Positions 1-64,000 of a DNA stretch of 64,000 bases are shown one piece after another. The DNA lies in assembly GCF_022760955.1 (NCBI RefSeq), contig NZ_JAKTNU010000002.1, forward strand, positions 62,001 to 126,000, in the 5' to 3' direction. A model generated the notes under the pieces. It made no database searches. It was not told the DNA's origin and saw nothing but the letters and a program-made list of their open reading frames with translations. The first letter of the stretch is position 1. Each line of letters begins with the position of its first letter. Origin of the DNA: Thermus neutrinimicus (lineage in GTDB: Bacteria; Deinococcota; Deinococci; Deinococcales; Thermaceae). The translations under genes were made by a program, and so were the position numbers.

Positions 1-1109
1 AGGGGTGGCCCTGGCACCTCCAAGAGGTAGTCCACGGGATCGCGGCCCGCCACCCGGATGCGCAGGCGGTAAACCCCTTTCTGGTCGAACTCCGCCCGGC
101 CTGGGGCGGTGAGGAGAAGCTGGCCGGGGGCCATCTTGGAACCTTCGGGCACCTCGAGGAGGAACACCTCTGCCCGCTCCGTGGGGGGGTCGGTGCGGAA
201 CTCCATGGTGTAGCCCCCCCCGGAAGGGGAGGAAGGGCGAAGGAGGAAAAGGGCCAAACCCAAAAGCACCAGGACACCCAGAAGCCCCAGAAGCCAGGCC
301 CGCTTCCTGGGCCGCGGAGGTTCCACCACGGTAAAGGAGGGCTCCTCAGGCTCCTCGATGCGGATGACCCGGGGACGGCTTGGGGTCTTACCCTCAGGGG
401 TCAAGGCCTCCTTGGCCGGCGTGGCCTCCCCGTCATCCGTGGGTCCGGGAACGGGGTCCACGCTCAGCACCTTTCTGGAGGAAGAGGGCCTGGCCGGCTC
501 CTCCTCGGGCTTGGAGGGTTCAAGGGGCCCCCCTTCCCGGTAAGGGGTTTCCGAGGGTAGGGGCTCGGCCTCCTGCGCGGCACGGGCGGGCTCGGCAAAG
601 AGAATCTCCAGGGGTTCCTCCTTGGCCTTGATCCTTTCCAAGGCTTCCCTTAGGGGAAACTCGGGATAGCGATCCCCGGCCAAGGCCCGAACCAAAACGG
701 CAAGGGCCTTTTCCGGTTCCCCGGAAACCTCCTTAAGCCCCACCCCGGCCAACCACACCCGCTTGCCCTTGACCAGGCAAAGCTCCGGGATGGGGGCATG
801 AGACACCTCCTGGGCCTTCAAACCCACCAGGATTCGGGCCATCTCCCTCACCCAGTGCTCCAGCCGCTCCAGATCCGCTACCCCCAGGTACTGGCTTAAG
901 GGAACCGCCCCGATGGGCCATTCCACCACCCAGGCCTCGGGGGTCTCCTCCAACAGGGGAAGTACCCCCTCCCCCAAAGCCGGCACCCCTTGGGCCCCCT
1001 TGAGCACCATCACCGGCATCCCGGTGTGGGTATCCTGGCCCTCGTAAACAACAACGGAAGCAATACGGACAAGAATGCGCCGCAACCAATACTTGCCAAG
1101 AACCTCCAT
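1..1109 (-). CDS. Membrane-anchored pseudokinase with PEGA-like tail (partial)
   Basis: The frame opens at an ATG (1109) and runs off the left edge, leaving 369 visible residues. Residues 6-39 look like a protein-kinase N-lobe (VVVYEGQDTHTG, then VMVLKG with Lys37 at the beta-3 lysine position). A hinge-like stretch (WVVEWP, 60-65) follows. Where an active kinase has HRD and DFG, this one has SHAP (103-106) and LAGVG (120-124), so both catalytic aspartates are missing. Residues about 165-268 are a Pro/Glu-rich linker, 271-290 are a membrane segment, and 300-369 resemble an extracytoplasmic PEGA-type beta domain. It is divergent from the MerR-type gene. Inference: a non-catalytic signalling or cell-envelope protein descended from a PASTA/PEGA-type Ser/Thr kinase. 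The kinase reading rests on pattern alone. Confidence 0.7.
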   Translation of the reverse strand, partial: MEVLGKYWLRRILVRIASVVVYEGQDTHTGMPVMVLKGAQGVPALGEGVLPLLEETPEAWVVEWPIGAVPLSQYLGVADLERLEHWVREMARILVGLKAQEVSHAPIPELCLVKGKRVWLAGVGLKEVSGEPEKALAVLVRALAGDRYPEFPLREALERIKAKEEPLEILFAEPARAAQEAEPLPSETPYREGGPLEPSKPEEEPARPSSSRKVLSVDPVPGPTDDGEATPAKEALTPEGKTPSRPRVIRIEEPEEPSFTVVEPPRPRKRAWLLGLLGVLVLLGLALFLLRPSSPSGGGYTMEFRTDPPTERAEVFLLEVPEGSKMAPGQLLLTAPGRAEFDQKGVYRLRIRVAGRDPVDYLLEVPGPP

Positions 1110-1117
1110 CCCCACAA

Positions 1118-1123
1118 GTATAG
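1118..1123 (-). promoter_or_regulatory. -10 box of the pseudokinase gene (leaderless type)
   Basis: TATACT on the minus strand ends 8 nt before the ATG at 1109. This places transcription initiation on or next to the start codon. I see no good -35. Confidence 0.5.
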
Positions 1124-1161
1124 CCAGTTCGGCCCTACAGGCCCTCCGGTACAACCCGCTC

Positions 1162-1167
1162 TATACT
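1162..1167 (+). promoter_or_regulatory. -10 box of the MerR-family gene (leaderless type)
   Basis: TATACT lies 5 nt before the GTG start at 1173, so the mRNA probably starts at or near the GTG. There is no Shine-Dalgarno sequence. It faces away from the minus-strand TATACT at 1118-1123, so the two genes share a roughly 60-nt control region. Confidence 0.5.
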
Positions 1168-1172
1168 GAAGC

Positions 1173-1583
1173 GTGTACCGCATCGGCGAGCTCGCCAGGC
1201 AAACCGGGGTAAGCCCTGACACCTTGCGCTTTTACGAGCGCATAGGCCTGGTACACCCCGTAGCCCGCAACGAGGGAGGTTATCGCCTGTACGGGGTGGA
1301 GGCCATTCGCCGCCTCAACTTCATCAAGCAGGCCCAGTCCCTGGGCCTGACCCTAGAGGAAATCCGGGCGGTGCTCGAGGTCATGGAGGAGGGCCGCCCT
1401 CCCTGCGCCGACGTGCGCCGGATGTTGCGCCAAAAGGTAGCTCTGCTGGAGAGGCGCATCGCCGAACTCGCCGCGTTGCGCAACGCCCTAGCCGAGAGGC
1501 TGAAGTGGGCCGAGGCCCACCCTGACCCTGCCTGCGATGGCCAGGACCACTGCGTCTACCTAGACCCTACCCAAGCAGGATAA
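1173..1583 (+). CDS. MerR-family metal-responsive transcriptional regulator
   Basis: 136 residues from a GTG start. The N-terminal winged helix-turn-helix is typical of MerR proteins (YRIGELARQTGVSPDTLRFYE). A dimerisation helix follows (about 80-112) and then a C-terminal cysteine loop. Cys78, Cys121 and Cys127 occupy the positions used by MerR/ZntR/CadR sensors for thiophilic metals, with His126 beside the last. This argues for Hg, Cd, Zn or Pb sensing rather than a drug or redox sensor. A perfect MerR-type operator lies 2.2 kb downstream ahead of the merA operon, making this the obvious local candidate for its activator. That link is inference. The metal specificity cannot be read from sequence alone. 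Confidence 0.85.
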   Translation: MYRIGELARQTGVSPDTLRFYERIGLVHPVARNEGGYRLYGVEAIRRLNFIKQAQSLGLTLEEIRAVLEVMEEGRPPCADVRRMLRQKVALLERRIAELAALRNALAERLKWAEAHPDPACDGQDHCVYLDPTQAG

Positions 1584-1628
1584 ATCCCTATGGAAAACCG
1601 CTGGTCTTCCCCGCCAAACCCCTCCTTG

Positions 1629-1985
1629 CTAAAACGTGATGAGGGTATATCCCTCCTCCAGGAGACCCCTCAGGCTAGGGTGGTCCCTGTAGTCCCCAAG
1701 GAAGGGGAAGCCCGCAGCCTCGAGGGCCTCTCTGGCCCCGAAGGCCCGGGCACAGTAGGCGCAGGCACCTTGTATACGGTCCCGTACCGCCAAAAGAAGC
1801 TTGTGGGCCTTGTGGCTGGGGACGGCCAAGGCAGCAAGCCCCTGGGTACCCGCCCCATCAAAGAGGAGGCGCACCTCGTCCCCAGCTTCCTTCAACTCCT
1901 GGGCCAACATCAGGGCATTCACAAGCCGCCCAAGACCCTCATGGGTTTCCGTACCCGCCAAAACCAGCACAGCCACTTTTCGCAT
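1629..1985 (-). CDS. DsrE/DsrF-like small protein
   Basis: 118 residues if translation starts at the third of three clustered start codons (ATG 1985), which is correctly spaced from GAGG. A start at 1991 or 1994 would add two or three residues. The sequence has the alternating beta/alpha pattern of the DsrE-like fold (KVAVLVLAGTETHEGLGRLV, then a LLFDGAG strand-loop) and a C-AYC pair in the second half (GACAYCARAFG). Such proteins carry sulfur or act as peroxiredoxin-like adaptors. Cys spacing suggests possible sulfur or metal handling, fitting the thiol/metal neighbourhood. Exact function is unknown. Confidence 0.7.
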   Translation of the reverse strand: MRKVAVLVLAGTETHEGLGRLVNALMLAQELKEAGDEVRLLFDGAGTQGLAALAVPSHKAHKLLLAVRDRIQGACAYCARAFGAREALEAAGFPFLGDYRDHPSLRGLLEEGYTLITF

Positions 1986-2040
1986 GCCCATCACCTCGTC
2001 AGAAGCCTAAGGCCGGGGTGAAGGGCGCGCTGTATAGGAC

Positions 2041-2071
2041 TTTACAAGGTTACCCTTAAGCCCAATACTAT
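2041..2071 (+). promoter_or_regulatory. Putative promoter of the Crp-family gene
   Basis: TTTACA (2041-2046) and TACTAT (2066-2071) are separated by 19 nt. The -10 ends 7 nt before the GTG at 2079, predicting a leaderless transcript. The spacer is longer than optimal. Confidence 0.4.
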
Positions 2072-2078
2072 CAAGAGA

Positions 2079-2807
2079 GTGGATTGGCTGCGCGCCCTTT
2101 TCCGATCCAAAGGAGGCCCTCCCCAACCCTTCTTTCTTCCCGAAGCCTCTTGGCACCAGCGCATCTCCCCGGAGGCGATGGCAGGGGTGGAAGCCATCTG
2201 TCCTCCAAGACGCTACCGCAGGGGAGACGCCATCTTCCTCCAGGGAGATCCCGCCACGGGTTTCTTTATCCTGGTGGAGGGGCGGGTCCGCCTCATCCTA
2301 CCCACGGCCAAAGGGGAAAGAACCGTGGCCCTTTTAGGCGATGGGGATATCTTCGGCGAGTCCTTCCTTACCGGAAAGCCTATGCAGGCCACCACCGCCT
2401 CAGTCCAGAGCCCAGAAGCGGTGGTCTGCCCCATTTCCCGTGAGCAGTTTCTTGAAATCGCCCGGACCCTACCCGAGGTGGCCTTGGCCTTTGCCGCTCT
2501 ACTAGCAGAAAGAATAGGGCAACTCACGGAAGAAATGGCCCAAGGAACCTTGCCTGCCCCCGTGCGGGTGGGTAGGCTTCTTCTCAGCCTGGGGCAGCGC
2601 TTTGGGCAGAAAAAGGGAAGGGGAATACGGCTAGACCTGGGTTTATCCCAAGAGGAGCTGGCCACTTTTTGCGGGGTCACCCGGGTCACCGTAGCCCAGG
2701 CCTTCCACCTCTTCCGTGCGGAAGGCATTATGGAAAAAGAAGGGTCCGGGTACCTACTGTACCCGGACCGCATGGAAAAATTGCTGGAAGCTTGGGAATC
2801 CTCTTAG
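2079..2807 (+). CDS. Crp/Fnr-family transcriptional regulator
   Basis: 242 residues from a GTG start. Residues about 30-150 form a cyclic-nucleotide-binding-like beta barrel (GDAIFLQGDPATGFFILVEG; GDGDIFGESFL). Residues about 165-235 carry the Crp winged HTH (LSQEELATFCGVTRVTVAQAF). Near the barrel cysteine (EAICPPRR) there is no Fnr-type cysteine cluster, so an Fe-S sensor is unlikely. The ligand is unknown. The gene converges with the P460 cytochrome gene and overlaps it by 4 nt at the 3' ends. In Thermales some Crp relatives control nitrogen-oxide respiration, and a P460 partner would suit that, but the link is only positional. Confidence 0.85.
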   Translation: MDWLRALFRSKGGPPQPFFLPEASWHQRISPEAMAGVEAICPPRRYRRGDAIFLQGDPATGFFILVEGRVRLILPTAKGERTVALLGDGDIFGESFLTGKPMQATTASVQSPEAVVCPISREQFLEIARTLPEVALAFAALLAERIGQLTEEMAQGTLPAPVRVGRLLLSLGQRFGQKKGRGIRLDLGLSQEELATFCGVTRVTVAQAFHLFRAEGIMEKEGSGYLLYPDRMEKLLEAWESS

Positions 2808-3307
2808 CGAATGGCCGTGCTAAACACGTAATCCTGACCCCGGGCCTGGGCGTGACAGGAGGAGCACATCCGGACCTTCCCCGCCAACTCTACCTTCCCG
2901 GTGGGGGTGTACTTTACCCAGAACCAGTCCCCGTTATTGGGATCGTACCCCTTGGCCTGCTTCACCATGGCGGTAACCCCGTCCAGCTTCCCATCCGGCA
3001 TGTGGTTATCCTTGACGATGACCGAACCCACCGGGTATTCCCCCACCTTGGCATTGATGGCATCAAAGGCGATGCTGTTCACGAAGGTGCGAAGCAGGGA
3101 CCCGTGGGGCTCTGTCCCCCGGTAAAAGCCCATGGGCTTCCCCGGAATATAGTGCCAGCTAAGCCGGTAATCCTCCCCGGAAGCCCCGGCCATAAGCCGC
3201 CAGAGCCTTTGGGCAAAGGCCTTATCCTGATCTACAGCCTGGGCCAAGGCCAGAATGGACCCGCCGATCGCTAAAACCCCCAGTACTGCCTTTAGCCTCC
3301 ACATCAT
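2804..3307 (-). CDS. Cytochrome P460-family c-type haem protein, exported
   Basis: 167 residues. The start at ATG 3307 (or the adjacent 3304) follows a strong GGAGGTGG. Residues 1-24 are a signal peptide (MMWRLKAVLGVLAIGGSILALAQA). The mature domain has the P460/cytochrome c'-beta pattern with GKPMGFYRGTEPHG and VIVKDNH, and a single C-terminal haem site CSSCH. The family oxidises hydroxylamine or binds and detoxifies NO in the periplasm. The lysine that cross-links haem in true P460 cannot be assigned here, so a c'-beta-like NO-binding role is equally possible. Confidence 0.85.
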   Translation of the reverse strand: MMWRLKAVLGVLAIGGSILALAQAVDQDKAFAQRLWRLMAGASGEDYRLSWHYIPGKPMGFYRGTEPHGSLLRTFVNSIAFDAINAKVGEYPVGSVIVKDNHMPDGKLDGVTAMVKQAKGYDPNNGDWFWVKYTPTGKVELAGKVRMCSSCHAQARGQDYVFSTAIR

Positions 3308-3392
3308 TGGCCACCTCCGGCTTTTCAGCCTAGACGGGCGACAAGGCAACCGCTGTAAACCCCTTTACACCCCTTGCCGCTTCCCTTAGGGC

Positions 3393-3423
3393 TTGACCTT
3401 GGAGCATGCTCCAAGGTTTAACC
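3393..3423 (+). promoter_or_regulatory. MerR-type operator/promoter of the merA operon
   Basis: TTGACC (-35, 3393-3398) and TTAACC (-10, 3418-3423) are 19 nt apart, the stretched spacing typical of MerR-activated promoters. The spacer is filled by a perfect 22-bp inverted repeat at 3396-3417 (half-site ACCTTGGAGCA). The -10 ends 7 nt before the ATG at 3431, so the message is probably leaderless. The layout closely follows known MerR/CueR/CadR operators. Confidence 0.85.
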
Positions 3424-3430
3424 TGGCGGC

Positions 3431-3670
3431 ATGAGGGGGATACGCCAGTACCAGCAAAGGGTTCCGGGGATGCTCCGCAGCCCGGTGGAGGCCGCCCTCA
3501 AGACAGCCCCTTCGGGGCTGACCAAGTGGGCACCTGGCACGGAACAGGTAAGGGTGGACCACCTGTGGAAGGAAGCCAAGGCGGTGGGAAAGGCCCTCCC
3601 TGAAGCTTGGCTCCAGCCCCTAGGGGCTGGGGGCCATCCTACCCTGGCGGTTCGGGAGGAAGAGCTATGA
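3431..3670 (+). CDS. Small hypothetical protein, first gene of the mer operon
   Basis: 79 residues, starting at the ATG directly under the MerR-type promoter and ending in an ATGA overlap with merA, so it is probably translationally coupled to it. It has no cysteine, signal peptide or membrane segment, so it is not MerP, MerT or MerC. It is basic in the middle and otherwise unremarkable (DHLWKEAKAVGKALPEAWLQ). A small protein of unknown role between merR and merA has been described in the T. thermophilus mer operon. This may be its counterpart, which needs an alignment. Confidence 0.6.
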   Translation: MRGIRQYQQRVPGMLRSPVEAALKTAPSGLTKWAPGTEQVRVDHLWKEAKAVGKALPEAWLQPLGAGGHPTLAVREEEL

Positions 3671-5049
3671 CCTACGATCTTCTTATCGTTGGTTCGGGCT
3701 CGGCTGGGGCGGCCGCGGCCTTGGAGGCCACCTCGAGGGGAGCCCGGGTTGCGGTCGTGGAGGGCGGGGTCCTGGGCGGGACCTGCGTCAACGTGGGGTG
3801 CATACCCTCCAAGGCCCTGTTGCGCGCCGCCGAGGCTTTCCACAAGGCCGGGCACCACCCCTTCCAGGGTATCCACACTCGGACGGTGAAGGTAGAACTC
3901 CCGGCGGTTATCCGGCAAAAAGAGGTGCTGGTAGAAGGGCTACGCCGGGATAAGTACGCCGAGGTGCTAGAAGCTGCAGGGATCTCCCTCATCCAGGGCG
4001 AGGCCCGGTTCCGGGATGAGGAAACCCTTGAGGTGAACGGCCGGGTTTACCAGGCCGAGCGCTATGTACTGGCCACCGGGGCCCTCCCGACCCTTCCCCC
4101 CATCCCCGGCCTGGCCGAAAGCCAGCCCTGGACCTACCTGGAGGCCCTCGCCCCGGATACCCACCCTGAAAGCCTTCTGGTCATCGGCGGGGGCCCCATC
4201 GGGTTGGAGATCGCCCAGATCTACGCCCGGCTGGGCACCCGGGTGACGGTGCTGGAGGCCACCCCCTACCTCCTCCCCGCCGAGGATCCCGAGCTCAGCA
4301 GCCTTCTCAGGGGTTACCTGGAGGAAGAGGGCCTAGCAATCCAAACGGGGACCAGGGTGCAAGGAGTGGAACGCCAAGGGGAAGCCTTCGTGGTGCTCAC
4401 GGAGAGGGAAACCTACCGGGCCCAGCGCCTTTTGGTGGCCACCGGGCGCAGGCCCCGCACCCAGGGGCTTAACCTCGAGGCCGCCCGGGTAAGGCTGGGC
4501 CCCCGGGGCGAGGTAGCAGTGGACGAGCACCTAAGAAGCACTAACCCCCGTATCTTCGCCGCTGGCGACGTGGCGGGCCTACCTCAGTTCGTCTACGTGG
4601 CGGCCCAGTCCGGGCGTGTGGCCGCACGGAATGCCCTTGGAGTTGGAGAAAGGGAGGCGCTGGAGCTTAAGGCCGTACCCCGGGTTACCTTCACCGATCC
4701 CGCCTTGGCCACAGTGGGGCTTACCGAGGAGGAAGCCCGCCAGCACCACGGCCCCGGCATCCGGGTATCCCGGCTTCCCCTGGACCAGCTCCCCAAGGCC
4801 CTGGTGCAACACGATCCCCGCGGCCTATTCAAGCTGGTAGTGGATGCCCAGGGGACGGTGCTGGGGCTTTCCATCCTGGCCCCCGAGGCTGGCGACGCCC
4901 TACAGGAGGCGGTGCTGGCGGTGAGGTTCGGCCTCCACTACCGGGACCTGATGGACACCTTCCACCCCTACCTGACCCTGGCCGAGGGCATCCGGCTGGT
5001 GGCCCAGGCCCTGGACACCCAGGTGGGCATGCTCTCCTGCTGCGCCTAG
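3667..5049 (+). CDS. merA: Mercuric reductase
   Basis: 460 residues. ATG 3667 is chosen because it follows GGGAGGAAG and leaves the FAD motif at the N terminus (DLLIVGSGSAGAAAALEA); an in-frame ATG 60 nt upstream adds no family sequence. It is a class I pyridine-nucleotide disulfide oxidoreductase with redox pair Cys40/Cys45 (GGTCVNVGCIPSK), NADPH motif VIGGGPIGLE and FAD motif AGDVAG. The C-terminal vicinal pair Cys458-Cys459 (LSCCA) is diagnostic of MerA, passing Hg(II) to the active site for reduction to Hg(0) in the cytosol. It lacks the N-terminal metallochaperone (NmerA) domain, so Hg(II) must be delivered by other thiols. Bacillithiol is a candidate, since bshB and a bacillithiol reductase are nearby. 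Confidence 0.95.
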   Translation: MTYDLLIVGSGSAGAAAALEATSRGARVAVVEGGVLGGTCVNVGCIPSKALLRAAEAFHKAGHHPFQGIHTRTVKVELPAVIRQKEVLVEGLRRDKYAEVLEAAGISLIQGEARFRDEETLEVNGRVYQAERYVLATGALPTLPPIPGLAESQPWTYLEALAPDTHPESLLVIGGGPIGLEIAQIYARLGTRVTVLEATPYLLPAEDPELSSLLRGYLEEEGLAIQTGTRVQGVERQGEAFVVLTERETYRAQRLLVATGRRPRTQGLNLEAARVRLGPRGEVAVDEHLRSTNPRIFAAGDVAGLPQFVYVAAQSGRVAARNALGVGEREALELKAVPRVTFTDPALATVGLTEEEARQHHGPGIRVSRLPLDQLPKALVQHDPRGLFKLVVDAQGTVLGLSILAPEAGDALQEAVLAVRFGLHYRDLMDTFHPYLTLAEGIRLVAQALDTQVGMLSCCA

Positions 5050-5103
5050 GAGAAGGCTGCACAGAGGTCCCTTCTTTGCAAACCCCTCCCCCTTCCCCGG
5101 CTA

Positions 5104-5109
5104 TATAAT
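5104..5109 (+). promoter_or_regulatory. -10 box upstream of the 122-aa gene and udg
   Basis: A perfect TATAAT lies about 40 nt before the ATG at 5149. TTTGCA at 5075-5080 is too far upstream (23 nt) for a good -35. The start is preceded by AAAGGAG. Confidence 0.55.
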
Positions 5110-5148
5110 CTCCCAAAGGTAGGGCCCTTAGGCCGGAAAGGAGCGGGG

Positions 5149-5517
5149 ATGGAGTTCAAGATCACGCTGACCACGGAGGAGATCGTTCGGGGCTTGAAGC
5201 ATTACCGCCGCATCGCCAAGCAAGACGTCCTCCGGGCGCCGGAAACGCCCAACCCGGAGGTCTTTCGTCGCCATGCGGAGGCCCGGCGCGAGGTCTACGC
5301 CAAGCTGGCCGAGGTGGCGGAGGCTGAGGGGCCGGAGGCCGTGGTGCAGTACGCCCTGGAGCTTTACAAGTCCCTGCCCTTCGTCACCGGCACCCCGGAG
5401 GACCAGTACCCCGAGATCAAGGGTCAGGAAAACGCCTTAGAGAACTTCTTCCTCATGATTGGCCTGGATCCCAAGACCCGGCGGGAGGCCCGGAAGGCCC
5501 GGAAACCCTTGCAATGA
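5149..5517 (+). CDS. Conserved hypothetical protein upstream of udg
   Basis: 122 residues, ATG with GGAGCGGGG before it. Predominantly helical and charged, with no signal peptide, membrane segment, cysteine cluster or nucleotide-binding motif (EEIVRGLKHYRRIAKQDVLR; EVYAKLAEVAEAEG). Its TGA overlaps the ATG of the uracil-DNA glycosylase gene, so the two are translationally coupled and share the TATAAT promoter. A link to DNA repair is suggested by context only. I do not recognise the family. Confidence 0.75.
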   Translation: MEFKITLTTEEIVRGLKHYRRIAKQDVLRAPETPNPEVFRRHAEARREVYAKLAEVAEAEGPEAVVQYALELYKSLPFVTGTPEDQYPEIKGQENALENFFLMIGLDPKTRREARKARKPLQ

Positions 5518-6131
5518 CCCTGGAACTGCTACAAGCCCAGGCCAAAGCCTGTGCCGCCTGCCGCCTGGCGGAAGGCCGCACCCAGGTGGTCTTCGGGGAG
5601 GGAAACCCCGACGCCCAGCTCATGATCGTGGGGGAAGGCCCCGGGGAGGAGGAGGACAAGACGGGGCGCCCCTTCGTGGGGAAAGCGGGGCAGCTTCTGA
5701 GCAGGATCCTCGAGGCCGCCGGCATCCCCCGGGAATCGGTCTATATCACCAACATCGTCAAGTGCCGCCCCCCAAATAACCGCGCCCCCCTACCCGACGA
5801 GGCCAAGATCTGCACCGACAAATGGCTCCTCAAGCAGATTGAGCTGATCGCCCCCCAGATCATCGTCCCCTTGGGGGCGGTGGCGGCGGAGTTCTTCCTG
5901 GGGGAGAAGGTTTCCATCACCAAGGTGCGGGGGCAGTGGTTTGAGTGGCACGGGATCCGGGTTTTTCCCATGTTCCACCCCGCCTACCTCCTGCGAAACC
6001 CCAGCCGTACCCCGGGAAGCCCCAAGCACCTCACCTGGCTGGACATCCAGGAGGTTAAGCGGGCCCTGGACACCCTGCCCCCCAAGGAGGGCCGCCAGGT
6101 GAGGGCGGTGAGCCAGGAGCCCCTCTTCTAG
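5514..6131 (+). CDS. udg: Family 4 (thermostable, Fe-S) uracil-DNA glycosylase
   Basis: 205 residues. It removes uracil arising from cytosine deamination, a frequent lesion at high temperature, to start base-excision repair. Cys13, Cys16, Cys84 and Cys100 are positioned as the 4Fe-4S ligands of family 4 enzymes. The catalytic loop GEGPGEEED (40-48) and the uracil-recognition motif HPAYLLRN (155-162) are both intact. Start ATG overlaps the stop of the upstream gene. Its 3' end overlaps bshB on the other strand by 4 nt. Length and motifs match the T. thermophilus enzyme well. Confidence 0.93.
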   Translation: MTLELLQAQAKACAACRLAEGRTQVVFGEGNPDAQLMIVGEGPGEEEDKTGRPFVGKAGQLLSRILEAAGIPRESVYITNIVKCRPPNNRAPLPDEAKICTDKWLLKQIELIAPQIIVPLGAVAAEFFLGEKVSITKVRGQWFEWHGIRVFPMFHPAYLLRNPSRTPGSPKHLTWLDIQEVKRALDTLPPKEGRQVRAVSQEPLF

Positions 6132-6811
6132 GCCCGGCTCCAGGGGGTATAGAGGATGGGCAGGGGGCTCACGAAGGGCTCGGCGTAGTCCACCCCCAGG
6201 TAGTTGCCGAAGTGGCGGCGCATGGCCTTCCTGGCCTCCACCCCTTTTGGCCCCACGGTCTCGCTCACCCCTTCCCCGGAAAACTGGCTCCTGTAGGCCA
6301 GCACCGCCTGCTCCCACTGGTCTATGAAGGCGGAGATCTTCACCAGGAAGCTGGGGGTAAAGGGATGGTTCCCAGGGTAGAAGAAAAGCCGCTCCACCCG
6401 GTGGGGCTCCCCCTCTATGGGGGCTTTCTTGAGGCCTGCCAGATGCACCGCCGCCACCGCCAGGCGGCTTGCCGCGGTGTGGTCAGGGTGGCGGTCGGCC
6501 TCGAGGGGGGCGAGGAGGATGCGGGGCCTTAACCCCCTTAAGGCCTCCGCCAGCTTAAGGCGCTGCTCGGGCACATCCCAAAGCCCCCCATCCGGCAGGC
6601 CTAGGTTGCCCCTATAGTCCAAGCCCAGGATGCGGCTGGCCTCCTCCACCTCCCTCGCCCTTTCCTCGGGGGTACCCTTGGAGCCCATCTCCCCCCGGGT
6701 GAGGTCCAGAATCCCCGTGCTGAGCCCCTCGGCCTTGGCCCGGGCCAGGGTACCCCCGCACCCCAGCTCCCCATCGTCGGGATGGGGGGCGAGGACCAGC
6801 AGGTCAAGCAC
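6128..6811 (-). CDS. bshB: Bacillithiol biosynthesis deacetylase
   Basis: 227 residues from GTG 6811 with AAGGAGGG upstream. A PIG-L/LmbE-type zinc deacetylase. The zinc motif HPDD is at 10-13 and the second motif HPDHTAA about residue 108. It is expected to deacetylate GlcNAc-malate to GlcN-malate in bacillithiol synthesis, the low-molecular-weight thiol of Thermus. The length and the ends typical of the BshB1 group favour this over mycothiol MshB. It overlaps plsY by 8 nt and follows it in the same operon. Bacillithiol buffers Hg(II), which gives a functional link to merA. Confidence 0.87.
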
Positions 6812-7406
6812 GGCCTCCCTCCTTCTCCCCCAGGCGCCTTTCCGTTCCCGCCTGGAGGCGCTTTAGGTTTTCCCGGTGGGTCCAGAGGATGAGAAGGGCC
6901 ATGAGGCCCACGGTGACCACCTCCCAAAGGGGGCGGGCCAGGGCCAGGGCCAAGACCGTGGCCGCCACCCCCCCGGTCATGCTCCCCGCGGACACATACC
7001 GGGTAAGGAGCATCACCGTTACCCCGATCGGGAAAGTCCACAGGGCCAGGACGGGATCCAGAAAAATGAGGGTGCCAAAGCTGGTGGCCACCCCCTTACC
7101 CCCCTTAAACCCCAAAAACAGGGAGTAGTTATGTCCCAGCACCGCCGCCAAGGCCACCCCGCCCAGAAGGGGCCCCTCTATCCCCACCGCCCGCGCCATC
7201 AAGACGGCAATTCCCCCCTTGAAGACGTCGAAGAAGGCCACCACCAAGGCGGGCCCTGGACCCAAGGCCCTCAGGACATTGGTGGCCCCGATGTTGCCCG
7301 AACCCACCTTGCGGATATCCACCCCGTAGGTTTTGGCCACCAGAACCCCGGCGGGAATGGAGCCGAAGAGGTAGGCCACCACCAGAGCCAAAAGCGCCGA
7401 CCCCAT
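6804..7406 (-). CDS. plsY: Acyl-phosphate:glycerol-3-phosphate acyltransferase
   Basis: 200 residues, integral membrane. It makes lysophosphatidic acid from acyl-phosphate and glycerol-3-phosphate. All three PlsY motifs are intact: SGNIGATN (first cytosolic loop), [18 protein letters not shown], and the C-terminal [16 protein letters not shown]. Compare the second PlsY-like domain at 21830-23491, where the first two motifs are destroyed. It is the first gene of a two-gene plsY-bshB unit. The start ATG at 7406 follows CCCCCC-type sequence with a weak Shine-Dalgarno. Confidence 0.95.
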
Positions 7407-7416
7407 AGGGGGGATT

Positions 7417-8199
7417 TTAACTGCTCGCGGAGGTGTAGCCCCTCAAGGCGAAGCGGAAAAACCCCCGGGCCAGGAGGAAGAGGGAAAGGGCCAAGGCCGA
7501 GGCGAAAAGGGGAACCCCCTCCTTTTCCAAGGCGGCCTGGGCGGGCACGGTGGTGAGAAAGGCCACAGGCACCACAAAGGTGAAGAACACCCGGTACAAG
7601 GCCGGGTAGGCCCCCACGGGAAACCGGCCCGCCTCCAGTAGCCCCCTAAGCACCTCGGTGACGTTGTAAATCTTCACAAACCAGATGCTGGTGGTGGCCA
7701 GGAGGAACCAGAGGCTATAGAGCATCAAGGCTCCCAGCACCCAGTACCCGGCGAAGACCAGGTAGTCCCAAGCCCCAAGCCCCAGGCGCACCCCTGCATA
7801 GAGAAGAAGGCCGAACCCCAGGAGAAAATCCCCCAGGCCCCAAGGGGAAAAGACCCTTAAGGAAAGCCAGAACTGGGGATCCAAGGGCTTTAGGAGGACG
7901 AAGTCCAGGGTGCCCTGCTGCACGTGTTCCACGATCTTGTTGAGGTTTGGGGCCAAAAGGGTGCTGGCCAGGCCCTGGAGGAGGGTGAAGGCCGCCAGGA
8001 CCAAAAGGGCCTCCTCCCAGGCCCACCCTCCGGGCTGGTACCCCCCTTGGTAGAGGAGCACCAGGCCCAAAAGGGCCCCAAGAAGGGTCAGGGCCGAGGA
8101 GAGAAGCCCCAGGAGGAAGTTAAGCCGGTACTCCATCTCCGCCGCCAGGCTGAGGCGCAGGAAAAGGAGGAAAACCCTCAGGTAGCGCACGGGAAACAT
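7417..8199 (-). CDS. ABC-2-type exporter permease, subunit 1
   Basis: 260 residues from ATG 8199. The open frame continues upstream, but that would overlap the divergent ATPase gene. About six membrane segments, with the cytosolic motif [19 protein letters not shown] shared by the ABC2_membrane_6 group (compare GRLSFRLLRPLDPFF in the other subunit). It should pair with the permease at 9243-10019 and the ATPase at 8224-9246 to form a heteromeric exporter, although it is transcribed in the opposite direction. Substrate unknown. Confidence 0.85.
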
Positions 8200-8211
8200 T
8201 AGACCACAGGG

Positions 8212-8220
8212 TAGACTATA
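8212..8220. promoter_or_regulatory. Overlapping divergent -10 boxes of the ABC exporter genes
   Basis: TAGACT (plus strand, 8212-8217) ends 6 nt before the GTG at 8224. TATAGT (minus strand, 8215-8220) ends 15 nt before the ATG at 8199. The two elements share TAT/ATA bases, so RNA polymerase can probably occupy only one direction at a time. Confidence 0.5.
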
Positions 8221-8223
8221 GGG

Positions 8224-9246
8224 GTGTCGGCAGAGGCCATTGTCCTTGCCCAGGACCTCACCAAGCACTATCGGGTGGCCCTGAAGGAGGAAAGCCTCCT
8301 CGCCACCCTGCGCCACTTCCTCTTGCGCCAGTACCGCACGGTGAAGGCGGTGGAGGGGGTGGAATTCCAAATAGCAAGGGGCGAGGTGGTGGGGTTTCTA
8401 GGCCCCAACGGGGCGGGTAAGACCACCACCCTGAAGATGCTCACCGGCCTAATCCACCCCACCCGGGGCAAGGCGGTGGTGGCGGGGCACATTCCCTGGC
8501 GACGGGAAAAGGCCTTTTTGAAAAAGATCACCCTGGTGATGGGCAACAAGCAGCAGCTCATCTGGGACCTGCCTCCCCTGGACACCTTCCGCCTCAACGC
8601 TGCCATCTACGACATCCCCGAAGGGGAGTTCCGGAAGCGGGTATGGGAGCTTGCGGAGATGCTTTCCCTAACGAGTAAGCTCCACCAGCCCGTGCGCAAG
8701 CTCTCCCTGGGGGAAAGGATGAAGGCCGAGCTTCTAGCGGCCCTTCTCCACCGCCCGGAGGTGCTCTTTCTGGACGAACCCACCCTGGGCCTAGATGTGA
8801 ACGCCCAGGTGGCGGTGCGGGAATTCATCCGGGAGTACAACCGGCGCTATGGGGCCACGGTCCTCCTCACCAGCCACTACATGGCGGACATCGCCGCCCT
8901 GGCGGAGCGGGTCCTGGTGATCCACCAGGGAAGGCTCCTCTACGATGGACCCCTGGCAGGGCTATTGGAACGCTTCGCCCCCTACCGGGAGGTGGCGCTC
9001 ACCCTGGCCCGCCCCCTGCCCAGGGAAGCCTTACTGGCCTTCGGGGAGGTTAGGGACCTCGAGGGCCTAAAGGCCCGGCTTCTTCTTCCCCGGGAAGGGC
9101 TAACGGAGAAGGTGGCGGAAATCCTGAAAAGGCTTCCCGTGGAGGACCTGGAGGTGCGGGAACCCCCCCTGGAGGAGGTCATCGCCCGGGTTTACCGGAT
9201 AGCCCCCCTGGGTGAGCCCCAAAGCCCCGCCCTGGAGGAGGCATGA
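8224..9246 (+). CDS. ABC-2-type exporter ATPase
   Basis: 340 residues from a GTG start. Walker A GPNGAGKTT at 60-68, signature LSLGERMKAELL, Walker B VLFLDEPTLGLD and the switch histidine in LLTSHYMAD are all present. About 100 C-terminal residues after the nucleotide-binding domain form the regulatory extension usual in ABC-2 exporters. The last codons overlap the start of the next permease by 4 nt. It energises the two permeases flanking it. Substrate cannot be deduced. Confidence 0.9.
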   Translation: MSAEAIVLAQDLTKHYRVALKEESLLATLRHFLLRQYRTVKAVEGVEFQIARGEVVGFLGPNGAGKTTTLKMLTGLIHPTRGKAVVAGHIPWRREKAFLKKITLVMGNKQQLIWDLPPLDTFRLNAAIYDIPEGEFRKRVWELAEMLSLTSKLHQPVRKLSLGERMKAELLAALLHRPEVLFLDEPTLGLDVNAQVAVREFIREYNRRYGATVLLTSHYMADIAALAERVLVIHQGRLLYDGPLAGLLERFAPYREVALTLARPLPREALLAFGEVRDLEGLKARLLLPREGLTEKVAEILKRLPVEDLEVREPPLEEVIARVYRIAPLGEPQSPALEEA

Positions 9247-10019
9247 GGAAGGCCAAGACCCTCTTAACCGTCTACCTGGCCTACATGTTGGAGTACCGGG
9301 CGGAACTCTTCCTCTGGGCCCTGGCCGGGGTTTTGCCCTTGATCCTCCTAGGGGTCTGGACCGAGGCGGCCAGGGGCGGGGAGTTTGCCCTGTCCCCTGG
9401 GGAGTTCGCCCGTTACTTCCTCATGGTCTTCCTGGTACGCCAGGCCACGGTGGTCTGGGTGGTGTGGGAGTTCGAGCGGGACGTGGTGGAAGGGCGGCTT
9501 TCCTTCCGGCTCCTGAGGCCCCTGGATCCCTTTTTCGACCACCTGGCAGCCCACGTGGCCGAGCGCCTGGCCCGGCTTCCCTTCGTGGTGCTCCTCACCC
9601 TCCTCTTCTTCTTTATCTTCCCCGAGGCCCGCTTTAGGCCGGAGCCCGGCCCCGTCCTCCTGGGGCTTCTCTTCACCCTTCTGGCCTTTTTCCTCCGCTA
9701 CCTGATGCAGTACACCACCGCCATGCTCACCTTCTTCACGGAACGGGCAGTTTCCGTGGAGGAGGTCTTCTTCCTCCTCTACCTCTTCCTCTCGGGAACC
9801 ATCGCTCCCCTCGAGGTCTTCCCCGAACCCCTGAGAAATCTGGCCCTCCTCACCCCCTTCCCCTACCTGGTCTACCTGCCCGCTGCCCTCCTGGCCGGGC
9901 AGGAGGTGGACCTCCTCCCGGGGGTCTTTGTCATGCTCTTCTGGGGTGGAACCCTCCTTCTCCTTTGGCGGCTTCTCTGGTGGCTTGGGCTTAGGCACTA
10001 CTCCGGCCACGGAGCATAA
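9243..10019 (+). CDS. ABC-2-type exporter permease, subunit 2
   Basis: 258 residues with about six membrane segments. It shares with the 7417-8199 protein the loop GRLSFRLLRPLDPFFDHLA, placing both in the same permease family. Its ATG overlaps the ATPase stop (ATGA). It is likely one half of a heterodimeric exporter channel. Confidence 0.87.
   Translation: MRKAKTLLTVYLAYMLEYRAELFLWALAGVLPLILLGVWTEAARGGEFALSPGEFARYFLMVFLVRQATVVWVVWEFERDVVEGRLSFRLLRPLDPFFDHLAAHVAERLARLPFVVLLTLLFFFIFPEARFRPEPGPVLLGLLFTLLAFFLRYLMQYTTAMLTFFTERAVSVEEVFFLLYLFLSGTIAPLEVFPEPLRNLALLTPFPYLVYLPAALLAGQEVDLLPGVFVMLFWGGTLLLLWRLLWWLGLRHYSGHGA
10014..10019 (+). promoter_or_regulatory. -10 box of the Uma2-type gene
   Basis: CATAAT overlaps the stop codon of the permease gene and ends 7 nt before the ATG at 10027, giving a predicted leaderless transcript. 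Confidence 0.45.
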
Positions 10020-10026
10020 TAGGGGC

Positions 10027-10560
10027 ATGGCCACCCGCTACCGCTTCCGCGTGGAGGAGTTTGAGCGGGCCTTCCGGGACGTACCCCGGGTGGAACTCCT
10101 CAGGGGAGAGGTATACCAGATGAGCCCAATCGGACCGAAACATGCCTTCATGGTGGCCCGGCTGGACGACCTCTTGCATGAGGCCCTACGGGGTAAGGCT
10201 GTGGTTATGGCGCAAAACCCCTTGCGTATACCTCCTGACTCGGAACCTGAACCCGATCTGTTGGTCCTCGTCCCACCCTTGGACCGCTATCGGGACCGCC
10301 ACCCAGAACCCCCGGATGTCCTTCTCCTCATAGAGGTAGCCGACACCTCCTTGGAGTTTGACCGGGAGGAGAAGCTTCCCCTCTACGCCGAGGCCGGGAT
10401 CCCCGAGGTGTGGCTGGTGAACCTCAAGGAGAACCTCCTGGAGGTCTACCGGGAGCCCAGGGAGGGGCGCTACCGCTCCATCCGCCTCCTCTCCCCCTCC
10501 GAGCCCGCAACCCCCTTGGCCTTCCCCGAGATCAGCCTGCCTTGGGCACCGTCTCCTTAA
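10027..10560 (+). CDS. Uma2 family (DUF820) putative endonuclease
   Basis: 177 residues from ATG 10027. It has the PD-(D/E)XK-like order of the family: an early RVELLRGEVYQMSPIGPKH strand-turn, the acidic segment PEPDLLVL, then DVLLLIEVADTSLEFDREEKLPLYAEAGIPEVWLV with the E-V-A-D-T-S core and a following Lys. Such genes are multicopy in Thermus and cyanobacteria. Substrate and biological role are unknown. Its last 29 nt overlap the 3' end of cimA on the opposite strand. Confidence 0.85.
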   Translation: MATRYRFRVEEFERAFRDVPRVELLRGEVYQMSPIGPKHAFMVARLDDLLHEALRGKAVVMAQNPLRIPPDSEPEPDLLVLVPPLDRYRDRHPEPPDVLLLIEVADTSLEFDREEKLPLYAEAGIPEVWLVNLKENLLEVYREPREGRYRSIRLLSPSEPATPLAFPEISLPWAPSP

Positions 10561-12115
10561 GGCTCGGGTACAGGAGGGCGTAGGCGTACCCGTCGGTGAG
10601 GGCCTTCAGGGAGGCCTCGAGGATGTTCTCGCTGGCCCCCACGGTGGCAAAGCGCTCCTCGCCCCGCTTCATCTCGATCATCACCCGCACCCCGGAGTTG
10701 GTCCCCGCCTCCTGGCCGGAGAGGATGCGCACCTTGTAGTCGGCGAGCTCCACGTCGGCTAGCTCCGGGTAAAACTGCAACACCGCCTTGCGGAAGGCCC
10801 TGTCCAGGGCGGAAACCGGGCCAAAGGGGCTTTCCGCCGCCGTGTGTTGCAGGCTTTCCCCCACCCTAACCCGCACCGTGGCCTCGGCCCAGGCGGTGTC
10901 CAGGCCACTCCCGTGGACAAAGACGGAAAACCCCTCCACGCTGAAGGGGAGGCTCCCCCCTTTCAGGCGGTGGGCCAGGAGGTAGAAGCTGGCCTCCGCT
11001 CCCTCGAAGGCGTAGCCCTCGTACTCCAGGGCCTTCACCTCCTCCAGAAGGCGCTTGGCCTCCTCCTTGGAAAGGTCCACCCCCAGCTCCTGGAGCTTGG
11101 CCAGAAGGTTGGAGCGGCCCGAGACATCGGAGACCAGGAACCGCCGGCTATTCCCCACCCACTCGGGGGGGATGTGCTCGTAGGTGCGGGGGTTCTTAAG
11201 GACCGCGGAGACGTGCACCCCCGCCTTGTGGGCGAAGGCCGACTCCCCCACGTAAGGGGCCCGGCGGTTGGGGGACTGGTTGGCCCTCTCGTCCACGAAG
11301 TGGGAGAGCTCCTTAAGTCCCCTAAGCCTTTCCGCAGGGATGGAGGGAATGCCGTACTTGAAGGCCAGGGTGGGCAGGAAGCTGGTGAGGTTCAGGTTGC
11401 CGCACCGCTCCCCGTAGCCGTTGATGGTGCCCTGGGCGTGGGTGGCCCCCGCCCTCACCGCCGCCAAGGCGTTGGCCACCGCCAGCTCGGCGTCGTTGTG
11501 GGGATGGATGCCGATGCGTAAGCGGGGAAAGCGCTCCACCACCGCTTTGGTGATGGCGTAAACCTCCTCCGGCAGGGCCCCCCCGTTGGTGTCGCAAAGC
11601 ACCAGGGTGTCCGCTCCCCCCTCCACCGCCGCCTCCAAGGTGGCCAGGGCGTAGCCGGGGTCCTCCTTATACCCGTCAAAGAAGTGCTCCGCGTCGTAGA
11701 CCACCCGCCTTCCCCGCCCGGCGAAGAAGGCCACGGTGTCCTGGATCATGCGGAGGTTTTCCTCCAGGCTGGTCTCCAAGGCCTCGAGGACATGTAGGGT
11801 CCAGCTCTTGCCGAAGAGGACCACCACGGGAGTCTCCGCCTCCAGCAGGGCCAGAACCGAGGGGTCCTCCTCGGGAGCCAGCCCCTTTCTACGGGTGGCC
11901 CCAAAGGCAGCCAGCTTGGTCTCCCCCAGGTCCACCCCCTTCATGCGCTGGAAAAACTCGGCGTCCTTGGGGTTGGACCCCGGCCAGCCCCCCTCGATGA
12001 GGTGTACCCCAAAGGCCGCCAGGCGTCTGGCAATGGCCACCTTGTCGTCCACGGAAAGGCTGATGCCTTCCCCTTGCGTTCCGTCCCTTAGGGTGGTGTC
12101 TAGGATCTCCACCAT
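10532..12115 (-). CDS. cimA: (R)-citramalate synthase family protein
   Basis: 527 residues from ATG 12115, preceded by [15 protein letters not shown] metallolyase: DTTLRDGTQGEG at the N terminus, the HPHNDAELAVAN metal-binding histidines, and GYGERCGNLNL. A C-terminal regulatory LeuA dimer-type domain starts about residue 400. It condenses pyruvate and acetyl-CoA to citramalate, feeding 2-oxobutyrate and thus isoleucine synthesis. It is the last gene of the ilvB-ilvN-ilvC-leuA-cimA operon, which supports citramalate over isopropylmalate. The alternative is a second isopropylmalate synthase. Confidence 0.87.
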   Translation of the reverse strand: MVEILDTTLRDGTQGEGISLSVDDKVAIARRLAAFGVHLIEGGWPGSNPKDAEFFQRMKGVDLGETKLAAFGATRRKGLAPEEDPSVLALLEAETPVVVLFGKSWTLHVLEALETSLEENLRMIQDTVAFFAGRGRRVVYDAEHFFDGYKEDPGYALATLEAAVEGGADTLVLCDTNGGALPEEVYAITKAVVERFPRLRIGIHPHNDAELAVANALAAVRAGATHAQGTINGYGERCGNLNLTSFLPTLAFKYGIPSIPAERLRGLKELSHFVDERANQSPNRRAPYVGESAFAHKAGVHVSAVLKNPRTYEHIPPEWVGNSRRFLVSDVSGRSNLLAKLQELGVDLSKEEAKRLLEEVKALEYEGYAFEGAEASFYLLAHRLKGGSLPFSVEGFSVFVHGSGLDTAWAEATVRVRVGESLQHTAAESPFGPVSALDRAFRKAVLQFYPELADVELADYKVRILSGQEAGTNSGVRVMIEMKRGEERFATVGASENILEASLKALTDGYAYALLYPSLKETVPKAG

Positions 12116-12140
12116 GGCTTCTTCCCCCCTCCGCGGGGGT

Positions 12141-12165
12141 CCCACCCTGGCCGATCCAGGGTGGG
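12141..12165. terminator. Hairpin between leuA and cimA
   Basis: A perfect 10-bp stem (CCCACCCTGG, 5-nt loop, CCAGGGTGGG). Exactly the same arms recur after sucD at 38781-38805. There is no T-run in the minus (operon) direction, so it may be an intercistronic stabiliser or partial terminator tuning cimA rather than a full stop. Confidence 0.5.
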
Positions 12166-12171
12166 CTTTCC

Positions 12172-13728
12172 CTAAACCCCGCGCTGAACCTCCTCGATGG
12201 AGGGCGGGTGGCGGGTGGCGCGGCCGCTGGCCAGCTTGCCGGCCGCATCCAGGAAGGCCAGGGCGCTGGCCTCGATGATGTCCGGGGAAACCCCCACCCC
12301 CACCGCCTGGAGCTCCCCCAGGCGAAGCCTCACCGTCACCTGGCCCAAGGCCTCGGTGGATCCGGTAACCGCCTCCACCCGGTAAAGCTCCAGCCCGGGC
12401 CTGAGGCCGATGGCCTCCTGAATGGCCTTGTACACGGCGCCCCCGGGCCCATCCCCGGTGTGCGTGGCCACCCTTTCCCCATCCGGGGTCTTCACCTTCA
12501 CCGTGGCCGTGGGCAAGAGGCCGGAGCCGGAGAAGAACTGGACATGCTCCAGGGTAAAGAACTGGGACGCCGGCTCCCGTTCGCTCTCCACCAGGGCCTG
12601 AAGCTCCTCGGCCGACAGGGGGCCTTTCTTCTCGGCGATCTCCTTGAAGCGGGAGAAGAGCACCTTGAGCTGATCCTCGGAAAGGTCCTTGTAGCCCAGG
12701 TCCTCGAGGGCCTTCTTGAAGGCAGCCCGCCCGGAATGCTTACCCAGCACGATCACCGCGGGGCGCCTCCCAATAAGCTCGGCGTCCATGATCTCGTAGG
12801 TGGAGCGGTGCTTCAGGACGCCATCCTGGTGGATCCCCGACTCGTGGGCAAAGGCGTTGTCCCCCACGATGGCCTTGTTGGGGGGCACGGGCATGCCGGT
12901 GTAACGCTCCACCAGGCGGGAGACCCGGTAGATCTCCCGGGTGTTGATCTGGGTCTTGGCCTTGTACCAGTCCCGGCGCACGTAAAGGGCCATGACCACC
13001 TCCTCCAAGGCGGTGTTGCCCGCCCGCTCCCCAATGCCGTTGATGGTGCACTCCACCTGGCCCGCCCCGTTCTCTATGCCCGCCAGGGCGTTGGCGGTGG
13101 CCAGGCCCAGGTCGTCGTGGGTGTGGGTGGAGATGATCACGTCCCGGCCCCGCACCACCTCGTCCCGGATGCGGCGGATCAAGGCCCCGTACTCATTGGG
13201 TGTACCGTAGCCGGTGGTGTCGGGAATGTTGATGGTGGTGGCCCCAGCCTCAATGGCCACCTCGTAGAGGCGCTTTACGAACTCCCACTCCGCCCGCATC
13301 ACGTCCTGGGCGGAAAACTCCACGTCGTCCACGTACCTCCTGGCGTAACGCACCATCTTGTCCGCCATCTCCAAGACCTCCTCCTCCGTCTTCTTCAGCA
13401 TGTACTGGAGGTGGATCTTGGAAGCCGAGGTGAATACGTGGATCCGAGGCTTTTCCGCCTTCTCCAGGGCCTTGGCCGCCTGGTCGATGTCCAGGGTGTG
13501 GGTGCGGGCCAAGGCGGCGATGATGGGGCCCCTTACCTCCTCAGCGATCCGCCTTACCGCCTCAAACTCCAAAGGCCCGGATACGGGGAAACCCGCCTCA
13601 ATGATGTCCACGTTGAGCCGGGCCAAGGCGTGGGCGATCTCCAGCTTCTGGTCCAGGGAAAGGGCCACCCCTGGGCTCTGTTCCCCATCCCTAAGCGTGG
13701 TGTCAAAGATGCGGATGTGCCTTTCCAT
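12172..13728 (-). CDS. leuA: 2-isopropylmalate synthase
   Basis: 518 residues from ATG 13728 with GGGGAGGGAG before it. It condenses 2-oxoisovalerate with acetyl-CoA, the committed step of leucine synthesis. IFDTTLRDGEQSPGV, the STHTHDDLGLATAN metal site, NGIGERAGNTALEE and the HESGIHQDG catalytic segment are intact. The C-terminal allosteric domain (about 390-518, with EHVQFFSGSG) indicates leucine feedback inhibition. It lies between ilvC and cimA, flanked by strong hairpins on both sides. Confidence 0.95.
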   Translation of the reverse strand: MERHIRIFDTTLRDGEQSPGVALSLDQKLEIAHALARLNVDIIEAGFPVSGPLEFEAVRRIAEEVRGPIIAALARTHTLDIDQAAKALEKAEKPRIHVFTSASKIHLQYMLKKTEEEVLEMADKMVRYARRYVDDVEFSAQDVMRAEWEFVKRLYEVAIEAGATTINIPDTTGYGTPNEYGALIRRIRDEVVRGRDVIISTHTHDDLGLATANALAGIENGAGQVECTINGIGERAGNTALEEVVMALYVRRDWYKAKTQINTREIYRVSRLVERYTGMPVPPNKAIVGDNAFAHESGIHQDGVLKHRSTYEIMDAELIGRRPAVIVLGKHSGRAAFKKALEDLGYKDLSEDQLKVLFSRFKEIAEKKGPLSAEELQALVESEREPASQFFTLEHVQFFSGSGLLPTATVKVKTPDGERVATHTGDGPGGAVYKAIQEAIGLRPGLELYRVEAVTGSTEALGQVTVRLRLGELQAVGVGVSPDIIEASALAFLDAAGKLASGRATRHPPSIEEVQRGV

Positions 13729-13753
13729 CTTCTCCCTCCCCAAAAACGCACCA

Positions 13754-13773
13754 GGCCCCCCAGGTGGGGGGCC
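13754..13773 (-). terminator. Hairpin between ilvC and leuA
   Basis: A perfect 8-bp G/C stem with a 4-nt loop (GGCCCCCC / GGGGGGCC). In the operon direction a run of five T follows about 9 nt downstream. It probably allows partial read-through, reducing leuA and cimA relative to ilvBNC, or it stabilises the upstream mRNA end. Confidence 0.5.
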
Positions 13774-13785
13774 ATTGGAACCCAC

Positions 13786-15304
<1,519 letters not shown>

Positions 15305-15308
<4 letters not shown>

Positions 15309-16993
15309 GCCTCCACCTCCTCCCTTTCCGCGGGGTGCTCGAGGATCATGTCCTCCGCCGCCCCACCCGCGGGGATCATGGGGAAGACTCCCTCCTCGTG
15401 GTAGACCTTAAACTCCGCCACCACCGGGCCATCGGCGGAAAGCACCGCCTCCACCCCCTTCATCAGGTCCTCCTTGCGTTCCACCCTGATCCCCTTGAGG
15501 CCATAGGCCTCCGCCAGGCGGGCGAAGTCGGGGTTGGAGTCCGCCAGGTACACCTCGGAGTAGCGCTTGGCATGGAAGAGGTCCTGCCACTGGCGCACCA
15601 TGCCCAGGTAGCCGTTGTTGAGGATCACCACCTTCACGTCCAGCCTGTACTTGACCAAGGTGGCCAGCTCCTGGAGGGTCATCTGGAAGGAGCCGTCCCC
15701 GTCGAAGTCGATGACCAGCTCCTCCGGCCGGGCCACCTTGGCCCCGATGGCGAAGGGAAGGCCCACCCCCATCGCGCCCAGGCCCCCGGAGGTGATGAAG
15801 CTTCGCGGCCGGGCCACGGGGAAGTACTGGGCAGCGAACATCTGGTGCTGCCCCACCCCCGTGGTCACAATGGCATGCCCCCCCGTGGCCTCGGCGAAGG
15901 CCCGGATCACCTCCGGGGCCTGAAGGTGGGGCCGGGGCTTCCAGCGCAAGGGGTAGCGGGTGCGCCACTCCTCCAGCTCCCGCCACCAGGAGGCAAGCCT
16001 AAGGGGCTTGGCCCCCTTCAGCATCTCCTTAAGGACCAGCCGGGCATCCCCCACGATGGGAATGTGGGTGCGCACCAGCTTACCGATCTCCGCGGGGTCG
16101 ATGTCCACGTGGATGATGGTGTGGGCATGGGGGGCGAAGCGGGAAACCTTCCCCGTGACCCGGTCGTCAAAGCGGAGGCCGATGGCCAGGATCACGTCCG
16201 CATGGTGGATGGCCCGGTTGGCGGCCACGGTGCCGTGCATTCCCGGCATCCCCAGCCAAAGGGGGTGGTTCCCCGGGAAAGCCCCCAGGCCCATCAGGGT
16301 GGTGATCACGGGGATTCCCGTCCGCTCGGCAAAGGCCAGAAGCTCCCCGTGGGCGTGTTGGGCTCCGCCTCCCACCATGAGGATGGGCCTTTCCGCCTGC
16401 TCCAGGGCATCCAGGGCCCGCTCTATCTGCTTGGGATGGCCCTTGGTGGTGGGCTTATAGCCGGGAAGGTCTAGCTCCACGTCGAAGCTACCCGTGAACT
16501 CGGAAAGCTGCACGTCCTTGGGCAGGTCGATGAGCACCGGGCCTGGCCTCCCAGTGGAGGCGATGTGGAAGGCCTCCCGCACCACCCGGGGGATGTCGTT
16601 CACCTCCTGCACCAGGTAGTTGTGCTTGGTGATGGGCATGGTGACCCCGGTGACGTCCGCCTCCTGGAAGGCGTCGGTGCCGATCAGGGTCCGGGGCACG
16701 TTCCCAGTGATGGCCACCACCGGGGTGGAGTCCATGTAGGCATCCGCCAGGCCCGTCACCAGGTTCAGGGCCCCAGGGCCGCTGGTGGCCATGACCACCC
16801 CCACCCGGCCCGAAGCCCGGGCGTAGGCGGTGGCGGCATGAACGCCCCCTTGCTCGTGCCGCACCAGGATGTGGCGGATAGGGCTGTCGTAAAGGGCATC
16901 GTAGACCGGCATGATGGCCCCACCCGGGTGGCCAAAGATGACCTCCACCCCTTCCTTCTCCAACGCCTTCAAGAGTGCTTCTGATCCCTTCAT
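15305..16993 (-). CDS. ilvB: Acetolactate synthase large (catalytic) subunit
   Basis: 562 residues, ThDP-dependent. It forms acetolactate or acetohydroxybutyrate. The N-terminal ThDP glutamate lies in VIFGHPGGAIMPVYDAL, the C-terminal ThDP/Mg motif is GDGSFQMTLQELATLVKYRLDVKVVILNN, and an FAD-binding middle domain is present. First structural gene of the operon. Its ATG follows a GGAGGGGG placed just after the attenuator terminator hairpin, so expression requires read-through. Confidence 0.96.
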
Positions 16994-17007
16994 CGCCCCC
17001 TCCTAAA

Positions 17008-17038
17008 CCAAAACCCCCCGTTTTCCGGGGGGTTTTGG
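17008..17038 (-). terminator. Attenuator terminator of the ilv-leu operon
   Basis: A perfect 13-bp stem (CCAAAACCCCCCG / CGGGGGGTTTTGG) with a 5-nt loop, followed by TTT, lying between the leader peptide and the ilvB Shine-Dalgarno. Its CCCCCCG 5' arm can alternatively pair with CGGGGGG at 17064-17070, which spans leader codons 18-20. That pairing would be the antiterminator. Confidence 0.85.
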
Positions 17039-17053
17039 ATGCGCCCTAAAACG

Positions 17054-17122
17054 CTACACCCTACCCCCCGCTGGCCCTACGATTAGGACCAGGCCTAGGG
17101 ATAGGACGAGGCCAAAGCGCAT
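17054..17122 (-). CDS. ilv-leu operon leader peptide
   Basis: 22 codons. Residues 5-15 (LVLSLGLVLIV) contain nine branched-chain residues out of eleven: five Leu, three Val and one Ile. The ATG lies about 10 nt after the -10 box, so initiation is close to leaderless. The stop TAG precedes the terminator by 15 nt. Ribosomes pausing on the Leu/Val/Ile codons would leave the G-run at codons 18-20 free to pair with the terminator's 5' arm, giving read-through into ilvB when these amino acids are scarce. Confidence 0.88.
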   Translation of the reverse strand: MRFGLVLSLGLVLIVGPAGGRV

Positions 17123-17132
17123 CTTGGGCTCT

Positions 17133-17161
17133 ATCCTAGCCCCCTTTGTGAAGGGTGTCAA
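17133..17161 (-). promoter_or_regulatory. Promoter of the ilv-leu operon
   Basis: TTGACA (17156-17161), a 17-nt spacer, then TAGGAT (17133-17138), on the minus strand. This is the best sigma-A promoter in the window. The -35 overlaps the last codon and stop of the upstream bacillithiol reductase gene. Confidence 0.88.
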
Positions 17162-18123
17162 GAGCCCAGGTGACGGGCGATGGCGGCTATGGCCACCCTG
17201 GCGTGCTCCCGGCCGTTTTCGATGAAGACGGAGCGGGTGTCCGGGCCAAAGGCGCTGGAGCCGATGGCGAAGAGCCCCTTGCGGGAGGTCTCCCACCCCG
17301 GGGAAAGGCGGGGCTTACCCCCCTCGTAGTTCACCAAAGCCTCCCTGAGAAGGCGGTCCTCCGCATGGTAACCGATCTGGACCAGGACGAAATCGGCCTG
17401 CAAGAACTCCTCCCCTTGGGGCCCTTCCAGGACCAGACCCTCCGGGGTGATGGCCTTGACCCGGGTTTCCATCACCGCCCTTATGCTTCCCTCCTTCACC
17501 CGGTTCTCAAAATCGGGGAGGAGCCAGTACTTCACGCTGGGGCGCACCCACTTCCCCCGGTGCACCAGGGCCACCTCCGCCCCACCCCGGTACAGGTCCA
17601 AGGCCACCTCCACCGCGGAGTTACTCCCCCCCACCACCGCCACCCTTCTGCCGAAGAAGGGGGCCGCTTCCTCGTAGCGGTGGAAGACGTGGGGCAGGTC
17701 CTCCCCCGGCACCCCCAGGCGGTTGGGGTTGCCGAAGTAGCCCGTGGCCACCACCACATACCGGGCGGGAAAGGCCTTTTGCCCAAAGCGGTCCTTGGCC
17801 AGCACCCGGAAGGCTCCCTCCCCGCCCTCTATGGCCACCGCCTCCGTGTAGGTGAGAACCCTAAGCCCTTCCCTTTCCGCCACCCTCTGGTAGTAGAGGA
17901 GGGCCTCGAGGCGGGTGGGCTTGGGACCCTGGGACACCAGGGGGTGGCCCCCGATCTCAATGTTCTTGGACTCGGAGAAGAAGACCATCTGCCGGGGAAA
18001 GCGGTAAATGGTTTCCGCCACCGTGCCCCTCTCCAGGATCAGGTGGCTTAGGCCACGGCGCTTAGCCTCGAGGGCCGCCGCTAGACCCACGGGCCCGGCC
18101 CCCACCACGAGCACATCCACCAT
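17158..18123 (-). CDS. YpdA-family bacillithiol disulfide reductase
   Basis: 321 residues, FAD- and NADPH-binding but without the CxxC of thioredoxin reductase. FAD motif DVLVVGAGPVGLAAALEA at the N terminus and a second dinucleotide motif VAVVGGSNSAVEVALDLYRGG. Absence of the CxxC pair and the GGSNSA-type motif match YpdA/Bdr, which reduces oxidised bacillithiol. ATG 18123 sits 7 nt after a TAGACT -10 box, implying a leaderless mRNA. Partner genes bshB and merA lie 10-15 kb away. Distinguishing YpdA from other thioredoxin-reductase-like flavoproteins would need a phylogeny. Confidence 0.82.
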   Translation of the reverse strand: MVDVLVVGAGPVGLAAALEAKRRGLSHLILERGTVAETIYRFPRQMVFFSESKNIEIGGHPLVSQGPKPTRLEALLYYQRVAEREGLRVLTYTEAVAIEGGEGAFRVLAKDRFGQKAFPARYVVVATGYFGNPNRLGVPGEDLPHVFHRYEEAAPFFGRRVAVVGGSNSAVEVALDLYRGGAEVALVHRGKWVRPSVKYWLLPDFENRVKEGSIRAVMETRVKAITPEGLVLEGPQGEEFLQADFVLVQIGYHAEDRLLREALVNYEGGKPRLSPGWETSRKGLFAIGSSAFGPDTRSVFIENGREHARVAIAAIARHLGS

Positions 18124-18130
18124 GCCCCCC

Positions 18131-18152
18131 AGTCTACGCCGCCCTGTAGACT
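18131..18152. promoter_or_regulatory. Divergent leaderless promoter pair (ypdA-like / terC)
   Basis: TAGACT occurs on the minus strand (18131-18136) and on the plus strand (18147-18152), forming an inverted repeat with 10 nt between. Each ends exactly 7 nt before the ATG of its gene. There is no clear -35 on either side. Confidence 0.6.
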
Positions 18153-18159
18153 CCTTCCC

Positions 18160-18903
18160 ATGGAGTGGCTCACCAACCCCGAGGTGTGGATCGCCCTCAT
18201 CACCCTAACCGTGCTGGAAGTGGTACTCGGCGTGGACAACGTCATCTTCATCAGCATCCTGGCCTCCAAGCTGCCCAGGGAAGAGCAGGACCGGGCCCGC
18301 GTGGTGGGCATCTCCTTGGCTGCGGTCACCCGCATCCTCTTCCTGCTCACCATCGCCTGGATCATGGCCTTGAAAAAACCCCTCTTCGCCCTCTGGGGCC
18401 ACGAGGTGACGGGCAAGGACCTGGTCCTGATGGCCGGGGGGCTATTCCTCATCTACAAATCGGTGAAGGAAATCCACGAGAAGCTGGAAGGGGAGCCCGG
18501 CCATGCGGTGAAAAGGGTGGCTCCCTCCTTCGCCTCGGTGATCGGGCAGGTCCTCCTTCTGGACATCGTGTTCTCCATCGACTCGGTCATCACCGCCGTG
18601 GGCCTCACCCGCTTCGTGCCGGTGATGGTGGCAGCCATCCTCCTCTCCGTGGCCATCATGCTGTTGGCCTCCAAGGGGATCTACGCCTTCGTGAACCAGC
18701 ACCCCACGGTGAAGATGCTGGCCCTTTCCTTCCTGCTTTTGGTGGGCTTCACCCTGGTGGCCGAGGGCACGGGGGTACACATCCCCAAAGGGTACGTGTA
18801 CTTTGCCATGGGCTTTGCCGTGCTGGTGGAGTGGCTTAACCTCCGCGCCGGGCTTAGGGGGAAACCGGTCAAGCTCCGCGAGCCCTACGAGGAGGAGGCG
18901 TAA
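18160..18903 (+). CDS. TerC-family integral membrane protein
   Basis: 247 residues with about seven membrane segments. The family's acidic membrane motifs are present: [15 protein letters not shown] early and [16 protein letters not shown] in the middle, whose Asp residues are proposed to bind a cation. TerC proteins are associated with tellurite resistance and, in other bacteria, with manganese export or loading of exported metalloenzymes. MnSOD lies 1.5 kb downstream, so a manganese role is attractive but unproven. Confidence 0.88.
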
Positions 18904-18923
18904 AATCGGGCTGGAGGTGCGGT

Positions 18924-20321
18924 ATGGAGTACCGGACGGAACGGGACACCATGGGCGAGGTCAAGGTACCGGCGGACCGCTACTGGGGCGCCCAGACCCA
19001 GCGCTCCCTCGAGCACTTCAAAATCGGCGCCTGGCGCTTCCGCATGCCCCTGGAGGTGATCCGCGCCTACGGCATGCTGAAGAAAGCCGCGGCCAGAGCC
19101 AACCTGGAGCTGGGCGAGCTTCCCGAGGAGATCGCCCGGGCCATCATCCAGGCGGCGGAGGAGGTGATGGCGGGAAAGCTGGACGACCACTTCCCCCTGG
19201 TGGTCTTCCAGACGGGTAGCGGCACCCAGACCAACATGAACGTGAACGAGGTCATCGCCAACCGGGCCTCGGAGCTTTTGGGGAAACCCCTGGGCTCCAA
19301 GTACGTCCACCCCAACGACCACGTGAACCGGGGCCAGAGCAGCAACGACACCTTCCCCACCGCCATGTACGTGGCCGTGGCCCTAGCCCTCCACGACAGG
19401 CTTTACCCGGCGGCGGAGGCCCTCATCGCCACCTTTGAGGAAAAGGCCAAGGCCTTTGACCCCATCGTGAAGGTGGGCCGCACCCACCTGATGGACGCCG
19501 TACCCATCACCCTGGGACAGGAGGTGGGAAGCTGGGCCGCCCAGCTAAGGAACACCCTGGCCATGGTCAGGGAGGCGGAGAAAGGGCTCTATAACCTGGC
19601 CATCGGGGGCACGGCGGTGGGCACGGGCCTAAACGCCCACCCCCGGTTCGGGGAACGGGTGGCCCATTACCTGGCCGAGGAAACCGGGCTTCCCTTCAAG
19701 GTGGCGGAGAACCGCTTTGCCGCCTTGGCCGCCCACGACGAGCTGGTGCAGGTGATGGGGTCCTTGCGCACCCTGGCCGGGGCCCTGATGAAAATCGGCA
19801 ACGACATCCGCTGGCTGGCCTCCGGGCCCTATGGGGGCATCGGGGAGATCTTCATCCCCGCCAACGAGCCTGGGTCCTCCATCATGCCCGGCAAGGTGAA
19901 CCCCACCCAGGTGGAGGCCCTCACCATGGTGGTGGTGCGGGTCTTTGGCAATGACCACGCGGTGGCCTTTGCCGGAAGCCAGGGCAACTTCCAGCTCAAC
20001 GTTTTCAAGCCGGTGATGGTGGACGCCGTCCTCGAGTCCACCAAGCTCCTGGCGGACGCCATGGAGTCCTTCAACGAGCACCTGGCCCAGGGAATCGAGC
20101 CCAACCTGGAGCGGATAGAGGAACACCTGCAGAAAAACCCCATGCTGGCCACCGCCTTGAACAAGGCCATCGGCTACGACAAGGCGGCGGAGATCGTGAA
20201 GAAGGCCATCAGGGAAAAGAAGGCCCTGAAGCAGGCTGCCCTGGAGCTGGGGTACCTCACGGAGGAGGAGTTTGACCGCATCGTGGTCCCCATGAGGCTG
20301 GCCAAACCCCACGAGGCCTGA
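18924..20321 (+). CDS. fumC: Class II fumarate hydratase
   Basis: 465 residues. It interconverts fumarate and malate in the TCA cycle. The superfamily signature [13 protein letters not shown] is intact, as are the [14 protein letters not shown] and [14 protein letters not shown] segments. GGAGGTG precedes the ATG. A possible -10, TAAAAT, covers the terC stop codon (18901-18906). A terC-fumC read-through transcript is also possible. Confidence 0.96.
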
Positions 20322-20338
20322 GGTGCCTTTGTGAGAAC

Positions 20339-20361
20339 GCCCACCCCCCTTAGGGGTGGGC
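20339..20361 (+). terminator. Hairpin between fumC and sodA
   Basis: A perfect 9-bp stem (GCCCACCCC / GGGGTGGGC) with a 5-nt loop. No T-run follows, since the sodA -10 starts 6 nt later. It is a terminator-like structure of moderate quality. Confidence 0.5.
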
Positions 20362-20366
20362 ACCGT

Positions 20367-20372
20367 TATAGT
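20367..20372 (+). promoter_or_regulatory. -10 box of sodA
   Basis: TATAGT 20 nt before the ATG. The gene has a strong GGAGGTGAGG, so it is not leaderless. Confidence 0.5.
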
Positions 20373-20391
20373 GAGGCTTGGGAGGTGAGGT

Positions 20392-21006
20392 ATGCCGTAT
20401 CCCTTTAGGCTACCGGAACTGGGTTACCCGTACGAGGCCCTCGAGCCCCACATCGACGCCAAGACCATGGAGATCCACCACCAGAAGCACCATGGGGCCT
20501 ACGTGAACAACCTGAACGCCGCCTTGGAGAAGTACCCTTACCTGCAGGGGGTTGAGGTGGAGGTGCTCCTACGCCACCTGGCCGCCTTGCCCGCGGACAT
20601 CCAGACCGCGGTGCGCAACAATGGGGGCGGGCACTTGAACCACAGCCTTTTCTGGGAGCTCCTCACCCCAGGAGGAGCCAAGGAGCCTGTAGGGGAACTC
20701 AAAAAGGCCATCGATGAGCAGCTTGGGAGCTTCGCTGCCCTGAAGGAAAAGCTCACCCAAGCGGCCATGGCCCGCTTCGGCTCCGGCTGGGCCTGGCTGG
20801 TGAAGGACCCCTTCGGGAAGCTTCACGTGCTCTCCACCGCCAACCAGGACAACCCCGTGATGGAAGGCTTTACTCCCATCGTGGGCATCGACGTGTGGGA
20901 GCACGCCTACTACCTCAAGTACCAAAACCGCCGGGCCGAATACCTCGAGGCCATCTGGAACGTGCTGAACTGGGACAAGGCGGAAGCCTTCTTCCAGAAG
21001 GGTTAA
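20392..21006 (+). CDS. sodA: Manganese superoxide dismutase
   Basis: 204 residues, close in length and sequence to T. thermophilus MnSOD. Metal ligands are recognisable: His in [13 protein letters not shown], His in NHSLFWELL, and Asp/His in [17 protein letters not shown]. It dismutates superoxide in the cytosol. Start ATG has an excellent Shine-Dalgarno. Confidence 0.97.
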
Positions 21007-21015
21007 GGGGAGCCT

Positions 21016-21086
21016 AACCCCCAAAGAGGCCTCTCAAGGGGGGGTTCCCCATGCCACCCCCGGCGTGGGCCCGGGCCGCGGGGTGG
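21016..21086. terminator. Convergent terminator region after sodA and mqnB
   Basis: Two consecutive stem-loops: AACCCCC/GGGGGTT (21016-21046) enclosing the palindrome AGAGGCCTCT, and CCACCCC/GGGGTGG (21054-21086) enclosing a G/C-rich loop. No clear T-runs. Between these and the mqnB stop at 21153 I see nothing else. Confidence 0.4.
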
Positions 21087-21152
21087 GGGGAGCCTACTTG
21101 CTAAAAGGCCAGGCCGGGCCTCGCCAAGGGAAATCCCGCGGCCAAAGGGGGA

Positions 21153-21830
21153 TTATCCCGGAAACCCCCTAAGGAAGGCTCCGGCAAGGACAGGGGCCAA
21201 AGCCCCCTCCAAGGCCTTCACCGCCAAGGGTACCCTCCACGCTCCTTTGTCCCGCACCCCTGCGGGGTTGGAGACGGCCCTAAGCTCCGCCCCGGGGATC
21301 CCCAAGGCCAGGCATGCCCGGGCAAAGGCAGCCCCCTCCATGCTCTCCACCCAGGCCCCCCAGCGCCAGGCCAGGGCCTCCGCCTCCCCTGGGGTCTCCG
21401 AGACCCGGTCCCGGGTGAGCCCCACCACCACCCGGAGGCCCAAGGCCCGGGCCAAAGCCCGGGTGAGGCCTGGATCCAGGGGGAAGCGGTTGTGGTAGGC
21501 CTTTCCCTCCACCTCCAAGGCGGGAAAGCCCAAGGGTTCCAGGCCCTCTTGGGTACCCAGGTCCGCCTCCACCTCCTCCCCCACCAGGACCACATCCCCA
21601 GGGAGGAGGCCCGAGCCCGGGTAAGCCCCGGCAATGCCGAACAGCAAGGCCTTCTCCACGGGGTTTTGGCTGGTCCAGGCGGCCAGGGTGAGGGCGGCGT
21701 TCACCTTGCCGATGCCGGTTTCCAGGTAAACGAAGCCCTCACCCCTAAGCCCCTTCCTTCCCAGGAAGGAGAAGGGTTCACCCCGGAGGAAGGGCGCCTC
21801 GAGGGCCGTGGGGGAGAGGAGCAACCACAT
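21153..21830 (-). CDS. mqnB: Futalosine hydrolase
   Basis: 225 residues from ATG 21830, which overlaps the stop of the upstream gene. MTAN/nucleoside-phosphorylase fold: GIGKVNAALTLAAW, GIAGAYPGSGLLPGDVVLV and the catalytic segment AWVESMEGAAFARACLALGIP. It releases hypoxanthine from futalosine in the chorismate-to-menaquinone (futalosine) route used by Thermus. Last gene of a three-gene operon. The alternative, a methylthioadenosine nucleosidase, is less likely given the futalosine-type substrate loop. Confidence 0.85.
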   Translation of the reverse strand: MWLLLSPTALEAPFLRGEPFSFLGRKGLRGEGFVYLETGIGKVNAALTLAAWTSQNPVEKALLFGIAGAYPGSGLLPGDVVLVGEEVEADLGTQEGLEPLGFPALEVEGKAYHNRFPLDPGLTRALARALGLRVVVGLTRDRVSETPGEAEALAWRWGAWVESMEGAAFARACLALGIPGAELRAVSNPAGVRDKGAWRVPLAVKALEGALAPVLAGAFLRGFPG

Positions 21831-23491
21831 CACTCCACCACCTTAAACCCCAAGGCCTCCGCCCGCTCCACGAAGAACTGGATGTTCTCCGCCTTCACCT
21901 CGCCCCCCAGGCTCTTGCGGTCAAAGGCCTCCTCCGCCGCCAGGATCATGGTCTCCGCCAGGCAGGCGGGGACCTGGTCGGGGGCACCGAAGTGAAGGTC
22001 TAAGGTGGCCTTGGCCCTCCCGGGAAGCCGCACCACACCCCCAGGGATGACCCTCACCCCGGGCACCTCCTTAACCGAGGGATGCACGTCGGGGGGCACG
22101 CCCTCGTCGTAGATCCAGGCCCCCGGCTTCACGTGCTCAGGGTGGATCACCGGATTGGGATCGCTGGTGGCGGTGAAAACCAGGTCCGCCTCCCGGATGG
22201 CGGCCACCTCGGTGGCCACCAGGATCTCGGGGGCTTGCCCCTTCCGCTCCAGGTTCTTCCGAAGGCTTTCCGCCGACCTTTCCAGGCGCTCCCGGTCCCT
22301 GCCCACCAGGATGAGCCGCCCCACCAAGGGGGCGATCTGCCGGGCGATGCCGAAGGCCACCACCCCATTCGCCCCCACCACCGCCGCCGTGGTGTCCCTC
22401 AGATCCTTTCCGCTTTGGGCGAAGTGGGCCAGGATGCCGGGAATAGCCGCCTTGACGGTGCCTGCGGTATAGGCTCCCCCGTTGGTCACCTCAATATCGG
22501 GCACCGCCTCCTGGACCTTCTTGCCCTTTTCCCCCACCACGCTCCAAAAGGCCCCTAGGCCCACCACCGTGGCCCCAAGCTCCTTGGCGAGCCGAGCCCC
22601 CTGGATGGCCCGCCTTACCGCCAGCTCCGGCCTGGCCTTGATCTGGTGGGGCAGGAGGGGGGCGGAGATGAGGTGGCATAGGACCTCCCTGCCATCCGCT
22701 GTCCTCACCCCCCTTACCTCCCCCACCTTCATGGGACGGAAGAGCTCCGCCAAACGCTCTATCCAGGCCTGCTTTAAAAGCCCCAGGCGCACCAGGGGCC
22801 TCGCCCAGCGGAAGCGGGGGCTTTGCCAGAAATCCTCCAGCGTGAGGGGATGGATGAGGAAGGCGCAAACCACCTGCCTATCCGAGGGCAGAGGCAGGGG
22901 GTTACCCAGCCTGGGCTCGGTGCCTTCCAGGATACGGCCCAGGTTTTCCTTGTAGCGCCAAAGGGCCAGGAGGAAAAGCAAGCCCCCAAGGGCCTTAGCC
23001 ATGGGGGTAAACCCGCCGAGAAAGAGGGCGCCAAAGAGGCCTAGGGGAAGCCCCAGGGCCCCCAAGGAGGCATAGCCCGTGAGGGCGTAGAGGGCAAGGC
23101 CCAAGGCCACCGGGACCATGGCCAGGACAGGCTCCAGGGGTAGCCCCGCCAGCACCCCCAAGAGAACCCCTGCCCCCTTGGCCCGAAGGGGCCAGGGATC
23201 CTGGAAAAAAAGGGGATACAGGTGGCCCAGGTAGACCGCCACCCCCAGGGCCAAAAGCTCCTCTACCCCAAGCCCCAAGCCCCTCCCCAACGCCAGGGGC
23301 AGATACCCCTTGGCGAAGTCCAGGAGGAAGGCCAAAAGGGTAAGGCCCGGCCCCAGCCGCCTCAAGGCCGTCTCCAAACCCAGGGTATAGGGGCTTGCCG
23401 TGCGCAGGTCCACCCCCCGCCGCCTGGCCAGCCAGTACCCCAAGGGCAAGGCACCCAGGGCATAGGAAAGGGGTAGGAGGACGAGGATCAT
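21830..23491 (-). CDS. PlsY-like membrane domain fused to acyl-ACP-reductase-like oxidoreductase
   Basis: 553 residues. Residues 1-195 align by eye with PlsY along the whole length (GHLYPLFF; C-terminal KENLGRILEGTEPRL) with about five or six membrane segments. However, the first catalytic motif SGNxGATN is replaced by ASPYTLGLE and the GGKGVAT motif by RAKGAGVLL. Residues 205-553 resemble the cyanobacterial long-chain acyl-ACP reductase (AAR): VRTADGREVLCHLISAPLLP, VVGLGAFWSVVG, VTNGGAYTAGT, NAD(P) motif AVVGANGVVAFGIARQ (369-385), and QVPACLAETMIL, whose Cys510 matches AAR's catalytic cysteine. Inference: a membrane-bound enzyme reducing acyl-thioesters or acyl-phosphate to aldehyde. It is coupled to mqnB and to the small exporter gene by 1-4-nt overlaps. 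There is no frameshift; the fusion is one clean frame. Confidence 0.82.
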   Translation of the reverse strand: MILVLLPLSYALGALPLGYWLARRRGVDLRTASPYTLGLETALRRLGPGLTLLAFLLDFAKGYLPLALGRGLGLGVEELLALGVAVYLGHLYPLFFQDPWPLRAKGAGVLLGVLAGLPLEPVLAMVPVALGLALYALTGYASLGALGLPLGLFGALFLGGFTPMAKALGGLLFLLALWRYKENLGRILEGTEPRLGNPLPLPSDRQVVCAFLIHPLTLEDFWQSPRFRWARPLVRLGLLKQAWIERLAELFRPMKVGEVRGVRTADGREVLCHLISAPLLPHQIKARPELAVRRAIQGARLAKELGATVVGLGAFWSVVGEKGKKVQEAVPDIEVTNGGAYTAGTVKAAIPGILAHFAQSGKDLRDTTAAVVGANGVVAFGIARQIAPLVGRLILVGRDRERLERSAESLRKNLERKGQAPEILVATEVAAIREADLVFTATSDPNPVIHPEHVKPGAWIYDEGVPPDVHPSVKEVPGVRVIPGGVVRLPGRAKATLDLHFGAPDQVPACLAETMILAAEEAFDRKSLGGEVKAENIQFFVERAEALGFKVVE

Positions 23492-23952
23492 CGCAGGTAG
23501 TTTAGCCCGGCCACCGCCCCACCCGTAAGGAGGAGGACGATGAGCCCAGCCGCCAGCACCCCCAGGGAGATGGCCAGGAGGGCGTAACGCCTTTTCAGAC
23601 CCAAGACCACGGAAAGCACCGCCCCGCTCCAGGCCCCAGTGCCCGGGAAGGGCACGGCCACGAAGAGGAAAAGGCCCAAGGCCCCTAGGCGCTGCACCTG
23701 CTCCTCTCCCCTCAGGCGCACCCGGGCCTCGAGGGCCGCCCAGAGCCTGGCCAGGAGGGGAACCCGGGTCAAAAGGGCCACCCCCCAGGGAAGGAGGAAG
23801 AGGGCCACCGGGGCCACCAGCAGGTTGCCCAAGAGGGCCAGCAGGAAGGCCTCCTCCGGGGAAAGCCCCAGGGCCACCCCCAAGGGAATGGCTCCCCTTA
23901 GCTCCACCACCGGCAGGGCAGCCACCAGGATCACGTACAGCTCAGGAGGCAT
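23488..23952 (-). CDS. Small multidrug-export-like membrane protein (COG2426)
   Basis: 154 residues with about four membrane segments. The early ELRGAIPLGVALGLSPEEAFLLALLGN and PGTGAWSGAVLSVVLGL stretches match the COG2426 family, annotated as small multidrug export proteins. First gene of the operon with the PlsY/AAR fusion and mqnB (4-nt overlap). The transport substrate is unknown; a lipid or lipid precursor is imaginable from context. Confidence 0.75.
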   Translation of the reverse strand: MPPELYVILVAALPVVELRGAIPLGVALGLSPEEAFLLALLGNLLVAPVALFLLPWGVALLTRVPLLARLWAALEARVRLRGEEQVQRLGALGLFLFVAVPFPGTGAWSGAVLSVVLGLKRRYALLAISLGVLAAGLIVLLLTGGAVAGLNYLR

Positions 23953-23966
23953 CCTCGCAAGGGGAA

Positions 23967-24004
23967 ACCCGCCGCCAGATCAAAGCGGGATCCCGACGGC
24001 GGGT
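23967..24004 (-). terminator. Hairpin between rplT and the COG2426 gene
   Basis: 8-bp outer stem ACCCGCCG / CGGCGGGT with an inner GGGATCCC palindrome, followed by TTTCCCC in the minus direction. Likely end of the infC-rpmI-rplT operon, with a short T-tract. Confidence 0.55.
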
Positions 24005-24020
24005 CACGGGAAAGAATGCT

Positions 24021-24377
24021 TTAGGCGCGAGCGGCCTTGGCCTTCTCCACCAGCTCAGCAAAGGCCTGGGGCTCCCGCACCGCCAAATCGGCCAGCACCT
24101 TGCGGTCCAGCTCCACCCCCGCCTTCTTCAGGCCGTGGATAAAGCTGGAGTAGTTTAGGCCATGCTGGCGGCAGGCGGCGTTGATGCGCACGATCCAGAG
24201 CTTGCGGAAATCCCGCTTCTTGCGCTTGCGGTGGGCATAGGCGTAGTTACCTGCAGCGAAGAGGGTTTCCCGGGCCTTGCGGACGCTTTTGGAGCGGAGG
24301 CCCCAATACCCCTTGGCCAGCTTGAGGATCTTCTTGTGCTTCCTGCGGCGAACGACACCGGTTTTGGCGCGCGGCAT
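24021..24377 (-). CDS. rplT: 50S ribosomal protein L20
   Basis: 118 residues, full length. Typical basic N terminus ([19 protein letters not shown]) and globular C domain ([35 protein letters not shown]). Assembles early on 23S rRNA, and in several bacteria represses its own operon. The start follows AAGGAGGTAGAGG. 11 nt separate it from rpmI. Confidence 0.97.
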
Positions 24378-24388
24378 CCTCTACCTCC

Positions 24389-24586
24389 TTACTCGTAGGG
24401 CAGCAGGAGCTTGATCCGCTCCGCCTCCACCTGGGCCAGGGCAAACTTCCGCCCCTTCTGGCGGATGGTCTTCCCAGACTTGTGCCAGTTGAGGTGCCGC
24501 TTTCCGGTCTTCATGGCCACCACCTCGCCCGAAGCGGTCACCTTCACCCGCTTCTTGGCGCCCTTATGGGTCTTCATCTTCGGCAT
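24389..24586 (-). CDS. rpmI: 50S ribosomal protein L35
   Basis: 65 residues, full length ([20 protein letters not shown]). GGAAGGAT before the ATG. It has its own promoter and a structured leader in the 108 nt after infC. Confidence 0.97.
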
Positions 24587-24612
24587 ATCCTTCCTCCAAG
24601 CCCTGGGAAGCG

Positions 24613-24640
24613 CCCCGGACCGGGGACTTGCAAGCTCCCC
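24613..24640 (-). promoter_or_regulatory. rpmI leader with two mutually exclusive hairpins
   Basis: In the RNA, GGGGA (24636-24640) can pair with TCCCC (24622-24626) around a CTT/AAG extension. The same CCCC can instead pair with GGGG at 24613-24616 through a 5-nt loop. Such switching just upstream of rpmI fits an operator for L20 or another translational control, but no protein site is proven. Confidence 0.45.
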
Positions 24641-24651
24641 AAAGCCCTCAC

Positions 24652-24680
24652 ACTATACCAGAGGCGGGTGAAAAGGTCCA
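24652..24680 (-). promoter_or_regulatory. Internal promoter for rpmI-rplT
   Basis: TGGACC (24675-24680), a 17-nt spacer and TATAGT (24652-24657). Transcription would start about 59 nt before the rpmI ATG. Confidence 0.6.
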
Positions 24681-24694
24681 GACAGGGGACCGCT

Positions 24695-25210
24695 TTAGGC
24701 TGAGACCTTGGCCGGGGCCAAGAGCATGTTCATATCCCGGCCTAAGAGCTCGGGCTTCATCTCCACCACGGCCAGGCCCTTTAGGTCCTCGGCCACCCGT
24801 TCCAGAAGCCTTTCGCCCAGCTCGGGATGGCTCATCTCCCGTCCGCGGAACATGATGGTGACCTTGACCTTGTGGCCTTCGGCCAGAAAGCGCTTGATAT
24901 GGTTCAGCTTGGTCTGATAGTCGTGGTCGTCGATCTTGACCCGGAACTTGATGGACTTCACCTCGGTGCGCTTGGCCTTTTTGCGGGCCTCCTTCTCCGC
25001 CACCTGCTGCTCGTAGCGCCACTTGGAGTAGTCCATGATGCGGGCCACGGGAGGGTCGGCGGTGGGGCCCACCAGCACCAGGTCCAGGTCCTGCTCCTGG
25101 GCCAGGCGCAAGGCCTCCCGGGTGTCCATGATGCCCAGCTGCTGCCCATCGGCTCCGATCACCCGCACCTGCCGTGCGCGGATACGTTCGTTAACCAGGT
25201 ACTCCTTTAT
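24695..25210 (-). CDS. infC: Translation initiation factor IF-3, AUA start
   Basis: 171 residues when started at ATA 25210, the length of T. thermophilus IF-3. The N terminus (M)KEYLVNERIRARQVRVIG matches IF-3 exactly. No ATG exists, and the in-frame stop TAG (25211-25213) directly precedes the ATA. AGGAGGTGG sits 8 nt upstream, ideal for this codon. The GTG at 25168 would delete the conserved N terminus. IF-3 rejects non-canonical start codons, so an AUA start gives the same self-limiting loop known for the AUU start of E. coli infC. N- and C-domains are intact (PVARIMDYSKWRYEQQ; KVTIMFRGREMSHPELG). Confidence 0.93.
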   Translation of the reverse strand: MKEYLVNERIRARQVRVIGADGQQLGIMDTREALRLAQEQDLDLVLVGPTADPPVARIMDYSKWRYEQQVAEKEARKKAKRTEVKSIKFRVKIDDHDYQTKLNHIKRFLAEGHKVKVTIMFRGREMSHPELGERLLERVAEDLKGLAVVEMKPELLGRDMNMLLAPAKVSA

Positions 25211-25224
25211 CTACACCACCTCCT
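25208..25224 (-). promoter_or_regulatory. infC Shine-Dalgarno and AUA start codon
   Basis: AGGAGGTGG (25216-25224) followed by TGTAG and ATA (25208-25210). A 7-codon ORF (ATG at 25246, MQGEPAG) ends in a TAG that overlaps the Shine-Dalgarno. Confidence 0.8.
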
Positions 25225-25259
25225 AGCCCGCGGGCTCTCCCTGCATGGCTTGCGGGCTA
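25224..25259 (-). promoter_or_regulatory. Stem-loop at the 5' end of infC mRNA
   Basis: TAGCCCGC (25252-25259) pairs with GCGGGCTA (25224-25231). The 3' arm abuts the Shine-Dalgarno. An internal AGCCCGCGGGCT palindrome offers an alternative fold. Confidence 0.45.
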
Positions 25260-25264
25260 AGGGG

Positions 25265-25295
25265 AGTGTAGCAGGAAAAGGCGGGCGCCTACAAT
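25265..25295. promoter_or_regulatory. Divergent promoters of infC and the enoyl-CoA hydratase gene
   Basis: Minus strand: TTGTAG (25289-25294), 18 nt, TACACT (25265-25270). Plus strand: TACAAT (25290-25295) ends 6 nt before the ATG at 25302, leaderless type. The plus -10 lies inside the minus -35. Confidence 0.55.
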
Positions 25296-25301
25296 GGGGG
25301 C

Positions 25302-26063
25302 ATGGTCCAGGTGGAGAGAGGCCGGATCTATCGGATCTTCCTCAACGATCCCGACCGCAGAAACCCCCTTTCCCCCCAGATGGTGGAAGGGCTTTTGCAG
25401 GCCCTCGAGGAGGCGGAGCAAGACCCCGAGGCCCGGGTCCTGGTCCTTTCCGGCCGGGGAAGCGCCTTCAGCGCCGGGGCCGACCTGGCCTTCCTGGAGA
25501 AGGTGACAGAGCTTGGCGCTGAGGAAAACTACCGCCACTCCCTCTCCCTGATGCGCCTCTTCCACCGCCTTTACACCTTCCCCAAGCCCACGGTGGCCGC
25601 GGTGAACGGCCCGGCGGTGGCGGGCGGGGCGGGTTTGGCCACCGCCTGCGACCTGTTGGTCATGGACCAGGAGGCCAGGCTGGGCTACACCGAAGTGAAG
25701 ATCGGCTTTGTGGCCGCCCTGGTCTCCGTGATCCTGGTGCGGGCCGTGGGGGAGAAGGTGGCCAAGGACCTCCTCCTCACGGGCCGCCTGGTGGGGGCGG
25801 AGGAGGCCAAGGCCCTGGGCTTGGCCAACCGCATCGCCAAGCCCGGCAAAGCCCTGGAGGAGGCCTTAGGCCTGGCGGAGGAGCTGGCCAAGAATGCCCC
25901 CACCTCCTTGCGCCTCACCAAGGAGCTCCTCCTCGCCCTGCCGGGGATGGGCCTCGAGGATGGCTTCCGCCTGGCCGCCTTGGCCAACGCCTGGATCCGG
26001 GAGACCGGGGACCTAAGGGAGGGCATCCGGGCCTTCTTTGAGAAGCGGCCACCCAGGTTTTGA
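25302..26063 (+). CDS. Enoyl-CoA hydratase/isomerase family protein
   Basis: 253 residues, crotonase fold. The oxyanion hole and CoA pocket are recognisable (GSAFSAGADLAFL; AVNGPAVAGGAGLATACDLLVM). The second catalytic glutamate position is in GYTEVKIGFVAAL, where only one Glu is present, closer to isomerases or methylglutaconyl-type hydratases than to classic crotonase with its Glu pair. Substrate therefore uncertain. It is transcribed away from infC on a leaderless promoter. Confidence 0.87.
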   Translation: MVQVERGRIYRIFLNDPDRRNPLSPQMVEGLLQALEEAEQDPEARVLVLSGRGSAFSAGADLAFLEKVTELGAEENYRHSLSLMRLFHRLYTFPKPTVAAVNGPAVAGGAGLATACDLLVMDQEARLGYTEVKIGFVAALVSVILVRAVGEKVAKDLLLTGRLVGAEEAKALGLANRIAKPGKALEEALGLAEELAKNAPTSLRLTKELLLALPGMGLEDGFRLAALANAWIRETGDLREGIRAFFEKRPPRF

Positions 26064-26106
26064 AAAGGGCCACCTTGGGACCAGACTCTGAGGGCCAGGC
26101 AAGGGC

Positions 26107-26112
26107 TATACT
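26107..26112 (+). promoter_or_regulatory. -10 box of glnS (leaderless type)
   Basis: TATACT ends 7 nt before the ATG at 26120, which fixes this as the likely start even though in-frame codons exist upstream. Confidence 0.6.
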
Positions 26113-26119
26113 CCCCTAT

Positions 26120-27778
26120 ATGGGCCTTGTTCCCCCCTGTTTCATCACCGAGATCGTGGAGAAGGACCTGCGGGAAGGGAAGTACAAAAAGCTCCTTACC
26201 CGCTTCCCCCCGGAACCCAACGGCTATCTGCACATCGGCCATGCCCGAAGCATCGTGTTGAACTTTGGCCTGGCCCTGGACTACGGAGGCGAGTGCAACC
26301 TGCGCTACGATGACACAAATCCGGAAACGGAAAAGGAGGAGTACGCCCGGGCCATAGAGGAGGACGTGCGCTGGCTGGGCTTCACCCCAGATAGGGTCCT
26401 ATACGCCTCCGATTACTTCGAAATCATGTACCGGTGCGCCCTGGAGCTCATCCAGGAGGGCAAGGCCTACGTGGACGATCTCTCGGAAGAGGAGATGAGC
26501 GAGCTCAGGGCCCAGGGAAAGCCAAGCCCTTACCGGAACCGGAGCGTGGAGGAAAACCTGGAGCTCTTTGAGAGGATGCGCCGGGGGGAGTTCCCCACGG
26601 GGAGCCGGGTCTTAAGGGCTAAGATCGACCCCGCCCACCCCAACTTCAAGCTCCGGGACCCCGTGCTCTACCGCGTCGTCCATGCCCCGCATTACCATGC
26701 GGGGAACCGCTGGGTCATCTATCCCCTTTACGATTACGCCCATCCCCTCGAGGACCTCATCGAAGGCGTCAGCCACTCCCTTTGCACCCTGGAGTTCGAG
26801 AACAACCGGGCCATCTACGACTGGGTGATCGAGAACCTGAAGGGGAAGTGCGGCCTGTCCGAGTCCCCAAGGCCCTACCAGTACGAGTTCGCCCGCCTGG
26901 ACCTCACCCACACGGTGCTCTCCAAGCGAAAGCTCATCCGGATGGTGGAGGGAGGCTTGGTCACGGGCTGGGACGACCCCAGGCTTCCCACCCTAAGGGC
27001 CTTGAGGCGGCGGGGGGTGCGCCCCGAGGCCATAAGGGAGTTCGTGCGGCGCACGGGCATCTCCCGCCACGAGGCCCGCATCGAGATGGAGCTCTTTGAG
27101 GAGGTGGTGCGGGATGACCTGAACCCCATCGCCCCCAGGGTCTTGGGGGTTTTGGAACCCCTAAGGGTGGTCCTCACCAACTACCAGGGGGAGGAGTGGC
27201 TGGAAGCCCCTTACTGGCCCAGGGATATCGGCAAGGAGGGCACCAGGCCCCTGCCCTTCTCCCCGGAGCTCTTCATCGAGCGCTCGGACTTCAGCCTCAA
27301 CCCCCCCAAGGGCTGGAAGCGCTTTGCCCCGGGGCAAAGGGTGCGCCTAAGGCACGCCTACGTGGTGGAGCTGGAAGACGTGGTGGAGGAAAACGGGGAG
27401 GTGAAGCTCCTCAAAGCCCGGGTCGTCCCCGGCACCCTGGGAGCCAACCCCCTAGACGGCATCAAGCCCAAAGGGGTCATCCACTGGGTTTCCGCCCGGC
27501 ACGCCCTGCCCGCGGAGTTCAGGCTTTACGGCAGGCTTTTCCTGACCGAAGACCCCGAGGAGGGCGGGGATTTCCTGAAGAACCTGAATCCAAAGGCCCT
27601 CGAGGTCAAGCAGGGCTTCATGGAACCCAGCGTGGCCCAGGACCCACCGGAGACCCGCTACCAACTGGAAAGGCTGGGTTACTTCTGGCAGGACCCGGTG
27701 GACTCCCGCCCAGGGCGGCTGGTGATGAACCGCATCGTGCCCCTCAAGGAGGGCTACCGGCCCCAGGAGGGGGGCTAA
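26120..27778 (+). CDS. glnS: Glutaminyl-tRNA synthetase
   Basis: 552 residues, class I. HIGH motif appears as HIGHAR in FPPEPNGYLHIGHARS and the KMSKS-like loop as VLSKRKL. The C-terminal anticodon-binding beta barrels are present (LRVVLTNYQGEEWLEAP onward). It charges tRNA-Gln directly. The ATG at 26120 is chosen because a TATACT box lies 7 nt upstream; a start at 26060 would add 20 residues with no family character. Confidence 0.94.
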   Translation: MGLVPPCFITEIVEKDLREGKYKKLLTRFPPEPNGYLHIGHARSIVLNFGLALDYGGECNLRYDDTNPETEKEEYARAIEEDVRWLGFTPDRVLYASDYFEIMYRCALELIQEGKAYVDDLSEEEMSELRAQGKPSPYRNRSVEENLELFERMRRGEFPTGSRVLRAKIDPAHPNFKLRDPVLYRVVHAPHYHAGNRWVIYPLYDYAHPLEDLIEGVSHSLCTLEFENNRAIYDWVIENLKGKCGLSESPRPYQYEFARLDLTHTVLSKRKLIRMVEGGLVTGWDDPRLPTLRALRRRGVRPEAIREFVRRTGISRHEARIEMELFEEVVRDDLNPIAPRVLGVLEPLRVVLTNYQGEEWLEAPYWPRDIGKEGTRPLPFSPELFIERSDFSLNPPKGWKRFAPGQRVRLRHAYVVELEDVVEENGEVKLLKARVVPGTLGANPLDGIKPKGVIHWVSARHALPAEFRLYGRLFLTEDPEEGGDFLKNLNPKALEVKQGFMEPSVAQDPPETRYQLERLGYFWQDPVDSRPGRLVMNRIVPLKEGYRPQEGG

Positions 27779-28203
27779 AGCCCCAGGCTCACCCCCACCG
27801 CTGCCCCCACCCCGAAGCCCGCGTTGGGAACCAGGTAAAGGGTGGGGTGCACCTCCACATAGACCCCGACAAGGGGCAAAGGCAGGTTCAACCAGGTGCC
27901 CAAGACCGCCCGTAGACCCCCCTGGCCCCGGGCATCCTGGGGCAGGGTGAGGGCCGGCCCCGTGCCGTAAAACCCCCCGAGGCCCAGGTAGAGATCGGTG
28001 AGGGGAAGCTTAAGAAGCAGGTCCGCCCCACCGCCCAGGGCCTCGAGGCCCATGCCCCCATACACCCGCCCGTCCAGCAGGAGGGGCAACAGGGGAAAAC
28101 GCAACCCCCCCTGCACCCCAAAGGGGCTTCCCAGGCTCACCTCGGCCCGCTGGGCCAGACCCAAAGCCGAAACCAACAAAGCCGCCACCAGCCACCTACG
28201 CAT
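27775..28203 (-). CDS. Exported hypothetical protein, beta-rich
   Basis: 142 residues with a signal peptide (MRRWLVAALLVSALGLA). The mature part alternates Gly and hydrophobic strands (GLRFPLLPLLLDGRVYGGMGLEAL; VYVEVHPTLYLVPNAGFGVG) and looks like a small outer-membrane or surface beta-barrel. No enzyme motif. Overlaps the upstream gene by 8 nt and the 3' end of glnS by 4 nt. Confidence 0.7.
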   Translation of the reverse strand: MRRWLVAALLVSALGLAQRAEVSLGSPFGVQGGLRFPLLPLLLDGRVYGGMGLEALGGGADLLLKLPLTDLYLGLGGFYGTGPALTLPQDARGQGGLRAVLGTWLNLPLPLVGVYVEVHPTLYLVPNAGFGVGAAVGVSLGL

Positions 28204-28501
28204 GCCGAACCTCCTCCAAAAGCGCCTCCACCCGGGCCATCCGCGCCCGGTGGGCCCCGGGTTCGTAATCCACCAGGATCCCATCCACCTGGAGCATCCC
28301 CAGGGCCCTGAGGAAGGCCTCCTTTAGGGAACGGGTCTCCAGGGCGCTCACCCGCATCCCCAGCTCCGGATGGCGGGCCAGGAAGGCCTGGGCCAAGGCC
28401 TCGGTGGTCCAGATGCCGGAAAGCCTCTGGCCCAGCACCTCCAGAACCAAATGCTCCCCAGGCTCCCCCTCCAGGATGTACCAGGGCCCCGAGAGCTCCA
28501 T
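28196..28501 (-). CDS. Hypothetical protein
   Basis: 101 residues from ATG 28501. Soluble alpha/beta protein (GPWYILEGEPGEHLVLEVL; TTEALAQAFLARHPELG; LQVDGILVDYEPG). I do not recognise the family. Its TATTAT -10 box (28510-28515) overlaps the CATAAT box of tlyA and ends 8 nt before the ATG. It is co-transcribed with the exported protein downstream. Confidence 0.6.
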   Translation of the reverse strand: MELSGPWYILEGEPGEHLVLEVLGQRLSGIWTTEALAQAFLARHPELGMRVSALETRSLKEAFLRALGMLQVDGILVDYEPGAHRARMARVEALLEEVRHA

Positions 28502-28508
28502 CCCCCGG

Positions 28509-28515
28509 CATAATA
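28509..28515. promoter_or_regulatory. Overlapping divergent -10 boxes (tlyA / hypothetical)
   Basis: Plus: CATAAT (28509-28514), 7 nt before the GTG at 28522. Minus: TATTAT (28510-28515), 8 nt before the ATG at 28501. One 7-nt AT box appears to serve both directions. Confidence 0.5.
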
Positions 28516-28521
28516 CCCCTG

Positions 28522-29229
28522 GTGAGGCTGGACCGCTACCTGGTGGAACAGGGCCTGGCGGAAAGCCGGGAGAAGGCCCAACGGCTCATCCAATCCGGCC
28601 AGGTGAAGGTGGCCGGGCAGGTGGTGACCAAGCCCGCCCACAGGGTGCCCCAAGGGGCCCAGGTGGAGGTCCTCTCCCCGGAGCGGTACGTGGGCCGGGG
28701 GGCCTACAAGCTCCTGGGGGCCCTCGAGGCCTTCCCCATCGAGGTGAGGGACAAGGTGGCCGCGGACATCGGGGCCAGCGCCGGGGGGTTCACACAGGTG
28801 CTCCTGGAAAGGGGGGCCCGGCGGGTCTATGCGGTGGACGTGGGCAGGGATCAGCTCCACCCCCGCCTAAGGGAGGATTCCCGGGTGGTGAGCCTGGAAG
28901 GCCAAGACGCCCGCACCCTGGTCCTTCCCGAACCCGTGGACCTGGTGGCCATGGACGTGTCCTTCATCTCCTCCACCCTGCTTTTGCCCAAGGTGAGGGA
29001 ACTCCTTAGGCCGGGAGGCGAGGCCCTCGTCCTGGTCAAGCCCCAGTTTGAGCTGGGCCCTGGGGTGCACAAGGGGGTGGTGCGGGAGGAGATCCAGCGG
29101 CAAAGGGCCCTGGCCCGGGTGCGGGAGAAGGCCCGGGAGCTGGGCTTTCAGGTTCTGGGGGAAAGGGAAAGCCCCTTGCCGGGGAAGGAGGGAAACCGGG
29201 AGTTTTGGCTTTGGCTTAAGGCCCCTTAA
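28522..29229 (+). CDS. tlyA: TlyA-family rRNA 2'-O-methyltransferase
   Basis: 235 residues from GTG 28522. N-terminal S4 RNA-binding domain ([22 protein letters not shown]) and a Rossmann methyltransferase with SAM motif [19 protein letters not shown] and MDVSFIS. It likely methylates cytidines in 16S and/or 23S rRNA, the modification associated with capreomycin sensitivity. Start chosen from the leaderless -10 spacing. Converges with asd (14-nt overlap). Confidence 0.9.
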
Positions 29230-30211
29230 GCCACTCCTCAGCGATCTGCACGGCGTTCAGGGCGGCTCCCTTTAGGAGCTGATCCCCCACCACGAAAAAG
29301 TCCAGGCCGTTGTCAAAGGCCAGGCTCTTGCGGATCCTGCCCACCTCCACGTCCCACTTGCCGCTGGCCGTGAGGGGCATGGGGTAGCGCTTGGCCTGGG
29401 GCTCGTCCACCACCTCCACCCCGGGGGCCTGGGCCAGCACCTCCCGGGCCGCCTCCGGGGTGACGGGCCTTTCAAACTCCACGCTCACCGCCTCGGCATG
29501 GGCCCTTAAGGTGGGGACCCGCACCGCGGTGGCGCCAATGCGGATGGAGTTGTCCCCGAAGATCTTGTGGGTTTCCCACACCACCTTCATCTCCTCGCGG
29601 GTGTAGCCGTTTTCCTGGAAGGCGTCGATGTGGGGGATGACGTTGAAGGGCAGGGGGTGGGCGAAGACCTCGGCCACAGGGGCTTCCCCATGCAAGGAGC
29701 GGTGGGTTTCCCGGAGGAGCTCCTCCATACCCTTGGCCCCAGCCCCGCTGGCCGCCTGGTAGGTGGCCACGATGACCCGCTTGGCCCGAAACGCCCGGTG
29801 CAGGGGCCAAAGGGCCATGGCCAGGATGGCCGTGGTGCAGTTAGGGTTAGCGATGATGCCCTGGTGCTGGAAGATCCTTTCCCGGTTCACCTCCGGCACC
29901 ACCAGGGGCACCTGGGGCTCGTAGCGCCAGGCGCTGGAGTTATCGATCACCAAGGCCCCCCCTTGGGCCCAAACAGGGGCCAGGGCCTTGGAGAGGGACC
30001 CCCCGGCGCTGGCCAGCACCAGGTCCACGGGCAATGGCCCCTCGGGAAGGGGTTCCACCGAGATGGCCTCCCCCCGGAAGGACATGGCCTTGCCCAAGGA
30101 GCGGGGGGAAGCGTAGAGCCTTAGCTCGGTTAGGGGAAAGTTCCGGGCCTCGAGGACCTTCAGGATCTCCTGCCCCACGGCCCCCGTGGCCCCCACCACG
30201 GCTACCCTCAT
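29216..30211 (-). CDS. asd: Aspartate-semialdehyde dehydrogenase
   Basis: 331 residues. NADP motif [18 protein letters not shown]; catalytic cysteine in [14 protein letters not shown]; active-site His region [13 protein letters not shown]. It makes aspartate semialdehyde for lysine, threonine and methionine synthesis. The ATG overlaps the stop of a 23-codon upstream ORF (ATGA), see 30208-30279. AAGGAGGAGAGAGG before the start is a strong ribosome-binding site in its own right. Confidence 0.95.
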
Positions 30212-30279
30212 CCTCTCTCCTCCTTACCTCCTACCCACAAACCCACCTTACCTCCCTCTCCCCAGGGCTCGCGGTTCAT
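30208..30279 (-). CDS. Putative 23-codon upstream ORF coupled to asd
   Basis: ATG 30279 with GGAGGGAG before it, Gly/Lys-rich ([15 protein letters not shown] at the start), and a stop that overlaps the asd ATG as ATGA. It is not rich in Lys, Thr or Met codons, so it is not an obvious attenuator peptide. It may only provide translational coupling. Confidence 0.35.
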
Positions 30280-30351
30280 CTCTCCCTCCAGGGGTAGCGG
30301 GCCCCAGGCAAAAGGTACCCTCTCCTCCCACGATAGCAAACGCTTTGCGGG

Positions 30352-30374
30352 AAAACCGGCCCCTCGGGGGCCAG
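30352..30374 (-). terminator. Terminator of glyS
   Basis: 8-bp stem (CTGGCCCC / GGGGCCGG, one G-T pair), 3-nt loop CGA, then TTTT, in the minus direction. Located 73 nt past the glyS stop. The remaining 30212-30446 gap contains the asd upstream ORF and no other gene. Confidence 0.65.
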
Positions 30375-30446
30375 GACCTCCCCTCCCCAAAAGCCCGAAA
30401 GGCAGGCGCTCCTCTTTCCGGGGCTCGAGCCCACCGGTGGCCTCCC

Positions 30447-31967
30447 CTACCACCTGAGCTTTTCCCGCAAAAACCCCTCCAGCTCGTCCACGTGAAGCCG
30501 GATCTGCTCCATGGTGTCCCGGTCCCGCACGGTGACCGTATCCTTCCACCTGGTGGTCCCATCCTTGCTCTGCCCGATGGTGTCGTAGTCCACGGTGATG
30601 GCGAAGGGAGTCCCCACCTCGTCGTGGCGGCGGTAGGCTTTGCCGATGTTGCCGGTGTCCTCGTAGAGGATCCGGCCCAAGCCCAGGGCCTGGAGCCTGG
30701 CCTTAAGGCCTTTGGCGTACTCGGTGATCTCCGGGCGGTTCTTAACCAGGGGGATGACCGCCGCCTTGATGGGGGCAAGCTGGGGCTTTAGCTTTAGGAC
30801 AATGCGCTCCTCCCCATGGGGAAGCTCCTCCCGGGTGAAGGCCTCCGCCAAGAGGGCCAAGACCCCCCGGTCCACCCCGGCAGAGGGCTCGATCACGTAG
30901 GGGACAAACCACTTGCCGGTGTCGGGATCGCGGTAGGCTAGGCGGGCAATGGAGTGCTCGTTCCTAAGCACCCGGGCGGTGATGCCAAGCTCCTCCTGGT
31001 CCTTGGTGTGGCTTCCCAGGTCAAAGTCCGTGCGGTTGGCGATCCCCTCCAGCTCCTCGAGGCCATGGGGGAAGCGGTAGAGGATGTCCACCGTGGCCTT
31101 GGCGTAGTGGGCCAGCTCCTCGGGGGGCTGCTGGTAGGGCACCAGGTTCTCCCGGCTTAGGCCCATCTCCTGCCACCACCGAAGCCTTTCCTCCACCCAG
31201 TAGCGGTGCCAGTACTCGTCCTCCCCCGGGCGGACGAAGTACTCGATCTCCATCTGCTCAAACTCCCGCACCCGGAAGATGAAGTTCCGGGGGGTGATCT
31301 CGTTGCGGAAGGCCTTGCCGATCTGGGCGATCCCGAAGGGAAGCTTCCGGCTCGTGCTGTCCAGGACGTTCTTGAAGTTCACGAAGATGCCCTGGGCGGT
31401 CTCCGGGCGCAGGTAGGCCAAGGAGGCCTCGTCCTCCACCGGGCCCACGTGGGTCTTGAACATCATGTTGAAGTAACGGGGTGGGGTCCAGTCCCCAGGC
31501 TCCGAGGTGGCAGGGTCCAACACCCCGGCGGCGGTCATGGCCCCCCCGGCCCTCTCCGGGGCCTGCATCATGGCCTGGACCAGGCCGTGGAGGTTACCCT
31601 CCTCCACCTCCATGGCCCGGTAAAGCCTCCCCAGCACCTCCTCGGGCTGTTCCTTGAGGAGGTGGTCCAAGCGGTAGCGCTTCTTGCTGATGCGGTTATC
31701 CACCATGGGATCCGCGAAGGTGGCCTCGTGCCCGGAATAGTACAGGACCAAGCGGTGGGTGAGGACGCTGGCATCCAACCCCTCCATGTCGTCCCGCTCG
31801 TAGACATTCCTTCGCCACCAGGCCTGCTTCAGGTTGTTCTTGAGCTCCACCCCCAAAGGACCGTAGTCGTAGGTCCCCTGGAGGCCCCCGTAGATCTCGG
31901 AACCCTGGAAGATGAACCCCCTCCGTTTGCAAAGCGCCACCAGTTCGTCAAGGCTAGTCGCCGGCAT
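30447..31967 (-). CDS. glyS: Glycyl-tRNA synthetase (alpha2 type)
   Basis: 506 residues, matching the T. thermophilus enzyme length. Class II motifs 1-3 are present: around [32 protein letters not shown] (motif 2) and the C-terminal [14 protein letters not shown] (motif 3). A complete C-terminal anticodon-binding domain follows. The ATG 31967 start has GGGAGGGACG upstream; the frame continues upstream but the T. thermophilus-like N terminus [18 protein letters not shown] begins here. Confidence 0.95.
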
Positions 31968-31981
31968 CGTCCCTCCCGAAA

Positions 31982-32022
31982 GGGGGCCTAGCCCCCGGTT
32001 ACAGGGCATCTTACCGGATGCC
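31982..32022 (-). promoter_or_regulatory. glyS promoter/leader hairpins
   Basis: GGGGGC-TAG-GCCCCC (31982-31996) lies just before the Shine-Dalgarno. GGCATC-6 nt-GATGCC (32005-32022) overlaps a possible -10 TAAGAT (32008-32013). The first could modulate initiation or elongation. No T-box or glycine riboswitch core is visible. Confidence 0.35.
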
Positions 32023-32104
32023 GGGCCCTTTTGCTCCCATCAAGAGCCTCCCCCTGGGCCAAGGTAATCCCGGGCGCAAACCCCCGCACCGGCCTCCTTT
32101 AGGC

Positions 32105-32110
32105 TAGAAT
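32105..32110 (+). promoter_or_regulatory. -10 box of clpC
   Basis: TAGAAT, 17 nt before the ATG at 32127. No clear -35 and no CIRCE or CtsR-type heptad repeat is visible upstream. Confidence 0.45.
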
Positions 32111-32126
32111 GTGGGTTGAGGGGAGC

Positions 32127-34337
32127 ATGAACAGGTACGACGATCGCGCCAGGCTGGTTTTCCACTACGCAAGGGAGGAGGGGAGCCGCTTAGGCCACTC
32201 CATGATCGGCCCAGAGCACCTCCTCCTGGGCCTGATGCGCGAGGGGGGTACGGCGGCCCGCATCCTCCAGGAGTACGGGGCGAGCCTCGAGGCCATGCGC
32301 CGCATGGTGGAGGAGCTGGTGGGCCGCGGCGAGGGGAGCCGCACCGGAGAACCCCCTGCCATTACGCCCAGGGCCAGGCGGGTCATGGAGCTGGCCAGCG
32401 CCGAGGCCCGCAACATGGGGGCCCCGGTGATCGGCACCGAGCACATCCTCCTGGGCATCATCCGAGAGGGTGACGGGATCGCCTACCGCATCCTCTCCCA
32501 CTTCGCCAAGGATGTGGACGCCATCCGCTGGCGCATCCTCTCCATGGCGGAGGGCCGGGAACGGGAAAAGCCGGTGAACACCCCCTTCCTGGATGAGTAC
32601 GGCCGCGACCTCACCAAGGAAGCCCGGGAGGGCAAGCTGGACCCCGTGATCGGCCGGCAGGAGGAGATCAACCGGGTGATCCAGATCCTGGCCCGGCGCA
32701 CCAAGAATAACCCCGTCCTCATCGGGGATCCTGGGGTGGGCAAGACCGCCATCGTGGAGGGGCTGGCCCAGGCCATCGTGGAGGGCCGGGTGCCCCCCAT
32801 CCTCAAGGGTGCCCGGGTGGTGGCCCTGGACCTGGCGGGGGTGGTGGCGGGCACCAAGTACCGGGGGGAGTTTGAGGAGCGCCTCCGCCAGATCATCGAG
32901 GAGCTCAAAAACGCCAAGGTCATCGCCTTCATCGACGAGCTCCACACCCTGATCGGGGCCGGTGGGGCCGAGGGCACCCTGGACGCCGCCAACATCCTGA
33001 AACCCGCCCTGGCCCGGGGGGAGATCCAGGTGATCGGGGCCACCACCACCGGGGAGTACCACCGCTACATCGAAAAGGACGCTGCCCTAGAAAGGCGCTT
33101 CCAGCCGGTGATCGTCCTGGAGCCTTCCCCGGAGGAAACCCTGGAGATCCTGAAGGGCCTCCGTCCCCGCTACGAGGCCCACCACGGGGTCATCATCCCC
33201 GACGAGATCCTGGACCTTGCGGTGAGGATCGGGATCCGTTCCCTCCCTGGCCGCAACTTCCCCGACAAGGCCATCGACCTGATTGACGAGGCGGCGAGCC
33301 GGGTTCGCCTGAACGCCTCCCTGGGCCTCCCCGTGGCCGAGGAGGAGGACGGGACCCCCATGGTAACCCGGGAGGACATCGAGGCGGTGGTGGACTCCTG
33401 GGGCGGGATCTACGTGGACGACAAGGACGACGAGAAGCTCATGCGCCTCGAGGAGGAGCTAAGGAAGCGGGTAGTGGGCCAGGAGGAGGCCATCCGCGCC
33501 CTGGCCAGCGCCTTGAGGAGGGCCCGGGTGGGCCTGGGGGGCCGGACCCGGGTGGCGGCCAGCTTCCTCTTCGTGGGGCAAAGCGGCGTGGGCAAGACCC
33601 AGCTGGCCAAGGCCCTGGCGGAGGTGCTCTTCGGTTCGGAGCGGGCCCTCATCCGCTTTGACATGTCCGAGTTCCAGGAGCCCCATTCCATCTCCAAGCT
33701 GATCGGGGCCCCTCCCGGCTACGTGGGCTACGAGCAAGGGGGCCGGCTCACGGAGGCGGTGCGCCGCCAGCCCTTCAGCGTGGTGCTCCTGGACGAGATC
33801 GAGAAGGCCCACCCCGACGTGTACAACACCTTCCTGCAGGTGCTGGACGAGGGCCGCCTCACGGACGGGATGGGGCGCACCGTGGACTTCCGCCGGGTGA
33901 TCCTCATCATGACCTCCAACACCGGCTATAACGTGGGCCCGGCCATCGGCTTCACCAGCAAGGAGGTGGACACCGAGTCCCCCCTCAAGGCCCTCTTCAC
34001 CCCCGAGTTCCTGGACCGGCTGGACGAGGTAATCCGCTTCCGCCCCCTCACCGAGGAGGAGCTGGTCCAGGTGGCCCGGATGATGCTGGAGGAGATCCAG
34101 AAGGAGCTCCAGTCCCGGGACATCACCGTGCGCTTCGCCCCCGAGGTGGCCCGCTTCGTGGTGGAACAGGCCCCCAAGACAGGAAGCGCCCGGGCCATTC
34201 GGAGCATCATCCGCGAGCGCATCGAGGACCCCCTTTCCCTGGCCCTCCTCAAAAAGCCCACCGGCCACCTCTACGTGAACGTGGAGGAAGGGCACCTGGC
34301 CTTCCACGAGGTGGAGGGCGAGGAGCTTTTGGTCTAG
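32127..34337 (+). CDS. clpC: ClpC-type AAA+ unfoldase without an M-domain
   Basis: 736 residues from ATG 32127 (GGGGAG before it). Two Clp-N repeats (about 1-145), first AAA+ module with Walker [10 protein letters not shown] and Walker [12 protein letters not shown], second with GQSGVGKTQ and [13 protein letters not shown]. The loop AIGFTSKE (IGF) is placed for ClpP docking, so it should feed ClpP. The coiled-coil M-domain/UVR segment that sits between the AAA+ modules in Firmicute ClpC is missing: after [16 protein letters not shown] only about 35 residues separate the modules. Regulation by MecA/McsB-like adaptors is therefore unlikely. It is followed by radA and the yacL-type gene. Confidence 0.93.
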
Positions 34338-34362
34338 ATGCCCCCCGGAACCCTTAGGCCCG

Positions 34363-34391
34363 GCCTCCTCCTTCCGAGGGGGCGGCTTTTT
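34363..34391 (+). terminator. Terminator of clpC
   Basis: 8-bp stem (GCCTCCTC / GAGGGGGC, one T-G pair), 5-nt loop, then GGCTTTTT. Confidence 0.65.
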
Positions 34392-34416
34392 CTTGGGTTC
34401 CTCGAGGCCTAAGCCC

Positions 34417-35694
34417 ATGGCCAAGACCTCCTATACCTGCGTGGAGTGCGGCTACCGAACCCCCAAGCCCCTGGGCCGTTGCCCCTCCTGCGGGGCCTGG
34501 GGAAGCTTTCAAGAGGTGGCCCCTTCCCCGGCCCCAAGGGGGAGGAAGCCGGACCCAGAAACCCCCTCCCTGGTGGCCTTGTCCCAGGTGAAGGAGGCCG
34601 AGGAGAAACGCTTCTCCTCGGGTCTTTCCGAGGTGGACCGGGTGCTGGGCGGGGGGTTCGTGCCGGGGGAGGTGGTCCTCCTGGGGGGCGAACCGGGGGT
34701 GGGCAAGAGCACCCTCCTCCTGGAACTGGCCAAGCGCCTGGAGAAACGGGTGTACTACCTGGCGGGGGAGGAATCCCCCGCCCAGATCAAGCTGAGGGCC
34801 AGAAGGCTGGGGGTAAAGGAGCTGCTTCTCCTCAAGGAAACCCGCCTGGAGCCCCTCCTAACCCTTTTGGGGAGGGAGCCGCCCGAGGTGCTCTTTGTGG
34901 ATTCCATCCAGACCATTGAGGCCGGGGGAAGCCCGGGGAGCCTGGTGGCGGTGCGGGAGGCCACCCATGCCTTCGTACGCCTGGCCAAGGAGGAAGGCAT
35001 CACCACGGTTTTGGTGGGCCACGTGACCAAGGAGGGGGTGGTGGCGGGGCCCAAGAGCATGGAGCATGCGGTGGACGCCACCCTTTACCTGGAAACCGCT
35101 GGGGTTTACCGGGTCCTAAGGAGCGCCAAGAACCGTTTCGGTCCGGTGGGGGAACTGGGGGTTTTCCGCATGGAGGAGGAGGGCCTTAAGGAGGTGCCAA
35201 ACCCCTCCGAGGCCTTCCTCCTGGAAAGGCCTTTAGGGGTTCCGGGAAGCGCCGTGGCGCTGGCCCTGGCAGGGGAAAGGGCCTTGGCCCTCGAGGTCCA
35301 GGCCCTGGCCGCCAAAACCCCCTTCCCCGCCCCCAGGCGCGTGGTCCAGGGGTTGGACCCAAGGCGGGTGGACATGGCGCTGGCGGTTCTGGAAAGGCGG
35401 CTTGGCCTGCCCCTTGGAGCCTTAGACATCTACGTGAACCTGGCCGGGGGGTTAAGGGTGCTGGACCCCGGTCTGGACCTGGCCGTGGCGCTGGCGGTGT
35501 ATTCTGCGGTGGTGGGCAAGGCCCTGCCCCCGGACCTGGCGATGGTGGGGGAGGTGGGCCTTCTGGGCGAGGTGCGGAGCGTGATGGGACTGGAAAGGCG
35601 GCTTAGGGAAGGGGAACGGGCGGGGTTTTCCCGCATCCTGCACCCGGGCAACACCAAGGCCCTCAAGGAAGCGGTGGAGCGGTATTTGGGATGA
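34417..35694 (+). CDS. radA: DNA repair protein RadA (Sms)
   Basis: 425 residues from ATG 34417. N-terminal zinc finger CVECGY...CPSCGAW, RecA-like ATPase with Walker A GGEPGVGKST, the RadA-specific KNRFG motif, and a C-terminal Lon-like domain (about 290-425). It helps process recombination intermediates and branch migration. The Shine-Dalgarno is weak (GAGG). Its stop overlaps the next gene by 4 nt. Confidence 0.95.
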   Translation: MAKTSYTCVECGYRTPKPLGRCPSCGAWGSFQEVAPSPAPRGRKPDPETPSLVALSQVKEAEEKRFSSGLSEVDRVLGGGFVPGEVVLLGGEPGVGKSTLLLELAKRLEKRVYYLAGEESPAQIKLRARRLGVKELLLLKETRLEPLLTLLGREPPEVLFVDSIQTIEAGGSPGSLVAVREATHAFVRLAKEEGITTVLVGHVTKEGVVAGPKSMEHAVDATLYLETAGVYRVLRSAKNRFGPVGELGVFRMEEEGLKEVPNPSEAFLLERPLGVPGSAVALALAGERALALEVQALAAKTPFPAPRRVVQGLDPRRVDMALAVLERRLGLPLGALDIYVNLAGGLRVLDPGLDLAVALAVYSAVVGKALPPDLAMVGEVGLLGEVRSVMGLERRLREGERAGFSRILHPGNTKALKEAVERYLG

Positions 35695-36704
35695 GTTCCC
35701 CACTTCTTTTTTATCTGCTCTTCGCCCTTTTGGGCTACCAGCTGGCGGTGGGCCTGGAGAACCTGGGGCTTCTTCCCCGGTCGGCGGGCCTCCTTTCCCT
35801 GAACCGCCTTTACCTGACCCTGGCGGGCTTCCTCACCGGGGTTCTTTTGGCACCCCGCCTCGAGGCCCTCCTGGAAAAACGCCTGCAACGGTTGCGGGAG
35901 CTTCCCCCGGAGGTGCCCGTGGCCCTGACCCTAGGGGCCACCCTGGGCCTCCTCTTTACCGTTCTCCTCACCAGCCTCCTTTCGCAAATCCCCGGGTTTT
36001 CCCCTTACCATAGCCTCTTCTTAGCCCTTTTCCTGGTGGGGCTTTTCGCCTATCTGGCCTTGGGCTACAAGGACTATCTGCGCCTTCCCCAAACCCCCCA
36101 CCGCCCCCAAGGGGGCAAGGTGCTGGACACCAGCGTCCTGGTGGACGGAAGGGTAGCGGAGGTGGCGGCCACGGGTTTCCTGGAAGGCCCGCTTTACGTA
36201 CCCCACTTTGTGCTGAAGGAACTCCAGCACTTCGCCGACAGCCCCGACCCCCTCAGGCGGGCCAAGGGGAGGCGGGGGCTGGAGACCCTGGAAAGGCTTA
36301 AGGAGGTAGCCCACCTGGAGGTGCTGGAGGACACCCCCAAGGGGGAAAGCGTGGACGAAAAGCTCCTCTTCCTGGCCCGGGACCTGGGTGCTGCCCTGGT
36401 GAGCAACGACCTCGCCCTTCTGCAGATGGCCAGGATCTACGGGGTCAAGGCCCTTTCCGTCCAGGCCCTGGCCCAGGCCCTCCGCCCCCAGCTCAAGGTG
36501 GGGGATACCCTTAGGCTCCTCATCCTCAAGGAGGGCAAGGAGCCCCACCAGGGGGTGGGCTACCTGGAGGATGGCTCCATGGTGGTGGTGGATGGGGGGA
36601 TCCGCTACCGGGGGCAGGAGGTGGAGGTGGTCATCACCCAGGCCATCCAGACCCAGGTGGGCCGCCTCTTCTTCGCCCAGCCTGCCGCGGAGGCCCAAAG
36701 CTAA
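35691..36704 (+). CDS. YacL-family PIN/TRAM membrane protein
   Basis: 337 residues. Four membrane segments in the first about 125 residues, then a PIN nuclease-like domain (KVLDTSVLVDGRVAEVA; ALVSNDLALLQMA with the acidic metal residues) and a C-terminal TRAM RNA-binding domain (LILKEGKEPHQGVGYLEDGSMVVVDGG). Likely a membrane-bound ribonuclease, not a free toxin, as no antitoxin gene lies beside it. The clpC-radA-yacL order mirrors B. subtilis, but disA is absent. Confidence 0.9.
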   Translation: MSSPLLFYLLFALLGYQLAVGLENLGLLPRSAGLLSLNRLYLTLAGFLTGVLLAPRLEALLEKRLQRLRELPPEVPVALTLGATLGLLFTVLLTSLLSQIPGFSPYHSLFLALFLVGLFAYLALGYKDYLRLPQTPHRPQGGKVLDTSVLVDGRVAEVAATGFLEGPLYVPHFVLKELQHFADSPDPLRRAKGRRGLETLERLKEVAHLEVLEDTPKGESVDEKLLFLARDLGAALVSNDLALLQMARIYGVKALSVQALAQALRPQLKVGDTLRLLILKEGKEPHQGVGYLEDGSMVVVDGGIRYRGQEVEVVITQAIQTQVGRLFFAQPAAEAQS

Positions 36705-36724
36705 TGGCTGAGGGACCAGGGGCT

Positions 36725-36730
36725 TATAAT
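36725..36730 (+). promoter_or_regulatory. -10 box of sucCD
   Basis: Perfect TATAAT starting 23 nt after the yacL-type stop. Predicted transcription start about 36737, so the message begins immediately with the hairpin at 36740. Confidence 0.6.
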
Positions 36731-36739
36731 GCCTAACGG

Positions 36740-36755
36740 CCTTGGCCGGCCAAGG
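36740..36755 (+). promoter_or_regulatory. Hairpin overlapping the sucC Shine-Dalgarno
   Basis: Perfect 16-bp palindrome CCTTGGCCGGCCAAGG. Its 3' arm contains AAGG of the Shine-Dalgarno AAGGAGGT (36752-36759), so folding would block ribosome binding. As the TTG start is weak, translation could depend on melting of this stem. Confidence 0.6.
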
Positions 36756-36766
36756 AGGTGGAAAGC

Positions 36767-37903
36767 TTGAACCTGCACGAGTATCAAGCCAAGGAGATCC
36801 TGGCCCGTTATGGGGTACCGGTGCCCCCCGGCAAGGTGGCCTACACCCCCGACGAGGCCAAAAGGATCGCGGAGGAGCTGGGCAAGCGGGTGGTGATCAA
36901 GGCCCAGGTGCACGTGGGCGGGAGAGGCAAGGCCGGGGGGGTGAAGCTGGCGGACACCCCCCAGGAAGCCTACGAAAAGGCCCAAGCCATCCTGGGGATG
37001 AACATCAAGGGCCTCACGGTGAAGAAGGTCCTGGTGGCCGAGGCGGTGGACATCGCCAAGGAGTACTACGCTGGCCTCATCCTGGACCGCTCCCAAAAGC
37101 GGGTGGTCCTCATGCTCTCCAAGGAAGGGGGGGTGGACATCGAGGAGGTGGCGGCGGAACGCCCCGAGGCCATCCACAAGTTCTGGATTGACCCCCATAA
37201 GGGCTTCCGGGCCTTTGAGGCCCGGGAGATGGTGAAGCGGGCGGGCCTCGAGGGCAACCTCAACAGGCTGGCCCAGGTGCTGGTGGCCCTCTACCAAGCC
37301 TACGAGGGGGTGGACGCCTCCATCGCCGAGATCAACCCCCTGGTGGTCACCACCGACGGCCAGATCATAGCCGCCGACGCCAAGATCGTCCTGGACGACA
37401 ATGCCCTCTTCCGGCACCCCGAGCTGATGGAGCTACGGGAGATCGAGGCCGAGCACCCCCTGGAGGTGGAGGCCAGCAACTACGGCTTCGCCTACGTGAA
37501 GCTTCAGGGGAACATCGGCGTCATCGGCAACGGGGCCGGCCTGGTCATGTACACCCTGGACCTGGTGAACCGGGTGGGCGGCAGGCCCGCCAACTTCCTG
37601 GACATCGGGGGCGGGGCCAAGGCGGAGGTGGTCTACAACGCCCTCAAGGTGGTCCTCAAGGACCCCGACGTGAAGGGGGTGTTCATCAACATCTTCGGTG
37701 GCATCACCCGCGCGGACGAGGTGGCCAAGGGGGTGATCCGGGCCCTGGAGGAGGGGCTTCTCACCAAGCCCGTGGTCATGCGGGTGGCGGGAACCGCCGA
37801 GGAGGAGGCCAAGAGGCTTCTGGAGGGCAAGCCCATCTACATGTACCCCACGTCCATGGAAGCGGCCAAGGCCATCGTGGCCATGGTGGGAGGTGCGGCG
37901 TGA
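36767..37903 (+). CDS. sucC: Succinyl-CoA synthetase beta subunit
   Basis: 378 residues from a TTG start (36767), 8 nt after AAGGAGG; the known N terminus (M)[19 protein letters not shown] begins exactly here. The GTG at 36758 lies inside the Shine-Dalgarno. ATP-grasp domain ([17 protein letters not shown]) and the C-terminal CoA-ligase beta domain ([29 protein letters not shown]) are complete. Forms succinate and NTP from succinyl-CoA in the TCA cycle. 4-nt overlap with sucD. Confidence 0.95.
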
Positions 37904-38766
37904 TCCTGATTAACCGCGAAACCCGCGTCCTGGTTCAGGGGATCACCGGCCGGGAGGGACAGTTTCACACCCAACAGATGTTGGACTACGGCACCCGGGT
38001 GGTGGCCGGGGTCACCCCGGGGAAGGGAGGAACCGAGGTCTTAGGCCTTCCCGTTTACGACACGGTTAAAGAGGCCGTGGCCCAGCACCCTATTGACGCC
38101 TCCATCATCTTCGTGCCGGCGCCGGCCGCGGCGGACGCGGCCCTCGAGGCGGCCTACGCCGGCATCCCCCTCATCGTCCTCATCACCGAGGGCATCCCCA
38201 CCCTGGACATGGTGAAGGCGGTGGCGGAGATCAAGGCCCTGGGAAGCCGCCTCATCGGGGGCAACTGCCCGGGCATCATCAGCGCCGAGGAGAGCAAGAT
38301 CGGCATCATGCCGGGCCACGTGTTCAAGCGGGGCAGGGTGGGGCTTATCAGCCGCTCCGGCACCCTCACCTACGAGGCCGCCGCCGCCCTCTCCCAGGCA
38401 GGACTGGGCACCACCACCACGGTGGGGATAGGGGGTGACCCGGTGATCGGCACCACCTTCAAGGACCTCCTCCCCCTCTTCCAAGAGGATCCTGAGACCG
38501 AGGCCGTGGTCCTCATCGGGGAGATCGGGGGGTCCGACGAGGAGGAGGCCGCGGCCTGGATCAAGGAGAACATGAAGAAGCCCGTGGTGGGCTTTATCGG
38601 CGGCCGTAGCGCCCCCAAGGGCAAGCGCATGGGCCACGCCGGGGCCATCATCATGGGAAACGTGGGCACCCCCGAGTCCAAGCTGAAGGCCTTCGCCGAA
38701 GCCGGCATCCCCGTGGCCGACACCATTGACGAGATCGTGGAGCTGGTGAAGAAGGCCTTGGGCTAA
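37900..38766 (+). CDS. sucD: Succinyl-CoA synthetase alpha subunit
   Basis: 288 residues from a GTG start overlapping the sucC stop. CoA-binding Rossmann domain ([19 protein letters not shown]) and the phosphohistidine loop in [12 protein letters not shown]. Pairs with SucC. Confidence 0.96.
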
Positions 38767-38780
38767 AGGCCCACGAGGCC

Positions 38781-38805
38781 CCCACCCTGGCCCAGCCAGG
38801 GTGGG
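38781..38805. terminator. Terminator after sucD (convergent with malQ)
   Basis: Perfect 10-bp stem, arms CCCACCCTGG and CCAGGGTGGG, 5-nt loop, then CTGCCTTT on the plus strand. Arms identical to the leuA/cimA hairpin at 12141. On the minus strand it follows the malQ stop region only upstream, so its main role is for sucCD. Confidence 0.65.
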
Positions 38806-38811
38806 CTGCCT

Positions 38812-40314
38812 TTACACCCTATCCGTGGCCTTAGCCATCCAAAGAAGCCGCTCCCCGTGCTCCGGCCTCAGCTCCCCCGGGCGAAGCCGCCAGACCCAGT
38901 TGCCCGAGGGGCGCCCGGGATAGTTCATCCGGGCCTCGCTTCCCAGGGCCAACACATCCTGCACCGGGTAAAGGGCAAGCCTGGCCACCGACTTCATCCC
39001 CAGGTGCATGAGGGCCCAGGGGATCTCCTCTTCCCCGTGGAAACCGATCCCCCATTCCGCCAGGTAGCGGGCAAGGAAAGCCCTCTCGTGGGGGGTGGCG
39101 GTGCGGTACCAACCCAAGGTGGTGTCGTTGTCGTGGGTGCCGGTGTAGACCACCACCCGGCCGTGGGGGGGGTAGTTGTGGGGCAGAAAGGGGTTTTCCA
39201 TCCCCCCGTCAAAGGCGAATTGCAAGACCTTCATCCCCGGAAGGCCAAACCGGTCCCTTAGGGCCTCCACCTCCGGGGTGATCACCCCCAGGTCCTCCGC
39301 CAGGATGGGCACGCGGCCAAAGGTTTCCCCAATCCTCTGGAAGAGCTTTTCCCCCGAGGCCTTCACCCAACGCCCCTCCACCGCCGTGGGGCAGGAGGCG
39401 GGGATCTCCCAGTAGGCTTCAAAGCCGCGAAAGTGATCGATGCGCACCAGGTGGAAAAGCTCCAGGGCCTTCCTAAGGCGCTCTATCCAGAAGGAGAATC
39501 CTTCCCTTTCCAGCACCTCCCAGCGGTACAGGGGGTTCCCCCAACGCTGGCCCGTTTCCGAAAAGTAATCCGGGGGCACCCCCGCCACCACCGTGGGCCT
39601 CCCTTCCCCATCCAGGTGGAACCACTCAGGGTGGGCCCAGACCTCCGCGGAGTCCTCGGCCACGAAGATGGGCATGTCCCCAATCAAGGAGAGGCCCAGG
39701 GCCTCCGCCTCCTCCCTAAGGGCCTGCCACTGCCGGAAGAAAAGCCATTGGGTCCAGGCGTGGAAGGCCACCTCCTGGGAAAGGGCCGACGCCGCCTCCC
39801 GTAACGCCCTTTCCTCCCGCAGGCGCAGGGGCATGGGCCATTGGTTCCAGGGAAGGCCCCGGTGATGGGCCTTCAGGGCCATGAAAAGGGCGTAGTCGTC
39901 CAACCAGCCCCTTTCCCGGTCCCAAAAGGCCTGGAAGGCCTCCTTTTCCTCCCGGCCAGCCCGTTCCTGGAAACCCCGGAAGGCCTCCCTGAGGGCCGGC
40001 CACTTCCAGGCGTAAAGCCAGCCGTAGTCCACCCGACCCTGGGGGAAACCCGGGTCCTCGAGGCGGAGGTACCCCACCTCCGCCAAGGGGCGGAGGTCTA
40101 TGAGGTAGGGGTTCCCGGCAAAGGCGCTGAAGGCCTGGTAGGGGGAGTCCCCGTATCCCGTGGGCCCCAAGGGCAGAACCTGCCAGTAGCGGGCCCCGAA
40201 CTCCCCCAGGAACCGAAGGAAGGCGAAGGCCTCCTCCCCCAGGACCCCGATCCCGTAAGGGCCAGGGAGGCTCGTGGGGTGCAGAAGTAGGCCGTAGGCG
40301 CGAGGAAGCTCCAT
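38812..40314 (-). CDS. malQ: 4-alpha-glucanotransferase (amylomaltase)
   Basis: 500 residues, the exact size of Thermus amylomaltase. GH77: catalytic nucleophile Asp in LVRIDHFRGFEAYWEIP, acid/base Glu in PILAEDLGVITPEV and transition-state Asp in TGTHDNDTTLG are present. It transfers maltodextrin segments and can form large cycloamyloses. It stands alone here; no other maltose genes are adjacent. Confidence 0.96.
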   Translation of the reverse strand: MELPRAYGLLLHPTSLPGPYGIGVLGEEAFAFLRFLGEFGARYWQVLPLGPTGYGDSPYQAFSAFAGNPYLIDLRPLAEVGYLRLEDPGFPQGRVDYGWLYAWKWPALREAFRGFQERAGREEKEAFQAFWDRERGWLDDYALFMALKAHHRGLPWNQWPMPLRLREERALREAASALSQEVAFHAWTQWLFFRQWQALREEAEALGLSLIGDMPIFVAEDSAEVWAHPEWFHLDGEGRPTVVAGVPPDYFSETGQRWGNPLYRWEVLEREGFSFWIERLRKALELFHLVRIDHFRGFEAYWEIPASCPTAVEGRWVKASGEKLFQRIGETFGRVPILAEDLGVITPEVEALRDRFGLPGMKVLQFAFDGGMENPFLPHNYPPHGRVVVYTGTHDNDTTLGWYRTATPHERAFLARYLAEWGIGFHGEEEIPWALMHLGMKSVARLALYPVQDVLALGSEARMNYPGRPSGNWVWRLRPGELRPEHGERLLWMAKATDRV

Positions 40315-40392
40315 GGGCCCAGTTTACCCCAGGTTTGGAAACCCTTCCAGGGCCTACCGGAGCCTAGGCCCGCCAGGCCCTGGGGAGCCGGC

Positions 40393-41265
40393 CTAGCCCA
40401 CCCGGTTCCCCTTCTCGTCGTAGGTGTAAAACCCTCGGCCCGTCTTGCGGCCCAGAAGCCCCGCCTGCACCATGCGGCGAAGAAGGGGGGAGGGCCGGTA
40501 CTTGTCGTCGCCAAAGCCCCGGTGCAACACCTCCATGATGGCCAAACAGGTGTCCAGGCCGATGAGGTCGGCAAGCTCCAGCGGCCCCATGGGGTGGTTC
40601 ATCCCCAGGCGCATGACCCCGTCGATGGCCTCCTTGGTAGCCACCCCTTCCCTAAGGGCCTCTATGGCCTCGTTGATCATGGGCATGAGGAGGCGGTTGG
40701 AAACGAAGCCGGGGTAGTCCTGCACCTCGAGGGGGGTCTTGCCCATCCGCCTCGCCACCTCCACCACCACATCCCGGGTTTCCTCCGCGGTGAGCTCCCC
40801 CCGGATCACCTCCACTAGCCCCATGAGGGGCACGGGGTTGAAGAAGTGCATGCCGATGAAGCGCTCGGGCCTCCCCGAATAGCGGGCCAAGGCGGTGATG
40901 GGGATGGAGGAGGTGTTGCTGGCCAGGATGGCCTCGGGCTTCACCAGGCTTCCCAGGCGCTCAAAGAGGCGGCGCTTTTCCCCTTCGTCCTCCACGATGG
41001 CCTCCACGATGAGGTCCGCCTCCGCCAGGTCCCCCAGGACCACGGTGGTGCGGATCCGCCCCAAGGTGGCCTCGAGGTCCTGTGGGGGAATGCGACCCTT
41101 CTCCACCAGCTTGCTTAGGGAACGCCCGATGGCCTTTAGGCCCCTTTCCAGGAACGCTTCGGCCACGTCCACCAGCACCACCTCAAAACCCGCCTGGGCC
41201 GCCACCTGGGCGATGCCGCTTCCCATCTGCCCTGCGCCCACCACGCCGATCCGCTTTACCTCCAT
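40393..41265 (-). CDS. 3-hydroxyacyl-CoA dehydrogenase (3-hydroxybutyryl-CoA type)
   Basis: 290 residues. NAD-binding motif [20 protein letters not shown] and the catalytic segment [17 protein letters not shown], where the His is the active base. The C-terminal HCDH domain contains [20 protein letters not shown] and the substrate-related [13 protein letters not shown]. It oxidises or reduces (S)-3-hydroxyacyl-CoA in beta-oxidation or butanoate metabolism. Chain-length preference not readable. It follows the EamA gene by 16 nt. Confidence 0.93.
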
Positions 41266-41281
41266 ACCGGCACCTCGGGGG

Positions 41282-42142
41282 CTATTTTACGCCCCTAAGG
41301 TTCACCAAGAGGACGCCCAGAAGGGCCAAGGCCCCCCCCAGAAGGGACAAGGGGGAAGGCACCTCGCCCAGCCAAAGGTAGGCAATGAGGATGGCCAGCA
41401 CCGGGGAAAGGTACAAAAGGCTGGACAGGCGGGAGGCCGGGGTGCGGGAAAGGGCATAGGTCCAGGTGAGGTAGGCCAGGGCCCCAGGGAAGATCCCCAG
41501 GTAAAGGGCGCTGAAAAGGGCTGGGCGTGGGGCGGTGACCAGGGCCTCCCCCATGCCCGGTAGAAACACCAAAAGGGGCAGGGTACCCAAGACCAGGGTG
41601 TACACCGTCATCTCCCGGCTGCCGTAGCGGGCAAAAAGGGGTTTCTGCCAAACGAAGTACAAGGAGGTGGAAAGGGCGGACAGCAGGATCAAGAAAGCCC
41701 CCGGGCTCAGGGACACCCCTCCCCCCTCGCCAAAGGCGATGAAGGAGGAGCCCAAGAAGGCCAGGAGAAATCCCCCAAGCCCCATGGGCCGAAGCCGTTC
41801 CCCCAGGAGGAAGTAGGAAAGCAGTGCGGTAAACACCGGCCCCGTAGCGATGAGGAGGCTCGCCGCCCCGGCGCTCACCGTAAGCTCCCCGTAGACCAAG
41901 GCGGTGTGGTACACGGTGATGCCCAAAAACCCCAGGAGGAAAAGCCGGGGAAGGTCCTCCCTTCTGGGGGGAGGGAGGCCCTGAAGCCGGGCGTAGAGGA
42001 GGAGGAGGGCGCTGGCCACCAGAAAGCGCAGGAGGACCAGGTGGCCTGGACCCAGGCCCTGTAACCCCGCGCGGATGCCCGCGAAGGCGCTGGCCCAGAA
42101 GAGGATGGTGAGGAGGGCGGCGGCCAGGGCCCTAGGTTCCAT
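41282..42142 (-). CDS. EamA/DMT-family transporter
   Basis: 286 residues with ten predicted membrane segments arranged as two EamA repeats, each starting with the family pattern ([32 protein letters not shown]) and ending [20 protein letters not shown]. Drug/metabolite exporter of unknown substrate. Overlaps the active M16 peptidase gene by 11 nt. Confidence 0.92.
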
Positions 42143-43352
42143 GAGGACCCACCAGGTAGTAAAGGCCTTGGCGCAAGAAACCCCTCTCCAAAAGGGCGTT
42201 TACCTCCTCAGCCCCCACCCTGCCCACCCGCTCCTTGATGGCGGAAAGGGAAAGGTAGCGGCCCGTGTACAGGTACTCCATCCCCAGGTGGAAAAGCCTC
42301 CCCATGGGGGTTTCCCCGGCGAAGACCAGGGCCGTGGCCAGGGGCGTCTTGGCCTTCTCCACCTCCTCCTCCCGCACCCCCTCGAGGACGATCCGGCCAA
42401 GCTCCTCCCTGAGGACGGCCAGCACCGCCTCCTTGTTGGCCGGGTCCGCCTGCACGTAGGCGTGAAAGAAGCCCGCCCGGTCCGCCTCCTCGTGGCCAAA
42501 GGAGGCCGCCTCGGCGAGGCCCGTGTCCACCAGGGCGAAGTGGAGCCGCCCCGAGCCCTCCTCCCCCAGGAGATGGGCCAGCACCTGGGCGGCAAAGCGT
42601 TCCTCCTCCTGGTAGCCCACCCCGGGGAAAAGGCCCACCAGATACAGGGCCCGGGCCTTCTCGTAGGGGTGCTCCTCCACCCCCTGGGCGGGGCTTAAGG
42701 GCGGGTAGGCCCTCCCCGCCTCCCCCACAGGCCAACCCTCTGTAAGCCGCTCCGCCTCGGCCACCAGGCCCTCAAAATCCACCTTCCCCGTGGCCGCCAG
42801 GACCATGTTTCCCGGAAGGTAGCGCCTCCCGTGGTACCGGGCCATCTGGTCCCGGGTGAGGGCCGTGATGCTTTCCACCGTCCCCAAGACGCTATTCCCC
42901 AAGGGGTGGCCCTGGAAGAACCGGGCCCGGGCCCAGTCGTAGGCCATGAAGCCGGGCCGGTCCTGGTAGCGGGCGATCTCCTCCAGGATCACCTTCTTCT
43001 CGGTGTCAAAGTCCTCCTGGCGCAAGGCGGGGCGCATGAGCCTGGAGAAGAGCTCCAGAAGGGGAAAGGCGAACTCCGGCAACACGGCCCCGTAGAAGAC
43101 CGTGGCCTCCTCGGAGGTGAAGGCGTTGTACTGGGCCCCCATGCGGTCAAAGGCCAGGTTCACCGAAAGGGCGTCCATTCCCTCGGGGCCCTTGAAGACC
43201 ATGTGTTCCAGAAAATGGCTGACCCCGCTCTCCTCGAGGGCCTCGTCCCGGGCCCCGGTCCTTACGAAATAGCCCAAGGCCACGCTGCGGGCCTCAGGAA
43301 GCACCTCAGCGATGACCCTCAGGCCATTCCTCAGCTCAGCCTCACGAAACAT
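42132..43352 (-). CDS. M16-family zinc peptidase, active subunit
   Basis: 406 residues. Inverted zinc motif HFLEH ([10 protein letters not shown]) and the distal glutamate ([10 protein letters not shown]) are present, so this is the catalytic partner. Family members act as paired subunits on small or unfolded peptides. It overlaps the inactive partner upstream by 11 nt and belongs to a four-gene minus-strand cluster ending at the hydroxyacyl-CoA dehydrogenase. Confidence 0.92.
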
Positions 43353-44556
43353 CGTCCACCTCGCCCAAAAGCCCCACCCAGGGGTTGCGGTAAGGATGCG
43401 CCCGCAAGAAGGCGTTCACCGCGTCAAGACCCGTGGCCTCTATGGCCCCTTCGATCTCGGAAAGGGGCCGGATCCGCCCCAGCATGTAAAGGTCCCGGAC
43501 CATGGAAGCCGCCCGGCTCCGGATGGGCTCATCCGCCATCACCAAGGCGGTCCTCAGGCCCACCTTGGCCCGGGAAAGCTCCTCCTCCGTGACCCCCTCC
43601 GCCAGGCGTTCCATCTCCGCCAACATGACCCTCAGGGTTTCCCTGGCCCTCTCCTTGGTGGTTCCCCCGTAGGCCATGAGGAGGCCCTGGCCCTTAACCC
43701 CGGCGGGAAAGGCGCTCACCACGTAGACCAGGCCCCTTTTCTCCCGCACCTCGGTGAAGAGGCGGCTGCTCATGCCTCCCGAAAGCACCTCCAAGGCCAG
43801 CCTGGCCGCGTAAAACCAGGGGTCCTCCGGCCCCACATCGGGGTAGGCCAGGCCGATCTGCACCTGGGCCGTGGGGCGCTTGTGGGTAAAGGAATGGGGC
43901 TCCGAAAGAAGGGGGGGTGGGTAAAAGGCCTCCTCCCCCTCCCAGGCCAAAAGGGGCTCCACCGCCCCTAAAAGCCTCTCCCAGGAAACCCCTCCCGCCA
44001 CCGCCAGGATCGCCCCCTTAGGGGTGTAGCGGCGCCCATAGTCCTCCCGCACCGCCTCAGGGGTGGCCCCCTTCAGGCCCTCCTCCTCCCCCAAGGGGTC
44101 CCGGCCGTGGGGGGAGAGGAAGACCCTTTTCCGGAGCTCGGAGAAAAGCTTCCTGGCAGGCTGGTCCTCCTGGGAGAGGAGGGCCTGTAGGGCCACGCTT
44201 CTCACCGCCTCAAAGCCCTCCTGGGGAAGCCATGGCCTAAGGAGCAGAAGGGCATAGAGCCGGAAGACCTCCTCCAGCACCTCCGGCAAAAAGGCCGCGG
44301 AAAAGAGGGTGTACTCCAGCCCCACCCCGCTTTGCCGCCTGACCCCCAAGGCGTCCAGGGCCTGGGCCAGGCCCCGGGCATCCAGCTCCCCCGCCCCCTT
44401 CCAAAGCCAGCCCTCTATGAGGGCGCTGGCCCCCAGTAGCCCCTCGGGCTCGTTCACCGCCCCGGCGGGCACCAGAAGCTGGAAGGCCACCCCGGGGTAG
44501 TCCCGCTCCTCGAGGGCCAGAAGGAGACCATTCGGCAGTCGCTCCACGCGGCTCAC
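43342..44556 (-). CDS. M16-family peptidase, non-catalytic partner
   Basis: 404 residues from GTG 44556. Same fold (LRPVSRVERLPNG start, VYVVSAFPAGVKGQG later), but the zinc-binding HxxEH is replaced by ASALIEGW, so it cannot bind the catalytic metal. The frame stays open upstream to 45444, but that part is on the opposite strand to recG and has no family similarity. It probably forms a clamp with the active subunit downstream. Confidence 0.88.
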   Translation of the reverse strand: MSRVERLPNGLLLALEERDYPGVAFQLLVPAGAVNEPEGLLGASALIEGWLWKGAGELDARGLAQALDALGVRRQSGVGLEYTLFSAAFLPEVLEEVFRLYALLLLRPWLPQEGFEAVRSVALQALLSQEDQPARKLFSELRKRVFLSPHGRDPLGEEEGLKGATPEAVREDYGRRYTPKGAILAVAGGVSWERLLGAVEPLLAWEGEEAFYPPPLLSEPHSFTHKRPTAQVQIGLAYPDVGPEDPWFYAARLALEVLSGGMSSRLFTEVREKRGLVYVVSAFPAGVKGQGLLMAYGGTTKERARETLRVMLAEMERLAEGVTEEELSRAKVGLRTALVMADEPIRSRAASMVRDLYMLGRIRPLSEIEGAIEATGLDAVNAFLRAHPYRNPWVGLLGEVDDVS

Positions 44557-44571
44557 AGGCCTAAGGGTATC

Positions 44572-46899
44572 ATGGAGGGCGTGAGGGAAGGGGAACTTCG
44601 GGAAAGGCTCCTCAGGCCCATCCTGCGGGAGCTGAAGGATGGGGCCAGGGACCAGGTGGTGGTGGGGGGCCTGGAAAACCTCATCCAGAACCTGGCCAAA
44701 CCCTTCCCCAGGCTCCAGAGCCTTTTCCAGGGATACGGGGGAAAGACCCCGGCGGAACGAAGGGAGATCCTCCTGGAGGCCATCCGCTTCCTCAAAGACG
44801 GCCTGACGGCCCCTCCCCCCAGGGCCCAGGCGGCCTCCATCCCCTCCCCGTCCCGCCGCCTCGCCCCCCAGGACCCCGCCCACCTCCTGGTGCCCCCGCA
44901 AAGCCGGAAGAAGCTTTCCGAGCTTTCCCTCCACACCGTGCGGGACCTCCTCCACTACTATCCCCGCCGCTACGAGGACCGCAGGACCCTCCCCGGGGTA
45001 CGCTTCCTGGAGGACGGCCAGAAGGCCACCCTTTCCGTGAGGGTGCTGAGCAAGGAGCTGGTGAAAACCCCCAAGAAGGGGATGCAGCTGGTGCAGGTGC
45101 GGGCCCAGGACGCCTGGGGCTTCCGCATCACCCTGGTCTGGTTCAACCAGACCTGGGTCCTCTCCCAGATCCAGGAGGGGGAGACCCTCATCGTCACGGG
45201 GAGGGTGCAGCGGCGAAACGGGGTGCAACTTTACGTGGAGCACTTTGAGAACGAGGGCACCGAGTCCCTCTCCACGGGCCGGATCGTACCCATCTACCCC
45301 GCCAAGGAGGGGATCGGACAGGCCTTTTTGCGCCGCACCGTCCACCGGGCCCTGGAGGCCGCCCTCCCCCTCCCCGACCCCCTCGAGCCCTACCGGGAGG
45401 AGCACCGCCTTCTTCCCTATACCGAGGCCCTTCGCCAGATCCACTTCCCCGAGGACGAGGAGGCCCTGCGAAAGGCCCTCCTCCGCTTAAAGTTTGACGA
45501 GTACCTCCTCTTGGAGCTAAAGGCCCTCCTGGACGCCGGGGGCATGGTCCTAGGGCGGAGCTTTAAGGTGGAGGCAACCTGGACGGAAACCTTCAAGAAA
45601 TCCCTTCCCTTCCCCCTGACCCGGGCCCAGGAAAGGGTCATGGCGGAGATCGCCCAGGACATGCAAAGCCCCAGGCAGATGGCCCGCCTCCTGCAGGGGG
45701 ACGTGGGCTCGGGCAAAACCGTGGTGGCCGCCTATGCCCTCTACCTGGCCGCCATGAACGGGGCCCAGGGGGCCCTCATGGCCCCCACGGAGATCCTGGC
45801 CAAACAGCACTACCAGAACCTCACCCAGTACCTTTTCCCCTTGGGGATTAGGGTGGAGCTCCTCTTGGGCTCCATGACCCCCAGGGAGCGGGAGGGGGCT
45901 ATCGAGAGGCTTCTTTCCGGGGAGGCCCAGGTGGCGGTGGGCACCCACGCCCTCATCCAGGAGGGAGTGGGGTTTAAGGACCTGGGCCTGGCGGTGGTGG
46001 ACGAGGAACACCGCTTCGGGGTGTTGCAACGGCGGGCCCTCCTGAAGCTGGCCAAGCTTCCCCCCGATGTCCTGGTGATGTCCGCCACCCCCATCCCCCG
46101 CTCCTTGGCCCTAACCCTCTACGGGGACCTCGAGGTCAGCCTCCTGGACGAGATGCCCCCGGGGAGGAAGCCGGTTAAGACCAAGGTCCTGCCCCACCGC
46201 CTCCGCCTCCAGGCCTACGCCTTCGCCCGGGAGGAGGTGAGAAAGGGGCATCAGGTCTTCGTGGTGGCCCCGGCCATCGAGGAATCCGAGGAGCTGGACC
46301 TAAAGGCGGCCACCGCCCTCTACGAGGAGCTTAAGGCCCTTCTCCCCGAGGTGCGCATGGGCCTTCTCCACGGCAGGATGCCCGCACGGGAGAAGGATAG
46401 CATCATGGAAGCCTTCCGAAAGGGGGAGTTCCACCTCCTGGTGTCCACCACCGTGGTGGAGGTGGGGGTGGATATCCCCAAGGCCAGCCTGATCATCGTG
46501 GAAAATGCCGAGCGCTTCGGCCTGGCCCAGCTCCACCAGCTTAGGGGCCGGGTGGGACGAGGGGGGCTTGAAGGCTACGCCATCCTCATCGCTGGGGAAA
46601 CCAGCCAGAAGACCCTAAGGCGCCTTAAGGTCCTGGAGGAATCGGGAGACGGCTTCTACATCGCCGAGATGGACCTGAAGCTAAGGGGCCCTGGGGAGCT
46701 AAGGGGTACCCGGCAGTCCGGCTACCCGGAGCTGAAACTGGGGGACCTCTCCCAGGACACCGAGGTCATCGAGCAGGCCCGGGCCCTGGCCAAACGCATT
46801 CTGGAGACCGACCCCGACCTTTCCCTACCCCAGCACCAGGCCCTTAAGGAGGAGCTTAGGGCCCAGGCGGAGCGCATCGGCTTCCGGGAGGTCATCTAG
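44572..46899 (+). CDS. recG: ATP-dependent DNA helicase RecG
   Basis: 775 residues. N-terminal wedge OB domain (VRVLSKELVKTPKKGMQLVQV region), then helicase motifs: Walker A QGDVGSGKT, DEEH as VVDEEHRFGVLQRR, SATPIPRSL, and the C-terminal motif VI QLRGRVGRGGLEG. It reverses stalled forks and moves Holliday junctions. The first about 100 residues are a Thermus/Deinococcus-type extension. Only 15 nt separate its ATG from the divergent M16 gene, so both promoters lie within or near those starts. Confidence 0.96.
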   Translation: MEGVREGELRERLLRPILRELKDGARDQVVVGGLENLIQNLAKPFPRLQSLFQGYGGKTPAERREILLEAIRFLKDGLTAPPPRAQAASIPSPSRRLAPQDPAHLLVPPQSRKKLSELSLHTVRDLLHYYPRRYEDRRTLPGVRFLEDGQKATLSVRVLSKELVKTPKKGMQLVQVRAQDAWGFRITLVWFNQTWVLSQIQEGETLIVTGRVQRRNGVQLYVEHFENEGTESLSTGRIVPIYPAKEGIGQAFLRRTVHRALEAALPLPDPLEPYREEHRLLPYTEALRQIHFPEDEEALRKALLRLKFDEYLLLELKALLDAGGMVLGRSFKVEATWTETFKKSLPFPLTRAQERVMAEIAQDMQSPRQMARLLQGDVGSGKTVVAAYALYLAAMNGAQGALMAPTEILAKQHYQNLTQYLFPLGIRVELLLGSMTPREREGAIERLLSGEAQVAVGTHALIQEGVGFKDLGLAVVDEEHRFGVLQRRALLKLAKLPPDVLVMSATPIPRSLALTLYGDLEVSLLDEMPPGRKPVKTKVLPHRLRLQAYAFAREEVRKGHQVFVVAPAIEESEELDLKAATALYEELKALLPEVRMGLLHGRMPAREKDSIMEAFRKGEFHLLVSTTVVEVGVDIPKASLIIVENAERFGLAQLHQLRGRVGRGGLEGYAILIAGETSQKTLRRLKVLEESGDGFYIAEMDLKLRGPGELRGTRQSGYPELKLGDLSQDTEVIEQARALAKRILETDPDLSLPQHQALKEELRAQAERIGFREVI

Positions 46900-46903
46900 A
46901 GGT

Positions 46904-46966
46904 ATGCCAGGGAAAGGGAAGGGACTCTTGGAGGCCGCCCAGGGGAGGTGGAAAGCGCCGGGATGA
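46904..46966 (+). CDS. Putative 20-codon upstream ORF
   Basis: ATG 46904 with AGAGG, ending in a TGA that overlaps the ATG at 46963 (ATGA). Begins MPGKGKGLLEAAQG. A candidate for translational coupling from recG into the zincin gene. Confidence 0.35.
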   Translation: MPGKGKGLLEAAQGRWKAPG

Positions 46967-47739
46967 GGGCCCTGCCCCACCCCCATATCCCCGCCTTCGC
47001 CTCCGAGGGAGGGGTCCTGAGGGCCGAAGGCCTCCGAGGCTACCTCCTGGAGCTGCGGGAAGCCTACACCGCCTACGCCCCGGTACCCCCCGTCACCCTT
47101 TACCTCCTTTCCGAGGGGGACTGGCGGGCCCTCGTGCCCTATCCCTACGGCCTGCCCTTTCAGCGAAGCGAGGGAGGGAAGCTTTCCCTCTTTGCCCCCC
47201 TCACCTATCCCGAAAGGCTCCTCCACCGTTTTCGGGAGGTCCTGCTTCCCCTGGGGCCACCTCCCATGGAAATCCCCGCCTTCTTGGACCTAAATCTGGG
47301 CCACGAGTACGCCCACGCCCTGCAGGTGGCCTGGCGCCTGAGGACGGGGGCAAGGTGGCTGGACGAGTTCTTCGCCAATCACCTCTTCCTCCTGGGCCTC
47401 ACCAAGGCCAGGCCGGACCTTGCGGAAGCCCTCCTGGCCTTTAGCCGCCACCTGAGCCGCCTGGAACCGGAAAGGCGAAGCCTCTCCGCCTACGAAAGGA
47501 GGCGGGGGGACTTGAAAAGCGCCCTATGGTTCCAGGCCCAGTTCACCCTGAAGTCCCAAGAAATCCTGGAAAGGAAGGGGGACGGCCTCCTCCTGGCCTT
47601 CCTCGAGGCCGCCCCCCTGGACCGGAAGAAGGGACACGCCATCCTGCTGGAAGAGGTTCCAGAGCTTAAGGCGTGGTTTGCGGCCTTCGGCCTCAAGGGC
47701 GTACCCTGGGCGCCACCTTCCCCTCCGCCAGGCTCCTAA
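46963..47739 (+). CDS. Putative zinc metallopeptidase (HExxH)
   Basis: 258 residues from ATG 46963, supported by the ATGA overlap with a 20-codon ORF; a GTG at 46948 is an alternative. The motif HEYAH (GHEYAHALQVAW) is a zincin site, and DEFFANHLF about 25 residues later supplies a third ligand Glu, as in gluzincins. No signal peptide. Family unknown. Convergent with and overlapping the esterase gene by 47 nt. Confidence 0.65.
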   Translation: MRALPHPHIPAFASEGGVLRAEGLRGYLLELREAYTAYAPVPPVTLYLLSEGDWRALVPYPYGLPFQRSEGGKLSLFAPLTYPERLLHRFREVLLPLGPPPMEIPAFLDLNLGHEYAHALQVAWRLRTGARWLDEFFANHLFLLGLTKARPDLAEALLAFSRHLSRLEPERRSLSAYERRRGDLKSALWFQAQFTLKSQEILERKGDGLLLAFLEAAPLDRKKGHAILLEEVPELKAWFAAFGLKGVPWAPPSPPPGS

Positions 47740-48682
47740 GCCACTCCAGGAAGGAAACCTCCCCCACCTTCAAGGAGTAAAGCTCCGGCCGGGGCAGGAT
47801 GCAGTGCTGGCCCCCCGGGGCCAGGTAGAAGGTGTAGTTTTCCGCCTGGGTTGGGGCCAGGATTGCCTTCATGGCTCCCTCCACCCACTCCTGGGCCGTG
47901 GCCTCCGAGGGCGTCCTTTCCCCTTTCATGAGCCCGTAGAAGAAGATCTGGGTGCCGTCCAAAAGGGTGGTGTACTGGGCGATCTGGGCCTTGGGGAAGG
48001 CCTTGGCCAGGGCAAGGTAGATCTCGGCCACCTGGGGATTCGGGGGCAGGCCGGGAAGCTCCGGCAGGCGCGGGCTCCACACGCCAAACCCCGGGAAATC
48101 CGGGGTACGCACCCCCACCCCCGCGTCCCCACAGACCGCAATCCGAGCGTTTTTATAGGTGGAAAGCACCTTATCCGCCCAGAACACTGCCCCGTAGGCC
48201 CCGGCGGAGCAGCCGGTGACGAAGACCCTTTCGGGGTCCGTGTGGTTGCGGAACACGTACTCCAAGGCCGCCAGGGCGTTCCTGGCCCCCTGGTGGTGGA
48301 CCTTGAAGCCCCCGTAGTCCACCGTGGCCCGGCCCACGTGGAGATCCCCCGTGCAATAGGGCACGAAGACGTGGGTCCAGCCGTAAAAGGGGTTGGCCAC
48401 GCTCAGGCGGTTGTAGATGCCCTGGGCCAGAAGAAGCTCCTGGACATCCACCCGCCTGCGGTAGGTCTGGCTTTGCGGGCCACAGGTGGCGACGTCCCAG
48501 CAGGCCCCGCCCCCCTGGAAGTCGATAACCACCTTTTTGGGATCCCCTGGGCTCACGTAGAACCGATAGGGGGAACCATCGGAGCACACGCCTCCTGGCA
48601 CCTCCACCGCCTTCCAGATGGCCTCGAGGCCCTGGGCCAGGGCCAAACCCAGGAGCAAGATCAGGGCTAAAAGCCGCCGCAC
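47693..48682 (-). CDS. Pectinacetylesterase-like secreted hydrolase
   Basis: 329 residues from a GTG start following GGAGGTG. Signal peptide (RRLLALILLLGLALA). Alpha/beta-hydrolase of the pectinacetylesterase/Notum group: oxyanion region VVIDFQGGGACWD, nucleophile GCSAGAYGAV and the late GGQHC histidine. Several cysteines suggest disulfides in the exported protein. Substrate uncertain; homologues in Thermus are annotated VtpJ-like. Confidence 0.82.
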   Translation of the reverse strand: MRRLLALILLLGLALAQGLEAIWKAVEVPGGVCSDGSPYRFYVSPGDPKKVVIDFQGGGACWDVATCGPQSQTYRRRVDVQELLLAQGIYNRLSVANPFYGWTHVFVPYCTGDLHVGRATVDYGGFKVHHQGARNALAALEYVFRNHTDPERVFVTGCSAGAYGAVFWADKVLSTYKNARIAVCGDAGVGVRTPDFPGFGVWSPRLPELPGLPPNPQVAEIYLALAKAFPKAQIAQYTTLLDGTQIFFYGLMKGERTPSEATAQEWVEGAMKAILAPTQAENYTFYLAPGGQHCILPRPELYSLKVGEVSFLEWLRSLAEGKVAPRVRP

Positions 48683-48700
48683 GCTTTCACCTCCGCCAGG

Positions 48701-48729
48701 AGTCTACCTGCCCCCTTAGACCAAGTCAA
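48701..48729 (-). promoter_or_regulatory. Promoter of the esterase gene
   Basis: TTGACT (48724-48729), a 17-nt spacer, TAGACT (48701-48706). The -35 starts inside the T-run of the CBS-gene terminator. Confidence 0.75.
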
Positions 48730-48754
48730 GAAAAAGAAGCCCCCTCGAGGGGGC
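48728..48754 (-). terminator. Terminator of the CBS-domain gene
   Basis: Stem GCCCCC / GGGGGC with a TCGA loop (48739-48754), followed on the minus strand by a T-rich run TTCTTTTTCT. Classic rho-independent form. Confidence 0.8.
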
Positions 48755-48777
48755 CTTCCTTTCCCTCTGCTAGAGCC

Positions 48778-49155
48778 CTAGAACACTGCCTTGCGCAGGA
48801 TATCCGTCACGGAGACGATGCCGATCACCTCACCCTGGATCACGGGAGCCCGGCGGATGCCGGTGTTGGCGAAGAGGCGGGCCACGTACTCCACGCCCAG
48901 GTCCGGGTTTACCGTGATCACCGGCTTGGTCATGATCTCATGCACCTGCACCGTGGCGGGATCCTTTCCGTAAGCGATCACCTTGTAGACGATGTCGGTT
49001 TCCGTGAGGATGCCGTAGGCGTCGTCCTCGTTCCTACGGTCCACGATGAGGGCCCGGAGGCCGGTTTCCTTCATGAGGTTGATGGCCTCCTTCACCGTGG
49101 CCGACCCCTGGATCTTCACCACCTCGGTGGACATGATGTCCTTGGCCTTTTTCAT
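48778..49155 (-). CDS. Two-CBS-domain protein
   Basis: 125 residues from ATG 49155, with GGAGGTGTGCC before it. Two CBS repeats (KDIMSTEVVKIQGSATVKEA; HEIMTKPVITVNPDLGVEYV), i.e. one Bateman module, expected to bind an adenine nucleotide. No fused effector. Stand-alone CBS proteins regulate by partner binding; partner unknown. The open frame upstream to 49485 is not used, since the Shine-Dalgarno is at 49155. Confidence 0.88.
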   Translation of the reverse strand: MKKAKDIMSTEVVKIQGSATVKEAINLMKETGLRALIVDRRNEDDAYGILTETDIVYKVIAYGKDPATVQVHEIMTKPVITVNPDLGVEYVARLFANTGIRRAPVIQGEVIGIVSVTDILRKAVF

Positions 49156-49211
49156 GGCACACCTCCGCGCCCGGTGGGACGGGGCTTTAAGGGATCCGGG
49201 CACTTTGCACA

Positions 49212-49226
49212 ATACCCCCAGGGTAT
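49212..49226. promoter_or_regulatory. Inverted repeat upstream of the CBS gene
   Basis: ATACCC-CCA-GGGTAT, 57 nt before the CBS start, in a region with TATTGT-like -10 sequence. Candidate operator. The rest of the 130-nt gap shows nothing else. Confidence 0.3.
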
Positions 49227-49285
49227 CCCCTTGGCTAGAGGCGAAAGTCCCTTTACCCTTATCTCCTACACTCCACCCGTAATCC

Positions 49286-52219
49286 CTAGGCCCACTCCAC
49301 CCGGCTTCCCGAGGGATGCTTGCGCACCAAAAGCCTGGCGGGAAGCCTTTCCGCCAGGGCCTCCACGTGGGTGACGATGCCCACCAGCCGCCCTCGGGTG
49401 GGAAGGGCCTCCAGCACCCCTGCCACCACCTCGAGGGTTTCCGGGTCCAGGGTACCGAAGCCCTCGTCCAGGAACAAAGCCCCAAGCCGCCCCCGGGAAA
49501 GCTCCTCGGAGAGGGCTAGGGCTAAGGAGAGGCTTGCCAGGAAGCTCTCCCCCCCGGAAAGGGTCTTAACCGGGCGCACCGCCTCCGTCCAGAGGTCCAG
49601 GACCTGGTACTCGTCCTCCTTGGAGCGCAGGCGGTAGCGCCCCGCGGAAAGGGTGGCCATGAGCTCATCCGCCCGCTCCACCAGGTTTTTCTGCCTGAGG
49701 CCCAGGAGGTAGGCGGGAAAGTTGTTCTGCTGGAGGTCAAAGGCCAGCTTCTCCCAGAGATCCACCTCCCGCACCACCTCCGCCAGGCGGGCCATAAGCT
49801 CCTGGCGGCGCTTTAGCCTTTCCCCCATCTCCCTAAGCCGCTCCTCCAAAACGGCCTTTTCCCCCATCCTGGCCTCGAGGCTCCCCTGCACCAGGGAAAG
49901 CTCCTCCTCCTCCCGCCTTAGGCGGGCCTCCACCTCCGCCAAGGGGGGAAGGGAACCGGGAAAGCGCGCCCTGGCCTCCCGTTCCACCTCCTCCAGGAGG
50001 GCCTCCACCTGGGCAAGCTCCTCCCGGTGGGCCCGGATCCTCTCCGCCAGGGCCTCCCGTTCCCTGGGGGGAAGGTAAAGGGCCTTAGCCTCCTCCTCGG
50101 GCATCAGGCCTGCCACCCGGCCCTTGGCCTCCTCCAGGGCCTTTCGCTGCTCCTCCTCCTGGGCCAGAAGCCCCGCCAGGGTCCTGGAGGCTTCCTCCCA
50201 GTCCTGGGCCAGGTGGCGGTCCGCCTTTTCCTTTTCCTCCAGCTCCTCCAACCTTCGGGAAAGCCTCCCCACGTGCTCCGCCACCGGGGTGCCCCCCGTC
50301 CTCTCCCGTAACAGCTGGTAAAGCCCAGCCGCCAGGGCCTCCTTCTCCTGGCGCAAGGAGGCCAGGGCCTCCCGGGCCCTTTCCCAGGCCCTTTCCGCCT
50401 CTCCCTTAGGGCCGGAAAACCCTTGGGATAACCGCTCCATCTCCTGGGCAAGCCGCCCTACCTCCTCCTCCAGGGCCCGGGCCTCCCCCTGTTTTTCCCT
50501 GTACCATTCCCTGAGCTCCTGAAGCTCCTTTTGCGCCTCAAGAAGCTCCCTTTCCAGGGCCTTGGGGTCCTTGGGAATGGGCTCAGCCCCCAGGGCCTCC
50601 AAGGCCTCGCGCTTGGCCCTCTCCTCCCCCTCCAGGGCCCCGAGCCCCGTCAGGACCCCCTTAAGGGCCTTCTCCCTCTCCTCCCGCCTCCTCCTCAGGT
50701 CCGAAATCCCCTGCTCCCCTTGGGGATGGGGCAGGGTGTGCACCACACCCCCGCACAAGGGGCAGGGCTCCCCTGGCCGCAAAAGGTCGCGGTAGGCGAG
50801 AAGCCCGAGGCGCCTTTCCTCCTCTTCCAGCTGGGCAAGCTCCCCCTCGAGGCGCCTCCGTTCCTCCTCCAAAACCCCCCGCCTCCTCCCCAGCTCCTCC
50901 AGCTCCTGGCGAAGCCGGTGGGCCTCCGCCCCCTTGAGGGCCTTCTCCAGGGCCTCCACCTGGGCCCGGGCCCGACTTCCCTCCACCACCAAGGCCTCCA
51001 AGGCCGCCTTGACCTGGCCCAAGGCCTCCTCCTTGGCCCTTAGCCGCCCTCCCACCTCCACCAGCTGGGATAGCTGCCGCTCCCTTTCCGCCAAAAGGGC
51101 CTCCTCCTGGAGGAGGGATTCCAGGGCCTCCGCGTAGGCCTCGGGAGCCAGGCCCCGCTTGGGGGCCGGGTGCTCCTTAACCCCCACCCGCCGCCATAGG
51201 GCCTCGAGGGCCCTCAGCCCCTCCGCCTGCAAAAGAGCCCTTCGAGCCTCCCTCAGGGCCTCGGGGTCAAAGGCCAGGGCCCGGCGGTCCTCTTCCAGCT
51301 GGGCAAGCCGGGCGCGCACCCTTTGCAGCTCCCTCTCCGTGGCCGCCAGGGCTTCCTCCTTCCTCCGCAAGTCCTGCCACAAGGGGAGGGCCACCTCCGC
51401 CTCCGAAGCCTTGGAGAGCCTTTCCTCCACCTCCGCCATGCGGGAAGCCTCGGCCCGCAGGCGGCCCAGGCGGCCTTCCAGCTCCCCTTTGCGGAGAAGA
51501 AGCACCTGAAGGTCCCTTAGCTCCGCCACCCCCTCCTCCAGGCGCCTTTTCTCGCCCTGAAGGCGGGCGATCTCCCGGGATAGGTCCGCCAGGGCCCTTT
51601 CCAGGTCCTCCTTGGCCTCGAGGCTCACCCCAAGAAGCCCCGCAAGCTCCCCCTCCAGCCGGCCCTTCTCCTCCAAGAGGGCTGCCCTGCGGGAGGCCGC
51701 CTTTTCCCTAGCCCTCTCCAACCGGGAAAGCTCAAAGAGGTCCAGGAGAATCCTCCGCCTTTCCCTGGCCTCTCCCTTGAGAAAACGGTCAAACTCCCCC
51801 TGGGGCAGCAGGAGGGCCCGGGTAAAGGCCTCGTAGCTGAGGCCCAAAAGCTCCTCCAAGGCCCGGTTCAGGGCCTCCAGGGTCTCCAGGGGCAAAAGCC
51901 GCTCCCCCGAGGACCCCAGCTCAAAGAGCCGCCCTTCGCTCCTCTTCCCCCGCACCCGCTCCACCCTATAGACCCTTCCCCCCACCTGGAAGGTTAGGCG
52001 GACCCGGGCCTCGCTGGCGGCGGGGTGGACCAGGCTTCCCACGTTCCGCCCCACCCGGGGCACCACCCCGTAAAGGGCAAAGGCCATGGCGTCCAGGAGG
52101 GTGCTCTTCCCGCTTCCCGTGGGCCCGGTGATGGCGAAAAGCTCCACATCGGAGAAGTCCACCCCCTGCCGCTCCCGGTATGGGCCAAACCCCTCAAGCT
52201 CCAGGCGCAAGGGCCTCAA
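49286..52219 (-). CDS. sbcC: DNA double-strand break repair ATPase SbcC
   Basis: 977 residues from TTG 52219, 6 nt after AAGGAGGTGG; it overlaps sbcD by 26 nt. Rad50-like: Walker A GPTGSGKS near residue 34, long coiled coil with the zinc hook CPLC (GEPCPLCGGVV), signature LSGGESF and Walker B LGALFLDEGFGTLD at the C terminus. Works with SbcD at blocked DNA ends and hairpins. The upstream extension of the open frame (to 52348) lies within sbcD and is not part of the gene. Confidence 0.95.
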   Translation of the reverse strand: MRPLRLELEGFGPYRERQGVDFSDVELFAITGPTGSGKSTLLDAMAFALYGVVPRVGRNVGSLVHPAASEARVRLTFQVGGRVYRVERVRGKRSEGRLFELGSSGERLLPLETLEALNRALEELLGLSYEAFTRALLLPQGEFDRFLKGEARERRRILLDLFELSRLERAREKAASRRAALLEEKGRLEGELAGLLGVSLEAKEDLERALADLSREIARLQGEKRRLEEGVAELRDLQVLLLRKGELEGRLGRLRAEASRMAEVEERLSKASEAEVALPLWQDLRRKEEALAATERELQRVRARLAQLEEDRRALAFDPEALREARRALLQAEGLRALEALWRRVGVKEHPAPKRGLAPEAYAEALESLLQEEALLAERERQLSQLVEVGGRLRAKEEALGQVKAALEALVVEGSRARAQVEALEKALKGAEAHRLRQELEELGRRRGVLEEERRRLEGELAQLEEEERRLGLLAYRDLLRPGEPCPLCGGVVHTLPHPQGEQGISDLRRRREEREKALKGVLTGLGALEGEERAKREALEALGAEPIPKDPKALERELLEAQKELQELREWYREKQGEARALEEEVGRLAQEMERLSQGFSGPKGEAERAWERAREALASLRQEKEALAAGLYQLLRERTGGTPVAEHVGRLSRRLEELEEKEKADRHLAQDWEEASRTLAGLLAQEEEQRKALEEAKGRVAGLMPEEEAKALYLPPREREALAERIRAHREELAQVEALLEEVEREARARFPGSLPPLAEVEARLRREEEELSLVQGSLEARMGEKAVLEERLREMGERLKRRQELMARLAEVVREVDLWEKLAFDLQQNNFPAYLLGLRQKNLVERADELMATLSAGRYRLRSKEDEYQVLDLWTEAVRPVKTLSGGESFLASLSLALALSEELSRGRLGALFLDEGFGTLDPETLEVVAGVLEALPTRGRLVGIVTHVEALAERLPARLLVRKHPSGSRVEWA

Positions 52220-53318
52220 GCTCCACCTCCTTGAGCACCTGATGGAACCGCTCCAGAAGCCCTTCCTCCTCCCGCCCCCGTTCCCCCAGGTAGCGTTGGT
52301 AGGCCTCCACCAAGCCCAGCTCCGGGGCCGAGGGTCCGTTTTCCCCATCCTCGAGGGCCCCGGCGGTCTCCACCGCCAGGAGATGGGGAAGCCCCTGGAA
52401 AAGCCTCTCCTTCACCGCCGGGGAAAGCCTGCCCTCCACCACCACCCGGAGGTAGCCGGGAAAGCGCTCCAGCTCGGCAAGCCTGCCGTCCAGCTCCTCG
52501 GGCTTCAGGCGCAGGGTCTTAAGGGGCCTCCCCCAGCGCTCCCTCACCGGGTGCACCCGGACCGGCCCCCTCTCGGGCACCTCCACCAGCAAAACCCCCC
52601 GCTCCGCCTCCTCCCCTTCGCCGAAGTCCAGCTGGATGAGGCTTCCCGCGTACCAGGCCATGGGGGCTTCGGCCACCTGCTGCTGACGGTGGATGTGGCC
52701 CAAGGCCACGTAACGGGCCCCCAGGGGCAGGGCGCTGGGGGGAACGGCATAGCTCCCCGTGAGGTGGAAGACGAACTCCCCTGCCCCCGGGCGAACCCCT
52801 TCCAGGGCAAAATGCCCCAGCATAAGGGGGCTTTCCAGGTTCAGGAGGATCCGCCTTAGGGCCTCCGCGTAGCGGCGGTGGCGCTCCTCGGCCTCCTGCA
52901 GGACCTTCTTCACCAGGATGCGCTCGGACACGAAGGGCAGAAGGGCCGCCCTAAGCCCCCCCACCTCCACCACCCCCCCTTCCTCCCGGAAAAGGGGCCT
53001 TCCCCGCACCGCCGCCCCCGCCAGGGCAAAAAGGGGGGCGAGGGCCTCGAGGCGCTCCTTGGGATCGTGGTTGCCAGCGATGACCAAGGCGGGAACCCCA
53101 AGCTCCCTAAGGCGCAGGAAAAACTCCACCGCCAGGGCCTCGGCCTCGGCGGAGACCTGGGGGCGGTCAAAGAGGTCCCCGGAAACCACCACCAGGTCCA
53201 CCCCCTCCTTGGCCACCATCTCCAGAAGGGTCTTCAACGCCTCCCCGATCTCGGGGGTGCGGTCCACGCCCTTTAATACCTTGCCCAGATGCCAGTCCGC
53301 GGTGTGCAATAGGCGCAC
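52194..53318 (-). CDS. sbcD: Nuclease SbcCD subunit D
   Basis: 374 residues from GTG 53318. The N terminus (V)RLLHTADWHLGK is exactly the family start, and CATAAT ends 7 nt before the GTG, so I prefer it over the ATG at 53327. Mre11-like motifs DWHLGK, VSGDLFDRP, GNHDP and GHIH-type metal ligands (ALGHIHRQQQ) are present. Exo-/endonuclease component of SbcCD. Confidence 0.95.
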   Translation of the reverse strand: MRLLHTADWHLGKVLKGVDRTPEIGEALKTLLEMVAKEGVDLVVVSGDLFDRPQVSAEAEALAVEFFLRLRELGVPALVIAGNHDPKERLEALAPLFALAGAAVRGRPLFREEGGVVEVGGLRAALLPFVSERILVKKVLQEAEERHRRYAEALRRILLNLESPLMLGHFALEGVRPGAGEFVFHLTGSYAVPPSALPLGARYVALGHIHRQQQVAEAPMAWYAGSLIQLDFGEGEEAERGVLLVEVPERGPVRVHPVRERWGRPLKTLRLKPEELDGRLAELERFPGYLRVVVEGRLSPAVKERLFQGLPHLLAVETAGALEDGENGPSAPELGLVEAYQRYLGERGREEEGLLERFHQVLKEVELEALAPGA

Positions 53319-53325
53319 GGCTCCC

Positions 53326-53331
53326 ATTATG
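53326..53331 (-). promoter_or_regulatory. -10 box of sbcDC (leaderless type)
   Basis: CATAAT on the minus strand, 7 nt before the GTG at 53318. Confidence 0.55.
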
Positions 53332-53351
53332 CCAGCCGGCAACCTTCCCCC

Positions 53352-54368
53352 CTAATGGGTGTGGCCATGGCCCTCGGGGGGCCCACCCCTTCCCCCCTGG
53401 AAGAACCAGGCCGCCACCAGGGTGGTGAGGGGTACCGCCAGAAGGAGACCCAAGGAACCCAGCACCATGGAGGCGATCTCAGCGGCGAAGGGCTCGGTGT
53501 TCAACAGGAAGCGCAGGGGGGTCGGGTCCTTGGTGAGGAGGAGAAACAGGGGCAAGGAGCCCGCGGCGTAGGCCAGCACCAAGGTGTTCACCAAGCTACC
53601 CATGTGGTCGTACCCCACCTCCATCCCCCTGCGGTAGAGCTCCCCCAGGCCAAAGCGGGGGTTGGCGTGGGCTAGGGCCTGGACCACCGCCGCCTGGGTC
53701 ACGCTCACATCGGTCAAGGCCCCCAGGGCGCCCACCACCACCCCCGCCAGGAAGAGGGAGAGGAGGTCCACACCTCCCCATTGCCGGAGGAGGAGGGCCT
53801 CCTCCGAGGCCAGACCGGTGAACCCCATGGCCCCGGCGAAGAAGAGGGAAAGGAGCAGGACAAAGGCCACCGAGGCCAAGGTGCCCAAGAGGGCGGCGGT
53901 GGTCTTCCGGTTTACCCCGTGGACCAGGTAGACGGTGAGAAGAAGCACCCCTACGCTTCCCAAAAAGGCGTAAAAGAGGGGATTCCCTCCCGCCGCCACC
54001 CGAGGAACCACGAAGTAGACCACCACCAGAAGGCTCAGGAAGGTGCCAAGAAGCCCCCTAACCCCCTTTCCCCGGCCCAGGAGGGCGGCCAAAAGGACGA
54101 AAAGGCCCAGAAGGCCCAGGAGCCAGGGGACACGGTCGGGCTCGGTGACGTAGGTCCTGCCGCCCTCCTGGTAGAGGACCACCCGCTGGCCCACGCGGTA
54201 GTGGCCCCCGTCCACGGGAAGAAGGGCCTCCAGCCTTCTCTCCCCCACCTCCACCAGGACCACGCCCCGGTTGGCCTCGAGGGCCAGGATCCTCCCCACC
54301 AGGTAGCCTCCATCCCCCTGGGCCAGGGCGGGGAGGAAAAGGAGACCGAACAGTACCCAAAGGCGCAT
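53352..54368 (-). CDS. YibE/F-family membrane protein
   Basis: 338 residues. N-terminal export signal (MRLWVLFGLLFLPALAQG), a short beta-domain with an RILALEANRGVVLVEV strand pattern, then about seven membrane segments (GALTDVSVTQAAVVQALAHANP is the conserved YibE/F core). The C terminus ends in a histidine-rich tail GHGHTH that may bind metal. Divergent from the Fur-family gene, with 57 nt between, suggesting metal-linked control. Function of the family is not established. Confidence 0.85.
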   Translation of the reverse strand: MRLWVLFGLLFLPALAQGDGGYLVGRILALEANRGVVLVEVGERRLEALLPVDGGHYRVGQRVVLYQEGGRTYVTEPDRVPWLLGLLGLFVLLAALLGRGKGVRGLLGTFLSLLVVVYFVVPRVAAGGNPLFYAFLGSVGVLLLTVYLVHGVNRKTTAALLGTLASVAFVLLLSLFFAGAMGFTGLASEEALLLRQWGGVDLLSLFLAGVVVGALGALTDVSVTQAAVVQALAHANPRFGLGELYRRGMEVGYDHMGSLVNTLVLAYAAGSLPLFLLLTKDPTPLRFLLNTEPFAAEIASMVLGSLGLLLAVPLTTLVAAWFFQGGRGGPPEGHGHTH

Positions 54369-54374
54369 AGGGCT

Positions 54375-54419
54375 ACTCTACACATTCCGGATGAAAACTT
54401 CTTCTCAACTTGCTATCCT
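54375..54419. promoter_or_regulatory. Divergent -10 boxes of the YibF-like and Fur-family genes
   Basis: TAGAGT (minus, 54375-54380) and TATCCT (plus, 54414-54419) each end 6 nt before an ATG, both leaderless type. The 33 nt between are unusually AT-rich for this genome and could hold a Fur-type operator, although no perfect 7-1-7 repeat is visible. Confidence 0.5.
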
Positions 54420-54425
54420 AAAGCC

Positions 54426-54794
54426 ATGGAGCGCTCCACCCGGCAACGGCGGGCCATCCGGGAGGCTTTTTTGGAGGCGGGCCGTCCCCTTTCCCCGCAG
54501 GAGGTCCTGGAGCTGGCCAGAAAGAAGGTGCCCTCCCTAGGCCTTGCCACCGTGTACCGCACCCTGAAGGGTCTGGTGGAGGAGGGATTCCTCACCCCGG
54601 TGGCCCTCCCCGGCGAACCCTCCCGCTACGAACCCGCGGGAAGGGAGCACCACCACCACTTTCTCTGCCGCCTTTGCGGAAGGGTGTATGAGCTTCTGGG
54701 TTGCGATCTGGCCCTGGAAGGCCACCTGCCCCCGGGCTTCCTGGCCGAGGGGCACGAGGTCATGGTCTACGGCCGTTGCCCGGAGTGCGCCTAG
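54426..54794 (+). CDS. Fur-family metal/peroxide-responsive repressor
   Basis: 122 residues from ATG 54426. Winged HTH (LSPQEVLELARKKVPSLGLATVYRTLKGLVEEGF), then the dimerisation domain with a HHHH cluster (75-78) and two CxxC pairs, Cys81/Cys84 and Cys118/Cys121, that hold the structural zinc. Fur, Zur and PerR cannot be told apart by these motifs. Divergent from the YibF-like gene, which is its likeliest local target. Confidence 0.92.
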   Translation: MERSTRQRRAIREAFLEAGRPLSPQEVLELARKKVPSLGLATVYRTLKGLVEEGFLTPVALPGEPSRYEPAGREHHHHFLCRLCGRVYELLGCDLALEGHLPPGFLAEGHEVMVYGRCPECA

Positions 54795-55189
54795 TCCCAC
54801 GCGGGGTAGGCCTCCTTGGGCCGGTTCCAGCGCACCTCCTCCAAAGCCCCGTCAAAGCGCAGGATGGCCGCAAGCCGGGCCCGGGAGTACACCCGGTAGG
54901 GCTCCTTGGGGATGAAGGCGGTCACGATGTCCACGTGCCGCGGGGTGGCGTACTCCAGCACCACGTGCAGGGGGAGCTTCAGCCGGGGAGGAAAGACCAT
55001 GTAGCCCAAGACCAACATCCGCTGGTCCTCAGGGTAGATGGCCAGCTCCCTGCCCCATTCCAAAGCTCTGAGCACGTCAGGCTCGGTGAAACCCTCCTGA
55101 AGCATGTGCTTGGCCACATGGGGTCCCAAGCGGTAGCGGCCTTCCCGGAGGTGGGGGAGAAGGTCCGACAACCTACGCAACTTCCTCAC
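54791..55189 (-). CDS. DUF4258-like protein
   Basis: 132 residues from GTG 55189 (GGGTGGG upstream). The pattern LGPHVAKHMLQEGFTEPDVLRALEWGRELAIYP followed by MLVLGYMVFP and LHVVLEYATPRHVDIVTAF resembles DUF4258, a family of small RelE-fold-like proteins that includes toxin-type members. No antitoxin partner is adjacent, so a toxin role is not claimed. A TAGACT box lies at 55212-55217. Confidence 0.6.
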   Translation of the reverse strand: MRKLRRLSDLLPHLREGRYRLGPHVAKHMLQEGFTEPDVLRALEWGRELAIYPEDQRMLVLGYMVFPPRLKLPLHVVLEYATPRHVDIVTAFIPKEPYRVYSRARLAAILRFDGALEEVRWNRPKEAYPAWD

Positions 55190-55245
55190 GCATACCCACC
55201 CCCTTTGTCCCAGTCTAGGGCCAAGGGCAGGGAGAAGTGTGGGCT

Positions 55246-55860
55246 TTAGCGGTAAGGGCCCAGGGCCCCAGGGTCCCGCACCGCCAAGAAGGCCCCGTAG
55301 ACCCGGCCTGCCCCTGCCCTAAGGAGGGCTTCCCTGGCCCTAAGGAAGGTGGCCCCGCTGGTGAGGACGTCGTCCACGAGAAGCCAGTCTCCCTCCACCC
55401 GCAGGGTGGGAACAAAGAGGTCCTGAGGCAGGTGCCGCCGGGCCCGGCCCCGGGTGGGCTGGCTTGGGGTGTAGCGCCTCCGCCGCAAGACCCGCAGGTA
55501 GGGAAGGCCCAGGCGGGCGGCCAGGATGCGGCCCAGGAGCTCAGGGGGGTTGTAGCCCCGTAGCACCAGCCTGGGGAACAAGGTGGGAACGGCGGTGACC
55601 CCGGAAAGCCTCCAGCCCTGGGCCAAGACCGCCTCCGCCAAGGGCTCGGCCAGGATGGGAGCGAGACCGAACCGCCTGCCGTACTTCAAGGCCCGCACCA
55701 ATCCCCCCACCCGTCCGTAAAGGCCCAGGTAAACCATCTCCCCGGCGGCAAAAGCCCTGAGGTCCCGGCGGCAGGCGGTGCAGAGGAGGGGTGCGTCCAA
55801 CCTCCCCCCGCACCCCGGGCAGGCATGGCCCAAGAGGCTCTCAAGAAATCCCCAGAGCAT
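55246..55860 (-). CDS. comF: ComF-family amidophosphoribosyltransferase-like protein
   Basis: 204 residues from ATG 55860. N-terminal zinc knuckle (CPGCGGRLDAPLLCTACRRDL), then a type I phosphoribosyltransferase domain with the PRPP loop LLVDDVLTSGATF and YGRRFGLAPILAEPLA. Associated with natural transformation, for which Thermus is known. The start overlaps mtnA by 20 nt. Confidence 0.92.
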   Translation of the reverse strand: MLWGFLESLLGHACPGCGGRLDAPLLCTACRRDLRAFAAGEMVYLGLYGRVGGLVRALKYGRRFGLAPILAEPLAEAVLAQGWRLSGVTAVPTLFPRLVLRGYNPPELLGRILAARLGLPYLRVLRRRRYTPSQPTRGRARRHLPQDLFVPTLRVEGDWLLVDDVLTSGATFLRAREALLRAGAGRVYGAFLAVRDPGALGPYR

Positions 55861-56833
55861 GCCGCAAGGCCTCGTCAAAGGGTGGGTAGAGAATCCCCTT
55901 CTCCGTGATGATCCCCGTCAGGTAGCGGTGAGGGGTGATGTCAAAGGCGGGATGGTAGGCGGCTACCCCCAAGGGGGCGAGGCGCACCCCCCTTAGCTCC
56001 AAGACCTCCTCGGGGGAACGCTCCTCTATGGGGATCCCCTCTCCGCTTTCCAGGCTTGGGTCCACGGAGGAGAGGGGCAGGGCGGCATAGAAGGGAATCC
56101 CGTGATGGTGGGTAAGAACCGCCAGGGTATAGGTGCCGATCTTGTTGGCGAAGTCCCCGTTCAGGGCCATGCGGTCCACCCCCACGATGACCGCATCCAC
56201 CCGGCCCTGGGCCATGAGGAAGCCCGCCATGTTGTCCGCGATCAAGGTGGCGGGAACCCCTGCCCTTTGCAGCTCATAAGCGGTAAGCCTGGCCCCTTGC
56301 AGGTAGGGCCGGGTTTCGTCCACCCAAACGTGGGAAACCCGCCCTTGGCGGTATGCCTCCACAATGGCCCCTAGGGCGGTGCCGTACCCCCCTGTGGCCA
56401 GGGGACCGGTGTTGCAGTGGGTTAGGACCTGGCCCCTTAGCACCTTGGCCCCGTGCAGGCTGATGGCCCTTTCCGTCTCCTCCACCTCCCGCCAGATGGC
56501 CCGGGCCTCCTTAAGGCTTTCCGCCAGGTTCCCCCAGTGGGGGCGCATGCGATCCAAGGCGTAGAAGAGGTTGACCGCCGTGGGCCGGCTCTGCCGTAGT
56601 AGGCGGTCCGCCTCCTCTGGGTCCTCCCCCCTGAGGTGGGCTAGAACCATGCCATAGGCGGCGGAAACCCCGATGGCCGGGGCCCCCCGCACCACCATGG
56701 CCCGTATGGCCTCAGCCATCTCCCGGGCGGTACGCACGGGGACAAAGGCCTCCTCGAGGGGAAGCCTCCTCTGGTCCAGAAGCCAGAAGACCCCTTCCCC
56801 CTCATCAAAGCGAAAGGGCAAAATCCTTTCCAC
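55841..56833 (-). CDS. mtnA: Methylthioribose-1-phosphate isomerase
   Basis: 330 residues from a GTG start (56833). Isomerises methylthioribose-1-phosphate to methylthioribulose-1-phosphate in methionine salvage. Conserved catalytic segments GAPAIGVSAAYGMVLAH, HCNTGPLATGGYGTAL, and VGVDRMALNGDFANKIGTYTLAV containing the catalytic Cys/Asp region of the eIF2B-like family. Other salvage genes are not in the window. Confidence 0.95.
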   Translation of the reverse strand: MERILPFRFDEGEGVFWLLDQRRLPLEEAFVPVRTAREMAEAIRAMVVRGAPAIGVSAAYGMVLAHLRGEDPEEADRLLRQSRPTAVNLFYALDRMRPHWGNLAESLKEARAIWREVEETERAISLHGAKVLRGQVLTHCNTGPLATGGYGTALGAIVEAYRQGRVSHVWVDETRPYLQGARLTAYELQRAGVPATLIADNMAGFLMAQGRVDAVIVGVDRMALNGDFANKIGTYTLAVLTHHHGIPFYAALPLSSVDPSLESGEGIPIEERSPEEVLELRGVRLAPLGVAAYHPAFDITPHRYLTGIITEKGILYPPFDEALRHALGIS

Positions 56834-56842
56834 CCCTAAAGC

Positions 56843-57904
56843 CTAACCCAGCCTCAGCACCCTATCGTCTTGGGGACGCGCCTGGCCCCTGCCATCGCGG
56901 TTGGAGGTGGTGACGTAGAGGGCTCCATCGGGACCCACCTGCACCTCCCTTAGGCGGCCAAAGCCCGAAAGGGCCGTTTCCACCCGCACCACCCGCCAGC
57001 TGCCCCTTCCCCCTGCCAGGACGAGCCGCAAAAGGGCCTGCCCCCTGAGGCCCGCCACGTACAGGGCTTCCCTCCAGAAGGCCAGGTTCCCGGGAGGGAA
57101 CCCCTCGGGCCAGAAGTGGAGGGGGTTGCGGTAGCGGGGATCCTTCCCCTCCCCCACCACCCGGGGCCAGCCGTAGTTGCCGCCCGCCAGGATCACGTTC
57201 ACCTCGTCGTGGCCAAAGCCCAGCTCCCCGCTGGGGCCGTGCTCGCTGGCGAAAAGCTCCCCGGTCCTGGGGTGCCAGGCCAGACCCTGGGGGTTGCGGT
57301 GGCCATAGCTGTAGATCTCGGGCCTGGCCCCGGGGCGGTCCAAGAAGGGGTTCCCCGGGGCCGGCCTGCCCTCCGGCGTGATCCTTAGGATCTTGCCCCC
57401 TAAGGAGGAGAGGTCCTGGGCCAGCTCCCGCTCGTAGGCCTCCCCCGTGGTCACGTAGAGCATCCCATCGGGGCCGAAGGCGAGCCGCCCCCCGGAGTGT
57501 AGGCCGTGGGCGCGGGCGGGAATCCCGTCCAGGATCACCCTGTCCAGCACGCCCCTTTCCCCTTGGTGCCTCAGGCGCACCACCTGGTTTCTGAGGCCCC
57601 CTTCCTCCACCGTGCGGTAGGCAAAGAGGTAGGGCTCCTGGGGAAACTGGGGATGGAGGGCGAGGCCCAAAAGCCCCGACTCCCCCCGGTGGTAAACGGG
57701 AAGCTTTGCGTAAAGGGAGGCCCTTCCTCCCCGCACCCACTGGATCCGTCCCAGCCGCTCGGAAACCAGAAAGCTCCCGTCGGGCAAAAAGGCCAGGGCC
57801 CAGGGCACCTCGAGGCCCCCCACCACCTCCTCCACCCGAAGCCCCTGCCCCCGTGCCAGGGAAAGCCCCAAAAGGCCTACGAGCACCCGCCTGCGGGAAA
57901 CCAT
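56843..57904 (-). CDS. PQQ-dependent aldose/glucose dehydrogenase-like exported protein
   Basis: 353 residues from ATG 57904. Twin-Arg-like N terminus (MVSRRRVLVGLLGLSLARG) consistent with Tat or Sec export. Six-bladed beta-propeller of the soluble glucose dehydrogenase family: GLEVPWALAFLPDGSFLVSERLGRI, HSGGRLAFGPDGMLYVTTGE and HRNPQGLAWHPRTGELFASEHGPSG. It would oxidise sugars in the periplasm; PQQ supply in this organism is not shown. Confidence 0.88.
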   Translation of the reverse strand: MVSRRRVLVGLLGLSLARGQGLRVEEVVGGLEVPWALAFLPDGSFLVSERLGRIQWVRGGRASLYAKLPVYHRGESGLLGLALHPQFPQEPYLFAYRTVEEGGLRNQVVRLRHQGERGVLDRVILDGIPARAHGLHSGGRLAFGPDGMLYVTTGEAYERELAQDLSSLGGKILRITPEGRPAPGNPFLDRPGARPEIYSYGHRNPQGLAWHPRTGELFASEHGPSGELGFGHDEVNVILAGGNYGWPRVVGEGKDPRYRNPLHFWPEGFPPGNLAFWREALYVAGLRGQALLRLVLAGGRGSWRVVRVETALSGFGRLREVQVGPDGALYVTTSNRDGRGQARPQDDRVLRLG

Positions 57905-57968
57905 ACCCACCCCCCTTGCCGCTAAGGCTAGCACGGGGGTCCGCCCCCCAAGGGTGGACCCCCTCACA

Positions 57969-57990
57969 CCCCAAGGCCTACGCCTTGGGG
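57969..57990 (-). terminator. Hairpin spanning the tdh stop codon
   Basis: Perfect 9-bp stem CCCCAAGGC / GCCTTGGGG with a 4-nt loop containing the TAG stop. No T-run. Confidence 0.4.
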
Positions 57991-59009
57991 TCCAGGATCA
58001 CCTTTACCGCTTGCCCCGAGGCCAAGAGGCCAAAGGCCTCCCGGTACCGGCTTAAGGGCAGGCGGTGGGTGATGAGAGGGCTAAGGTCCACCCGGCCCGA
58101 GTAGACCAAGGCGGTGCCCTGCATCCAGGTCTGCCAGAGCCTCCTTCCCGCGATGCCGTAGGCGGTGATCCCCCGCATGACCAGCTCCCCCGCCAGGTCA
58201 AAGCGGATGGGGTCCGAGGGGATCCCCAGGATCCTGGCCTCCCCCCCCGGGATCAAGGCCTTTAGTCCCTGGTGGATGGCCGTTTCATTCCCGGAAAACT
58301 CCAAGAGGACCTCCACCCCGCTTCCCGTCACCTCCCGCACCACGGAAAGGAGGTCCTCCTCCAAGGGGTTAACGAGGCGGTCGGCGTAGGGCCTGGCGAA
58401 GTCCAGGCGGTAGGGGTTGGGATCGGATACCAAGATGGGCCCGGCCCCGCTGGCCCGGGCCACCATGGCCGCCATGAGGCCAATGGGCCCCGCCCCGGTG
58501 ATGAGGACGCTTTTGCCGGACACCCCGCTTCCCGCGTACACCGTGTGCACCGCGTTTCCGAAGGGCTCCAGGATGGCCCCCACCTCAAAGGGCAACTCCC
58601 TCGGGTTTACCCAGGCGTTTTCCGCGGGCACCACCACGTACTCCGCAAACCCGCCGTCCCGGTCCACCCCCAGGATCTGGGTGTTGAGGCAGACGTGGTA
58701 GTTGCCCGTGCGACAGGCGGGGCAGGTGTGGCAGACGATGTGGCTTTCCAGGCTCACGTGGTCCCCCACCTGGGGCCTTTTGACCCCGGGGCCCACCTGT
58801 TCCACCACCCCGCTGAACTCGTGCCCGGTGATGAGGGGAGGCTTGATCCTGCCCCTGGCCCAATGGTCCCACCGCCAGATATGGAGGTCGGTGCCGCAGA
58901 TGCTGGCGGCCTCCACCCGCACCAGGATCTCCCCCGGGCCCGGCTCGGGCACGGGCCGTTCCACCAGGGTTAGGCCCTCCTCCGGGGCCAGCTTGGCCAA
59001 AGCGCGCAT
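57978..59009 (-). CDS. tdh: L-threonine 3-dehydrogenase
   Basis: 343 residues, zinc-dependent medium-chain dehydrogenase. Catalytic zinc site [14 protein letters not shown] with [12 protein letters not shown], structural zinc cysteines [18 protein letters not shown] motif [20 protein letters not shown]. The CGTDxHI-WRWD start and PLI-GHEF spacing are typical of TDH. Oxidises threonine to 2-amino-3-oxobutyrate. Confidence 0.93.
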
Positions 59010-59021
59010 ACCTGGGCCATG

Positions 59022-62000
59022 CTACCACCGGTAAAGGGCACCCACGCTGAAGCGGGTGGCGTCCGCGGCCTCGAGGCTAAAGCTCAAGCCCAGAGCCGGG
59101 GTGAGGTCGTAGCCCAGGGTGAAGGTGAAGCGGGCAAGCCTGCCATCCCCCGGCAAAAAGGTGGAGCCCAGGGAAAAGGTGAGGCCATCCCGGCGGTACT
59201 GGGCGCTTAAGGTCTGCACCCCCCTGAGGTCCAGCTCGTAGCCCAAGAAGAGCTCGGGGCTCAGGTACTTGCCCACGGAAAAACGGGTTTCCTGCAGGTC
59301 CCCTCCCTGGAACACGGGAAGCTGCACCTGGAACCGGTCCAGGCCCAGGGAACGGGCCAGCTCCCTTTCCAGCTGGCCCAGCACCAGGTTCTCCAAAGCC
59401 GCTCCCAGGGCCACCTGGGGCAGGGTTTCCGCCAGGCGGGTGACGTCGGGGGTCCCCAGGGCGAGGAGGGCATAGATCTCGGGTTCGGTGAGGGCGGGAT
59501 CCGAGGTGAAGTGGGGCTCAAGGCGCACCTTCACCCGGCCATTTTCTCGCAAAAACTCCCCTTTGGCCTCCAGGAAGACCCTGTAGCCCCGGGTTTCCGC
59601 CTGGGCCTCGAGGCGAAACTCGGGCAGGATGCCCCGGTCCGGAAAGAAACGTAGGAGGCTCCCCGCGGGATCCAGGGTAAAGAGGGAATCCCAGAGGCGG
59701 AAGTTACCCCATAGGGCCTCCACCTGCCCGGAGAGGTAGGGGTCGGCGTAGCTTCCCCCCAAAAACACCTCCCCCCTGAGCTCCCCCTGGGCCAGGCTTT
59801 CCTGCACCAAGACCCCCCTTTCCGCATACACCCGCACCCCCTCGAAGACCAGGGGCACCGGGGCGGGCTTCTCCCCTGGGGCCTGCAAGGCCACCCCCTC
59901 CTGGGAAAGCTGCCGGGCCTGGGCCTCCGGCAGGGCCAGCCTTGCCTTCAGCACCTCGGCGTTGCCCGTGAGGTGGTAGGTGCCCTTCTCCTCGTAGAGG
60001 AAGAAGCTCTTCACGTCCAGAAGACCCTCTTGCAGGTAGTACTGGGGGTAGTAAAGGGGAAGCCGGCCGTAGCCGGCAAGGCGCAAGGGGAAGAGGGTCC
60101 CTTGGGCCTGGGCCTCCCCCAGGCGGATCTCCACCCCGTAGCCGGGGTAACGGAAGGCCACCTCCGCCGGGGTTTCCTCCTTCAGCCCGGGCAGGGTAAC
60201 CACACCCTTGGCGCTCACCTGGAACCTATCCCCATCCCCCTCCAGACCCAGCCTGGCCCTCCCGGGGAAGGGAGCGGAGAGGGTAAGCTCCCCCGCCGCC
60301 CGCGCCCCCCCGTTCAGGGAGAGCAGGCCCTGGGGCAGATACCCCGCCACCGGTCCCAGGCGGAAGCGGAAGTCCTGGAACTCCACCTGGAAGCCCTCCC
60401 CCTTAAGCCTTAGGAGAAGGCTTCCCGAACCCTCGGGCCGGTAGGGCTTTAAGGGAGGCACCACCCGGAGCACGGGGGTGAAGACCGTGTCCTTTAGGCT
60501 CAGGTAAAGGTCGCTCCCCTCGGGGCTCCAGTATCCCCCGCCCTCCCAGCTTCCCCGGCCTGAAAGGCGGAGCCGGTCCACCAGGACCCGGCCGCCTTCC
60601 AGGCGGAAGACCGCCTGGCCCTTAAGCTCATCCCCGGCCCCCACGAAGCGCAAGGCCTCCCCCACCAGGACCCCCTCGCCCCGCAGGGGATGGGAAAGGG
60701 GAAGGCGGAGCCGCACCGACCCCGTCCAGTAGGCCTCCCCTTCCAAAGGTCCCGCCACCGCCATGAGGAGGAGGTGGAGGGGGAAGCCCCGCAAGTTGGC
60801 GGTAAGGTCCAGATGTTCCCCCTCGAGGGCCACCCGGAAGGGGCTTTGCCCCAGCCGTCCCTCCCCCTGCACCAACCCTGGCCCCAGGGTACCCGTGAAG
60901 AGGAGGGGCAGGCGGCTTCCCGCCACCTCCGCCTCCCCCTCCAACCGCCCCCGGGCCCGGGTACCCTCCAGGGAAAGCTCCCCGGAAACCACCCCCTTCA
61001 GGTAGGGAGCATAGCGGCCGGCAAGGTCTTCCAAAGGAGCCCCCTCCAGGCGGAGCTTCCCGCTAAGGGGAAGAAGGCTTCCCCTGGCGGCGATCCGGCC
61101 CGCCGCCGCCTCCAGCACCCCCTCCACCTGGTACCCTTCCCCAAAGACCCGGCCCCGGAAACGGCCCTCCAAGGGGGGAAGGGGAAGGTCCACCCGGAGT
61201 TCCCCGGCGGGGGGATAGGAGAGGCTACCGGAAAGGTAGGGGCCCTGGGCCTCCAGGTAGGCCTGGAGAAGCTTTCCGGAAAGCTCCACCCCCTGCTCCC
61301 CCGCCCGGTAGGAAAGCCGGTAGGCCCCCAGGAGGTCCACCTCCCCCTCCAGGCTACCCGCCCCCGCCACCCACCAGGGGAAGGCGGGATGCGCCCCCGA
61401 CAGGTGCACCCGATCCCCCTCACCCTGGAAGCGCACCCTTACCCCAAAGAGGTCCAGGGCCAGGGTCCCCTCCACCCTCTCCCCGGCGTAGCGCAAGGCC
61501 CCTTCCCCCTCGGAGCTCGCCAGGACCAAGGAGGCCTCCTTTAGGTCCAGGATCCCCTCCAGGGGAAGCCCAAGCCCTGGTAGCCGGTAGTCCAGCAAAA
61601 GCCTTTCCCCTTCCCCCCTGAGGGCGATACCCCCGGGCAGGAGGCGCGCGAGAATCCTCCCCTCCCCTTCGGCCAAGCGGGAGGCAAGGTCCAGGCGCAC
61701 CCCCCCCAGCTGTAAAAGGGGCCAGGCCAGGCGCACCCTCTCCCCAAGAACCTCCCCGGAAACCTGGGGAAGGCCCCGTCCGGAAAGCTCCAGGCTTCCC
61801 TCCCCAAAGGCCACCCTCCCCCGCCAGGTTTCCCTCCAGGCCACCTCCCCCTCGAGGTCCCCGCGGAAGGCCAGGGAAAGCCCTTCCTCCCCGTAACGCC
61901 CCCGGGCCTGGGCCTGGCGGCCAAAGGCCTTTAGGGAAAGGTCCAGCCCCACCTCCCGCCAGGGGCCTGCCACCTTACCCGAAAGGCTCAAGGGACCATA

Positions 62001-64000
62001 GGCAAACCCCTGAAGGGCCAGATCCACGCCCTCAGGACCCAGCCTCCCCGACACCCCCTGTCCGGAAACCTCCACCTGGAATCCAGGAAGGCCCACGAGG
62101 GCAAGCTCCACCTCCCCATGGCGGAACCGGCCCCTAAGCCACTCCCCAGGGTAAACCCCCTGGGCCCAAAGCTCCCCTAGGCCCCTGGGCAGGTCCCCGG
62201 CGTAGCGGTAGGCCAGGCGAAAGGGAAGAAGGTCCAGCCGCCCGGACAGGGGAAGCCCCTCCCCCACCAGGTCCAGGCCCAGCCCCCCTCCCCGGGCCAG
62301 GACCACCCCGTAAGGGCTGGAAAGCCTACCCTCCCCGGCCACCTCTCCCAGGTAACCCTCCTTCGCCCGGTAGGCGTAGCTTCCGGAAAAGGCATACTCC
62401 CCGTAGGCCAGGCCTCCCCGCACCTCACCCTCGAGGCCCGGGCACCCACCCAGGGGAGCCGGCAGGCAGAACCTCCCTTCCAGGCCTCCCCTCCAGGCCC
62501 CCTCTCCCTGGAGCTGGAAAAGGCCCGCCCCCAGGTCCACCCTGCCAATGAGCCCCCCTTGGGGCAAGGGGTAGCGAAGGGTAAGGAGGCCGGAAAGCCC
62601 CTTCCGGTAGCGGGCCTCCCCCCGAAGCCTTGGCCCCTGGAAATCCCCCAACACCTCCCCATCCCCGTACCGGAGCCTTACCCTTTCCCCAAGCACCTCC
62701 CCCGCAAGCTCCGCCCGGAGGGGCCACAGCCACGCCTTCCCGGAAAACCACCCCTCTGGGCGCTCCAGGCGGACCTCGAGGGCCTCCTGCCAGGGCCCAT
62801 CCGCCTGGGCCTTCAGCCGCCCGGGAAGGCCAAAGGGGGCAAGGTCCCGGTCCAAGTCCAGGACCAGATGCCCCTCCGCAAATCCCAAGCGGAAACCCTC
62901 CGCCTCCCCTGCCAGGGAAAGGGCTTCCAGCCCCAAAGGCCCACCCCGGTAGCGGTAGGCAAAGCGGAAGGGCAAGGCCTCCCCCTTCCCCAAGAGGCTT
63001 CCTTGGCCCTCCAGGTGGCCCAAGGGCTGGCCCCGGAGGGCCTCAGGCCACCCCGCCTGGAAGCTCCCCTGGGCCTCCAGCCGGGCCTGGCCCAGCCCCA
63101 GGCGGTACCTCGCCTTACCCGATAGGAGGAAGCCCTCCAGGATAGCCTCTGCCGCCACCTCCCCGGGAAGGTCCTTGCCCTCCAGCTGGAGGCGCAAGGG
63201 CCCCTCCCCCTCTCCCCTTAGGGCAAGCCCATGCCCCTCCGCAAAAAGCCTTCCCCGGTACCCCTCCGGGCCCCAGGCGAGGTCCACCCGCAAGGCCACC
63301 CCCTCCACCTCCCCTTCCCCCCGCGCCGAAAGATGCCAGGCCCCCTGGTACCGGGCCACCACGACCAGGGGTGCCCCCCAGGAAAGCTCCACCCGGCCTC
63401 CCTCCCCCTCCAGGCGCAAGGGGCCCTCCTGCTTCAGGTAGCGGAGGCTCCTAAACCTTCCCTTCCCCCGGTAGCGGCCTCCCTCCAAGGCCCAGGCCAA
63501 CTCCCCTTCCCCGTAAGGGGAGGCATGGCGCAGGGTACCCTGCCCCCGGAGGGCCAGGAGGTTCACCCAGCCCGAAAGCTCCGTCCACCCCAGCCCCTCC
63601 CCCTGGTACCGGGCCTCCAGGGCCAGGCCCTCCAAGGGACCCTTAAGCCCAAGCCCCAGGGAACCGTAGCGGAAACTCCCCTCCACCTCCCCTTGGAGCC
63701 CGGGCCCCAGGCGGAGCCTGCCCTCCCCGGCCAAGCCCCCAAGCCCCCAAAGCCTCCCCTCCCTGGGGGCCCAGGCTAGGCCCGCATCCCGCCCGGCAAG
63801 GAATAGGCGGAGGACTCCCCCCTGGTAGTCCAGGGCCAAGGGCTCGGCCCCGTAGCGCACCCGCGCCCAGGCCTCCCCCTCCCCGGAAAGGGTCAGCCTG
63901 CCCTCCGCCTTTCCCGCAAGGGGAAGGCCCAGGGCCTGGGCCAAGGGGGAAACCTCCTCCAGGGAAAACCCCACCTCCTCCCCCTTTAGCTCCGCCTCAC
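59022..64000 (-). CDS. TamB-like (DUF490) envelope protein, N terminus beyond window
   Basis: At least 1,659 residues; the frame is still open at the right edge (EAELKGEEVGFSLEEV before the first Met-capable codon). Most of it is repeated short beta strands rich in Gly, Leu, Arg and Glu with recurrent EGRL/GEG turns, as in the lipid-carrying taco of AsmA/TamB proteins. The C-terminal about 300 residues match the DUF490 domain (LTEPEIYALLALGTPDVTRLA; NLVLGQLERELARSLGLDRFQVQLP), and it ends in an aromatic residue (ALYRW) like outer-membrane targeting signals. It likely bridges inner and outer membranes and moves phospholipid or assembles outer-membrane proteins. Confidence 0.85.
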   Translation of the reverse strand, partial: EAELKGEEVGFSLEEVSPLAQALGLPLAGKAEGRLTLSGEGEAWARVRYGAEPLALDYQGGVLRLFLAGRDAGLAWAPREGRLWGLGGLAGEGRLRLGPGLQGEVEGSFRYGSLGLGLKGPLEGLALEARYQGEGLGWTELSGWVNLLALRGQGTLRHASPYGEGELAWALEGGRYRGKGRFRSLRYLKQEGPLRLEGEGGRVELSWGAPLVVVARYQGAWHLSARGEGEVEGVALRVDLAWGPEGYRGRLFAEGHGLALRGEGEGPLRLQLEGKDLPGEVAAEAILEGFLLSGKARYRLGLGQARLEAQGSFQAGWPEALRGQPLGHLEGQGSLLGKGEALPFRFAYRYRGGPLGLEALSLAGEAEGFRLGFAEGHLVLDLDRDLAPFGLPGRLKAQADGPWQEALEVRLERPEGWFSGKAWLWPLRAELAGEVLGERVRLRYGDGEVLGDFQGPRLRGEARYRKGLSGLLTLRYPLPQGGLIGRVDLGAGLFQLQGEGAWRGGLEGRFCLPAPLGGCPGLEGEVRGGLAYGEYAFSGSYAYRAKEGYLGEVAGEGRLSSPYGVVLARGGGLGLDLVGEGLPLSGRLDLLPFRLAYRYAGDLPRGLGELWAQGVYPGEWLRGRFRHGEVELALVGLPGFQVEVSGQGVSGRLGPEGVDLALQGFAYGPLSLSGKVAGPWREVGLDLSLKAFGRQAQARGRYGEEGLSLAFRGDLEGEVAWRETWRGRVAFGEGSLELSGRGLPQVSGEVLGERVRLAWPLLQLGGVRLDLASRLAEGEGRILARLLPGGIALRGEGERLLLDYRLPGLGLPLEGILDLKEASLVLASSEGEGALRYAGERVEGTLALDLFGVRVRFQGEGDRVHLSGAHPAFPWWVAGAGSLEGEVDLLGAYRLSYRAGEQGVELSGKLLQAYLEAQGPYLSGSLSYPPAGELRVDLPLPPLEGRFRGRVFGEGYQVEGVLEAAAGRIAARGSLLPLSGKLRLEGAPLEDLAGRYAPYLKGVVSGELSLEGTRARGRLEGEAEVAGSRLPLLFTGTLGPGLVQGEGRLGQSPFRVALEGEHLDLTANLRGFPLHLLLMAVAGPLEGEAYWTGSVRLRLPLSHPLRGEGVLVGEALRFVGAGDELKGQAVFRLEGGRVLVDRLRLSGRGSWEGGGYWSPEGSDLYLSLKDTVFTPVLRVVPPLKPYRPEGSGSLLLRLKGEGFQVEFQDFRFRLGPVAGYLPQGLLSLNGGARAAGELTLSAPFPGRARLGLEGDGDRFQVSAKGVVTLPGLKEETPAEVAFRYPGYGVEIRLGEAQAQGTLFPLRLAGYGRLPLYYPQYYLQEGLLDVKSFFLYEEKGTYHLTGNAEVLKARLALPEAQARQLSQEGVALQAPGEKPAPVPLVFEGVRVYAERGVLVQESLAQGELRGEVFLGGSYADPYLSGQVEALWGNFRLWDSLFTLDPAGSLLRFFPDRGILPEFRLEAQAETRGYRVFLEAKGEFLRENGRVKVRLEPHFTSDPALTEPEIYALLALGTPDVTRLAETLPQVALGAALENLVLGQLERELARSLGLDRFQVQLPVFQGGDLQETRFSVGKYLSPELFLGYELDLRGVQTLSAQYRRDGLTFSLGSTFLPGDGRLARFTFTLGYDLTPALGLSFSLEAADATRFSVGALYRW

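What the first reader, a model, noticed from the sequence alone, without database searches (positions are those of the whole stretch)
21830..23491. PlsY-derived membrane domain fused to an acyl-ACP-reductase-like enzyme
Seen: residues 1-195 keep PlsY topology, but SGNxGATN has become ASPYTLGLE and GGKGVAT has become RAKGAGVLL. Residues 205-553 resemble cyanobacterial acyl-ACP reductase with Cys510 at its catalytic position and an intact NAD(P) motif (369-385). Known: AAR makes fatty aldehyde; PlsY uses acyl-phosphate. Inference: a membrane-anchored reductase of acyl-phosphate or acyl-ACP, perhaps making aldehydes or alcohols for unusual lipids such as the long-chain diols reported in some Thermus species. 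It is one clean frame and sits in a three-gene operon with a COG2426 exporter and mqnB. I know of no characterised protein with this architecture.
Basis: partly seen in the sequence, partly recalled or inferred. Interest (0 to 1): 0.8.

Follow-up and report, generated by a model that had tools for sequence, protein, structure and literature searches.

The report
Membrane-anchored fatty aldehyde-forming reductase
A gene found in nearly every genome examined of the Thermus/Deinococcus phylum joins an altered lipid-synthesis membrane protein to an enzyme domain that probably turns fatty acyl groups into aldehydes, and it is a good candidate for the missing first step in making the fatty amine of that phylum's signature membrane lipid.

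Summary
The gene runs on the minus strand (23491 to 21830) as one 553-aa frame: a PlsY domain (Pfam E 6e-26) joined to an acyl-ACP-reductase-like domain (closest models PigE and AAR; fold match to cyanobacterial AAR). Cys510 aligns with the AAR nucleophile Cys294 and is invariant in 40/40 relatives. The reductase half is in 50/50 Thermaceae and 107/111 held Deinococcota genomes; an AAR match also appears in Deinobacterium (Deinococcaceae). Six Armatimonadota genomes carry the same fusion, and both halves trace to one fusion lineage. There the fusion is the only PlsY and keeps every glycerol-3-phosphate residue. In Deinococcota, which have a separate canonical PlsY, those residues have decayed, while the acyl-phosphate pocket (His92, basic loop) stays and two new near-invariant residues appear (Arg for Gly102, Glu for Thr41). 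So it is most likely no G3P acyltransferase but a membrane-anchored fatty-acyl reductase that makes aldehyde. Best proposed purpose (inference): supplying fatty aldehyde for the alkylamine of the phylum's signature phosphoglycolipid, after transamination as in PigE/TamH. A conserved uncharacterised ~300-aa protein sits beside the stand-alone reductase gene in 9 of 16 Armatimonadota loci.

The parts
21830..23491 (-). PlsY-AAR fusion gene, 553 aa (start ATG at 23491, stop TGA at 21830-21832)
   Evidence: reductase half in 107/111 Deinococcota genomes, full-length fusion in 40 aligned relatives
22907..23491 (-). PlsY-derived membrane domain, residues 1-195
   Evidence: PF02660 E 6.3e-26; Foldseek to PlsY 5xj7 TM 0.84 by target; residue map
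23372..23401 (-). Altered motif 1 (residues 31-40, TASPYTLGLE for NVGSGNVGAT); Glu40 replaces Thr41 of Aquifex PlsY in 39/40 Deinococcota fusions
23156..23185 (-). Altered motif 2 (residues 103-112, RAKGAGVLLG); Arg103 replaces Gly102 of Aquifex PlsY in every fusion examined
21830..22879 (-). AAR-like reductase domain, residues 205-553
   Evidence: NF053554 E 5.7e-32, TIGR04058 E 5e-15; Foldseek to AAR 6jzu E 9e-20
22337..22387 (-). Rossmann NAD(P)-binding stretch, residues 369-385 (AVVGANGVVAFGIARQI)
   Evidence: G373, G376, G381 invariant 40/40
21962..21964 (-). Codon of Cys510, aligned with catalytic Cys294 of Synechococcus AAR
   Evidence: alignment; Cys in 40/40
23488..23952 (-). COG2426-type small membrane exporter gene (Pfam Sm_multidrug_ex), upstream, overlaps the fusion start by 4 bases; operon neighbour, probably not functionally linked
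   Evidence: neighbour in Thermus/Marinithermaceae-like loci only
21153..21833 (-). mqnB futalosine hydrolase gene, downstream, overlaps the fusion stop by 4 bases; operon neighbour
   Evidence: TIGR03664 184 bits over cut-off 124.7
6825..7394 (-). Separate canonical PlsY gene of the same genome (stretch matched by the protein search, limits approximate); keeps all G3P residues
   Evidence: G000:C2:68825-69394; the window starts at C2:62001

Best explanation
It is a membrane-anchored fatty-acyl reductase. An acyl group (from acyl-phosphate held in the PlsY-derived pocket, or from acyl-ACP) is passed to Cys510 of the AAR-like domain, and the thioester is reduced by NAD(P)H to a fatty aldehyde. 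A separate PLP aminotransferase then turns the aldehyde into the fatty amine that is amide-linked to D-glyceric acid in the major phosphoglycolipid of the Thermus/Deinococcus phylum. Shown: the domain architecture, the invariant catalytic Cys and NAD(P) site, the near-universal presence in the phylum, the loss of the G3P site and the retention of most of the acyl-phosphate pocket. Inferred: aldehyde product (strong), acyl-phosphate as the direct donor (weak to moderate), alkylamine phosphoglycolipid as the destination (moderate).
For: Reductase: PigE/AAR models and solved AAR match residues 255-550; Foldseek best match AAR 6jzu, model pLDDT 91.5, pTM 0.86; Cys510 and Rossmann glycines invariant 40/40. 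In SeAAR that Cys carries the acyl group before reduction (PMC7089970). PlsY half: G3P residues lost (Ser35 in 3/40, Ser142 7/40, His177 12/40, Asn180 20/40), acyl-phosphate pocket kept (His92 40/40, Lys104 as K/R 40/40, Gly105 40/40), read against the structure paper. Canonical PlsY and PlsX are present separately. Destination: this family's relatives PigE and TamH reduce acyl thioesters and transaminate the aldehyde, TamH giving C12 amine from C12-ACP; similar transaminase-AAR fusions are known. Thermus phosphoglycolipid carries an iso-C17 alkylamine, the same iso type as its fatty acids, so no carbon need be lost; this lipid type is called a chemical marker of the lineage and is reported or inferred in Meiothermus, Oceanithermus, Vulcanithermus and Rhabdothermus, with a related one in Deinococcus. 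The gene follows the same taxa: 107/111 genomes, plus an AAR hit in Deinobacterium (Deinococcaceae) but not in 11 other control genomes. A class III aminotransferase whose second-best model is PigE (409 bits) is in the same genome.
Against: No aminotransferase is a conserved neighbour of the fusion. Armatimonadota, not known to me to make this lipid, carry a stand-alone homologue in most genomes and the fusion in six, so the reductase has a wider role than this one lipid. Glu in place of Thr41 and Arg in place of Gly102 could also mean a ligand other than acyl-phosphate. Near-universal presence gives phyletic matching little power. Deinococcus itself could not be searched directly; only a 38-aa remnant on a plasmid was seen.
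Confidence: 0.5

Rival explanations
1. Same reductase, but the aldehyde (or 2-hydroxyaldehyde) is reduced further to the long-chain 1,2-diols or alcohols found in some Thermus and Meiothermus lipids.
For: Long-chain diols are reported in Thermus (reference in PMC3398001) and suspected in small amounts in Meiothermus ruber, which also has 2-hydroxy iso-17:0 acid.
Against: As far as I know diols are patchy and minor, whereas the gene is near-universal in the phylum; no alcohol or diol gene is a conserved neighbour.
Confidence: 0.15
2. The PlsY-derived half is only a membrane anchor; the enzyme is a plain acyl-ACP reductase whose aldehydes serve some other general use (for example lipid repair or another amine or aldehyde metabolite).
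For: TamH, a characterised relative, needs acyl-ACP and did not use acyl-CoA; most Armatimonadota homologues are stand-alone, without a membrane domain.
Against: His92, Gly105, the basic residue at 104, Arg102 and Glu41 are (nearly) invariant over 40 diverse sequences, more than an anchor needs.
Confidence: 0.2
3. The PlsY half of the Deinococcota protein is still a working G3P acyltransferase with altered motifs.
For: Overall fold and a basic residue at Arg45 (28 R and 9 K of 40) are kept; the Armatimonadota fusions have intact sites and are the only PlsY of their genomes.
Against: Ser35, Ser142, His177 and Asn180, all sensitive to mutation in Aquifex PlsY, are mostly lost; a canonical PlsY is present beside it.
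Confidence: 0.05

Closest known systems
Cyanobacterial acyl-ACP reductase (AAR, TIGR04058; PDB 6jzu/6jzy)
   Same: Fold of the whole C-terminal half, Rossmann site, catalytic Cys position, likely acyl-enzyme thioester reduced to aldehyde
   Different: About 25% identity, far below the equivalog cut-off; fused to a PlsY membrane domain; TIGR04058 gives no second match in this genome
PigE, PtTamH and related AAR-aminotransferase fusions (COG5322 plus class III transaminase)
   Same: Best sequence model for the reductase half; same chemistry up to aldehyde
   Different: No aminotransferase domain here; a membrane domain instead; housekeeping distribution rather than a natural-product cluster
PlsY glycerol-3-phosphate acyltransferase (PF02660; PDB 5xj5-5xj9)
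   Same: Seven-helix fold, His92, Gly105, basic residue 104, Arg183, Glu189
   Different: G3P-binding residues lost; Gly102 to Arg and Thr41 to Glu; fused to a reductase; coexists with canonical PlsY
Stand-alone Armatimonadota COG5322-like reductase
   Same: Same reductase family (35% identity); the AAR search gave one match per fusion genome, so none showed both forms
   Different: No membrane domain; next to an uncharacterised gene annotated elsewhere as quinate 5-dehydrogenase

Membership tests
PlsY (G3P acyltransferase) | PF02660 fold above cut-off | tested here: met
   91.9 bits against 24.1; TM 0.84 to 5xj7
PlsY (G3P acyltransferase) | G3P site: Ser35, Arg45, Lys104, Ser142, His177, Asn180 | tested here: not met
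   3/40, 37/40 basic, 40/40 basic, 7/40, 12/40, 20/40 in Deinococcota fusions; intact (Lys104 as Arg once) in 13 canonical PlsY and intact in 6 Armatimonadota fusions
PlsY (G3P acyltransferase) | Acyl-phosphate pocket: His92, Thr41, loop 102-107 | tested here: inconclusive
   His92 and Gly105 40/40, residue 104 basic 40/40, but Thr41 is Glu in 39/40 and Gly102 is Arg in 40/40
PlsY (G3P acyltransferase) | TIGR00023 equivalog score | tested here: not met
   59.8 against 137.2 bits
Acyl-ACP reductase (AAR) | AAR fold over the full domain | tested here: met
   Foldseek 6jzu E 9e-20, TM 0.76 by target
Acyl-ACP reductase (AAR) | Catalytic Cys294 equivalent and NAD(P) site | tested here: met
   Cys510 and glycines 40/40
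Acyl-ACP reductase (AAR) | TIGR04058 equivalog score | tested here: not met
   55.7 against 449.7 bits
Acyl-ACP reductase (AAR) | Forms aldehyde from acyl-ACP or acyl-CoA | not testable with these tools
   needs purified protein
PigE/TamH (reductase-transaminase fusion) | Reductase and class III aminotransferase in one protein | tested here: not met
   no aminotransferase domain in the 553 aa; a separate candidate elsewhere in the genome

The most novel reading that the evidence does not exclude
Both halves serve the same lipid: the AAR half makes the fatty aldehyde that becomes the alkylamine, and the remodelled PlsY half, with its new Glu and Arg, has become an amide-forming enzyme that couples the alkylamine to an acyl-phosphate of D-glyceric acid (1,3-bisphosphoglycerate would be such a compound), so one protein carries the first and the last step of N-glyceroyl-alkylamine synthesis.
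Probability: 0.08. Interest if true: 0.9.

Novelty: new variant of a known kind. Interest (0 to 1): 0.68.

Why it matters
How Thermus and Deinococcus make the fatty amine of their signature phosphoglycolipid was not explained in any paper I could search. This gives a single, near-universal candidate gene with a defined catalytic residue, so the question can be tested with one deletion and one point mutant. It also shows a clear case of an essential acyltransferase fused to a reductase, apparently used intact in one phylum, and turned to a new role in another where a separate gene does the acyltransferase work.

Tried and rejected
Operon partners as a clue: COG2426 and mqnB neighbours are not kept outside Thermaceae/Marinithermaceae; other families have prmA/rsmE, dnaB or other neighbours. 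A class V aminotransferase next to the gene in L045 was seen once only, so it was dropped. Deinococcus chromosomes: not visible in the genome search (111 genomes, none evident) and not hit in the GTDB scan, which cannot be read as absence because I could not show that they are held. Class III aminotransferases of the genome: five, two recognised by eye as LysJ and HemL; one of the others is the most PigE-like, but its conservation was not checked. The uncharacterised partner protein was modelled (pLDDT 91.6), but Foldseek gave only weak two-domain Rossmann-like matches (TM about 0.4), so no function is claimed. No paper on Armatimonadota lipids that bears on this was found.

Full report
What is there. 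The gene lies on the minus strand, 23491 to 21830, as one frame of 553 codons. Its start overlaps the stop of a COG2426-type gene (ATGA) and its stop overlaps the start of mqnB (GTGA), so the three are very probably one transcript in this Thermus genome. The first ~195 residues are a PlsY domain (PF02660 E 6e-26), and residues 205-553 resemble acyl-ACP reductase (PigE model E 6e-32, AAR model E 5e-15; solved AAR E 7e-13). A model built from 40 relatives is confident over the whole length (pLDDT 91.5, pTM 0.86) and matches AAR (6jzu, E 9e-20) and PlsY (5xj7, TM 0.84 by target) in their respective halves.

Conservation. The reductase half was found in 50 of 50 Thermaceae genomes and 107 of 111 Deinococcota genomes; among genomes at least 90% complete it was 84 of 85. 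In the 40 sequences aligned over the full length, from five families, the PlsY half is present too. The scan of genome contigs gave 70 loci, all from Thermaceae, Trueperaceae and related Deinococcota (one MAG is titled only 'bacterium') apart from one Armatimonadota genome, whose fusion is complete. The AAR model rings in only three of 14 named control genomes: Synechococcus elongatus, Thermus composti and Deinobacterium chartae, the last a member of Deinococcaceae. A plasmid of Deinococcus sp. QL22 holds a 38-aa remnant, 60% identical, beside a transposase. Deinococcus chromosomes themselves could not be searched.

The reductase half. Cys510 aligns with SeAAR Cys294 and is Cys in 40 of 40 sequences; the Rossmann glycines are invariant too. 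In SeAAR that cysteine takes the acyl group from acyl-ACP or acyl-CoA, and NADPH then releases the aldehyde (PMC7089970). Neither AAR nor PigE equivalog cut-off is reached, so this is a relative and not a member of either.

The PlsY half. I mapped the residues defined in the Aquifex PlsY structures (PMC5700162). In 40 Deinococcota fusions the G3P-binding residues have decayed: Ser35 in 3, Ser142 in 7, His177 in 12, Asn180 in 20. The acyl-phosphate pocket is largely kept: His92 in 40, Gly105 in 40, a basic residue at 104 in 40. Two new residues are nearly invariant: Arg at 102 (40) and Glu at 41 (39). All 13 canonical PlsY sequences used for comparison keep the G3P site. The cell has its own canonical PlsY, which lies in the window near 6825-7394, and its own PlsX, so acyl-phosphate should be available.

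Origin. In Armatimonadota 271 of 291 genomes have a homologue of the reductase; in six genomes it is fused to PlsY, and each of these showed a single match, so none showed both forms. In those six the fusion is the only PF02660 gene and keeps Ser35, Arg45, Lys104, Ser142, His177 and Asn180, with Thr or Ser at 41. Trees of the two halves agree that all fusions form one group (100/100 for the reductase half, 100/98 for the PlsY half) and that the Deinococcota fusions are one clade; for the reductase half the Armatimonadota fusions branch outside them as two groups (trees are rooted for drawing only, and the bootstrap of the first had not fully settled). Arg102 is shared by all fusions; the loss of the G3P site and Glu41 are Deinococcota changes. 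The simplest reading is one fusion of a working PlsY to a reductase, followed in Deinococcota by loss of the acyltransferase activity where a separate PlsY does that work. The direction of transfer between the two phyla is not settled.

What it does. That it reduces an activated fatty acyl group to aldehyde is well supported by homology. What the aldehyde is for is inference. The major phosphoglycolipid of Thermus and Meiothermus carries a long alkylamine amide-linked to D-glyceric acid; in T. thermophilus it is iso-C17, of the same iso type as its fatty acids, and the lipid type is described as a chemical marker of the lineage, with a related lipid in Deinococcus and the same TLC behaviour in Oceanithermus, Vulcanithermus and Rhabdothermus. 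Relatives of this reductase, PigE and TamH, work with class III aminotransferases, and TamH with TamA turns a C12 acid into the C12 amine; thermophilic transaminase-AAR fusions are known as well. The same logic here would give iso-C17 acyl to iso-C17 aldehyde to iso-C17 amine without loss of carbon. A class III aminotransferase of this genome has the PigE model as its second-best match (409 bits), which makes it a candidate and no more.

A conserved partner. Nine of 16 Armatimonadota loci with a stand-alone reductase have a ~300-aa gene directly upstream on the same strand. It has no Pfam or NCBIfam family, yet a homologue 53% identical is in this Thermus genome, in 106 of 111 Deinococcota genomes, and often upstream of efp-accB-accC. 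It appears to be the family listed as deino9.00587, in 33 of 33 Deinococcus genomes, annotated quinate 5-dehydrogenase and predicted to be important (PMC9425974); I linked the two from my recollection of that annotation and from distribution, not by sequence. Five of the six fusion-bearing Armatimonadota genomes have it as well. Its function is unknown to me; Foldseek gave only weak matches.

Verdict. The architecture is a new variant made of known parts. The main weakness is that substrate and purpose rest on homology and distribution, without any biochemical result.

Noticed in passing
L200:9282-10172 minus strand (contig G000:C5): Uncharacterised ~300-aa protein with no Pfam or NCBIfam family, in 106/111 Deinococcota genomes and next to the stand-alone reductase gene in 9 of 16 Armatimonadota loci; upstream of efp-accB-accC in Thermus and other families.
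   Followed up: partly
G000:C12:25553-26074 (L256) and relatives L253-L259: A second group of PlsY-like paralogues in Deinococcota (one clade, 100/99) with Thr41 mostly changed to Leu or Met, Ser142 mostly to Ala and Asn180 mostly to Asp; role unknown.
   Followed up: partly
G000:C2:180559-181035 (L277:5560-6036 minus strand): A fourth, shorter PlsY-like gene that passes the cut-off of NCBIfam PRK14401 'membrane protein'.
   Followed up: no
L145:5001-5114 (Deinococcus sp. QL22 plasmid unnamed3): 38-aa remnant of the reductase domain next to a transposase gene, a hint that a Deinococcus relative carries or carried the gene.
   Followed up: partly
L104, G113 and G038 (Thermus parvatiensis RL and a same-genus genome, possibly the same species): The fusion gene is split into two overlapping frames near residue 500 of the protein; a frameshift or a sequencing error.
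   Followed up: no
L264:3842-6385 and L265:3836-6370 (Methylocystis and Thioclava plasmids): PigE-like reductase-aminotransferase genes in clusters with PEP/pyruvate-binding, methyltransferase and acyl carrier protein genes, looking like prodiginine-type biosynthesis.
   Followed up: no
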